From a virus, in IMG/VR virus record IMGVR_UViG_3300009285_002284, positions 1-33,758 of that record: DNA of 33,758 nucleotides. One strand, written 5' to 3'. Below the pieces are notes generated by a model that did no database searches, had not been told where the DNA came from, and saw only the letters and a list, made by a program, of their open reading frames with translations. Position 1 is the first letter of the stretch. Each line of letters starts with the position of its first letter. The position numbers and the translations under genes were made by a program. Positions 1-33,758 of this stretch are shown piece by piece.

Positions 1-1
1 A

Positions 2-136
2 AATTATAATATTTATTATGGAGTTCAACATAAAGATAATGTGCCATATTGTCCCATACATGGAGAAATTACTTGTGATAGATGTAATGAAGAAATTGCA
101 AGAGAAGTTGACAGAATTAACTATAAAAATCTATAA
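2..136 (+). CDS. C-terminal part of a small zinc-binding protein
   Basis: Only the last 44 residues lie in the window; the gene starts upstream and stops at 134-136. The visible part carries CPIH followed four residues later by CDRC, four metal ligands typical of a small zinc knuckle, then an acidic helical tail (EEIAREVDRI). I do not recognise a family. It lies on the same strand as the methyltransferase cluster that follows after an 85-base AT-rich spacer in which I see no gene. Its reading frame is open to the window edge, and the ligand spacing supports it being real. Confidence 0.6.
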   Translation, partial: NYNIYYGVQHKDNVPYCPIHGEITCDRCNEEIAREVDRINYKNL

Positions 137-137
137 C
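108..137 (+). promoter_or_regulatory. Possible promoter for the + strand small-gene cluster
   Basis: An exact TTGACA at 108-113, inside the end of the preceding gene, is followed after 18 bases by TATAAC at 132-137. It would start RNA near 144, about 80 bases before the first complete + strand gene. This is the only such pair seen ahead of the cluster, but AT-rich spacers give chance -10 boxes, so confidence is low. Confidence 0.3.
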
Positions 138-221
138 TATATTCTAACCCTTAATTTAAGACTATGAAAAATATAAAAAGATTACTAACCATTTAAAAAA
201 CTAAATAAAAAGGGGAGAAGG

Positions 222-446
222 ATGAGTTTAGATATTAAATTATATCATATTGTAAGAAATGAAGATTTAAAAGGATGGCAAGTATTTAATCCTAATGGTA
301 AACTTGAGGCTTTTTATCCAGTAAAAGATAAGGCTCAATTTTGGTGTGATGTTAAAAACCATGAATTGATAAAAGAAATGAATACTTTAACACCTGAACA
401 GAAAACTATTTTAGATAGATTTAAAAATGAGAAGATAAATTTTTAA
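222..446 (+). CDS. Hypothetical protein, 74 aa
   Basis: First complete gene of the + strand cluster. GGGGAG lies four bases before the ATG, a purine-rich ribosome site. The product is a small soluble charged protein with no membrane segment. Its first half reads like a small beta-rich fold (LYHIVRNEDLKGWQVFNP), and it ends in a basic helix. I recognise no family or catalytic motif. The next gene starts one base after its stop, so the two are probably translated from one message. Position beside a methyltransferase and other tiny genes suggests an accessory or early phage function, which is inference. Confidence 0.6.
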   Translation: MSLDIKLYHIVRNEDLKGWQVFNPNGKLEAFYPVKDKAQFWCDVKNHELIKEMNTLTPEQKTILDRFKNEKINF

Positions 447-447
447 T

Positions 448-630
448 ATGGCAATCTACGACCCAAAACAAATAGAAGATATAGTTAAATACCGAGTCCA
501 ACAGGAAATGCAGAAATTCATAGATAGGTTACACAAGTGTATGGAAACTGGCAGTCTGAATGAATGTACTAATTGTATTTTTGGGATTATAAATGAAATG
601 GAAAATTTACCCCCTCTACATGAGGGATAA
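448..630 (+). CDS. Hypothetical protein, 60 aa, C-terminus encoded by a hairpin repeat
   Basis: The ATG follows the upstream stop by one base, and only weak purines (GAGAAG) precede it, so translation is probably coupled. The product is a helical acidic protein (KQIEDIVKYRVQQEMQKF) with two cysteines four residues apart (CTNC). Its last residues, PPLHEG, are read from the first copy of the hairpin repeat at 609-636, in a different frame from the other two copies, which encode PST-stop. The real C-terminus has therefore been set by the repeat. Function unknown. Confidence 0.55.
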   Translation: MAIYDPKQIEDIVKYRVQQEMQKFIDRLHKCMETGSLNECTNCIFGIINEMENLPPLHEG

Positions 631-636
631 GGAGAA
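609..636 (+). repeat. Intercistronic hairpin repeat, copy 1
   Basis: Core CCCTCTACATGAGGG (612-626): a 5-bp stem CCCTC/GAGGG with loop TACAT. The 28 bases 609-636 are identical to 1568-1595. The copy overlaps the end of the 60-aa gene and runs straight into GGATAAGGAGAA, the ribosome site of the methyltransferase gene. There is no U-tract, so it is not an intrinsic terminator. It may tune translation or RNA processing at the junction. Confidence 0.8.
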
Positions 637-638
637 TT

Positions 639-1244
639 ATGAAGAAATATCAAATAATATATGCTGATCCACCTTGGAGTTATAAAGTATGGTCGGAAGA
701 TAAAAAGCAAGCTCAAGGTTGTGCTAAAAGATATTATCCAACAATGGATATTAAGGATATTTGTAACTTATCTATAGAAGAATTAGCAGATAAGGATTGC
801 AAATTGTTTTTATGGGCGACTCCACCTTGTTTGCTAGAGGCTTTAGAAACAATGAAAGCATGGGGATTTGAATATAAAACAATAGTATTTGCTTGGATTA
901 AATTAAATAAAAAAAGTAATCCTAATCAGCAATCATTTATTCTACAGGATAGTATTCCACGATTTTATGGTATTGGTCATTGGACAGCTTCAAATATAGA
1001 ATTAGTTTTAGGTGGATTAAGAAAGGGTGGACAATTAAATAGACAAGCAAAAAATATATCTCAAATAGTTTTATCTCCTCTTACTATTCACTCCGCAAAA
1101 CCACCAGAAGTAAGAGAAAAAATTGTAAAACTATGTGGTGATTTATCTCGTATTGAACTCTTTGCCCGTCAGAAAACAAAAGGTTGGGATGTTTGGGGAA
1201 ATGAAGTAGAAAGCGATATAAATTTAACTATCCCCTCTACATGA
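639..1244 (+). CDS. MT-A70 family DNA N6-adenine methyltransferase
   Basis: Transfers methyl from S-adenosylmethionine to the N6 of adenine. The catalytic DPPW tetrad is at residues 10-13 (YADPPWSYK), after the short N-terminal strand usual for this family. Further family landmarks follow in order: LFLWATPP, GFEYKTIVFAWIKLNK, the GHWTASNIELVLGGLRKG segment that often binds cofactor, and the C-terminal ELFARQKTKGWDVWGNEV. The length, 201 aa, is normal for phage members. No restriction enzyme is adjacent, so it is probably an orphan enzyme protecting phage DNA or marking sites. GGAG lies five bases before the ATG, inside the sequence following hairpin copy 1. The stop codon lies in hairpin copy 2, giving the ending PST. 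Target sequence cannot be read from the protein. Confidence 0.93.
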   Translation: MKKYQIIYADPPWSYKVWSEDKKQAQGCAKRYYPTMDIKDICNLSIEELADKDCKLFLWATPPCLLEALETMKAWGFEYKTIVFAWIKLNKKSNPNQQSFILQDSIPRFYGIGHWTASNIELVLGGLRKGGQLNRQAKNISQIVLSPLTIHSAKPPEVREKIVKLCGDLSRIELFARQKTKGWDVWGNEVESDINLTIPST

Positions 1245-1248
1245 GGGA
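1231..1248 (+). repeat. Intercistronic hairpin repeat, copy 2
   Basis: The same 15-base core at 1233-1247 (stem CCCTC/GAGGG, loop TACAT). The methyltransferase stop TGA falls inside the loop and 3' arm. Unlike copies 1 and 3, the sequence after the hairpin diverges, and the next gene has its own AGGAGGTGA ribosome site at 1261-1269. Confidence 0.75.
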
Positions 1249-1276
1249 ATTATTAAGATTTAGGAGGTGAAGAAGG

Positions 1277-1582
1277 ATGAAAGCAATAATTATTGGAGGT
1301 AAAAATAATTATAATGATTATGTATTTAGCTTAGTGGCTGAAGATGGTGAAGCTCTATGTAGTCATTATTGTTCTGGGGCTGGTTACGCTGAAAACGATT
1401 TATATAAAAGCAGACCTGAACGGAAAGAGATGTTTGACAAAAAAGGAATAACAGAGTTTGTATGGCTTGAGGATAGTGGTATTACAAAAAAAGAATTATT
1501 AAAAAGAAATAAAGAATGGGTTGATAAACACAAAAATGATAAAAAAGTGGAGGACTCAAAAAGTCTAACCCCCTCTACATGA
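1277..1582 (+). CDS. Hypothetical protein, 101 aa
   Basis: A strong ribosome site (AGGAGGTGA) precedes the ATG by seven bases. The N-terminal two thirds look like a compact beta-rich domain (KAIIIGG, NDYVFSLVAEDGEALCSHYC), and the last third is a lysine-rich helix (KKELLKRNKEWVDKHKNDKK). Two close cysteines (CSHYC) could be structural. I recognise no enzyme motif. Similar small proteins with a VAEDGEAL-like strand are common in phages, usually without assigned function. The stop lies in hairpin copy 3, giving the same PST ending as the methyltransferase. Confidence 0.65.
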   Translation: MKAIIIGGKNNYNDYVFSLVAEDGEALCSHYCSGAGYAENDLYKSRPERKEMFDKKGITEFVWLEDSGITKKELLKRNKEWVDKHKNDKKVEDSKSLTPST

Positions 1583-1595
1583 GGGATAAGGAGAA
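1568..1595 (+). repeat. Intercistronic hairpin repeat, copy 3
   Basis: Core at 1571-1585, identical to the other two copies; the surrounding 28 bases match copy 1 exactly, including GATAAGGAGAA, which is the ribosome site for the gene starting at 1599. The stop of the 101-aa gene lies within the hairpin. Confidence 0.8.
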
Positions 1596-1598
1596 GAT

Positions 1599-1883
1599 AT
1601 GACTCTTAAAACTATATCAGGGTGGGAAGAAGAATTAAGAAAGAATTTATTTGATTGGTGGCAGACCAAGAAAGTCTATCCTATTAATGAAATTAGGATA
1701 AAACTATTAGAGGATTTTATTCGTTCCCTTTTCAAATCCCGCTCTAAAGAATTGAGGGAGAAGATAGAAGGGATGAATAAAGACTTTCATTATACAAAAG
1801 GAAAAGTCAGATGTTATAAATGCGATTTTGATATAGCTTGTAAAGACTTTCTTGATTTATTAGGAAAGAAGAATGAACTATGA
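1599..1883 (+). CDS. Hypothetical protein, 94 aa, member of a local paralogous set
   Basis: Starts with MTLKTISG, nearly the same eight residues as the next gene (MTSKTISG), and their first 20 or so bases are also alike. The middle carries LFKSRSKELREKIEGM, a helical motif that recurs in the next two genes. A CYKC pair followed by a further cysteine about eight residues on (KCDFDIAC) suggests a small metal site near the C-terminus. The ribosome site GGAG comes from hairpin copy 3. The stop overlaps the next start by four bases (ATGA). Function unknown; it looks like the product of tandem duplication and reshuffling of small accessory genes. Confidence 0.6.
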   Translation: MTLKTISGWEEELRKNLFDWWQTKKVYPINEIRIKLLEDFIRSLFKSRSKELREKIEGMNKDFHYTKGKVRCYKCDFDIACKDFLDLLGKKNEL

Positions 1884-2248
1884 CTTCTAAAACTATATCA
1901 GGGGAAGAGATAAGAGAACAACTTGCAGAATTAGAGCATAAGCAATGGATGTGTTGGACTAAGAGTATAATTAAAAGTTGGTTAGAGCCGCTTAGAAATA
2001 GACCGAACGATGCCTTAGCGGTTTTAATAAATCATTGGGAAAAAAATCACAAACCTTATAAGAGATTACCAGAAGAAACAAAAGAACATGACAGAGTATG
2101 GGCTGATAAAGTCCTTATTTTATTCTCCCACCATACTCAATCCCGCCTGAAGTCATTGAGGGAGAGGATAGAAAAAATGGAAGGACTTGACGGTTCAGAG
2201 TTACTTTTAAGAGATGACGTTCTCAAGATTTTAGAGGAGGAAGAATGA
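1880..2248 (+). CDS. Hypothetical protein, 122 aa, paralogue of its upstream neighbour
   Basis: Shares the MTSKTISG start with the 94-aa gene before it and the SRLKSLRERIEKMEGL helix near the C-terminus. Between them lies a Trp-rich helical stretch (EHKQWMCWTKSIIKSW) absent from the neighbour. It has no signal or membrane segment. It overlaps the genes on either side by four bases (ATGA), so the three are translationally coupled. I recognise no family; the low-complexity charged C-terminus ends in EEEE. Confidence 0.6.
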   Translation: MTSKTISGEEIREQLAELEHKQWMCWTKSIIKSWLEPLRNRPNDALAVLINHWEKNHKPYKRLPEETKEHDRVWADKVLILFSHHTQSRLKSLRERIEKMEGLDGSELLLRDDVLKILEEEE

Positions 2249-2466
2249 CTAACGACCTGAGAGAAAAGATAGAGGATATAATAGTTAAATATAAATGGCA
2301 AAATGCTACCACAAGATTTGAGGTTATAGATTACCTTCTTTCTCTTTTCAAAAAGGAATGGTTGTCTTTAATTGGTAAAAATGAAAGAGAAACAGGTTGG
2401 GGTATAGAATTTATAGTTAGAAACCAGCTTCGTAAAGAATTGAGAGAGAAGGTGAAAAAGATATGA
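2245..2466 (+). CDS. Hypothetical protein, 73 aa, third member of the paralogous set
   Basis: GAGGAGG is well placed before the ATG, which overlaps the upstream stop. The N-terminus DLREKIEDIIVKYKW and the C-terminus LRKELREKVKKI each resemble the LREKIE helix of the two preceding genes, and YLLSLFKKEW matches the IRSLFKSR segment of the 94-aa product. The gene therefore seems assembled from the same building blocks in another order. Small, basic, soluble; function unknown. Confidence 0.55.
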   Translation: MTNDLREKIEDIIVKYKWQNATTRFEVIDYLLSLFKKEWLSLIGKNERETGWGIEFIVRNQLRKELREKVKKI

Positions 2467-2627
2467 GTACAATTTATACTTTTACTTGTAAAAGTTGCGG
2501 AAGAGAATATAAGCGATACGGATACGCAGTTTATGAAGGTGATGAAACTAGATGTGCTAAGTGTAACAAAAAAATCCCACTTGATGGAGAAGATGGTAAA
2601 AATGAACAATCAAAAGACTCAACCTGA
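2463..2627 (+). CDS. Small zinc-ribbon protein, 54 aa
   Basis: The ATG overlaps the upstream stop by four bases (ATGA). The product has CKSC near the start and CAKC about twenty residues later, separated by a short beta hairpin (REYKRYGYAVYEGDETR), the classic two-knuckle zinc ribbon. Such proteins in phages usually bind nucleic acid or another protein; the partner is unknown. The C-terminal tail is charged and probably disordered. The coupling and ligand pattern make it convincing despite its size. Confidence 0.65.
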   Translation: MSTIYTFTCKSCGREYKRYGYAVYEGDETRCAKCNKKIPLDGEDGKNEQSKDST

Positions 2628-2712
2628 TTTTATTGTTGGAGGTGGCAAACTGGTAAAGACAGACAATACTAAGCTAATTGCTTGGGACTGTGTAATAGGA
2701 GATATGCCTTAA
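2602..2712 (+). CDS. Possible small protein, 36 aa
   Basis: Starts inside the end of the zinc-ribbon gene (26-base overlap) in another frame. GGAG with a GATGGTAAA stretch lies upstream of the ATG. The sequence (DFIVGGGKLVKTDNTKLIAWD) looks like a small beta hairpin rather than noise, but it is short. It is the last + strand candidate before the convergent - strand genes. No clear terminator hairpin is seen between 2713 and 2756. Confidence 0.35.
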   Translation: MNNQKTQPDFIVGGGKLVKTDNTKLIAWDCVIGDMP

Positions 2713-2756
2713 AGAAATAAAACTGACCAGATTTCGCCTTCAGCAATAAAGTTGGG

Positions 2757-2936
2757 TTAGAAATGTCCTTTGTCATCTGGACTAACTTGAGGTGTCAGAT
2801 TAAACATTAAATCAGACCATTTAACAGCTTCGTCTTTAAGCTCTTGAGACTCGGGATTTTCTTCAGCTTTTTCAACCGCTTTTTCCCATTCTCCTCTAAT
2901 AAATTTATCTCCATAATCTTTTAATATTTCATTCAT
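2757..2936 (-). CDS. Hypothetical protein, 59 aa, last gene of the - strand run
   Basis: Begins ATGAATGA, overlapping the stop of the preceding 59-aa gene by eight bases. No good ribosome site is seen, so coupling to the upstream gene is likely. The product is acidic and helical (EWEKAVEKAEENPESQEL), with an end containing DLMFNLTP. I recognise no family. It closes the lysis region and faces the + strand cluster, with only 44 bases between the two converging stops. Confidence 0.5.
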   Translation of the reverse strand: MNEILKDYGDKFIRGEWEKAVEKAEENPESQELKDEAVKWSDLMFNLTPQVSPDDKGHF

Positions 2937-3108
2937 GGTTTAATATTTTCTTTAAATAAACAATTCTTTCTTCATGCCACTTATATAATGGGCTATCTGA
3001 AGGTAATATTTTTACTATTTGTTCTGATATCTCAAGATCAAGCTGACAATCTTTTAAAAACCCGTTAATCCATTCCCCCTGACTCCCGTATCGAGTTTGT
3101 GGAGCCAT
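2929..3108 (-). CDS. Hypothetical protein, 59 aa, overlapping the holin candidate
   Basis: Frame opens at ATG 3106-3108 with AGGA nine bases upstream, and its first 18 codons overlap the end of the holin candidate in another frame. The sequence is protein-like: MAPQTRYGSQGEWINGFLKD then a helical region ending LYKWHEERIVYLKKIL. No later start codon exists in the frame before the overlap ends, so the overlap appears genuine. The downstream 59-aa gene overlaps its stop. It could be a lysis regulator by position, but no motif says so. Confidence 0.5.
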   Translation of the reverse strand: MAPQTRYGSQGEWINGFLKDCQLDLEISEQIVKILPSDSPLYKWHEERIVYLKKILNHE

Positions 3109-3263
3109 TTGTCTATTCCTGACAAGGCTGCTATTGTTAAAGCCACTCCCACCGCCTGATAATTGATCTCTCCGTTCTGTATCTGGGAAATCAGAAGCGG
3201 AATCACTGCCATCAGAGCTGTCCTCAAAAGCTCCTTGACTCCTTCCTGTAATTCTTTCTGCAT
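3054..3263 (-). CDS. Candidate phage holin, 69 aa
   Basis: A holin makes holes in the inner membrane at lysis so that the endolysin can reach the wall. This product has an N-terminal amphipathic stretch, a hydrophobic helix (TALMAVIPLLISQI), a short polar linker and a second hydrophobic segment (AVGVALTIAALSGI), then a basic tail, the layout of small two-segment phage holins. AGAGGTGA lies eight bases before the ATG, which follows the peptidase stop directly. Position immediately after the C39 peptidase gene supports the call; no signature sequence proves it. The last 55 bases are shared with the next gene. Confidence 0.6.
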   Translation of the reverse strand: MQKELQEGVKELLRTALMAVIPLLISQIQNGEINYQAVGVALTIAALSGIDKWLHKLDTGVRGNGLTGF

Positions 3264-4280
3264 TTATTTTTTCACCTCTCTTACATATAGTCCGAATATC
3301 AAATGTTTATAAATATATTTCTGGTTATCCAAAATTTCTTCATATTGAGCTGATAGAAAGTTATTTTTCCTTTCCAGCTCTTTCTTTTCGTCAGTAAGCC
3401 CGTGAAATGCCTCTTTCACGGCTTTTAACTCCTCAACCGATAGTTGATGCGTCTTATTTAATTCATCAAACAATCTGTTACATTCTACAATAGCTTTTTC
3501 CAAGTCTTCATTCTTTTTTTTAACTTGTCTTAATTGGTCTTCCTCGTTTTTTAACTTTAAAATCGCACCTTGAATAGATGTAACATCAGGAAGAACATTA
3601 TTATCAACTGAAGACAGATTACTGGCAATCGCTTTTAAATTATCCTGATAACCAATCACTTGAGAATTAGCGCTTTCAAGTTCGGTATTCGTTTCTTTAA
3701 GTTCATCGGAAATTCTTTTCTTCTCAGCTAAACAAACTGTAAGTTCGTTATTGTCAGGTATCATTGGTACTGGACCGCTGAAAAATCTGTGTCCTAAAAT
3801 GCCTTTTGCCGGATCGCCATATCTTGTAGAAAATAAAATTTCATCACAATACCAAGGATCATGGATAACAAAGTCCTGTCCTTCTGTTCCTGTTACCAAA
3901 ACAAAATGCTGTTGGTTGCCTAACTGGTTAGGATTTATGTCTACCCAAAGAACAACAGGTTTTCCTTCTTCAATCTGTTTCTGAATAGAATTGACAGGAG
4001 CAGACTCGAGAGGATAATCATTGAAGGCAGTAAATTTAATATCAGAATAGGTGGTGTTTACAGCTTGCCAAACGAGATAAGTTCCGTCAAATCCTTTAAC
4101 TTTTTTCAATTCGTCATTTAATTGTCCTACATCTATATTCTTTCCGTAATACTGACAAAGCATAGTCATACAGACTAAAGCACAACCATAATCACCAATA
4201 ATTGAAACAGTAGAATTACCAAGTTTTTTAGAACTCCAACGAGGATCACGCTGACCTAGAATAGATATATTTAGCTTCAT
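3264..4280 (-). CDS. C39-like cysteine peptidase with C-terminal coiled coil, likely endolysin
   Basis: Residues 1-175 form a papain-fold domain of the C39-like type: Cys33 in GDYGCALVCMTM, His125 in NQQHFVLVTG, and Asp141 in IHDPW give the catalytic triad order C-H-D. Gln10, before RDPRW, is well placed for the oxyanion hole. Residues about 185-325 are a long heptad-like coiled coil (ELKETNTELESA, KKNEDLEKAIVE), and the extreme C-terminus is mildly hydrophobic. The family cleaves peptides; in a phage lysis cassette the target would be peptidoglycan cross-links, which is inference. No signal peptide is seen, so it would need a holin. It overlaps the upstream TM gene by four bases and abuts the holin candidate. 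A virion-associated role is the alternative. Confidence 0.8.
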   Translation of the reverse strand: MKLNISILGQRDPRWSSKKLGNSTVSIIGDYGCALVCMTMLCQYYGKNIDVGQLNDELKKVKGFDGTYLVWQAVNTTYSDIKFTAFNDYPLESAPVNSIQKQIEEGKPVVLWVDINPNQLGNQQHFVLVTGTEGQDFVIHDPWYCDEILFSTRYGDPAKGILGHRFFSGPVPMIPDNNELTVCLAEKKRISDELKETNTELESANSQVIGYQDNLKAIASNLSSVDNNVLPDVTSIQGAILKLKNEEDQLRQVKKKNEDLEKAIVECNRLFDELNKTHQLSVEELKAVKEAFHGLTDEKKELERKNNFLSAQYEEILDNQKYIYKHLIFGLYVREVKK

Positions 4281-4540
4281 AAACTAAACTGTTTTTTTAT
4301 CCAGCTAACTGCTAATTGCCAACCAGTAGCAACTATTCCAGTTACCAAAACAACAACAAGTAAAGCTCTGTCAGCTAATTTTTCAAGACTGATTATTCTT
4401 CTCTCCAGTGGAATAAATTCCTCTTTGTGAAAATTGAGAAAAATCTTCTCAATTTTATCAAACCGATCATTATTTTCCTTGCGGAAATCATTGATTATCT
4501 GGAATATGTCTTTATAGGAAACATTGCTGTTGGTTTTCAT
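4277..4540 (-). CDS. Coiled-coil protein with one C-terminal membrane segment (XhlA-like topology)
   Basis: Residues 1-60 are a charged helix with heptad character (NDFRKENNDRFDKIEKIF, LERRIISLEKL). Residues about 62-80 are a single hydrophobic segment (ALLVVVLVTGIVATGWQLA) followed by a basic tail. This topology is that of haemolysin XhlA-like phage lysis proteins, which sit in the membrane and assist holin and endolysin. Gene order (this gene, peptidase, holin candidate) fits a lysis cassette. A weak ribosome site precedes the ATG. A spanin or anti-holin role cannot be excluded. Confidence 0.6.
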   Translation of the reverse strand: MKTNSNVSYKDIFQIINDFRKENNDRFDKIEKIFLNFHKEEFIPLERRIISLEKLADRALLVVVLVTGIVATGWQLAVSWIKKQFSL

Positions 4541-4552
4541 AAATTGCTTAAA

Positions 4553-4596
4553 TTAGGATTAGTAAGTCTTAGACTGGAACACTAATAAAATCCTAA
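4553..4596 (-). promoter_or_regulatory. Intercistronic hairpin between ejection and lysis genes
   Basis: TTAGGATT (4553-4560) and AATCCTAA (4589-4596) form a perfect 8-bp stem around the stop of the 553-aa gene; a small GTCT/AGAC palindrome lies inside the loop. There is no U-tract, so this is more likely an RNA stability or processing structure than a terminator. Confidence 0.4.
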
Positions 4597-6243
4597 TAAT
4601 TTACCAATTGCACTTCCTTTTAATCCTAACCAAGTCGCCTTTTGAAGTGTTTTAGGAGCAGTATATAAAAATTTTAATCTTGAGGTATATTTAGCCACTT
4701 CTGGTGCTTCTTTTTTGATTATTTCTTTTCCAGCCTGATAAAGTTTATTCATTAAGCTTGCTTGGGCTGTAGAGCGTACATCTCCTGTTCTGGTATATGC
4801 TTGTCCCCAGACACTACTCATTCTGTCAACCAGATCATTAACACTCATTTTCTTACCTATTGATCCTCTTATCTCTTCCCAGACATCCTTTGCAAGCGGA
4901 TTTTTCTTGATAAAGTCATCTCCAGCTTGAAGAACTTTCTCAGTTGAAACTTTACCAAGTTTGCTTCCTGCTTGTGTTCTTGCCTGACCAATTGCTTTTG
5001 GAGATACGAATTTACTAATACCTTTTTTAGCCGCTCCTGCCCCTAAAAGAAGTCCAGTAATATCCGCAGCCGGTCCGATATTTTCTCTAAACACATCAGG
5101 TCTAGTTACTGCAAGTCCGGCCGGACCTGCTATTGTACTTAAAATATCAGTTCCCGATAGTGGTTTTTTTTGTTGAGCCAGTTGTCCAGTTGTAGCTTTC
5201 TGGGTATATTCAACAGGTCCTTTTAAAAGAAGATCATATAAAAACTTAGGAATACCTGATAAAGATGATTGACTTGTAGGCTGTACCTGTCCTTCTACAG
5301 CCATAGCAGGAGGAGGTCTAGGAATGATATCATCGAGTATATTTTGATTATTCTGTGGTGCAGCAATTGTTCGTGATGGTTGCCTACCAGCCAAAAGATC
5401 ACCAAAGGAAAATTGCCTGTTTTCAGTTGCAAGTTTTGTTTTTTTGGTTTTTTCTTCGATTGGAACACCAGTTGATTCAGCTAAGGCTTGTTCTAGTTGC
5501 TTTAACTTAAATTCTACAGTTTTAGGATCATCACCAAAAGTCGGCCCTAACGAACTCATGTATCTTCTTATTTCTTTTTCTGGAGCTTGCGCTCCTGTTC
5601 TTATTCTCAAAAGAGCATCTACTGCATTAAATAATGCACTATCAAAAGTTCTCGATACAAATTTACCTGGAATTAGTTGTTTAGTTAAAATATCAGGGTC
5701 TTTTACATATATTTCTCGTACCGTTTGAATTGATCGTAAACCCGAACTACCTAAACCCTCCAATTTTCTAACTTCTCCACTTTTCTCTGTTGATTTTTCT
5801 TCTCCAAATAATTCTTTACCTGTGACTTTTTTATAAGCATCTGCAACTTCATTTCTTTGTTTTAAATCTTTAGTCGAAGCATAAGCCGTCTGAAATGCAA
5901 TTTGTAAAGGATTAGAAGTGGCGGTTGGTTCTGTAGATGATACTGTTGCTCCCATTATATTTTGTCCAGCAGCCTGTCCACCAGCCATTTGCATAATTAG
6001 ACTTAAAGGATCAATCTGAGTTTGAGGTTTAGTAATACCTTCGTTAATAGCTCGTTGAGCTAAAGTAGGATTATATTTTATCAACTCATCTATACTAATT
6101 TGTCCTTGGCGAGCTAAATCCAAAGCAGATTCTTCTTCCCCTTTTTGTTTAACAAAAATATCAAGTTGACCTAACTGGTTTTTTGTCATACTAGGATTTC
6201 TTGATAGAACAAATGATCGAAAATCATTTACATTTAATGCCAT
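4582..6243 (-). CDS. Probable internal virion (DNA ejection) protein, 553 aa
   Basis: A long soluble helical protein in the position where podoviruses encode proteins ejected with the DNA. Residues about 170-265 form a recognisable phage segment: a long helix pair ending with FDSALFNAVDALLRIRTGAQ and then APEKEIRRYMSSLGPTFGDD, common in uncharacterised virion proteins. The centre is proline- and glutamine-rich (IIPRPPPAMAVEGQ), and there is a Gly-rich hydrophobic stretch near residue 395 (DITGLLLGAGAAKKG) that could insert in a membrane. The C-terminal 100 residues are helical. It follows the Q-rich protein by five bases and starts TAATAATTATGG with little ribosome site. The ejection role is inferred from position and composition. 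Confidence 0.6.
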   Translation of the reverse strand: MALNVNDFRSFVLSRNPSMTKNQLGQLDIFVKQKGEEESALDLARQGQISIDELIKYNPTLAQRAINEGITKPQTQIDPLSLIMQMAGGQAAGQNIMGATVSSTEPTATSNPLQIAFQTAYASTKDLKQRNEVADAYKKVTGKELFGEEKSTEKSGEVRKLEGLGSSGLRSIQTVREIYVKDPDILTKQLIPGKFVSRTFDSALFNAVDALLRIRTGAQAPEKEIRRYMSSLGPTFGDDPKTVEFKLKQLEQALAESTGVPIEEKTKKTKLATENRQFSFGDLLAGRQPSRTIAAPQNNQNILDDIIPRPPPAMAVEGQVQPTSQSSLSGIPKFLYDLLLKGPVEYTQKATTGQLAQQKKPLSGTDILSTIAGPAGLAVTRPDVFRENIGPAADITGLLLGAGAAKKGISKFVSPKAIGQARTQAGSKLGKVSTEKVLQAGDDFIKKNPLAKDVWEEIRGSIGKKMSVNDLVDRMSSVWGQAYTRTGDVRSTAQASLMNKLYQAGKEIIKKEAPEVAKYTSRLKFLYTAPKTLQKATWLGLKGSAIGKLLGFY

Positions 6244-6248
6244 AATTA

Positions 6249-7241
6249 TTATCTTCCCATTAATTTTTTATATTCATTCCAAAGTGATTCTATATCTAAA
6301 ACTGTAGGTTCAGGCTCAAAATATGGTTTTCCTAATTGATATTCATATAATCGTTGTTCATAAGGCTGTTTCCATGCGGCTTCTGCTGTTTTAGTTGCGG
6401 CTTCTTGACTCAATCTTTGTTCTTGAGCTTGTGCTGTCTGCTGTTGAAGTGCTAAAGAAGCTGCCGACTGTTGAGCTCCTTGCTGTTGTTGTAGTAAACT
6501 TAGAGCCTGTTGAACTCCAGTTTGTCCAGCGCCAGCTTGAAGTGAAGCAATCGCATTGTTAATTGCTCTTGTTGCCTCAGTTTCCTGTGTTGGAATACCA
6601 GAAATAAGATTCTGCAATTGCCTTTGACTTTCTTCTTGAGATAGACCTATGTTTGAAATTTGTCCAGTATAGTATCTTGAAATTGGAGATAAAGCTTCAT
6701 TAATCGTTTGCTCATAAAGTCCAGATGAGGGTGTTATGCCCCTTTTACCAAGTTCCCTTGCGGTAGCAATGCTGGTCCTTTGTGTTTCTGCCTGTTGCTG
6801 TCCAGTTACTTGAGATAAAAGGTTTTGATAGCGCTTTTCAAGAGGTTCTTTTTCCGCTTCCAGTCTTGTTCTTTCTTGTGTATATTTTGCTTGCGTTTCA
6901 GGAATTGAGGCTTGATAAGAAGCAACTGCCGGTTGTGCCGCCTGTGTCTGCATACTCATTGCTTGTTTCAAAATATCCTCAAAATTAGGAGTTGCTAAAC
7001 TTACACCAGCTATTGTTGGAGCAGGAGTAGAAGTAAAAGAAGTAGGAGAAGTAAGAGAAGTCGAAACGCCTTGTGCACTTCCTGTCAATCCCAATCTTGC
7101 TGCATCATTTCCTGAAGCTTCACTTCCATAAGCAAGATAGCGTATCATTCCGCTTGATGGTTCTTCCCCAGTTTTTTGTCTTAAATATTTAGCTGCCTCA
7201 GCTTCATTTCCTTTAAATTGTCCTGCTGATCCTAATGCCAT
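6249..7241 (-). CDS. Q/A-rich coiled-coil virion protein, probable ejection partner, 330 aa
   Basis: AAAGGAGAA at 7246-7253 places the start at ATG 7239-7241 (MALGSAGQFKGN), not at the upstream ATG that lies in the terminator region. After a small N-terminal domain (residues 1-45, ending GMIRYLAYGSEA) comes a Ser/Thr/Pro linker, then about 230 residues of Gln- and Ala-rich helix (RYQNLLSQVTGQQQAETQ, LSLLQQQQGAQQSAASLA). Such Q/A-rich helical proteins, paired with a second long helical protein, are typical of podovirus core or ejection proteins. First gene after promoter and leader A, so it opens the ejection-lysis module. Confidence 0.55.
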   Translation of the reverse strand: MALGSAGQFKGNEAEAAKYLRQKTGEEPSSGMIRYLAYGSEASGNDAARLGLTGSAQGVSTSLTSPTSFTSTPAPTIAGVSLATPNFEDILKQAMSMQTQAAQPAVASYQASIPETQAKYTQERTRLEAEKEPLEKRYQNLLSQVTGQQQAETQRTSIATARELGKRGITPSSGLYEQTINEALSPISRYYTGQISNIGLSQEESQRQLQNLISGIPTQETEATRAINNAIASLQAGAGQTGVQQALSLLQQQQGAQQSAASLALQQQTAQAQEQRLSQEAATKTAEAAWKQPYEQRLYEYQLGKPYFEPEPTVLDIESLWNEYKKLMGR

Positions 7242-7253
7242 ATATTCTCCTTT

Positions 7254-7277
7254 AAAAAAAGACACCTTTCGGGTGTC
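7254..7277 (-). terminator. Intrinsic terminator in leader A
   Basis: On the - strand GACACC-CGAAA-GGTGTC is a 6-bp stem followed directly by seven T (7254-7260). It lies between promoter A and its first gene, so it would stop both the fibre-gene message and, unless overridden, the RNA from promoter A itself. Confidence 0.85.
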
Positions 7278-7310
7278 CTCTTTACACTCTTGGCCGCCAA
7301 ATTGTCGGCT
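7254..7310 (-). ncRNA. Leader RNA A: +1 hairpin plus terminator (57 nt)
   Basis: RNA from promoter A would begin at about 7310 with hairpin P1 (7293-7309): stem GCCG/CGGC, 9-base loop ACAATTTGG. A 15-base link (beginning CAAGAG and ending AAAGAG) leads into the terminator. GTGT in the link can pair with ACAC of the terminator 5' arm, a possible but short antiterminator. It is one of five leaders with the same plan and nearly the same length. Confidence 0.65.
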
Positions 7311-7316
7311 ATTGTT

Positions 7317-7345
7317 ATTCTAGTTATTTATAATCTAATTGTCAA
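7317..7345 (-). promoter_or_regulatory. Promoter A (ejection and lysis module)
   Basis: TTGACA (plus-strand TGTCAA 7340-7345), 17-base spacer, TAGAAT (7317-7322). Expected start near 7310. The -35 box overlaps the last codon and stop of the fibre gene. It drives 7241 leftward through the lysis genes. Confidence 0.85.
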
Positions 7346-10108
7346 TTATTTCCCAAGTTGAATTGCTGTTAAAACTGTATTATCAACTGACATAGACGGT
7401 GTACCACCCCCAGGAGAAACTAAAGCCGCTTTCCATTGTAAATTTGCAGTATGACCACCTGCTCCAAGTGATTCAACATGATGTGCTGAAAAGAAACCTT
7501 TAGCGACAGGACCTATTCCTGTTGCGAGAAAATTATACATATAAATAGCCCCAAAACCAGCAACACTATGGGGAAATAAAGTACCATCAATATTTAGTCC
7601 TACATGAGTTTGTATTCTATACTCACCATATACATTTTGAGAAAAATTACCATTCATCAAAAATAGAACATATGAAGTTCTATCCAAACTAAATGTTATA
7701 TCTGTATTAGAAACAGTAGCAAAAGTTGTATTAGTTCCCGTTCTTGTAGTTATATCAACCGTTCCTGTATATGGAAAAGAAGTTGTGCTAACTAATCCAT
7801 AAGCATCTATCACATCATTTGTGTTTGTATTCTTTATTGTAACAAATCCATCATTAACTACTATGCCAGTTTTATCCATAGTAATTTTTGTTGTCCCAGC
7901 TTCATCTCGAAGTTCAAATAAACCACTTACATTGTTAGTTCCACCTAAAACCAAAGTACCGCCTGTTCCTTTATTCCAACTAACATTACCGATAGCTGCA
8001 TCCAGAACAGCCGCAGTACCGATATGAACTGACTGAATTGCAGCCGTACCAATAGCAGCACTTCCTACTGCCGCTGCGGCTATGGCTGCTGCACCAACTG
8101 CAGCGCTTCCAATATGAACTGATTGAATTACTGCATTAGCTATTTGTGCTGAACCAATAGCTGCTGTTGCAATTTTAGCTGAAATTATAGCTCCATCAAC
8201 TATATTAGCACTTTCTACAATTGCTGTACCTAAATGAACTGTCTGAATTGCAGCCGTATCAATAGCCGCACTTCCCACAGCCAAAGCGGCAATAGCGGCT
8301 GCACCAACAGCTGCAGAACCTATCTTTGCAGAAGTGATGGCTGCATTTTGGATATTAGCTTCACCTATACTAGCAGTCGCCAACAAAGCATTTGTAATTT
8401 GTCCTGTACCAATATGAGCAGAACCGATTATTCCAGTAGCAATTTGCGCCGATCCGATAGCGGCTGAAGCGATATGTGCAGAATATACAGCTAAAGCTCC
8501 AATCTTTGCCGAACCTATTGCTGCATCCTGAACATGGAGACTTCCGATGGCTGCTGCAGAAATTTGAGCAGAACCGATAGCGGCAGTACCTATGTGTGCT
8601 TGCCAAATTGCGGCGGTGGCAATTGCCGCTGAACCAATAGCTGCAGTTGCAATATTTGCTGCCTGAATTGCTGCCGTTCCGATATGGGCGTTCCAGATAG
8701 CAGCAGTAGCGATAGCAGCAGAACCTATAGCAGCAGCACTTATTTTCGCAGAAGTAATGGCTGCATTGGCAATACCAGCTTCTTCTATTCCAACTGTACC
8801 AATATGAGCAGTATATATAACAGCCGTTGCTATCGCTGCACTCCCAACTGCCGCATTTCCGATTTTTGCAGAAACTATTGCTCCATCTTGTATGTGCGCA
8901 CTACCTATTATTCCTTCAGCTATGGCTGCCGAACCTATCGAAGCTGTAGCAATAGCTGCACTTCCAACTGCAGCTGTTTGTATGTGCGCACTACCTATGG
9001 CAGCAGCAGCTATCGCTGCACTTCCAACTGCTGCCGTTGCTATTTTTGCAGATACAATAGCAGCATCTTTTATATTGGCACTTCCTATAGCGGCTGTTCC
9101 GATATGTGCCTCCCAAATAGCCGCTGTTCCGATAGCAGCACTTCCTATGGCAGCGGTAGCAATATGAGTACCTGCAATTATACTTCCACCTATTTTAGCA
9201 GCCGTTACTGCTACATCATTTAATTTAGAAGTAATTACAGCGCTACCTGCAAGTTTTGCTGTCGTTATTGCTTCATCATAAATTTTATCTGAAGTTACTG
9301 CTGAACCAGCAATTTTTATTGCTGTAATAGCTTCATCATTTAATTTAGTCGTTGTTACCGCACTTCCAGCAATTTTTGCGGCTGTAATAGCTTCAGCGTC
9401 TATTTTAACCGTAGTAACTGCACTACCAACTAACTTTGCTGCTGTTACCGCTTCCGCATTTATCTTATCTGAGGTTACTGCACTTCCTGCTAGTTTTGCT
9501 GCCGTTACCGCCTCATTATCTAACTTGCCTGTCGTTACAGCACTTCCAATCAATTTTGCCGCAGTGATTGCATCATCAGAGATTTTATCAGTCGTTACCG
9601 CACTGCCAATAATCTTTTCTTCCGTGACTGCGCTACCTGCCAATTTTGCTGCAGTTACTGCTAAATCAGCCAAAATACTTGTTGTAACCGCACTTCCTGC
9701 CAGTTTAGAAGTAATAACCGCAGCATCAGCCAATTCCGAAGTCCCTACAGCACCTGCAAAAATTTTCTCTGCTGTTACAGCATCATCAATAATAGAACTT
9801 CCTGCGACTGCACTTCCTGCTATTTTACCTGCTATAACTGCCAAATCTGCAAGAATTGAAGAATCAACTGAAACAGTTGCCATCTTTGAAGTTATTACTG
9901 CTGCATTGGCTAATTTTGCAGTAGTAACTGAAAGATCGGCTATTTGAGCAGAACCAACTGCGCCTGCACTTATTTTAGAAGTAGTAATAATATTCCTGTC
10001 TGTTTGAAGATCGAAAAGATCACCAGTTAAAAGTTCACCTCTGGTAACAAGGATACTGTCATTAGATTGCAAATATTCGTTATAGCCAAGAGAAGAATAA
10101 TCAACCAT
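7346..10108 (-). CDS. Tail fibre built of decapeptide repeats, 920 aa
   Basis: Residues 1-40 form the probable virion-attachment end. Residues about 40-705 are some 66 tandem ten-residue repeats: first pairs such as AVTTGKLDNE/AVTAAKLAGS (20-residue period), then shorter AAIGSAAIAT/AAIWNAHIGT types. The pattern A-[IV]-x-x-A-x-[IL] puts a small and a hydrophobic residue at fixed places, as in a long trimeric or solenoid beta fibre shaft. Residues 710-920 are a non-repetitive tip: GTGGTLVLGGTNN, an LRDEAGTTKITMDKTGIVV hairpin typical of phage fibres, then a jelly-roll-like domain ending SVDNTVLTAIQLGK. It is presumably the receptor-binding fibre. It follows the hub gene with stop and start arranged TAA-ATT-ATG in one frame. 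Antisense open frames here are by-products of the repeat composition. Confidence 0.85.
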   Translation of the reverse strand: MVDYSSLGYNEYLQSNDSILVTRGELLTGDLFDLQTDRNIITTSKISAGAVGSAQIADLSVTTAKLANAAVITSKMATVSVDSSILADLAVIAGKIAGSAVAGSSIIDDAVTAEKIFAGAVGTSELADAAVITSKLAGSAVTTSILADLAVTAAKLAGSAVTEEKIIGSAVTTDKISDDAITAAKLIGSAVTTGKLDNEAVTAAKLAGSAVTSDKINAEAVTAAKLVGSAVTTVKIDAEAITAAKIAGSAVTTTKLNDEAITAIKIAGSAVTSDKIYDEAITTAKLAGSAVITSKLNDVAVTAAKIGGSIIAGTHIATAAIGSAAIGTAAIWEAHIGTAAIGSANIKDAAIVSAKIATAAVGSAAIAAAAIGSAHIQTAAVGSAAIATASIGSAAIAEGIIGSAHIQDGAIVSAKIGNAAVGSAAIATAVIYTAHIGTVGIEEAGIANAAITSAKISAAAIGSAAIATAAIWNAHIGTAAIQAANIATAAIGSAAIATAAIWQAHIGTAAIGSAQISAAAIGSLHVQDAAIGSAKIGALAVYSAHIASAAIGSAQIATGIIGSAHIGTGQITNALLATASIGEANIQNAAITSAKIGSAAVGAAAIAALAVGSAAIDTAAIQTVHLGTAIVESANIVDGAIISAKIATAAIGSAQIANAVIQSVHIGSAAVGAAAIAAAAVGSAAIGTAAIQSVHIGTAAVLDAAIGNVSWNKGTGGTLVLGGTNNVSGLFELRDEAGTTKITMDKTGIVVNDGFVTIKNTNTNDVIDAYGLVSTTSFPYTGTVDITTRTGTNTTFATVSNTDITFSLDRTSYVLFLMNGNFSQNVYGEYRIQTHVGLNIDGTLFPHSVAGFGAIYMYNFLATGIGPVAKGFFSAHHVESLGAGGHTANLQWKAALVSPGGGTPSMSVDNTVLTAIQLGK
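7994..9991 (-). repeat. Degenerate tandem repeats encoding the fibre shaft
   Basis: About 66 units of 30 bases (10 residues), arranged as 60-base pairs toward the N-terminus (right side) and as single or mixed 30-base units toward the C-terminus. The units are conserved at protein level but diverged at base level, with synonymous changes, so this is an old, selected array rather than a recent expansion. Confidence 0.8.
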
Positions 10109-10111
10109 AAT

Positions 10112-11512
10112 TTATTCTGGTATAAAATCAAAATCAAGTTCATAACCATAAAATTCAAACCTTGTATTTGCTGAGGCTTCATAGATTTTTATAAATAAAA
10201 GCTTGCCACGACTAACATCTGGAGGGAATCTTACTTCTAGCACTCCTGAGGATACACTACCAAGGTCTTTCCATTTCTTTGCTCCTTTGATAAAAGTATC
10301 AGTTACGGCAACCGCTATTTTTGCCTGGCAGCCAGGATTAAATAAAGCCCTAATCCAGTTAAATTTTTTATCAAGGAAAGTGCCTCCGTGAAAAACGTAA
10401 ATCATTTCTGCCTCAATCGCCATTCCATTATCGCTAGTAGCCGTTCCGCTTAGTTTGTAACATTGTCCGCTTGCGTTGCCGAAAATAAACTGCTGGACAC
10501 TATCAGCATCTTTAAAAGAATGAAAGGCAGTCGGGGAATGAGCATATTTATAAGTACTCCATTCGTTCAACTGAAAGTTATATTTTAAAATTGCATCGGC
10601 AATCTGAACATTGGTTACATCATCAGTTACCGTTCCAATAGAAAGATAATAATCGTATTTATGGACTCCACCTGCCGCATTGTCAAAAGTCGTTCCAGCA
10701 ATTCCATTCCCATCATCATTATATATTAACTTTTGCACTTTATTTGAGAGAATTTTTGGTCTTGCTCCTTCAAAACCAAAGACTCCTAATCTGTTAAGAC
10801 CAAAATAATAGCCTTCCGATTGATCAATTGAGTAAGGCGAACTGTAACCTAGATTAGAAGCCAAATCTAAAAGGCTGTCACCATCCCATCGATGCAACAA
10901 ACCTGAATTTTTAATAGTTACTACTCGATCTGCCGCTTTTATCGAGTTACTTAGTTTTCCTGCTCCTGGTATGGTTAAAGAAGAAGAATCAGTTGACCAA
11001 TCAGTAGGAGTACCGAAAGTTGAATAAAACAAATTAGAAACAGTACCAGCAGCATAAATTCTGTTTTGGTATTCAACTAGATCAACTGCTACCGGAGCCA
11101 GTGTTGTATTTGTAAAAGAAGTTCCATTAGTTGAATGTCTGGTTGAACCTGCCCCATCACAGATCATCAAAGTATTATCCAAAACCGTGTGCATCACATG
11201 AGCGCCACTAGCTATTGTTCCATTTCCACAAACTGTCCAAGCTCCAGTCCCTTGAGTTGAATAATAAAGTTTTGTTCCAGAAGCCCGGTAATTAAAAAGC
11301 GTAGTTCCATCATTCTTTGTCCATGAAAAAAGAGAGTTTACTTGTGAAGTATCAGGAGTTCCTAAATAAGTAGTGTATCCGCATCTTTTCTTTTTAGCAC
11401 CATAAGTGTAACTTTCAACATTAACGCATCTTATCATTTCTTCAGGTGCAATTGACAAAGGATTAAGTTGCAGATTAAGACCTGCCAGATTTTTAGCTTG
11501 AAATTTCGCCAT
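10112..11512 (-). CDS. Beta-propeller-like tail hub or stabilisation protein, 466 aa
   Basis: An almost all-beta protein with recurring blades, for example LVEYQNRIYAAGTV, LDNTLMICDGAGSTRHS and GYYFGLNRLGVFGFEG. Opening residues (NLAGLNLQLNPLSIAPEEM) and the CVNVESYTYGAKKKRCGYTTY segment match the N-terminus often seen in podovirus tail-hub proteins, which also have this length (P22 gp10, the head-tail stabilisation protein, is of similar size). Placement directly between the adaptor and fibre genes fits a hub closing the portal and holding fibres. No enzyme motif is visible. The start uses the TAAATTATGG context, with the adaptor stop three bases before the ATG. Confidence 0.6.
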   Translation of the reverse strand: MAKFQAKNLAGLNLQLNPLSIAPEEMIRCVNVESYTYGAKKKRCGYTTYLGTPDTSQVNSLFSWTKNDGTTLFNYRASGTKLYYSTQGTGAWTVCGNGTIASGAHVMHTVLDNTLMICDGAGSTRHSTNGTSFTNTTLAPVAVDLVEYQNRIYAAGTVSNLFYSTFGTPTDWSTDSSSLTIPGAGKLSNSIKAADRVVTIKNSGLLHRWDGDSLLDLASNLGYSSPYSIDQSEGYYFGLNRLGVFGFEGARPKILSNKVQKLIYNDDGNGIAGTTFDNAAGGVHKYDYYLSIGTVTDDVTNVQIADAILKYNFQLNEWSTYKYAHSPTAFHSFKDADSVQQFIFGNASGQCYKLSGTATSDNGMAIEAEMIYVFHGGTFLDKKFNWIRALFNPGCQAKIAVAVTDTFIKGAKKWKDLGSVSSGVLEVRFPPDVSRGKLLFIKIYEASANTRFEFYGYELDFDFIPE

Positions 11513-11515
11513 AAT

Positions 11516-12652
11516 TTACCAACAATCTTCTTCTCCAATTGATTCAAGTATTTTTATAAAAGTTGTACCAGTCTTATGACGTGGTGTAAGTTCTTTTTTA
11601 AATCGTTCCAGAGATGCATTTGCCTTATTCTCACAATTCAAACCTTCATTGGTTTTACCATCTTTGTAATATGCTTGAGCCAAAGAGTAATCAACAAAAG
11701 ACTTAGTATAGCCTTTCATAGTAACTGGAAGAGTATCTGTTTCATTAGATAAAACTGTATTTAACTTGTAGTAAGAAAGCCTTAGAGTTCCACTTGTGTC
11801 ATGGGGTTGTCTTCCTATTACTGTATCACCTTGCATATAAAAGAAGGGATAAGTTGAGTTAAAAGACTCATTGGGATCATAAGCAGTCAAATTCATCTTA
11901 CGAGATATATACCAGTTAATTCCATCAGTCGAATACCAAACTCGCCTTAACTGTTTAAAGTCAGAAGATGTGATAGTTCCAAGTTCTGCTGTACCTGAGA
12001 AAGCCACATCAATAGTTCCCATGTTATAATCCTCATTCACATCAATTGCTGTATTAGTCATTGTCTCCAACCATTCATTTATCCAATCATCCACAATATC
12101 GTCATCACCTAAATATCCAGCGTTTATAAGTTTATCTTTTACTCTTCCTCTTATTTTTGCTAATGAATAAAAATCATAACCTGCTGGAATCAACCAATCT
12201 GAATCTGAAGATTCACTATCTAAGACAGAATTATAGTAAGAAGTTTTATAAGCATAAGTTGAAGCACCTGCTGTATGATCGAAATTGGTTGTTTCATTAT
12301 CTGGAGTTATACTAATAGTTCCATTAGTAATTGCACTTGCCGTTCCAGAAGTTCCTGAAGTTGAAACTTTAAAAATTATTTGATTATATTTAATCGCATA
12401 AACTGGTGTATCTGCTGGATGGTCAAAAGACAAACCAGCCGTCAAAGTACCAGCAGTTCCAGAAGGAGTAGCTGTTCCCAATAACTTTATTTCAGATTGT
12501 TCCTCTCCAGTATCGCCTACCTGTACTCCCCAACTAGCACCAAAACCAGCCATATTTTTAACATGAAGAACCGTACCTGAAGCTGAATCAGTCTGGGTTA
12601 AATAAGTTTTTTGAGCAATAGTATCTAGTAAATTTTGGGCTTTTATAATCAT
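11516..12652 (-). CDS. Head-tail adaptor (connector) protein with N-terminal beta domain, 378 aa
   Basis: Residues 1-155 are beta-rich (TVLHVKNMAGFGASW, VYAIKYNQIIFKV) and may face outward. From about residue 165 the protein turns helical: LAKIRGRVKDKLINAGYLGD, a segment with DDDIVDDWINEWLETM, then a beta middle and C-terminal helices (FVDYSLAQAYYKDGKTNEG, ANASLERFKKELTPRH). The helical pattern is that of podovirus adaptor proteins that sit under the portal. GGAGG nine bases before the ATG is a good ribosome site, and the ATG overlaps the upstream stop. Function is inferred from fold pattern and gene order. Confidence 0.65.
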   Translation of the reverse strand: MIIKAQNLLDTIAQKTYLTQTDSASGTVLHVKNMAGFGASWGVQVGDTGEEQSEIKLLGTATPSGTAGTLTAGLSFDHPADTPVYAIKYNQIIFKVSTSGTSGTASAITNGTISITPDNETTNFDHTAGASTYAYKTSYYNSVLDSESSDSDWLIPAGYDFYSLAKIRGRVKDKLINAGYLGDDDIVDDWINEWLETMTNTAIDVNEDYNMGTIDVAFSGTAELGTITSSDFKQLRRVWYSTDGINWYISRKMNLTAYDPNESFNSTYPFFYMQGDTVIGRQPHDTSGTLRLSYYKLNTVLSNETDTLPVTMKGYTKSFVDYSLAQAYYKDGKTNEGLNCENKANASLERFKKELTPRHKTGTTFIKILESIGEEDCW

Positions 12653-13299
12653 AAATCAATTACCTCCATTGGAATTTTTGACTTATTGTAAGTCGTTGCT
12701 GTAGTTAATTCTATATTAATATCGTCAAACCAAGCTGAACCTTGAAAATTAACTATTAAAAGAGTAATAAAAAGATAAGCATCTGAAGCACCACTTGTAA
12801 AAGTCTTTGTATATTGAGTCCAATCTTGAGTGGCAGTAATATTTGTATTGATTGCAGTACGATCAGTTACTAAAGTATAAGAAGAATTTGCAGTAGAATA
12901 ATAAGCAAAAACATTTCCATTTGTTCCTAATGAAGTCAAATCAGTTTTTATCCAACAAGATACTGTATAATTTGTACTTGGTAATATTCTGACTGAATGA
13001 TCTATATGATCTATACCAAATCCACCTACATTTCTGCCTATAGATTGAATATAAGAAAAAGTAGTATTATCATTTTTAATCATTCCCATACTTTGATTTC
13101 CTGAATGAGCTTCTATAGCATCAAAACCAAAAGTATCTCCAGTATGATCTCCATCTGCCGTTACATACCAACCATATTCTTCATTACCTATCCAACCAGC
13201 AGCTGCTCTTGTACCTGTTCCTATTTCAAATCCTCCATTTCTAATATTAGGTAATATATTTGACACCTTTTTTTCTATGTAACCTTTTTGTATTCCCAT
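12649..13299 (-). CDS. Virion protein with carbohydrate-binding module (CBM_4_9-like), 216 aa
   Basis: After a 16-residue lead the protein reads NGGFEIGTGTRAAAGWIG, the usual opening of a CBM_4_9-type jelly roll, followed by AHSGNQSMGM, NYTVSCWIKTD and WTQYTKTFTSGASDAYLF, and ending SAWFDDINIEL. These are the standard strands of the family, in order. It probably binds glycans on the host surface or decorates the virion. First gene after promoter and leader B. In the leader the U-tract runs into ATGGAG-TAA-ATT-ATG, so a two-codon ORF precedes the start, and GGAG also serves as ribosome site. Confidence 0.75.
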   Translation of the reverse strand: MGIQKGYIEKKVSNILPNIRNGGFEIGTGTRAAAGWIGNEEYGWYVTADGDHTGDTFGFDAIEAHSGNQSMGMIKNDNTTFSYIQSIGRNVGGFGIDHIDHSVRILPSTNYTVSCWIKTDLTSLGTNGNVFAYYSTANSSYTLVTDRTAINTNITATQDWTQYTKTFTSGASDAYLFITLLIVNFQGSAWFDDINIELTTATTYNKSKIPMEVIDL

Positions 13300-13311
13300 A
13301 ATTTACTCCAT

Positions 13312-13354
13312 AAAAAAAACCGCCTTTGTGAGCTTCTTATTATCACAATGACGG
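13312..13354 (-). terminator. Intrinsic terminator in leader B
   Basis: Twelve-position stem between 13343-13354 and 13320-13331 with one mismatch and one G-U, 11-base loop, then eight T (13312-13319). Its 5' arm includes the four bases that form the 3' arm of hairpin P1, so the two structures cannot form together. Confidence 0.8.
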
Positions 13355-13368
13355 CTAAGTTATCCGCT
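13312..13368 (-). ncRNA. Leader RNA B: +1 hairpin plus overlapping terminator (57 nt)
   Basis: P1 at 13351-13367: stem GCGG/CCGT (one G-U), loop ATAACTTAG. The 3' arm CCGT pairs either with GCGG (P1) or with the terminator 3' arm GGCGG. This is the clearest case of a switch among the five leaders. Confidence 0.65.
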
Positions 13369-13374
13369 AGATTA

Positions 13375-13403
13375 ATAATATATCAAATTGAATTTAGTGT
13401 CAA
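13375..13403 (-). promoter_or_regulatory. Promoter B (tail module)
   Basis: TTGACA (13398-13403 on the plus strand as TGTCAA), 17-base spacer, TATTAT (13375-13380). Expected start near 13368. It overlaps the end of the glycosyltransferase gene and drives the CBM, adaptor, hub and fibre genes. Confidence 0.85.
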
Positions 13404-14548
13404 CCATAAATTTCTTTTTCAAGTCTATTTAGGAAAGGTAACCAATAATCAGAAAATATTTTATTAGTCTCGTAATTCTCGACAATAAACTTTCTAGCTT
13501 CCTCTCCCATTTTAACTCTGTCTGCTTTGTATATCTCAATCATGGCATTATATAATTCCTTAGTATCAGTAATGGCTACAAATGAACCAATAGGATCAAA
13601 TCTTCTTTGATAAACTTTACATTTATAGCCTGTTTTTCCATGAATAACCAAATCTTTCATAGCAGTAAAATCATTGATTATTACAGGAACACCACATGAT
13701 TGCACTTCAGCAATCGGTACTCCAAATCCCTCATTAGCTGAAGGATTAAGAAAACAATCAAAAGAATTATAAATATTATTCATAGTTTGCCTATCACACC
13801 GCATTAAATAATCATAAACCGGAGTAAAAAATATCTGTTGTTTTATTCCTAAAACTCCAGCATATTCTTCAATTGGAAATCCACCTTGTTGTTGGAGCAT
13901 AGCATGAAAATAAATAGCTGACTTAGGATAAATGTCATGAAACATTTTAAAAGCATCCATAACCTCTTGAAATGACTTACGGGGCGGGTTATCTTTGTTA
14001 GCAGCTACCATACCAAATAAAAATAAATCCTCTGGTATATTAAGTTTTTTTTTAGCCTCTTTTTTATCCATTGGTTTAAAGATTTCAGTTTCAACAGTAT
14101 GGGGAATATAGGTTGAGTAAAGTCCAACATCCTCTATTTCTTTCTGGCCGAACTTTGAATAGGTAACTATTCTGTATGCCATTTTAGCACGCTGTAGTAC
14201 GGCAGGAGGTATTGGTTCATGATCCACAGGTAAAATTGTCACCCAACGCTTAATCTGCTTTAAATAGTTAGGATCAAGTACCCATATATCCTGTAAAGAA
14301 AAAACTACATCAGCTTTAAAGTCTTGAGCATGGTAAACCATCCCATCCCCGCCCCAGGCATCACCCATCTTAGGATACATCTTGATATTGTCTATATTTA
14401 AAGCTCCACCTTCCAATCCATAGAAACAGCCCATCGCTATAGAAAAGCCTGCATCTCGTATTCTAGGGACTATTTGAAGAGCTTGTTGAGCGTAGCCACT
14501 TGTACTCCATAACGAATTTGTATTAAAGTAAATTCTTAATTTTCTCAT
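13400..14548 (-). CDS. GT4-family (GT-B fold) glycosyltransferase, 382 aa
   Basis: Transfers a sugar from a nucleotide-sugar donor, retaining the anomeric configuration. The N-terminal domain opens MRKLRIYFNTNSLWSTSGYA with the short glycine loop used for acceptor binding. The C-terminal domain has FLFGMVAANKDNPPRKSF, then NEGFGVPIAEVQSCGVPVI, the E-x7-E donor-binding signature of family GT4. Length is normal. It is the last gene of a run in which each gene overlaps the next by four bases (ATGA). Donor and acceptor cannot be read; the setting among virion genes suggests glycosylation of a virion or host surface component. Confidence 0.88.
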   Translation of the reverse strand: MRKLRIYFNTNSLWSTSGYAQQALQIVPRIRDAGFSIAMGCFYGLEGGALNIDNIKMYPKMGDAWGGDGMVYHAQDFKADVVFSLQDIWVLDPNYLKQIKRWVTILPVDHEPIPPAVLQRAKMAYRIVTYSKFGQKEIEDVGLYSTYIPHTVETEIFKPMDKKEAKKKLNIPEDLFLFGMVAANKDNPPRKSFQEVMDAFKMFHDIYPKSAIYFHAMLQQQGGFPIEEYAGVLGIKQQIFFTPVYDYLMRCDRQTMNNIYNSFDCFLNPSANEGFGVPIAEVQSCGVPVIINDFTAMKDLVIHGKTGYKCKVYQRRFDPIGSFVAITDTKELYNAMIEIYKADRVKMGEEARKFIVENYETNKIFSDYWLPFLNRLEKEIYG

Positions 14549-15036
14549 AAAATCTTATATAGTAATTTAATAAGCAGATAAGAAATATAAGTAGTCACTT
14601 TACCATCTCCTTTATATTGACATTTCATATATCCTTTTGCTTGAAATAAATAGTATTTTGATTCATCATAATAGTCCATATCCAACATATTTAACATACA
14701 ATGATGTATTCTATTCATAATAAAGTCTAATGTTTTACCTTTTGCAACTAAAGCAAATAAAGATAAAAAACTATATAAATGTTTTAATCCTTCCTGATAA
14801 TTTTTATATTTTTTAGCTTCTCCAAACCCCTTTTTAGGATATGGAAAATCATAAACTTTATATTTTAATTCTAATTTCTTTAATATTGGAATTATTTTAC
14901 TTTTATTATCAGTCCTTATAATCAACTGAGGTTCTAGGAAATAATGAAACGGCCATCCTAATACTTTCTTTTTAAGTAAATACTTCATTAATAAAATAGC
15001 TCTTTCTCCTTTGATTTCAAGTTCAATCGTCTTCAT
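14545..15036 (-). CDS. Unknown protein in the glycan module, 163 aa
   Basis: Alpha/beta N-terminus (MKTIELEIKGERAILLMKYL), then HYFLEPQLIIRTD, a positively charged middle (FPYPKKGFGEAKKYKN) and a hydrophobic helical C-terminal half (LYSFLSLFALVAKG, IMNRIHHCMLNMLDMDYY). The order of a HY...IIR strand, a proline-rich turn and a helical tail faintly recalls the C-terminal domain of lantibiotic dehydratases and thiopeptide enzymes, but the key residues are not clear, and I do not assign it. It sits between two glycosyltransferases with four-base overlaps on both sides, so a role in the same pathway is likely. Confidence 0.55.
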   Translation of the reverse strand: MKTIELEIKGERAILLMKYLLKKKVLGWPFHYFLEPQLIIRTDNKSKIIPILKKLELKYKVYDFPYPKKGFGEAKKYKNYQEGLKHLYSFLSLFALVAKGKTLDFIMNRIHHCMLNMLDMDYYDESKYYLFQAKGYMKCQYKGDGKVTTYISYLLIKLLYKIL

Positions 15037-15848
15037 TTTCCTCCTAAATCTTTAATCATTTTGTCAGTAAAATCTTCTACTTTTTTAATTTCCGGTTCTT
15101 TTGTTTTATCAAGAGTAGTTAAATAGTTTAATCGTTCTATAACTGGCTCTTGGAAAAAAGCTCTGTAATTCATCTTCACTCCAGTATTCCCGCCTCCCCA
15201 ATGTATAATTTTCACGATCTTATCTTCTGTTGGAAAACCATCTTGTCCTTTTGGAACAACTATATCTTCTCCCCTCATTACGCATTTATTCCATTCCCCT
15301 TTTGAGATTAAACCATGCCACATGTTACCGTTATCAAAACACTTAACTTTATAGTTGCCGTAATAACAAAGTATATTGAGTAAATCCTGTTCTCGGTAGC
15401 GGTAATTCTTTATATTAGGTTTCTCACACATCATCCACCAGTGATCTATAAATTCTTTGCTTCGCATCGCTATAAAGCCACAGTTATAATAAATAGGTGG
15501 TATAATGTCCCAAACTGATACATCACCATAAGTTTTAGGATCAGTCCTGTTCCAGTTTAAGACAGTCCCTACATCATAATTTTCATCCTTCCAGATATGG
15601 GATATATCACCGCAAACTATCTGGTCGCAATCAAACTTTAAGATTAGATCATATTCTTTTAAATCTTTAGCTGCATATGGAGTCATTTTGTAAAACTTCT
15701 CCTCTATCCTTATTAAATCTAATTCTTTCTGTCCGATTATTTTGAGAGGTAATTCTTCCTCGCTATGAAATTTACGAAGTGAAGCTACAAACATCTTTAA
15801 ATATGGCTCATTGGCTGTATCTGCCACAGTAAAACCGATGATTTTCAT
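15033..15848 (-). CDS. GT-A fold glycosyltransferase, GT8-like, 271 aa
   Basis: The DxD metal and nucleotide-sugar site is D73-C74-D75 in LILKFDCDQIVCGDI, preceded by the usual N-terminal Rossmann-like strands and helix (FTVADTANEPYLKMFVASLR). Later landmarks are PIYYNCGFIAMRSKEF and the RYREQDLLNIL helix, which is the acceptor-side EQD motif of GT8-like enzymes, and KIIHWGGGNTG, a C-terminal histidine-glycine stretch also found in that family. It likely adds one sugar to a glycan or protein acceptor. It is translationally coupled to both neighbours. Confidence 0.8.
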   Translation of the reverse strand: MKIIGFTVADTANEPYLKMFVASLRKFHSEEELPLKIIGQKELDLIRIEEKFYKMTPYAAKDLKEYDLILKFDCDQIVCGDISHIWKDENYDVGTVLNWNRTDPKTYGDVSVWDIIPPIYYNCGFIAMRSKEFIDHWWMMCEKPNIKNYRYREQDLLNILCYYGNYKVKCFDNGNMWHGLISKGEWNKCVMRGEDIVVPKGQDGFPTEDKIVKIIHWGGGNTGVKMNYRAFFQEPVIERLNYLTTLDKTKEPEIKKVEDFTDKMIKDLGGK

Positions 15849-16033
15849 GATGCTTTTCCTGTCTTTCTTAAATTAAATTCTTGTTGGCATATTATAATCT
15901 CATTTACCATTCTTAATTTAACTTCTTCTAAAACAGAAACTATCAATCTTATCTCTTTTACTGAAAGTCCTTCTTCAGTTTTTTCTCTGTAACTAGCATC
16001 TTCTGGATATATTTCAAGTAAATATTTCTTCAT
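15845..16033 (-). CDS. Hypothetical protein, 62 aa
   Basis: GGAGGG four bases before ATG 16031-16033 fixes the start at MKKYLLEIYPEDA rather than the earlier ATG, and this choice gives the same four-base overlap as the rest of the operon. The product is a small helical protein (GLSVKEIRLIVSVLEEVKLR) with no recognisable motif. It may be a regulator or subunit for the adjacent sugar enzymes. Confidence 0.6.
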   Translation of the reverse strand: MKKYLLEIYPEDASYREKTEEGLSVKEIRLIVSVLEEVKLRMVNEIIICQQEFNLRKTGKAS

Positions 16034-16809
16034 TTTTCCCTCCATGCTTTAAACATTGTTGGTATATCAAATTCCTCAGTCAATACACTCTCTTTGATTT
16101 CATCTCCAGTGGCTTTATCTATTAGTTTCATCTGAAGGACTTGGTGCATATTTTTAAATGGTAGAAATTCAACTTTAAATCCAAACTTCCCTAAAATCGG
16201 GTCAATCACCTGCGGAATACTAGGCAACACATGAGATTCCCCTATTATAAAGTCTATATTCTTAGCAAACTTTGCAAAAGACGAACTGATAAAGACTTCA
16301 TATTCTGCACCCTCTATATCTATCTTCATGGCATCAATATGATCTACATTTGTCATTTTCACGATAGAGGCAAAATCAAGAGCTATTACCTGTACTTTGT
16401 TTCGCTCAATATTTTGTCCATAATAGAAAGAATCAGCTAGGTAGCCTTCTCTCTCAGTTGAGAGGTATCTTTTTACTGATCCTGCCCCAACAGCTACGTT
16501 AAAACATTTAATATTATGATAGTTTTTAGTATTATGCATAAAACAGGAAAAAAAGTCAGGATTAGGCTCAAAAGCATATATCTTAGCGTTTGGGTGGTTA
16601 AGTGAAAAGTAAATAGCAGTAGTTCCTACATGGCCTCCTAGATCAAAAACAATCGGGTCTTTTATGTCTTTGATATGATCTGACAGGGATTTATAATAGT
16701 CATTTTTATAGACTTCTACCGCAATAGTATTCATCATCTCATCATCACCGACAAAAGCAAATTCCATCAGTTTACCTTTATGTTTAAAAGTCAGTTTTTT
16801 AACTTTCAT
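16030..16809 (-). CDS. FkbM-family SAM-dependent methyltransferase (second copy), 259 aa
   Basis: Motif I is IVFDLGGHVGTTAIYF (near residue 60), followed by the acidic residue of motif II in KIYAFEPNPDFF, and the family signature IDAMKIDIEGAEYEVF near residue 160. These are the Rossmann-fold landmarks of FkbM proteins, which O-methylate sugars and related small molecules. Together with the next upstream FkbM gene it suggests that a glycan carries two methyl groups or that two acceptors are used. It overlaps both neighbours by four bases. Confidence 0.87.
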   Translation of the reverse strand: MKVKKLTFKHKGKLMEFAFVGDDEMMNTIAVEVYKNDYYKSLSDHIKDIKDPIVFDLGGHVGTTAIYFSLNHPNAKIYAFEPNPDFFSCFMHNTKNYHNIKCFNVAVGAGSVKRYLSTEREGYLADSFYYGQNIERNKVQVIALDFASIVKMTNVDHIDAMKIDIEGAEYEVFISSSFAKFAKNIDFIIGESHVLPSIPQVIDPILGKFGFKVEFLPFKNMHQVLQMKLIDKATGDEIKESVLTEEFDIPTMFKAWREK

Positions 16810-17498
16810 ATTCTTTTTGCTAAAAATAATACTGGATTTTCGGAAATTAATTTAACTTCAAAGCCTCTATCAGCAATCGATGCCTTGAGAATATTTGTAT
16901 TTGAATCATTCCATCCATGAAATTCTACCAACATCATCTTTATTTTATGAGCGACTGCCTCAAAAGAGGAATGGCTAAGAATCTTGGCTTCCTCACCTTC
17001 TACATCAAGTTTCAGGAAATCTACACAGTCAATTTTATATTCGTTAAATATTAAGTCTAAAGTTGTCTTTTCAACTTTCTCCACATCTGTCTCTTTATGT
17101 TCTCTACCATGAACCCTCTCATATTCTTCATTAAATTCCCTTGTCATAGGATTGAGATTGTGCATGGTAGTGTTGTAACAATGGTAGAAATCAGCCTGTC
17201 CTACCTCATTTGAAACTGCCTTTTTTATAAGAGTAACCTTTTCTAACTTGTTAAATTCAACAAGTTTAATAAGTGTTTCAAAATGGTCTGAAGCTGGTTC
17301 TATAGCGTAGATTTTCTTGGAGAATGGATAAGCGTAGTAGGTAAAAAGACCAATATTAGCTCCTACATCCATAATTACTAAATCTTTTTTTCCTTTTAAA
17401 TATGGATTGTAGATTTGTCTGACATAAATCTCTTCAAAAATGGCAGCTACACAATCACTAAACCAATCTCTAAAAAAGATAGCTTGTAATGGTTTCAT
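16806..17498 (-). CDS. FkbM-family SAM-dependent methyltransferase (first copy), 230 aa
   Basis: Motif I VIMDVGANIGLFTYYA, motif II acidic residue in IYAIEPASDHFETL, and the FkbM signature VDFLKLDVEGEEAKIL. The N-terminus (MKPLQAIFFRDWFSDCVA) is helical. Compared with the second copy, the sequence between the motifs is clearly different, so this is not a recent duplication. It is the first gene of the sugar-modification operon and lies 12 bases after the interleaved inverted repeats. No good ribosome site precedes the ATG; the 5' structure may control its translation. Confidence 0.87.
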   Translation of the reverse strand: MKPLQAIFFRDWFSDCVAAIFEEIYVRQIYNPYLKGKKDLVIMDVGANIGLFTYYAYPFSKKIYAIEPASDHFETLIKLVEFNKLEKVTLIKKAVSNEVGQADFYHCYNTTMHNLNPMTREFNEEYERVHGREHKETDVEKVEKTTLDLIFNEYKIDCVDFLKLDVEGEEAKILSHSSFEAVAHKIKMMLVEFHGWNDSNTNILKASIADRGFEVKLISENPVLFLAKRI

Positions 17499-17509
17499 AT
17501 TACAAAATT

Positions 17510-17564
17510 CAGAGTCTCGCCAAGAATGACCAAGAACGAGACTCTGAAGTTTATGGTCATTCTT
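17510..17564 (-). promoter_or_regulatory. Two interleaved perfect 10-bp inverted repeats (pseudoknot or switch) in leader F
   Basis: In - strand order: AAGAATGACC (a), 8 bases, CAGAGTCTCG (b), 5 bases, GGTCATTCTT (a'), 2 bases, CGAGACTCTG (b'). Arms a/a' and b/b' are each perfectly complementary over 10 bp and are interleaved a-b-a'-b', so an RNA would form an H-type pseudoknot or one of two competing hairpins. The first gene starts 12 bases later. There is no U-tract. If RNA starts near 17560, about seven bp of a/a' remain. Confidence 0.8.
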
Positions 17565-17565
17565 T

Positions 17566-17595
17566 TTATTAACTCTATTTTACCAGTTATGTCAA
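17566..17595 (-). promoter_or_regulatory. Promoter F (glycan-modification module)
   Basis: TTGACA (plus-strand TGTCAA 17590-17595) then TAATAA (17566-17571) with an 18-base spacer, or TTAATA with 17. The -35 box overlaps the last two codons and stop of the upstream 227-aa gene. It lacks the +1 hairpin and terminator found in leaders A-E. Confidence 0.7.
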
Positions 17596-18270
17596 TAGAT
17601 CATGATTAGACATTCTACTCACATCATCCGCAACATAAGTTGGTTTCGCCCAAACTGTTATTGCACAACTTCCTGCGATTGAATCTGGAAGTTTAATAGC
17701 GTGATAAGTTGCATCTATAAATGCACCGATAGTGCCTCCATTTATAGGCTGTTGTGTACCATTGTGTGAAAAAGCGATATGACCTACATCTGCTGTTCCG
17801 CCAATCTTAAATGGAAGTGCCAGTTTACCTACTGTCCCTAGTGTTCCACCTCCAATAGTAAGAGTACCGATATCATTGGCAGTAGTCCACTGTTGAGCAG
17901 TAACTGATGTAAGTTCTGAAAAACAGACCGTTCCCGCAATAGTAGCTGCTGTAGTCCCTGGTTTTGTCAAAGTTTCAGTCTGTATTACACCGAATTGATC
18001 CTGTCCAACAATAGTAAGTGTTCCACCACATTTAGTACCAGAACCAGTTGTCCAAATAGCGTTTAAGTTTCTAGGCCAGTCAGCAATCTTGCTTTTAAAT
18101 CCAACTGTAACAGTTGCCGTACCAGTTGGGCCTGAAGAAACTGCTGTTGCAAACCAGTTAGCCGCATAAGATGGATTGACAACAGTCACAACTTCATATC
18201 TATCAATCTCATCTGGAGTAACTAAATTACCGGAAAATCTGATATCCGGCATATAATTTTTTAGTGCCAT
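17587..18270 (-). CDS. Beta-rich virion protein (decoration or head-fibre type), 227 aa
   Basis: Thr/Ala/Gly-rich and almost all beta, for example GPTGTATVTVGFKSK, GTLTIVGQDQFGVIQTE and TIAGTVCFSELTSVTAQ. Composition and position just downstream of the capsid gene suggest a capsid decoration or head-fibre protein. AAAGGGGGTG lies 14 bases before the ATG, and the start is the TAAATTATGG context with the upstream stop in the same frame, so reinitiation is likely. No catalytic motif or known family recognised. Confidence 0.55.
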   Translation of the reverse strand: MALKNYMPDIRFSGNLVTPDEIDRYEVVTVVNPSYAANWFATAVSSGPTGTATVTVGFKSKIADWPRNLNAIWTTGSGTKCGGTLTIVGQDQFGVIQTETLTKPGTTAATIAGTVCFSELTSVTAQQWTTANDIGTLTIGGGTLGTVGKLALPFKIGGTADVGHIAFSHNGTQQPINGGTIGAFIDATYHAIKLPDSIAGSCAITVWAKPTYVADDVSRMSNHDLLT

Positions 18271-18273
18271 AAT

Positions 18274-18405
18274 TTATTGAGTAACACCCCCTTTAATATA
18301 TTTTACTAATTTAATCCGTTGTCTTGGTGAAATTCCTATTTCCTGACAAAATCTTTTAAAACTATAATAGTATTGTTTTCTCGCATTTTTATTTTTTCTA
18401 GACAC
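18274..18405 (-). CDS. Small basic protein, 43 aa, GTG start
   Basis: The frame opens at GTG 18403-18405, three bases after the upstream stop, with GGGGA a few bases earlier. The product is very basic (MSRKNKNARKQ, YSFKRFCQEIGISPRQRIK), with a predicted helix-turn-helix-like pair of short helices, and is plainly protein-like rather than random. It might bind nucleic acid. Its stop is followed by ATT-ATG of the next gene in the same frame, so readthrough would give a fusion to the 227-aa virion protein. Confidence 0.5.
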   Translation of the reverse strand: MSRKNKNARKQYYYSFKRFCQEIGISPRQRIKLVKYIKGGVTQ

Positions 18406-18408
18406 ATT

Positions 18409-18753
18409 TTAATCCCCGGGAAGATAAACCTTTCTGCCTAAATATTTCTCTTGTAAAACTTTCCTAATCTTTTGTCCTCTTAAATAAGCTAGATACTGCT
18501 TCCCAAAGTATCTTTCAATTATATTAGGGTTATTACTGTCTACAAACTTACTTCTTAGAAAACAAGCTACAGCATGAACACGCTCATCTAATTCCTCATG
18601 GTATTTTTTAACCTGCTTTTTTTTATAAGCGTTATATTTCTTTATTGAATTAGCGATAACTGCTTTATTGCGTTCAGGAGAAAATCCTTCTTCTCCATCT
18701 TCCACATAAAACAAAGCATAATCCTGTTTCTGATTTTCTGTTATTTCCTTCAT
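18409..18753 (-). CDS. Hypothetical basic helical protein, 114 aa
   Basis: Starts with an acidic segment (YVEDGEEGFSPE), then long basic helices (IKKYNAYKKKQVKKYHEEL, LRGQKIRKVLQEKYLGRK) with one cysteine. It may contact DNA or the capsid interior. It follows the capsid gene after a 117-base structured gap and is coupled to the 43-aa gene. The start ATG directly follows the last hairpin of that gap; no independent ribosome site is seen. Family not recognised. Confidence 0.55.
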   Translation of the reverse strand: MKEITENQKQDYALFYVEDGEEGFSPERNKAVIANSIKKYNAYKKKQVKKYHEELDERVHAVACFLRSKFVDSNNPNIIERYFGKQYLAYLRGQKIRKVLQEKYLGRKVYLPGD

Positions 18754-18860
18754 ACCTAAGGCAACAAGCAGTATTGTCTTAGGTATGTTGCGGTTCGTTA
18801 AGGTATTTAAGATATTTATGTGTTCATATCTTATTTCCTTTCATCGATGACAACCGCAAC
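18754..18860 (-). promoter_or_regulatory. Structured RNA region between capsid gene and next gene
   Basis: Two structures in the 117-base gap. A 9-bp stem GTTGCGGTT/AACCGCAAC (18787-18795 with 18852-18860) encloses a 7-bp hairpin AAGATAT/ATATCTT (18809-18815 with 18826-18832). Next to it a 7-bp stem ACCTAAG/CTTAGGT (18754-18760 with 18778-18784) ends one base before the next ATG. No U-tract follows, so it is more likely to set RNA stability or to restrain translation downstream of the highly expressed capsid gene. Confidence 0.5.
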
Positions 18861-18870
18861 CAAAACATCG

Positions 18871-20127
18871 TTAATCAGTTTTCTGTGTCAGTCTTCCATT
18901 TGCCGCCGGACATCTACAGAGAAGATTCATAAACCAGACCATTGTTGCCTGATAGGTTAGATAATCTACCTTACGAACAAGGGCGTTGGTGTCTTCCATC
19001 CAATCAAGATCGGATACTTGACACACTGTCCACGAGTCTAGGTTGATTATTTCTACTTCCCCATCTGGAACATCATAATCTAGAAATACGCCTACTTTTC
19101 CTGCACCTGCTGCAAATTCAAGACCAGTCCATCCACCCAAAAGATCAGTTTCATTAACTATTCTCCTTAAAGCTGTCAATATGTTTCCATATTTGTTGTA
19201 AAGAGACAGGTTAGTGAAGATTGCATAGCGATCTCCAGGTTGCGCCCACTTTTTAGCATTGAGGTATTTTAACTGCATTGCTGAAAGAGTAAGCACTTCG
19301 CTTGTAGTTCCTATTTGAGGAGTCCACCCTGGATTGCTTCTTGCATAGGTCGCATATTGACTTGTTCCTGTGGATGAGGACAACGCATCTCGGATGCCAT
19401 GAATTTCTGCCGTACCATTATTTGCCGTATCTCCGTCAACTCTGTAAACTGCCAAACTTCCTGCAACGAGTGCGTTAAGAGTCGCAGTCATATTGACTGT
19501 ACCATCACTTCCTGTTGAGCTTACGGTTCCGATAGCTGTTCCTACGCTTCCAAAGGACAACGCATTACCAGCGAAGATATAGTCTGTTGGAGAGATGTCA
19601 CCATTAACGGTTCCATGCACATCCAAAAGACGGGTATCGTTAGTTCCTGCGCCTGTTGCATTGGGTAACATAAGGACCACCGAGGTTGCCGCAGCCGAAC
19701 TTGATACTTGGGAAAGAACACCCAATCCATCGCTGTAATATTGCCTATTGAGGTCTTTTGAGAAATCTGATGTCAACGTTTTTGCTTGAAAGGACAGTTG
19801 GTTTTCCACTGCTCCTTCCTTAGTTTTAGTTGCATCTAAGGTCAATTTCGAAATATCGAATGTACCTGTGATTATTTTTACGCCTATATAAGGCTGACCG
19901 ATTGAACTTTTACTTGAGACCAACTTACTTCCGTCATTTGCCAAATTAACCACCCCGCCATGACGAGACGATCTTACTGGAGCATAAAAGTTGTTGTTCA
20001 AAAATTGAACATCAGCATCCTTTCTGATCTGATCCAGTAACAGATGATTTTTAGTATAGTTATCCTGTATATAAGGAAGGATAACTTTTTTTAAAGCATT
20101 TGATACATCACTTATTACTATAGCCAT
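18871..20127 (-). CDS. Major capsid protein, 418 aa
   Basis: Forms the icosahedral shell. The N-terminal half shows the pattern of HK97-fold coat proteins: a helix (VSNALKKVILPYIQDN), then VRSSRHGGVVNLANDGSKL, the extended arm region, and GVKIITGTFDISKLTLDAT as strands. The C-terminal half holds WAQPGDRYAIFTNLSLYNKYG and ends with a Trp/aromatic strand (LTYQATMVWFMNLLCR), both common in this coat group. It follows the scaffold gene, as expected. GGAGGTGA lies 15 bases before the ATG, unusually far, and no nearer start codon exists in the frame. The residue composition and size fit a podovirus shell protein. Confidence 0.85.
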   Translation of the reverse strand: MAIVISDVSNALKKVILPYIQDNYTKNHLLLDQIRKDADVQFLNNNFYAPVRSSRHGGVVNLANDGSKLVSSKSSIGQPYIGVKIITGTFDISKLTLDATKTKEGAVENQLSFQAKTLTSDFSKDLNRQYYSDGLGVLSQVSSSAAATSVVLMLPNATGAGTNDTRLLDVHGTVNGDISPTDYIFAGNALSFGSVGTAIGTVSSTGSDGTVNMTATLNALVAGSLAVYRVDGDTANNGTAEIHGIRDALSSSTGTSQYATYARSNPGWTPQIGTTSEVLTLSAMQLKYLNAKKWAQPGDRYAIFTNLSLYNKYGNILTALRRIVNETDLLGGWTGLEFAAGAGKVGVFLDYDVPDGEVEIINLDSWTVCQVSDLDWMEDTNALVRKVDYLTYQATMVWFMNLLCRCPAANGRLTQKTD

Positions 20128-20170
20128 AAATTATTCTATATGTCACCTCCTTCTAAGTCTTAAATTTTAA

Positions 20171-20884
20171 TTACTGACTTGCACCATATAACTCATCCTT
20201 GATTGCCTGAGTTAGATTTTCATTTGTTATTCTAACTCTAGGCGGTTCTTTTCCAGTTGACGATTGAGTATTTGTCACTAACCCTGGAGTTTTAACTCCA
20301 CCTATCTGTTTAGTCTTCCATTCATCCAACTGGGTTTCGTACTTATCCTTATATGCTTTTAAAGGATTGCGGAAACCTGTTTCCTGCATATACTGAAGGA
20401 TTTCTTGAGTATCAAACTTTGGTCTTCCGTCTGATCCGTCAATTTCATCCTTGTATTCCTCACACTCCTCTAAAAGTTTCTCACCAGCTCGCCTTTCTAT
20501 ATAAGCTCTTTCGAACTCGCCCTTAGTTAAAACTTCACCACCCATAAGTTCTTGAAGTTGTTGTTTAGCCAATTCTTTCTGTTCTGGAGTCCAAGATTGT
20601 CCCGTTTGTGCATCTTTAACTTGGACTTCCTTTAACTTAGTTTCAGCTTCAGCCAATCTTGTTTCATATTCTTTAACTTTCTGGGTAGCTTTTGTATATT
20701 CTGGATAAATACGATCCATCTTGGTATTATATTTAGTCTCAATTTCTTCAACTCCCTTACCAAGCCCTACCAGTCTTTCAACGTCTTCTGGAGAATATTC
20801 TGTTTCTCCAACTTTAATCTTTGTATCTGCCGATGGCGTTACCGGTGGTTCTGGATTTGTCGCCTTTGGTATAAAATCTGCCAT
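20171..20884 (-). CDS. Scaffolding protein, 237 aa
   Basis: Guides capsid assembly and leaves before packaging. An N-terminal disordered Pro-rich lead is followed by VGETEYSPEDVERLVGLGKG, a short motif common at this place in scaffold proteins, then a long coiled coil (residues about 50-120, EYETRLAEAETKLKEVQ), an acidic middle, and a Pro/Thr-rich tail. The C-terminal 15 residues (NENLTQAIKDELYGA) form the helix expected to bind the coat protein. AGAGGAGGA precedes the ATG. It sits immediately upstream of the capsid gene and is first in module C. Confidence 0.8.
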   Translation of the reverse strand: MADFIPKATNPEPPVTPSADTKIKVGETEYSPEDVERLVGLGKGVEEIETKYNTKMDRIYPEYTKATQKVKEYETRLAEAETKLKEVQVKDAQTGQSWTPEQKELAKQQLQELMGGEVLTKGEFERAYIERRAGEKLLEECEEYKDEIDGSDGRPKFDTQEILQYMQETGFRNPLKAYKDKYETQLDEWKTKQIGGVKTPGLVTNTQSSTGKEPPRVRITNENLTQAIKDELYGASQ

Positions 20885-20898
20885 ATATTCCTCCTCTA

Positions 20899-20919
20899 CA
20901 GTTCCTTAAAAGGACTGTT
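20899..20919 (-). promoter_or_regulatory. Hairpin before the scaffold ribosome site
   Basis: Imperfect palindrome with ACAG/CTGT ends and CCTT/AAGG inside, lying between terminator C and the AGAGGAGGA ribosome site. It might expose or hide the start of the scaffold gene. It has no U-tract. Confidence 0.4.
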
Positions 20920-20933
20920 AGAATGTTAATAAT

Positions 20934-20957
20934 AAAAAAACTCGTATTTCTACGAGT
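20934..20957 (-). terminator. Intrinsic terminator in leader C
   Basis: ACTCGTA-GAAA-TACGAGT on the - strand, a perfect 7-bp stem, whose last pair overlaps the first of seven T (20934-20940). Its sequence differs from the GACAC-type stems of leaders A, D and E, but it sits at the same distance from the promoter. Confidence 0.88.
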
Positions 20958-20992
20958 CTTCTAAAAATCGTCTGGTCGCTAAATTATCGACT
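20934..20992 (-). ncRNA. Leader RNA C: +1 hairpin plus terminator (59 nt)
   Basis: P1 at 20975-20991: stem GTCG/CGAC with loop ATAATTTAG. Compared with GCCG/CGGC of leaders A and E both arms have changed together. The 17-base link starts CAGACGA and ends AGAAG; ACGA can pair with TCGT in the terminator 5' arm. Confidence 0.68.
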
Positions 20993-20998
20993 GTCTGA

Positions 20999-21027
20999 AT
21001 ATTAATATATCAAATAATTATTGTCAA
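20999..21027 (-). promoter_or_regulatory. Promoter C (capsid module)
   Basis: TTGACA (TGTCAA 21022-21027 on the plus strand), 17-base spacer, TAATAT (20999-21004); expected start near 20992. It drives scaffold, capsid and three small genes. Confidence 0.88.
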
Positions 21028-21028
21028 C

Positions 21029-21112
21029 TTATAACACAATTGCTTTCCAACCAAAAGTTACTGTTCCCTTAGGAGCAATATTCAAACTCACATTAAAATT
21101 AAGTACCAACAC
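21029..21112 (-). CDS. Short orphan ORF resembling the C-terminus of a virion protein
   Basis: Twenty-seven codons open at GTG 21110-21112 and overlap the end of the 165-aa gene in another frame. The sequence NVSLNIAPKGTVTFGWKAIVL looks like the last strands of a phage beta-sandwich protein, so it may be the remnant of an older, longer gene or a frameshift extension of the 165-aa protein. No ribosome site is seen; it may not be translated on its own. Confidence 0.3.
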   Translation of the reverse strand: MLVLNFNVSLNIAPKGTVTFGWKAIVL

Positions 21113-21596
21113 CTAGTAAAGAACGAGAGTTTAATGATGCTACTGTTCCATCAGAGAAATTAAATGTTACATATAGTGAATATAAAGCTGTCCCTGAAGC
21201 TGTTCCTGTAAAAGAACTCCATTGTCCGAAAGTTCCTGCTTGGCTTCTCAGTCCAAGTCCACCACTAACCATATTATATATATTCATAAATCCACTATTA
21301 TGATTCCAAGCTAATATATATGATGAACCATTAGTAACTAATGCTGTACCAGTTGTAAAATTAGATGTGTACCAATTTGCACCGGATGGTTGAAAGGTTC
21401 CTGTATTATCTATCAAAATACCCCCTGAATTGTAGAGTCCCATTTGAACTGTTCCAGCGGTATATGCGGTATAAAAAGACATAGATACAATCGTTCCAGA
21501 ACCACTATTATTAGTAAAATCTGAACCGCACATCACATTCACATTCTGTAAAGGAATTGTTGACGTTCCTATATTAGTTTGTCCAAATGTAGACAT
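21099..21596 (-). CDS. Beta-sandwich virion protein, 165 aa
   Basis: All-beta, rich in Gly/Ser/Thr/Asn with few charged residues: SGSGTIVSMSFYTAYTAGTV, GLYNSGGILIDNTGTF, GSSYILAWNHNSGFM. It looks like a small jelly roll used for decoration or receptor contact. The C-terminus SLLGVGT resembles GLLGVGNS of the DUF2341/LamG protein, suggesting a shared attachment tail. It follows the repeat-rich gene by 43 bases and ends just before promoter C. I do not recognise a named family. Confidence 0.55.
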   Translation of the reverse strand: MSTFGQTNIGTSTIPLQNVNVMCGSDFTNNSGSGTIVSMSFYTAYTAGTVQMGLYNSGGILIDNTGTFQPSGANWYTSNFTTGTALVTNGSSYILAWNHNSGFMNIYNMVSGGLGLRSQAGTFGQWSSFTGTASGTALYSLYVTFNFSDGTVASLNSRSLLGVGT

Positions 21597-21639
21597 AATG
21601 TAGACATATCTTATAAAAAGACTATGCTACAGTTATATA

Positions 21640-22929
21640 TTAAGTAGAAATGAAGTAACTTACAGTAATGTCTATCGTTCCTGCTGCTCCTACATAAACT
21701 ACTAAATCCTGATTGGTCATACCAGCATTTACTGCCAATGGGTAAGGTTTTTCGATACCACCTTGAGGCCCAAAATTGCCTTTAGCCAAAACATTTGAAC
21801 CGCTTGTAGCTGTACCAAAACCTACCAAACAGGTTACTGTTCCATTTGTATTAACAATTGAAAGATCATTGACCCAAAGTGAAGTTCCTGCTCCGACTGA
21901 AGCTGAACCAACCAAAGTGGCATAAGCCGCAGCCGTTGCCGCAAAAGTTGTTCCATAACTGACAATATTTCTTGCCGGTCTTCCATCATCTTTTATAGTT
22001 CCAGCATCTATAGTACCTGCGGACAATGTTCCTGCTGTTACTACTATGCTTCCACCTGTTACAGTTGCAGCACCAATTGTTCCAGCTGTTACATTAATAG
22101 AACCTTGTTCTACACGAGTTACTGTTCCAGCTGTTAACATAGCGACAGTTCCAGCATTATGAACTTGACCTATTGCCGCAACAGTACCAATAGTCCCTGC
22201 TTGTATCGTTCCTGCATTATGTACTTGGGCTATCGCAGAAATGCTACCTATTCCTGGTACACTACCCACACTGGTAATCGTACCCGCATTAATCATGCTA
22301 ACAGTCCCAGCAGTTAGCATATCAATTGTCCCACCTGGAAGGTCTGGTAAACCTGCAATCGTACCAGCATTGTGAACTTGAGCAACAGCAGAGATTGATC
22401 CTATTCCTGGTACAGTACCAAGACTTGTTAATGTACCAGCGTTAATCATTGATACCGTTCCTGCGGTAAGCATGTCTACCGTACCGCCATGAAGCATACC
22501 AATATTGGTAACACTACCCAAGTTTGTAATAGTTCCTAATCCAGCTACGCTTCCCAATCCTACGATAGTACCAACTGAAGTTACGCTACCTTGAACAATA
22601 GAACCAAGTGAGGTAATGCTACCTTGAGTAATCGAACCAAGTGCAGTAAGCGTACCAGCACCAACTAATGTACCAAGAGAAGTTAGAGTTCCAATTGTTA
22701 CTGTTCCAATTTCAACTACAACTGGTTCTGTACCAATAAGATTAACTTGAACTGCTGTACCTGCTGAGGAAGTACCGATAGGAAGACGTTGAAAGACATT
22801 AGTGGCATCATCTGTAACACCACCAACTACTAATCCTATTCTTTGAGTTGTAGCAGTTGCTAATGCTTGCCCCTCTTCACCAAAAGAAAAACCCCAATTA
22901 TCTTCCTTTGATTGTAGTGTTTGAGCCAT
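21640..22929 (-). CDS. Repeat-rich beta virion protein, 429 aa
   Basis: Residues about 75-300 are a solenoid-like array of G-T-[IVL] and G-S-[IV] turns (TSLGTLVGAGTLTALGSI), with two near-identical blocks of roughly 45 residues, each running from GG-T-[VI]-DMLTAGTVSMINAG through PGIGSIS to QVHNAGTI. This suggests a short beta-helix or fibre shaft. Residues 1-60 form the attachment end, and the last 100 residues are a non-repetitive domain (SIVNTNGTVTCLVGFGTA). First gene of module D. The ATG lies directly after the eight T of terminator D, with no ribosome site beyond AAAGG inside the hairpin, 13 bases upstream. Confidence 0.6.
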   Translation of the reverse strand: MAQTLQSKEDNWGFSFGEEGQALATATTQRIGLVVGGVTDDATNVFQRLPIGTSSAGTAVQVNLIGTEPVVVEIGTVTIGTLTSLGTLVGAGTLTALGSITQGSITSLGSIVQGSVTSVGTIVGLGSVAGLGTITNLGSVTNIGMLHGGTVDMLTAGTVSMINAGTLTSLGTVPGIGSISAVAQVHNAGTIAGLPDLPGGTIDMLTAGTVSMINAGTITSVGSVPGIGSISAIAQVHNAGTIQAGTIGTVAAIGQVHNAGTVAMLTAGTVTRVEQGSINVTAGTIGAATVTGGSIVVTAGTLSAGTIDAGTIKDDGRPARNIVSYGTTFAATAAAYATLVGSASVGAGTSLWVNDLSIVNTNGTVTCLVGFGTATSGSNVLAKGNFGPQGGIEKPYPLAVNAGMTNQDLVVYVGAAGTIDITVSYFIST

Positions 22930-22954
22930 AAAAAAAAGACACCTTTCTTGTGTC
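22930..22954 (-). terminator. Intrinsic terminator in leader D
   Basis: GACAC-AAGAAAG-GTGTC, a 5-bp stem with 7-base loop, then eight T (22930-22937) that touch the ATG of the next gene. Confidence 0.8.
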
Positions 22955-22987
22955 TTCTTGTCACAAATGCCAGCTAATTCGTCTGGA
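22930..22987 (-). ncRNA. Leader RNA D: +1 hairpin plus terminator (58 nt)
   Basis: P1 at 22970-22986: stem CCAG/CTGG, loop ACGAATTAG. All four stem pairs differ from leader A yet complementarity holds. In the link, TTGTG can pair with CACAA, which includes the terminator 5' arm. Confidence 0.65.
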
Positions 22988-22993
22988 TAATTA

Positions 22994-23022
22994 AGTTTAT
23001 ATTATTAAAAAATTCTTGTCAA
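22994..23022 (-). promoter_or_regulatory. Promoter D (repeat-protein module)
   Basis: TTGACA (TGTCAA 23017-23022), 17-base spacer, TAAACT (22994-22999); start expected near 22987. The -10 box is weaker than in A-C and E. The alignment of P1 with +1 supports it. Confidence 0.75.
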
Positions 23023-23025
23023 GTA

Positions 23026-24066
23026 TTATGAATTTCCTACTCCTAATAATCCTATTTTTGATCTATATACTGTTCCACCTCCAACTGGCACTTCGTCCCC
23101 TACTGCATAAAAAGTTGAAGGAGAGCTTTGATTGTTGTTATCGGCTGTTGTCCATGAAGCTCCTACATCTGCATTTATAATATAAACTTCATCTATATAA
23201 CCTTTACTACTCTCATTTAAGGCAGCAGAATTAAAAATATTAGCATATCCATAAGCTACATTTAATGTAGTTTCAACTTGAGAAGCTTGAGTTGCACCTC
23301 CTCCAAGTATCCTTTCGTTTGTACTGTCATATCTAATTCCTACTCGTTGCCAAGTAGCAGCTAATAAATAATCAGCTATCAAAAAATCTGGAGCCGCAGC
23401 CCAATATAGATCATCTCCGACTTTATAAGGCAGGTATAATTGTTTAGCAGCGTTTGTTCCTAACCCTACAAGCCCTCCATTTGTAGTAATATCATCTGCC
23501 CTAAACCAGCATAAAATAGTAATTGGTGAATTTCCTGTAGGTAAACTGGTTGTTGAAAGTGCTATTTTGTTTGTACTCCCTGTCGCATCAGAATAAGCTG
23601 ATTGTCCAAATTTAGCATTTGTAGTTCCATAAGAAATATTTGTATCAGTCCCATCTCTATTATTACCCGTACTATCGTTGGAGTTCCCTTCTAAGTGATA
23701 GACTCCTAAAAAATTAGAGTTCCATGTCCCAGTAGCATTTTGCAAATCGCTTTCCTGTGCAGCATTGCCATAAGCCATGTAAATAACAGTATCAGCAGAT
23801 GTACTAAGAGTTGGGACTTCAACATAAAACTCCACTGTTCCAGTTGTTGCAGACCAACCTACTCTCTCAAAATCCAAAAGTGAGGTTAAAGCACTATCTG
23901 AATAAAAAGCTATATCATATCCGTTTGCATTTTCTACTTTTCCACCATTACCTGTAGTTTTGAGATAAGTGTAAGTTCCTGAGACAAGAACAGGAAAATT
24001 AATAGAATCTGCAGTTCCGCAGAGAGTTTCGTCTATAGTGATAGTTCGATATTGCCCCCATGCCAT
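23026..24066 (-). CDS. Virion adhesin with DUF2341 and LamG-like domains, 346 aa
   Basis: Residues 1-105 match the DUF2341 pattern: WGQYRTITIDETL, SINFPVLVSGTY, NGYDIAFYSDSALTSLLDFE, then VEFYVEVPTLSTSADTVIYM and the AYGNAA end. Residues about 118-300 form a concanavalin-like LamG domain: FLGVYHLEGNSNDSTGNNRD, SPITILCWFRADD, and KGYIDEVYIIN. Such two-domain proteins bind glycans and are common in phage and cell-surface adhesins. The C-terminus GLLGVGNS resembles that of the 165-aa protein. Last gene of the packaging module; its start TAATATGG has only weak purines before it. Confidence 0.75.
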   Translation of the reverse strand: MAWGQYRTITIDETLCGTADSINFPVLVSGTYTYLKTTGNGGKVENANGYDIAFYSDSALTSLLDFERVGWSATTGTVEFYVEVPTLSTSADTVIYMAYGNAAQESDLQNATGTWNSNFLGVYHLEGNSNDSTGNNRDGTDTNISYGTTNAKFGQSAYSDATGSTNKIALSTTSLPTGNSPITILCWFRADDITTNGGLVGLGTNAAKQLYLPYKVGDDLYWAAAPDFLIADYLLAATWQRVGIRYDSTNERILGGGATQASQVETTLNVAYGYANIFNSAALNESSKGYIDEVYIINADVGASWTTADNNNQSSPSTFYAVGDEVPVGGGTVYRSKIGLLGVGNS

Positions 24067-24067
24067 A

Positions 24068-24256
24068 TTATTTTTCTTTCATTGCGTATTTAATAGCTCC
24101 GTCTGAATATCTAGTTTTACTCATCTTGTGCCATTTAGATGAACCTACTTTTTTGGCGTTTATCGAACTATAAAATACTTCTTTTGCTTTCTTTGGGTCT
24201 TTGTATTGCTTCATCATTGAAACCATTACTTTTTTACCCTGTTTGGTTAACGGCAT
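24068..24256 (-). CDS. Small basic phage protein next to portal, 62 aa
   Basis: AGGAGGTGG precedes ATG 24254-24256 by five bases, setting the start at MPLTKQGKKVMVSMMKQY. The sequence, with KAKEVFYSSINAKKVG, is a recognisable small phage protein type commonly found beside portal genes, of unknown role. It overlaps the portal stop by 23 bases. It may be a minor head protein or packaging accessory. Confidence 0.7.
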   Translation of the reverse strand: MPLTKQGKKVMVSMMKQYKDPKKAKEVFYSSINAKKVGSSKWHKMSKTRYSDGAIKYAMKEK

Positions 24257-26267
24257 TTTGACCACCTCCTGCTCTTTTCAAATCTGCCAATGCTTCCATG
24301 AAACCTACTTTAACTTTCTTAATATCTTCATCCTCTGTTGAAGCAGGAGCTGTTTCAGGGGTAGCAGACGCACCCTGTTGAGGCATTTGTCCCTGTTTTG
24401 ACATAGTAGCTTTTTGCAAATCAGAAATAACCTCCATTAAAGCTACCTTCATCTCTGTTATTTGTTTATTGGTAATCGGTGGTGTTCCCTCATCCATCGC
24501 CTCCATAAATTCCTGTAGTGAGCCGAATTGAAATATCTCTAAGAACCTATTGACTACTAAAGCTACCGCATCTGGTGTGATATAACCTTCTTTTGCCAAA
24601 TCCTTTATGAAAGTTATAATCTGGATCATGGTAGCCCTCTTGCCTTCCTCTGTGAATCCAAGACCTGACTCTATCTCAATATCTACTTTATAGTCTTTTT
24701 TAATCTCAATCGCTTCTGGTACACTTACAGTTGATCCTTTACCTTTTGCTAACTCTCTATACTTCTGCATACCTTTCTCACCAATAATATCAAAGTATGA
24801 AGGGTTACCCTGATCGAGTAAATAGACTGTTTGGGGTTGGATGAAGTGAGTAGCAGCTATATCCATCATCTTTTCGGCTATTCTCTTAACTGTATTCTTT
24901 AGCATTTTAGTTGGTATTTTAAGGTTAGCGTATTCTGAGGCTTTTAATGACTCTATAGCCACTCCCGATTTTACTCCCGGTTGTGTTTGTCCTAAAGCGG
25001 AAGTAGTTGATCCTTGTTCTTCAATGATTGAGTTTATCTCACCAATAAACCATTGAACGACTGCTGGTACTGACGACATATTAGCCTGAACTGGAGGAAC
25101 AGTATCGTACTCTAATACTTGTCCACCTGCTATATTAGTTATCTCCATATTCTCTCCACGCCTTTTAAGCCATGTTCCAGTTATCATCGTCCCTATATAT
25201 CTTTCAAGACGTGAAATAACGCTATCCAATGACTTATTAGCTGAGATAAATCTCTCAATAAGAGGAACTTGGTAGATCGGTCCTGGCTCCATCCTGTAAT
25301 CTACAAAAGGATAATCTGGCAAATTAACATATTTATCTCTCAAAGTAACACCCGCACTAGAGAAAGTCTGGCGTAAAATCATATCGCCTTTGCTTTTACC
25401 TTCCATTGCTCCAGACTCATCAGCTTGTGAAACAGCCTGACTCCAATTATCATCATTTAGGTATTCTTTAATAAATGCTTCTTTTTGAAGTAAAGTAACA
25501 GATGATTCATTTATTTCTTGATTACCGAACCTAGCTGTCATGTAGGCTTGCTTAATCTCGGAAGAGGCGTATTTGTTGTCTGGTGATAACTTCATTACCT
25601 GTTCTTCCTTAAAGTTCTCGTTGGCTTTTATTTCGCTTATATAAGTTGGTACTGATTTTATAATATGGGGAGCGTCATAAATTGAGGTTAGATTGCCTGG
25701 AAGATAAATGTCAAAAGCGTCAAAGACTTTGGTTTTGATTGCTTCCTCTACTGGATCAGGCCATATCTCTAGGAAAGATACGCCATGCTTAGTAGTCAAT
25801 AAAACCATTAAAATAAGCTGAATATCAAACTCTAGATCATCCCATGTCCTTTTGACCCAACTACCTACCTTTTTAGCATTGTCTTTAGCTACTTGTAGTG
25901 CCATCTGAAACATTTGTGGATCAGGGTAATTCACTTTGGTAATCTTTTCAGGATAAACTACAGGTACATATTCACCAGATAATAAAAGATTAGATACTCC
26001 TCTTATCTGGCGTGATGCTTTTGGAATGGCACGCTTAGGGATAAACAAATCACCTTGTTGAGTTAAGTCAACAATCCTTCCTGTAGTTCTTGAAACATAA
26101 CGATAGTGATAGCCGTCATCAAAAAAGTTGTTGTCATACCAGCGTCTTTCAAAAGACTTTCTCATCATCTGATAATTTGTTACCCATTTATCAATCTCCA
26201 TACCGATATAATCTGTTGGAATAACATTCTTAAATATTTGCGCTTTCTTGCTTATTTTATCTGCCAT
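24234..26267 (-). CDS. Portal protein, 677 aa
   Basis: Dodecameric ring at the capsid vertex through which DNA enters and leaves. The length fits podovirus portals. Landmarks: an N-terminal wing (WVTNYQMMRKSFERRWYDN), a central section with GVSNLLLSGEYVPVVYPE and GVSFLEIWPDPVEEA, the ISRLERYIGTMITGTWLKR helix, the conserved SGVAIESLKASEYANLKI segment, and a long helical C-terminus (VNRFLEIFQFGSLQEFMEAM) ending in a Gln/Pro-rich tail. AAAGGAG is well placed before the ATG. Terminase, portal, scaffold and capsid follow the standard phage order. Confidence 0.88.
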   Translation of the reverse strand: MADKISKKAQIFKNVIPTDYIGMEIDKWVTNYQMMRKSFERRWYDNNFFDDGYHYRYVSRTTGRIVDLTQQGDLFIPKRAIPKASRQIRGVSNLLLSGEYVPVVYPEKITKVNYPDPQMFQMALQVAKDNAKKVGSWVKRTWDDLEFDIQLILMVLLTTKHGVSFLEIWPDPVEEAIKTKVFDAFDIYLPGNLTSIYDAPHIIKSVPTYISEIKANENFKEEQVMKLSPDNKYASSEIKQAYMTARFGNQEINESSVTLLQKEAFIKEYLNDDNWSQAVSQADESGAMEGKSKGDMILRQTFSSAGVTLRDKYVNLPDYPFVDYRMEPGPIYQVPLIERFISANKSLDSVISRLERYIGTMITGTWLKRRGENMEITNIAGGQVLEYDTVPPVQANMSSVPAVVQWFIGEINSIIEEQGSTTSALGQTQPGVKSGVAIESLKASEYANLKIPTKMLKNTVKRIAEKMMDIAATHFIQPQTVYLLDQGNPSYFDIIGEKGMQKYRELAKGKGSTVSVPEAIEIKKDYKVDIEIESGLGFTEEGKRATMIQIITFIKDLAKEGYITPDAVALVVNRFLEIFQFGSLQEFMEAMDEGTPPITNKQITEMKVALMEVISDLQKATMSKQGQMPQQGASATPETAPASTEDEDIKKVKVGFMEALADLKRAGGGQNAVNQTG

Positions 26268-26814
26268 ATTTTACTCCTTTAGGTTGGGTGGGGAGTTTAG
26301 GTAATTGTTTTCCTGTACTAATCGGTTGACCTTTAAAACCCTCTGGAAAACTACCTGGTGGAGGTTTAACTTCATAGCCTGGCTCAACTAATTTAGTTGG
26401 TTGTATTGGTATTCTTCCTCTTACATTCCTTAATCCACCGCTAAATGCTAGTACAAAAGGCATTAACGATTCCATCATTTTCTCATTTCGTTGTGGATCA
26501 TCTTGTGGAATTTGCATAGCTTCTGACATTCCCCATAATGGAGAAGATGGAGCAATTCTACCTGTTTCTGGTTCATAGATAAACATATTCGTTAACTTGG
26601 TAGCAAATTCTTTTGGAGTTTCTATAAAACTTCTATATAGATTTTGTTGTACCTGTTGAGGATAAGGCGTCTGACTAGCAATTTGTGCTTGCCTTGCTAT
26701 CTCATACGCAATCGGGTCAATAGCACCAGTAACTTTCTGTTTTAATAGATTAGCTTCTCTTTCTAAGTTCTGACCTAAGACTCCTACATTTTTAAGTAAA
26801 TCTAAAAATATCAT
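26257..26814 (-). CDS. Hypothetical virion-region protein, 185 aa
   Basis: Helical N-terminus (LLKNVGVLGQNLEREANLLK), a middle with FIETPKEFATKLTNMFIYEP, a hydrophobic segment (LMPFVLAFSGGL) and a Pro/Gly-rich C-terminus (KPPPGSFPEGFKGQP). I recognise no family. It overlaps the portal start by 11 bases and may be a minor head or ejection protein. The Pro-rich end suggests flexibility. Confidence 0.5.
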   Translation of the reverse strand: MIFLDLLKNVGVLGQNLEREANLLKQKVTGAIDPIAYEIARQAQIASQTPYPQQVQQNLYRSFIETPKEFATKLTNMFIYEPETGRIAPSSPLWGMSEAMQIPQDDPQRNEKMMESLMPFVLAFSGGLRNVRGRIPIQPTKLVEPGYEVKPPPGSFPEGFKGQPISTGKQLPKLPTQPKGVKYGR

Positions 26815-26816
26815 AT

Positions 26817-27074
26817 TTATTTAGTCTGATTAACTTCTTTAATATGTTTATCAAATTCCTCATCTGATAATTCGGTTGACTCAACAACCGCAGACGGCAG
26901 AGGTAGTTTTCGTTTCGCCTGTTTCTCTACCCCTTCGGCTATTGTCATCTCAGTTAAGTCTTTAGCCATGATTGCCCTTAGCAAGTCTTTACGTTCTTTC
27001 TTGAACTGGTACTCAAGATAAGCGATATAACCTAGTAAAGCTAAGATAATAATTCCGAGTAAAATATCAATCAT
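26817..27074 (-). CDS. Single-pass membrane protein, 85 aa
   Basis: Residues 2-22 are a hydrophobic helix (IDILLGIIILALLGYIAYL) followed by positive charges (KKERKD), so the C-terminus is probably cytoplasmic. The remainder is a charged helical region (LLRAIMAKDLTEM). Similar short membrane proteins with an RKDL-x4-MAKD stretch often neighbour phage portal and terminase genes. Role unknown; membrane docking of assembly is one possibility. It overlaps its upstream neighbour by four bases. Confidence 0.65.
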   Translation of the reverse strand: MIDILLGIIILALLGYIAYLEYQFKKERKDLLRAIMAKDLTEMTIAEGVEKQAKRKLPLPSAVVESTELSDEEFDKHIKEVNQTK

Positions 27075-27514
27075 ATAAAAAACCTACTCTTCCAATAGTT
27101 TTCAAATGGATTGGGAATATTAAATCCTTCTGTTGCTAATGTCCTTACATCCGGCCGTTCCATAAACTTGAATTTCTTTTTGATTACTTTTATCTGAATA
27201 GGCACATTCTCAAAAGACATAGACCAGCCATAGTCTTCTTCCTTTAATTCATCAGAATAAAAGGACTTCATCGTAGAGATAGCGTATTCGCTTAGTTCAC
27301 CTTCTTTGACTCCGATAATTACTTTGTCTGCTTTTAGATCAGGATCAAAGACTTCTATGCTTTTATCATGTAAACACTTCGCCAGATCACCCAAAACTAC
27401 AAACTGCACATGAGCCGCATCAAACATGTCAAAAACATGTAGAAGTGCCATTTGTAACGCACCTGATTTATATACTTTCCCACTCGATTTGGTGAGTTTG
27501 ATTTTCTTGGTCAT
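27071..27514 (-). CDS. Nucleotidyltransferase-fold protein, LicD-like or related, 147 aa
   Basis: N-terminal helix LLHVFDMFDAAHVQFVVLG is followed by LAKCLHDKSIEVFDPDLKAD and a KVIIGVKEGELSEY strand, the layout of a compact nucleotidyltransferase domain (helix, G-rich turn, acidic strand). The C-terminus GFNIPNPFENYWKSRFF resembles the closing segment of LicD-type proteins. The catalytic Asp pair is not clear, so activity is uncertain. LicD enzymes transfer phosphocholine or other phospho-substituents to glycans. The gene overlaps the terminase end by 47 bases; a good AGGAGG lies ten bases upstream. Confidence 0.5.
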   Translation of the reverse strand: MTKKIKLTKSSGKVYKSGALQMALLHVFDMFDAAHVQFVVLGDLAKCLHDKSIEVFDPDLKADKVIIGVKEGELSEYAISTMKSFYSDELKEEDYGWSMSFENVPIQIKVIKKKFKFMERPDVRTLATEGFNIPNPFENYWKSRFFI

Positions 27515-28805
27515 ATTTTCCTAGCCTCCTTAAAAACGCCCGTCTTATCGGTGGTATCTCAGGCGGTTTTTCAATCTTAATAATTGGTTGCAAAGACTGT
27601 ACTGCCAAGCTATGAGCGATGATAATATCGTCATTGAAACCAACTGGTGCGCCATATCTTACTCTTCCTGTTATACTTATCTCATAACTAAATACATCAA
27701 ACTCCTGTAATGTTTTTTCCATCGGAATCATGGTTATTTTCTTCTGTTCTATCCAGATCGCTAACTTTTCTATCAGTTCTTTTTTAGATTGTTCGGTTAT
27801 CTTAAAAGGCTCAACTGCTATTCTATCTTTTATTAAATCATCAGCTATCGGATCACCTAACCCTGTTGCGTCTAAAACTACCAAAGCGTTGTTGTAATAC
27901 TTTGCTATTTCTTTAATCTTAGCCTTTTGATAGGGCCATTCTAAGTGCTGCCATCTTGCCTGATATACTTGTTGATTAGTTTTTCTATCATAAACTACAA
28001 TTACCGTAAAGTCTGTTACCTTTGCTAAATCTACACCCATAACATAAAGATGTTCCCTGATCGGCGGTTGTGGAGTAGATGTGCAAGCCTCCCTTACTCC
28101 CCTAAATACTATTCCCTCGCCTTCTAAAAAGTCACATTCCATCTCCTGACTATACAAAGCCTGTGACATAGTTTGCTTTGCGTTATGTAGTTGTTCGTCT
28201 GTGAATATCCCTGACTGGCTTGCTTTAAGTAAAAAACTCTTCCATTCTGTGCTTGCCAACAATCCCATCTGATAGTGTTTAAACAGATGATTTTTGCCCT
28301 TTGGCGTACCTACAAACCAGCACCACCCGCCATTTGCTCTGACTATTGGCTGAATTATCCTATCCCATGTTTCCGCTTTCATTTCAGCAAATTCATCTAA
28401 GACTACGCCAACCGGACCAGCTCCTAATAATCTTTCCGGCTTGTCTGCGCCTTTTAACTGCAAGATAGACTTATTCTTAAAATATACAACAAGCTCTGCT
28501 TCGTTTGTTTTCTCAATTACCTGTTTTGGTACTATGTTAAAGAGCATGAACGGATCACGCCAGACTGCATCCTTCGCCTCAGAATAAGTAGGAAATATAT
28601 GCCAATAAACTCCTACTCTAAGATGCGCTTGCTTGATCAGTTCCATTATTGCTGTTGTCGTCTTTCTGGCCCTGCGATGCCAAACTATTGTCTTGAACCT
28701 GTGGCTGTCCTGTAGAAGTATCTCCTTCTGATGAGGCATTAACTGGGATACTGGGGGGAAGAAAACCTGTTCCTGTAATGATGTTAAGTTGGATTGGTTG
28801 TCCAT
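27468..28805 (-). CDS. terL: Terminase large subunit (packaging ATPase and nuclease), 445 aa
   Basis: Pumps DNA into the capsid and cuts concatemers. The ATPase domain has a Walker A variant HRRARKTT (residues 43-50, Arg where many family members have Gly), and Walker B VVLDEFAE with D137-E138. The nuclease domain has D259 in VMGVDLAK, D312 in LVVLDATGLGD and D392-D393 in GFNDDIII, the three acidic sites of the RNase H-like fold. TAGGAGG five bases before ATG 28803-28805 gives a clear start, although this lies 188 bases inside the small subunit gene. Walker A is therefore encoded in the overlap. A 47-base overlap with the next gene follows. Confidence 0.92.
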   Translation of the reverse strand: MDNQSNLTSLQEQVFFPPVSQLMPHQKEILLQDSHRFKTIVWHRRARKTTTAIMELIKQAHLRVGVYWHIFPTYSEAKDAVWRDPFMLFNIVPKQVIEKTNEAELVVYFKNKSILQLKGADKPERLLGAGPVGVVLDEFAEMKAETWDRIIQPIVRANGGWCWFVGTPKGKNHLFKHYQMGLLASTEWKSFLLKASQSGIFTDEQLHNAKQTMSQALYSQEMECDFLEGEGIVFRGVREACTSTPQPPIREHLYVMGVDLAKVTDFTVIVVYDRKTNQQVYQARWQHLEWPYQKAKIKEIAKYYNNALVVLDATGLGDPIADDLIKDRIAVEPFKITEQSKKELIEKLAIWIEQKKITMIPMEKTLQEFDVFSYEISITGRVRYGAPVGFNDDIIIAHSLAVQSLQPIIKIEKPPEIPPIRRAFLRRLGKYDQENQTHQIEWESI

Positions 28806-29034
28806 TTAATCCTCCTACTTCAATTGATTTTTGATCTGCAATTGATTTATCTGTAATTACTTTCGCAGCCCCTAATTTTACATTCTCATTTCTCGTTGTA
28901 CGCATTATCTCAACTATTACATCAATTGCCTCTTGAGTAAATTGGGAAATATAAGCATAAATAGCTTGTTTAGATGGTATCCCTCCTCCTTTAGGTACGA
29001 GATCGTTTTTAATTGCATCAACTTTTCCTTCCAT
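28618..29034 (-). CDS. terS: Terminase small subunit candidate with overprinted tail, 138 aa
   Basis: The DNA-recognition partner of the large subunit. Residues about 25-70 form the usual core helices (AIYAYISQFTQEAIDVIVEI, VKLGAAKVITDKSIADQK), and KSIEVGGLNGQPIQLNIITG is the strand often following them in small-terminase proteins. Residues 77-138 are read from the 188 bases shared with the large subunit gene; this tail is Ser/Gln/Asn/Asp-rich and probably disordered, as expected of an overprinted sequence. First gene of module E. The ATG is eight bases after the U-tract, with no clear ribosome site. No recognised HTH is visible, so the call rests on helices and position. Confidence 0.72.
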   Translation of the reverse strand: MEGKVDAIKNDLVPKGGGIPSKQAIYAYISQFTQEAIDVIVEIMRTTRNENVKLGAAKVITDKSIADQKSIEVGGLNGQPIQLNIITGTGFLPPSIPVNASSEGDTSTGQPQVQDNSLASQGQKDDNSNNGTDQASAS

Positions 29035-29042
29035 ATTAACAT

Positions 29043-29065
29043 AAAAAAAGACACATCTCTGTGTC
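29043..29065 (-). terminator. Intrinsic terminator in leader E
   Basis: GACACA? read on the - strand as GACACA-GAGA-TGTGTC: a 6-bp stem, 4-base loop, then seven T (29043-29049). Confidence 0.88.
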
Positions 29066-29100
29066 CTTCTAATAACACTCTGGCCGCTACATTATCGGCT
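29043..29100 (-). ncRNA. Leader RNA E: +1 hairpin plus terminator (58 nt)
   Basis: P1 at 29083-29099: stem GCCG/CGGC, loop ATAATGTAG. The 17-base link starts CAGAGTGT and ends AGAAG; GTGT can pair with ACAC in the terminator 5' arm. Confidence 0.68.
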
Positions 29101-29105
29101 AATTC

Positions 29106-29134
29106 ATATTAAACTTTTTTGTCTTGTTTGTCAA
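29106..29134 (-). promoter_or_regulatory. Promoter E (packaging module)
   Basis: TTGACA (TGTCAA 29129-29134), 17-base spacer, TAATAT (29106-29111), start near 29100. It lies within the last nine codons of the 80-aa gene, which reads through it in frame and stops in the -10 region. It drives terminase, portal and downstream genes. Confidence 0.88.
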
Positions 29135-29351
29135 TTATTTCAGGATGGCATATTCTACAAACTGATTCACTTCCACATATATGATCTAATTGTTTAAGTT
29201 TATCTATAAATAAAACCTCTATCTCCATCTTATTAGAAAGCTCCGCAAGTATTGGTATATCTTCAGGCTTTAATGTCTCTAAAGTTATCCTTGCGCTTTT
29301 ATCTCCTGATACTAGAGATTTAATGTTTATGTCTTTTATGAGCATTAACAT
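29109..29351 (-). CDS. Hypothetical protein with C-terminal cysteine cluster, 80 aa
   Basis: A short alpha/beta domain (LIKDINIKSLVSGDKSARIT, EVLFIDKLKQLDHICG) ending in C-x5-C-x2-C-H (CGSESVCRICHPEII), a possible zinc site. The early part, with ARITLETLKPEDIPIL, suggests a small strand-helix module, but I recognise no family. It follows the LicD-like gene by two bases. Its 3' end encodes the -35 and spacer of promoter E, so coding and promoter constraints overlap there. Confidence 0.6.
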   Translation of the reverse strand: MLMLIKDINIKSLVSGDKSARITLETLKPEDIPILAELSNKMEIEVLFIDKLKQLDHICGSESVCRICHPEIIDKQDKKV

Positions 29352-29353
29352 AT

Positions 29354-29908
29354 TTATCCAAAAGCTCTTTTATAACTCTCCAATGCTTGTTCTTCACTCA
29401 AACTTTGAGTAATCATTCCTTTTGATTGTGTCCAATGCCAACCTATTAAATCTTCAGTCTTCCAATTCCTACCATAATGAGACTTAAATATCTTATCTAC
29501 ATTATTGGGTATATCCCACTCTAAATTTCTGTATGTTAGTTTTTTAAAAGGTTTATACCAATCTTTTCTCATTATCTGGTAAGAGTTTTCTGTAGCATTA
29601 CCTATCATATAATTACCTTTCTCATAAAAAGGAGTTAATGTACCTATCTTCGGCAATCTTAAATATATCATACCTAAATATGGAGATTTATTATCTATTA
29701 GCCAACCAAATAACTTATCCTGTCTCAATTTATTTAATCTTTCATCTGTCAATTCTCTGGCCTCACATATAAAATCTACTTCTCCATCATCAGGATACGG
29801 TTCACCAGTAACAAGAATACCCTTTAATGTACTTAACATCAATTGAAATGGTATTTCACATCTGTTAAACAATTCTCTAGCTGTAATTAAAGCTGTTGCA
29901 TGATCCAT
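29354..29908 (-). CDS. LicD-family transferase candidate, 184 aa
   Basis: LicD-type proteins attach phosphocholine or related groups to glycans using a nucleotidyltransferase fold. Here the N-terminal helix (ALITARELFNRCEIPFQLML) is followed by STLKGILVTGEPYPDDGEVD, with D40-D41 and D45 in the place of the family D-D-x-D site. The C-terminal segment LEWDIPNNVDKIFKSHYGRN, then WKTED, matches the usual LicD closing pattern (a pro-containing strand, a Y-G-x-x-W segment). Length is shorter than free LicD enzymes. The start follows the zinc-ribbon stop by two bases. The match is by pattern only. Confidence 0.65.
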   Translation of the reverse strand: MDHATALITARELFNRCEIPFQLMLSTLKGILVTGEPYPDDGEVDFICEARELTDERLNKLRQDKLFGWLIDNKSPYLGMIYLRLPKIGTLTPFYEKGNYMIGNATENSYQIMRKDWYKPFKKLTYRNLEWDIPNNVDKIFKSHYGRNWKTEDLIGWHWTQSKGMITQSLSEEQALESYKRAFG

Positions 29909-29910
29909 AG

Positions 29911-30084
29911 TTATGGCGCAACCACCTTAGTAACATTCCCTTTAATAACTCCTGTTGCCACAAACAAACCTTTTCTATCACACTTCTCATTTTGACAAAC
30001 TCCTTGATAAGTCACATTATCTGAGAACTTTACATTATCATCATGGATTTTCTTTAATGGTTTTCCGCAAGTTCTACATTTCAT
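29911..30084 (-). CDS. Zinc-ribbon protein, 57 aa
   Basis: AGGAGG eight bases upstream selects ATG 30082-30084 (MKCRTCGKPLKKIHDD). CRTC near the start and C-x4-C later (CQNEKC) frame a short beta hairpin (FSDNVTYQGV), a four-cysteine zinc ribbon. Typical of small phage nucleic-acid or protein binders; partner unknown. Confidence 0.68.
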   Translation of the reverse strand: MKCRTCGKPLKKIHDDNVKFSDNVTYQGVCQNEKCDRKGLFVATGVIKGNVTKVVAP

Positions 30085-30100
30085 ATAATCCACCTCCTTC

Positions 30101-30298
30101 CTATAAATCTACAATACCGCAAGCTATACATCTTTTATATCTTTTATCTAAAACCACTCTTTTTAAGAGAGTAGCAAATCCAAATGTATGCCTGTCTCGC
30201 CATAATTCATATAACACAAAAGCGTGGTCGCCAGAAGTAGTAAATTTACATTTTGTTTTATCCTGATTATCTTTTATCAGATTATAGTAATCACTCAT
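30101..30298 (-). CDS. Hypothetical protein with CxxC, 65 aa
   Basis: A small basic protein with a charged helix at the start (YYNLIKDNQDKTKCKF), a central FVLYELWRDRHTFGFATL and CIAC near the C-terminus. An earlier cysteine (KTKCKF) could make a partial metal site. No family recognised. Its ATG directly follows the stop of the 25-codon ORF upstream. Confidence 0.5.
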   Translation of the reverse strand: MSDYYNLIKDNQDKTKCKFTTSGDHAFVLYELWRDRHTFGFATLLKRVVLDKRYKRCIACGIVDL

Positions 30299-30376
30299 TT
30301 ATCTTAAAGTATTATTCATCATTTTATACAGATTATACAGATACTCTTCTTGTTTTTTTATTGATATTTTATTCAC
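30299..30376 (-). CDS. Micro-ORF with strong ribosome site, 25 aa
   Basis: GTG at 30374-30376 lies seven bases after AGGAGGTGA, the best ribosome site in this part of the genome, which overlaps the end of the transketolase C-half gene. The frame runs 25 codons (helical, NKISIKKQEEYLYNLYKM) and its TAA is followed at once by the ATG of the 65-aa gene. It may be a leader peptide for coupling or simply a small protein. Confidence 0.45.
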   Translation of the reverse strand: MNKISIKKQEEYLYNLYKMMNNTLR

Positions 30377-30383
30377 AAATAAC

Positions 30384-30887
30384 TCACCTCCTCAGACTCA
30401 AAAAACATGGTTTATCATTGATAATCATTTCCTCAACAATTTGTGGTATTTCCTCTTTCTTTTCCGGCCAGTAGCATTTGATATTCTTAAATATATCCAT
30501 GACCTGTTTAGCATCACTAGCGTCATGACTCCAACCGTCTACTTTATAATCTTTATCTCTACCGCTTCCTATTAACTTAACTGGTATTTGTTCTCTGTTT
30601 ATGTAGTTTCTTATTACCTCAAATGACCGATATAAAAGAAATGGAGTAATTGAATAATAAAAAGGAATAAAGCCCTGACAAGCTAAACCTACTGCCACAC
30701 AACAGCCGGTAAACTCACTCGCTCCCACATTTAAAAATTGATCGGGCATTTCATCTCTTATTGCATCAAATCCACCATAACCCAAATCTGCTGTAATTGC
30801 GATCATTTTATTATTCTTCTTCATCTGTTGATAAAATTCATAGAAAAACCAGCCCCGAATACTATCATGTCTTATCATAAACTCCAT
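30384..30887 (-). CDS. Transketolase-like subunit, pyrimidine-binding half, 167 aa
   Basis: Counterpart of the pyrimidine (C-terminal) half of transketolase-type thiamine-diphosphate enzymes. Glu58 in NVGASEFTGCCVAVG is the catalytic glutamate that activates the cofactor; it is followed by GLACQGFIPFYYSITPFLLY, the standard helix and strand, then IRNYINREQIPVKLIGSG and His121 in DGWSHDASDAKQVM. The third, C-terminal domain of full transketolases is absent, as in other split pairs with short second subunits. It likely pairs with the 231-aa N-half, separated here by an unrelated gene. First codons are uncertain (MEFMIRHD or MIRHD). The key residues seem intact, so it is probably active. Confidence 0.82.
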   Translation of the reverse strand: MEFMIRHDSIRGWFFYEFYQQMKKNNKMIAITADLGYGGFDAIRDEMPDQFLNVGASEFTGCCVAVGLACQGFIPFYYSITPFLLYRSFEVIRNYINREQIPVKLIGSGRDKDYKVDGWSHDASDAKQVMDIFKNIKCYWPEKKEEIPQIVEEMIINDKPCFLSLRR

Positions 30888-31236
30888 TTAAAATATCATT
30901 AATTAATTTACTAAATTCCCCATCAATATAAATTCTTTTCTTTACAAGCAAATCTGTCAAATCACAAACTAATTGAGCTTTATCTTTAAATTTAATCTTT
31001 CTTTTTAAACCATGTTTTTGCATATTACTTATATAAATTTCTAATAAAGACTTTCTAAATTCTGTTAAAAGTGCATATGGATATATCTTTATTTTCTCTC
31101 TACATTTTTTACAAATTTTTTTATGTAACTTAATATCACATTTCTCATCAAGACTGTAATTATCAAGCCAATCTAAATCTCTAAGAATCAATCTTATCGT
31201 ATTAGAATCATATTTATTTTTGATTAATCGAGTCAT
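30865..31236 (-). CDS. Unknown protein inserted between transketolase halves, 123 aa
   Basis: AGAGGAAT before ATG 31234-31236 places the start at MTRLIKNKYDSNTIRL, within the end of the N-half gene (23-base overlap); the stop overlaps the C-half start by the same 23 bases. The product is basic and helical, with CKKC in the middle (KKICKKCREKIKIYPYALL). I recognise no family. Its place suggests either a third subunit or an unrelated gene inserted between the halves of one enzyme. Confidence 0.6.
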   Translation of the reverse strand: MTRLIKNKYDSNTIRLILRDLDWLDNYSLDEKCDIKLHKKICKKCREKIKIYPYALLTEFRKSLLEIYISNMQKHGLKRKIKFKDKAQLVCDLTDLLVKKRIYIDGEFSKLINDILNGVYDKT

Positions 31237-31909
31237 ATTCCTCTTTTGAAATAGTTTTATAATGTGCATCTAACCCTTGTAAAAAAGGAAACTCTACTAA
31301 ATTAGCCTCAACTATTCTTACAATCGGTATTTTCGGTATTTGCGCCTCTAACGCACTTTCTAAATCCACCTCTTCATCTATCTTTATTACTCCACACCCA
31401 AAAGCCTGAAAACGCATAATAAGAGGCTCTAATTTAATTTCACTATATGCTCCATATCCATTATAATTTAAGACTATTTTTAGATTATCTAGTTGTTGTT
31501 CACTAGCTATTCTTAGAGCCTCCCATATACTTCCTTCTGTTGTTTCCCCATCGCTTATCAAACAATAAACATTCTTTTTTCTATTACCTATTGCCATACC
31601 TACCGCTATTCCTATTCCCATCCCTAACGAACCGGTTGAACAATCAATCTTACCCCAAGGATCAGTTGGTCTGTCTGGATGGATACCCATCTTCTGTAAT
31701 GCCATTTCCGCATCGGCTATAATATCGTACTTCTCAATTACTACATATAAAGCTAAACCAGCATGACCACAAGAAAGAATAAAGTTTTCTTCTTTGTCTT
31801 TAATTTTGTAGATTGTATCTATCATCGGAACGGCAGAAAGACAACTGCCTAAGTGTGATAATTTATATTTTGCAGAAATTTCTAGTATTCTTTTTTCAAG
31901 CGGCTTCAT
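31214..31909 (-). CDS. Transketolase-like subunit, thiamine-diphosphate binding half, 231 aa
   Basis: N-terminal domain of transketolase: His19 in YKLSHLGSCLSA, His49 in LSCGHAGLALY, DCSTGSLGMGIGIAVGM matching the substrate/cofactor loop, and the diphosphate motif D120-G121 (LISDGETTEGSIWEAL) to N148-N150 in IVLNYNGYGAY. The C-terminal part of the domain (IPKIPIVRIVEANL) is also present. ATG 31907-31909 starts the homologous region; an in-frame TTG ten codons earlier, preceded by GGAAGGG, is an alternative. It overlaps the epimerase end by 14 bases. With the downstream C-half it could transfer two-carbon units; the true substrate is unknown. Confidence 0.85.
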   Translation of the reverse strand: MKPLEKRILEISAKYKLSHLGSCLSAVPMIDTIYKIKDKEENFILSCGHAGLALYVVIEKYDIIADAEMALQKMGIHPDRPTDPWGKIDCSTGSLGMGIGIAVGMAIGNRKKNVYCLISDGETTEGSIWEALRIASEQQLDNLKIVLNYNGYGAYSEIKLEPLIMRFQAFGCGVIKIDEEVDLESALEAQIPKIPIVRIVEANLVEFPFLQGLDAHYKTISKEEYDSINQK

Positions 31910-32738
31910 GTTTCTTTTTATAATATTTAAAACACTCAATCAACCCTTCCCTTAAAGAATACTTTTGACTCCAACCTAGACTTTTAAGAATTGAAATATT
32001 GGCTACCCATTCTTGCGTGTCATATTCCCGCAAATCTTTTAATAAAACATCATAAAATATTTCTTTGTAATTATCATCATATTGTTTAAAAATCTCATCA
32101 ATTATATCTACAATTTCTTGGTTACTCCATGATATACCTGTACCAATCGGAATCAATTGATCTCTTAATATACCTATATTTTTAACTATTAATAAAACTG
32201 CATTAATCAAATCTTCTACATAAATCCAATCATGTCTCGGTTCTAATATTACCTTTGGTTTATCTCCATTTAAACCTTTATTGATAATAGTCGGGATAAA
32301 TCTAAAATCTGCTTCACCTGGACCATAAACTGAATAAGGCCGGACAGAAACAATTGGCTTTCTATATTTCTGGCAAAAAGCCTCACAGATATATTCTCCT
32401 GAATGTTTTGTAGCCGAATACACAGTTTGAATTGGTAAAGTTACTGAAGACGTACTAAAGTTTATAAAAACTTTATAAGAAACATCTTTTGTAAACTCCA
32501 AGAGTTGAAAAAGATTGAGAATATTAGCTTCGATCATTTTCCATTCATCTGTATTGTAAAGACACTGGTTGTAGTGATTTCCATAAGCTGATAATCTAAA
32601 AAGATAATCACATTCCAACTTTTTAGAATAATGAATATCTTTATCTGACATAACTTCTACTATCATTCCATCATCTTTCAATCTTTTCTCAAGATGGCTT
32701 GATATAAAACCATGACCTAAAATAATTGCTTTGGACAT
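31896..32738 (-). CDS. NAD-dependent epimerase/dehydratase (extended SDR), 280 aa
   Basis: Rossmann fold with AIILGHGFISSHL (residues 4-16), a variant of the GxxGFIGxxL nucleotide site with Ser in the third glycine place. Active-site Y107-x3-K111 in TVYSATKHSGEY with FINFSTSSV just before, then VSVRPYSVYGPGEADFRFIP, the substrate-binding turn typical of nucleotide-sugar epimerases and dehydratases. The length is a little short of the usual 300-330. It probably converts a nucleotide sugar and works with the following transketolase-like pair and glycosyltransferases. Specificity cannot be read. It overlaps the zinc-ribbon gene by 22 bases. Confidence 0.87.
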   Translation of the reverse strand: MSKAIILGHGFISSHLEKRLKDDGMIVEVMSDKDIHYSKKLECDYLFRLSAYGNHYNQCLYNTDEWKMIEANILNLFQLLEFTKDVSYKVFINFSTSSVTLPIQTVYSATKHSGEYICEAFCQKYRKPIVSVRPYSVYGPGEADFRFIPTIINKGLNGDKPKVILEPRHDWIYVEDLINAVLLIVKNIGILRDQLIPIGTGISWSNQEIVDIIDEIFKQYDDNYKEIFYDVLLKDLREYDTQEWVANISILKSLGWSQKYSLREGLIECFKYYKKKHEAA

Positions 32739-32977
32739 AATTTTGAGGCAATCGTGCCTAAAATGTTTAATGAATAATCAAAAGTTTCTGTACCTTGTTT
32801 CACAAAAATTGAACTTAAACATCTTCCACAAACTATTTGAAAAGCGGTCCCAAATACAAAAGTATGACTTTGATGATGGCGTTCTATGCTTATATATCCC
32901 GATGTAGTTACTTCACATAATATCTGTTTTTCCCCATGTGCCAAACAATATGGACATTGAAGAAGATTGTGACTCAT
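32717..32977 (-). CDS. Zinc-ribbon type protein, 86 aa
   Basis: CPYC near the start and CGRC at about residue 50 frame a beta-rich insert (KQILCEVTTSGYISIERHHQ, TFVFGTAFQIV), a two-knuckle zinc site. This layout, with a strand reading EVTTSGYISI, is common in small phage-type proteins of unknown role. The ATG overlaps the nuclease stop by four bases. Confidence 0.65.
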   Translation of the reverse strand: MSHNLLQCPYCLAHGEKQILCEVTTSGYISIERHHQSHTFVFGTAFQIVCGRCLSSIFVKQGTETFDYSLNILGTIASKLCPKQLF

Positions 32978-33312
32978 TTATTAGTTTTCTTTTTTAATTT
33001 CTTAACCTTCTTACTATATCTCTTATTCCATTTCTCATCCTTTACCGGTAACTTCCAAAATTCTATCTTTAAATGATTAATAAACTTATCTATACACTTC
33101 ATATTTTTTGTGTTGTGCGAAGCTTTGACCTGAATAAACCTTATTTCTGGAAACAAATCAGCCTTTCCTACATCAGTTCTTGGTTTCACAGCTATCAAAT
33201 CAGCAATACCATGCGATCCACTTGTTCTGAAAACTTGATATCCCAAATTGTTAAATATCTTCATCAGCTTATATTCTGCCTGTCTGCCACGCTGATAACT
33301 TTTATTTGCCAT
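32974..33312 (-). CDS. Resolvase-like PD-(D/E)xK nuclease, 112 aa
   Basis: ATG 33310-33312 starts MANKSYQRGRQAEYKLMKIF; an upstream in-frame ATG would add 22 unlike residues within the zinc-ribbon gene. The layout is that of archaeal-type Holliday junction resolvases (Hjc) and related nucleases: E13 in RGRQAEYKL, the helix, a GYQVFRTSGSHGIADLIAV strand with D38, and Q61-V-K63 in IRFIQVKAS, giving the E-D-QxK active site. The C-terminal tail is lysine-rich (KKVKKLKKK). It would resolve branched DNA before packaging. Confidence 0.8.
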   Translation of the reverse strand: MANKSYQRGRQAEYKLMKIFNNLGYQVFRTSGSHGIADLIAVKPRTDVGKADLFPEIRFIQVKASHNTKNMKCIDKFINHLKIEFWKLPVKDEKWNKRYSKKVKKLKKKTNK

Positions 33313-33454
33313 GTTTAGCTTTCTTTTTAACTTTATACTTGTATGGCGTATTCCAAAGAGGTGTTTTACAAATTGCACACCGTTTGGGGTTTAATACTCT
33401 ACGCCACCATGAATTGCCGCAGCGCTTACAAACAACAATAGGATTTATCCTCAT
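33302..33454 (-). CDS. Zinc-ribbon protein, 50 aa
   Basis: CKRC and CAIC bracket SWWRRVLNPKR, a four-cysteine ribbon with paired Trp in the loop, a common phage and archaeal small zinc-ribbon pattern, probably binding DNA, RNA or protein. The C-terminal tail is lysine-rich. It overlaps the nuclease start by 11 bases. The predicted +1 of the promoter upstream falls almost at its ATG, so the message could be leaderless. Confidence 0.68.
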   Translation of the reverse strand: MRINPIVVCKRCGNSWWRRVLNPKRCAICKTPLWNTPYKYKVKKKAKHGK

Positions 33455-33460
33455 AACTTC

Positions 33461-33490
33461 TATATACTACTTTACGAGAAGGTTTGTCAA
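33461..33490 (-). promoter_or_regulatory. Promoter G (right-hand sugar and accessory module)
   Basis: TTGACA (TGTCAA 33485-33490), 18-base spacer, TATATA (33461-33466). Expected start close to 33454, which is the first base of the next ATG. It has no P1 hairpin or terminator. The -35 box overlaps the stop of the 49-aa gene. Confidence 0.65.
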
Positions 33491-33636
33491 GAAGAAGTTT
33501 CTACTAATTCATCTTTTATACTTTGTATATATTCAGGAGTTTCCCAAGGCAACGGCCTAGGGTCTTCTTCAGCTAAATCTTCTCCTTTTATTTCTTTATC
33601 TTCAAATATGAATTTGAGCTGTATTGGCTTCATCAT
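33487..33636 (-). CDS. Hypothetical acidic protein, 49 aa
   Basis: The frame opens with two Met codons (33631-33636) inside the end of the gene upstream. Product MMKPIQLKFIFEDKEIKGED and then EEDPRPLPWETPEYIQ is acidic, with one strand and a Pro-rich turn. The stop TGA forms part of promoter G. Family not recognised. Confidence 0.5.
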   Translation of the reverse strand: MMKPIQLKFIFEDKEIKGEDLAEEDPRPLPWETPEYIQSIKDELVETSS

Positions 33637-33757
33637 TATGTATTTCACTAAATACACCTTTTTTATCTTCCAACCATTTAAAAAAAGGCAATGTTTTTTC
33701 TCCCCTTTTACTATCTACAAGATATGTTTCATCAAAACTTAATTTTTTATCTTTAGT
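33602..33757 (-). CDS. C-terminal part of an unknown gene at the right edge
   Basis: Fifty-one residues and a stop are visible; the gene begins beyond the window. The sequence is charged, with FFKWLEDKKGVFSEIHNDEA. It overlaps the 49-aa gene by 35 bases. It shows that the - strand run continues past the window. Confidence 0.45.
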   Translation of the reverse strand, partial: TKDKKLSFDETYLVDSKRGEKTLPFFKWLEDKKGVFSEIHNDEANTAQIHI

Positions 33758-33758
33758 A

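Follow-up and report, generated by a model that had tools for sequence, protein, structure and literature searches.

The maturation gene of phage MS2 is expressed only while its leader RNA is kinetically unfolded, an early transient fold giving way to a final fold that closes the start. In the trp-type attenuators of Bacillus subtilis, two leader folds compete, the later one being a terminator-like hairpin before the gene, and rapid sequence evolution of attenuators has been documented (PMC3913778, PMC2965389). The preQ1 class I riboswitches are small H-type pseudoknots, which are coupled to a transcriptional (terminator/antiterminator) or translational (Shine-Dalgarno) platform, and here the bound form favours the terminator (PMC11625349). 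In the gene 32 mRNA of the phages T4, T2 and RB69, a 5' pseudoknot, located 67 nt upstream of the start codon, is bound by the gene product and controls the gene behind it (PMC3014915).

The element described here resembles each of these systems in part. No Rfam family is matched at the gathering threshold (one chance match has E=0.77), and in the open-access literature searched, a phage leader of this kind was not found described. The element is located in the window, which is the whole analysed stretch of 33,758 nucleotides (about 36% GC) from an uncultivated virus record, where its arms occupy an intergenic gap of 88 nt, with a virion gene on one side and an FkbM methyltransferase gene on the other. 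Read along the minus strand, the arms are arranged as a-b-a'-b', and all of them are perfect, with 11 bp for a/a' and 12 bp for b/b'; the arms, order and coordinates of the preliminary description are correct, except that the arms were given as 10 bp. The features of the junction are listed below in the direction of transcription.

17587..18270, minus strand: upstream virion (decoration-like) gene, an ORF with the stop codon TAA at 17589-17587
17595-17590 / 17572-17567, minus strand: candidate sigma70-type promoter TTGACA-17-TTAATA, read by eye
17585-17577, minus strand: alternative extended -10, TGGTAAAAT, read by eye
17568..17575, minus strand: segment e, GAGTTAAT, possible 5' strand of a stem (S1) around arm a
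17564-17554, minus strand: arm a, AAGAATGACCA
17547..17554, minus strand: segment e', ATAAACTT, which pairs with e and overlaps the base of helix b
17548-17537, minus strand: arm b, TTCAGAGTCTCG
17532-17522, minus strand: arm a', TGGTCATTCTT, within the loop of hairpin b:b'
17519-17508, minus strand: arm b', CGAGACTCTGAA
17499..17507, minus strand: TTTTGTAAT, short U-run 3' of b', between b' and the ATG, without Shine-Dalgarno sequence
16806..17498, minus strand: FkbM-type methyltransferase gene, the first after the leader (Pfam PF05050, 3.4e-19)

The loops connecting the arms of the window are 5, 3 and 1 nt long. The upstream virion gene, for which no Pfam or PHROG name was found, is called decoration-like from its gene position, and this location, after the major head protein, is preserved in the relatives. 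The start of the FkbM gene (ATG at 17498-17496) is backed by an N-terminal homology alignment, and the Shine-Dalgarno scan is negative, as had been noted before. A small hairpin predicted at 17484-17506 (TTGTAAT-atgaaacc-ATTACAA) holds this start codon in its loop. From the sequence, the candidate TTGACA-17-TTAATA promoter, which is not among the predictions of the promoter scan of the window, would place the RNA start at or within arm a, and the extended -10 would place it a few bases 5' of arm a. In the relatives that carry the element, too, a good promoter is seen by eye immediately upstream. Further upstream, at 18751-18870, between the head gene and the ORF at 18409-18753, there are the inverted repeats GTTGCGGTT/AACCGCAAC, TAAGATAT/ATATCTTA and CATACCTAAG/CTTAGGTATG, the last of which takes in an ATG.

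The window contains no other interleaved pair whose arms reach 9 bp, and in 200 Markov simulations the expected number of such pairs per window is 0.075 at 9 bp and 0.005 at 10 bp. In the stacking-energy test of the 88-nt gap, none of the 400 dinucleotide shuffles matches the observed value. Both calculations uphold the initial impression that this arrangement is very unlikely to arise by chance.

Relatives were found through the structural genes. In viral contigs, neither the three proteins (FkbM, decoration and head) nor a DNA pattern gave any match; the phage collection was matched only distantly at the protein level and not at all in DNA, and a scan of genome contigs found no relatives. 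Terminase and portal relatives at 51-61% identity were found, in which the gene order head protein, decoration-like protein, FkbM is preserved, and an MCP profile built from six head proteins yielded 52 IMG/VR loci, all of them distant relatives. The junction was read in 39 loci including the window; three of these (L054, L055 and L056) are near-identical, and six junctions were added to the set because they show the pattern, so that the set is not an unbiased sample. Two FkbM-like genes often follow the junction in succession (L035, 12596-13812; window, 16030-17498).

About 25 of the 39 junctions retain interleaved arms, and the arm sequences are unrelated between phages. By eye, these leaders can be sorted into two classes. 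Class T comprises 14 rows (the window, L035, L037, L038, L042, L043, L049, L054, L055, L056, L060, L063, L070 and L080); here b:b' is a strong hairpin having a' as its loop, a is immediately 5' of the hairpin foot, and b:b' is followed in most relatives by a U-run and then the ATG. These U-runs are long in L038, L049, L056, L060 and L080, and short (TTTTG) in the window. Class II comprises 11 rows (L045, L046, L048, L051, L058, L061, L064, L065, L067, L073 and L077); here the strong hairpin is a:a', close 3' of the -10, its loop is b, and b' is directly 3' of the a:a' foot, 0-13 nt before the ATG, with no U-run. In the head-protein tree, 12 of the 14 class T rows are in one group of 17 rows, and class II is scattered. 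A single or nested hairpin is seen in four junctions (L044, L057, L068 and L071), and in the ten others a plain terminator is followed by a promoter, 5-10 nt before the ATG, and a near-leaderless gene. The preliminary description had raised the point that homologous phages might keep only one arm pair: about 25 relatives keep both, with compensatory sequence turnover, and about 14 have a single hairpin, which in ten of them is the plain terminator before a downstream promoter. The self-complementary CTAG recurs in the hairpin loop and the AUG-proximal arm of the class II leaders L073, L048, L051, L064 and L065.

When compared with dinucleotide shuffles, the best interleaved pair has p<=0.01 in 23/32 junctions, and on the coding strand in 29/38 after adding the six junctions selected for the pattern. 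Because the strong hairpin dominates this score, the complementarity of the loop to the flank was also tested with the hairpin fixed. A first version (MFE loop only, short-flank shuffles) gave no signal (Fisher p=0.22); it was replaced because the MFE fold closes part of the loop and flanks of 6-8 nt cannot be dinucleotide-shuffled. In the replacement, which was designed after this negative result, which takes in four inner stem bases and which uses Markov flanks, the complementarity of the loop to the bases abutting the hairpin foot reaches a Fisher value of 4e-10 over 36 junctions. At p<0.05 it is seen in 11 of the 36 junctions and in 3 of 359 other noncoding leaders of the same phages, and the test is conservative, since the control p-values lean high. 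In a whole-locus scan for compact loop-flank complementarity, chance matches dominate at low thresholds. In the four alignable relatives (MAFFT, four sequences only), helix b is 100% paired, and 6 of its 18 pairs show double changes. For the stem e:e' around arm a, the Fisher value over 12 distinct class T leaders is 6e-8, the window alone being weak (p=0.14).

These data bear on the simplest explanation, which is that the hairpin is a plain terminator of the head-gene transcript and that the second arm pair arose incidentally, for instance through palindrome-perfecting template-switch repair. This is in agreement with the five first-inspected relatives, in each of which a hairpin separates the decoration gene from FkbM; in four cases it is a simple terminator before a promoter. 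However, of 30 other strong hairpins in the leaders of these phages only one shows complementarity of loop to flank at p<0.05, and the 359 leaders overall lack it; both helices reappear with arms of unrelated sequence, and class II has no U-run, which makes this explanation unlikely.

The preliminary description had also considered paired operators in the DNA. Of 38 junctions, 31 have the better interleaved pair on the mRNA-sense strand and 4 have it on the opposite strand, an excess that is expected if RNA tolerates G-U pairs, and the mismatches in the high-scoring helices, near-identical leaders included, are 14 G-U versus 3 A-C. The element acts as sense RNA. Two perfect inverted repeats adjoining a promoter would suit paired operators or a protein-recognised cruciform, but the arm sequence is different in every distinct lineage, there is no conserved binding sequence, and interleaved arms are unable to both extrude as full cruciforms. 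Together with the G-U pairs and the better pairing of the sense strand, this makes a DNA-level function the least probable of the explanations considered. Read on the plus strand (17522-17564), the a arms give a hairpin with TTTTTATT behind it, a possible terminator of antisense transcription; this arrangement is not preserved in L063.

The element is a real regulatory RNA, as about two dozen related phages share its layout and site with entirely different letters, and it is most likely an on/off switch for the FkbM gene. Alignment-based discovery would miss such a regulatory RNA, in which the shape persists and every letter changes. The site points to a conserved control point between the virion genes and the accessory sugar-modification genes. 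The two dozen independent sequences with one topology also provide a natural series, suited for tests of co-transcriptional folding, in particular of how interleaved hairpins and pseudoknots control termination and start-codon use.

The arms had been proposed to form either a pseudoknot or two competing hairpins, referred to here as H1 (a:a') and H2 (b:b', in the window followed by TTTTG). An H-type pseudoknot a-b-a'-b' with full arms is unlikely, since by geometry its loops would be too short to span the stems (5/3/1 nt in the window, 0/0/0 nt in L063, 0-3 nt in several relatives). From these connector lengths the full a:a' and b:b' helices would be mutually exclusive on geometric grounds. 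The competing hairpins are supported by the retention of both arm pairs, by the better pairing of the sense strand and by the folding of the growing window transcript, in which H1 is the sole equilibrium fold at 44-58 nt and H2 takes over at 60-62 nt, shortly ahead of the AUG, and is certain from 62 nt on, these being equilibria at each length and not kinetics. In many relatives H1 and H2 differ widely in folding energy; such an inequality suits a switch under kinetic control better than one at equilibrium, and it proves neither. In class T, the loop lengths of e:e' and a:a' would permit another H-type pseudoknot, e-a-e'-a', which looks feasible; this pseudoknot and the terminator would exclude each other, because e' belongs to the base of the terminator hairpin.

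The same connectors bear on a dimerising or trans-acting leader, in which two transcripts would interact, the loop of the first with the flank next to the hairpin of the second, so that control would depend on concentration. The loop is complementary to the flank, yet connectors of 0-3 nt forbid their pairing in cis while the hairpin is intact. Mutually exclusive cis folds account for the same facts more simply, however, and this arrangement is considered very unlikely. Kissing loops between adjacent hairpins were dropped on geometry.

The best explanation, to which we assign a probability of about 0.5, is that of a transcription attenuator, having H1 or the e-a-e'-a' pseudoknot as the antiterminator. 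In this mechanism the 88-nt gap would encode the 5' leader of the FkbM-led operon, a structural RNA switch acting in cis, and H2 with the U-run would be an intrinsic terminator directly before the AUG, where it would block the ribosome too. H1, or in relatives the pseudoknot formed by the small 5' stem e:e' and a:a', would separate the arms of H2, and read-through of the polymerase into the sugar-modification genes would depend on the fold that is present when the U-run is crossed. The signal might be the speed of the polymerase, its pausing, or a factor from phage or host, or there might be none (a fixed partial read-through); the assignment of the ON state to one of the folds is inferred. 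The attenuator is supported by the exclusion of chance, the syntenic junction in the relatives and the U-runs 3' of b' in most class T leaders; on the other side, the U-run of the window is short and its e:e' stem is weak.

Termination is not the common function of all relatives, because class II has no U-run. In relatives without this run the fold competition would act on the start codon, with b' abutting the AUG. Both features of class II, a missing U-run and a b' that touches the AUG, suggest a translational platform. It is possible, though rather doubtful, that the element is a translational device throughout, its structure being the whole 5' UTR up to the AUG, in which b:b' would hide the start, or a folded pseudoknot would present the AUG as in leaderless mRNA. 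This would be in agreement with the FkbM start without Shine-Dalgarno sequence, with the class II leaders in which b' abuts the AUG (0 nt in L046, L048, L051, L065 and L067) and with the near-leaderless genes of the simple-layout relatives, but it leaves the U-runs of class T unexplained.

The distance from the -10 to the first base of arm a is 0-3 nt in several class II relatives; as reasoned by hand, the local transcript is therefore probably without the first bases of this arm. Such trimming would free enough loop for a pseudoknot, and local and read-through transcripts would fold differently. If class II transcripts start some 7 nt after the -10, the trimmed arm a would allow a classical H-type pseudoknot, whose third loop would measure about 4-9 nt (again by hand). 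A broader proposal can be made tentatively: a leader family defined by fold only, with no conserved sequence, in which a pseudoknot interconverts with a start-proximal hairpin, and which is coupled to termination or to the start codon depending on the lineage. Such leaders might tell local-promoter transcripts from read-through transcripts of the head operon, since several class II arms a extend upstream of the expected transcription start.

When compared with the known systems, the attenuator proposed here differs from the trp-type attenuators in that its arms are interleaved and do not share one strand, in that there is no known sensor and in that some relatives have no U-run. Unlike the preQ1-I riboswitches, the phage leader has no conserved ligand-binding nucleotides and no Rfam match; no conserved aptamer-like sequence is found among these leaders, and the phage pseudoknot would oppose the terminator, whereas the bound riboswitch favours it. 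The gene 32 pseudoknot lies far upstream of its start codon, whereas the FkbM-leader structure is located at the start codon and lacks sequence conservation. The succession of an early and a final fold is shared with the MS2 maturation leader, which differs in belonging to an RNA phage, in its long-range cloverleaf and in the presence of a Shine-Dalgarno sequence.

The other leaders of the window are without the interleaved pattern, as first described, and five of them have another common element, for which an origin shared with the junction element was rejected. This second element is found at five promoters on the minus strand (7266-7345, 13300-13399, 20885-21098, 22930-23025 and 28806-28880), and its motif has five matches in the window, none in simulated sequence and none in the relatives. 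It consists of a TTGACA promoter, then a hairpin NNNG-A(T/C)(A/G)A...TTAG-CNNN with a covarying stem of 3-4 bp and a 9-nt loop, and, in its 3' part, a segment complementary to the 5' arm of the intrinsic terminator that precedes the gene, and it looks like a phage-wide conditional terminator.
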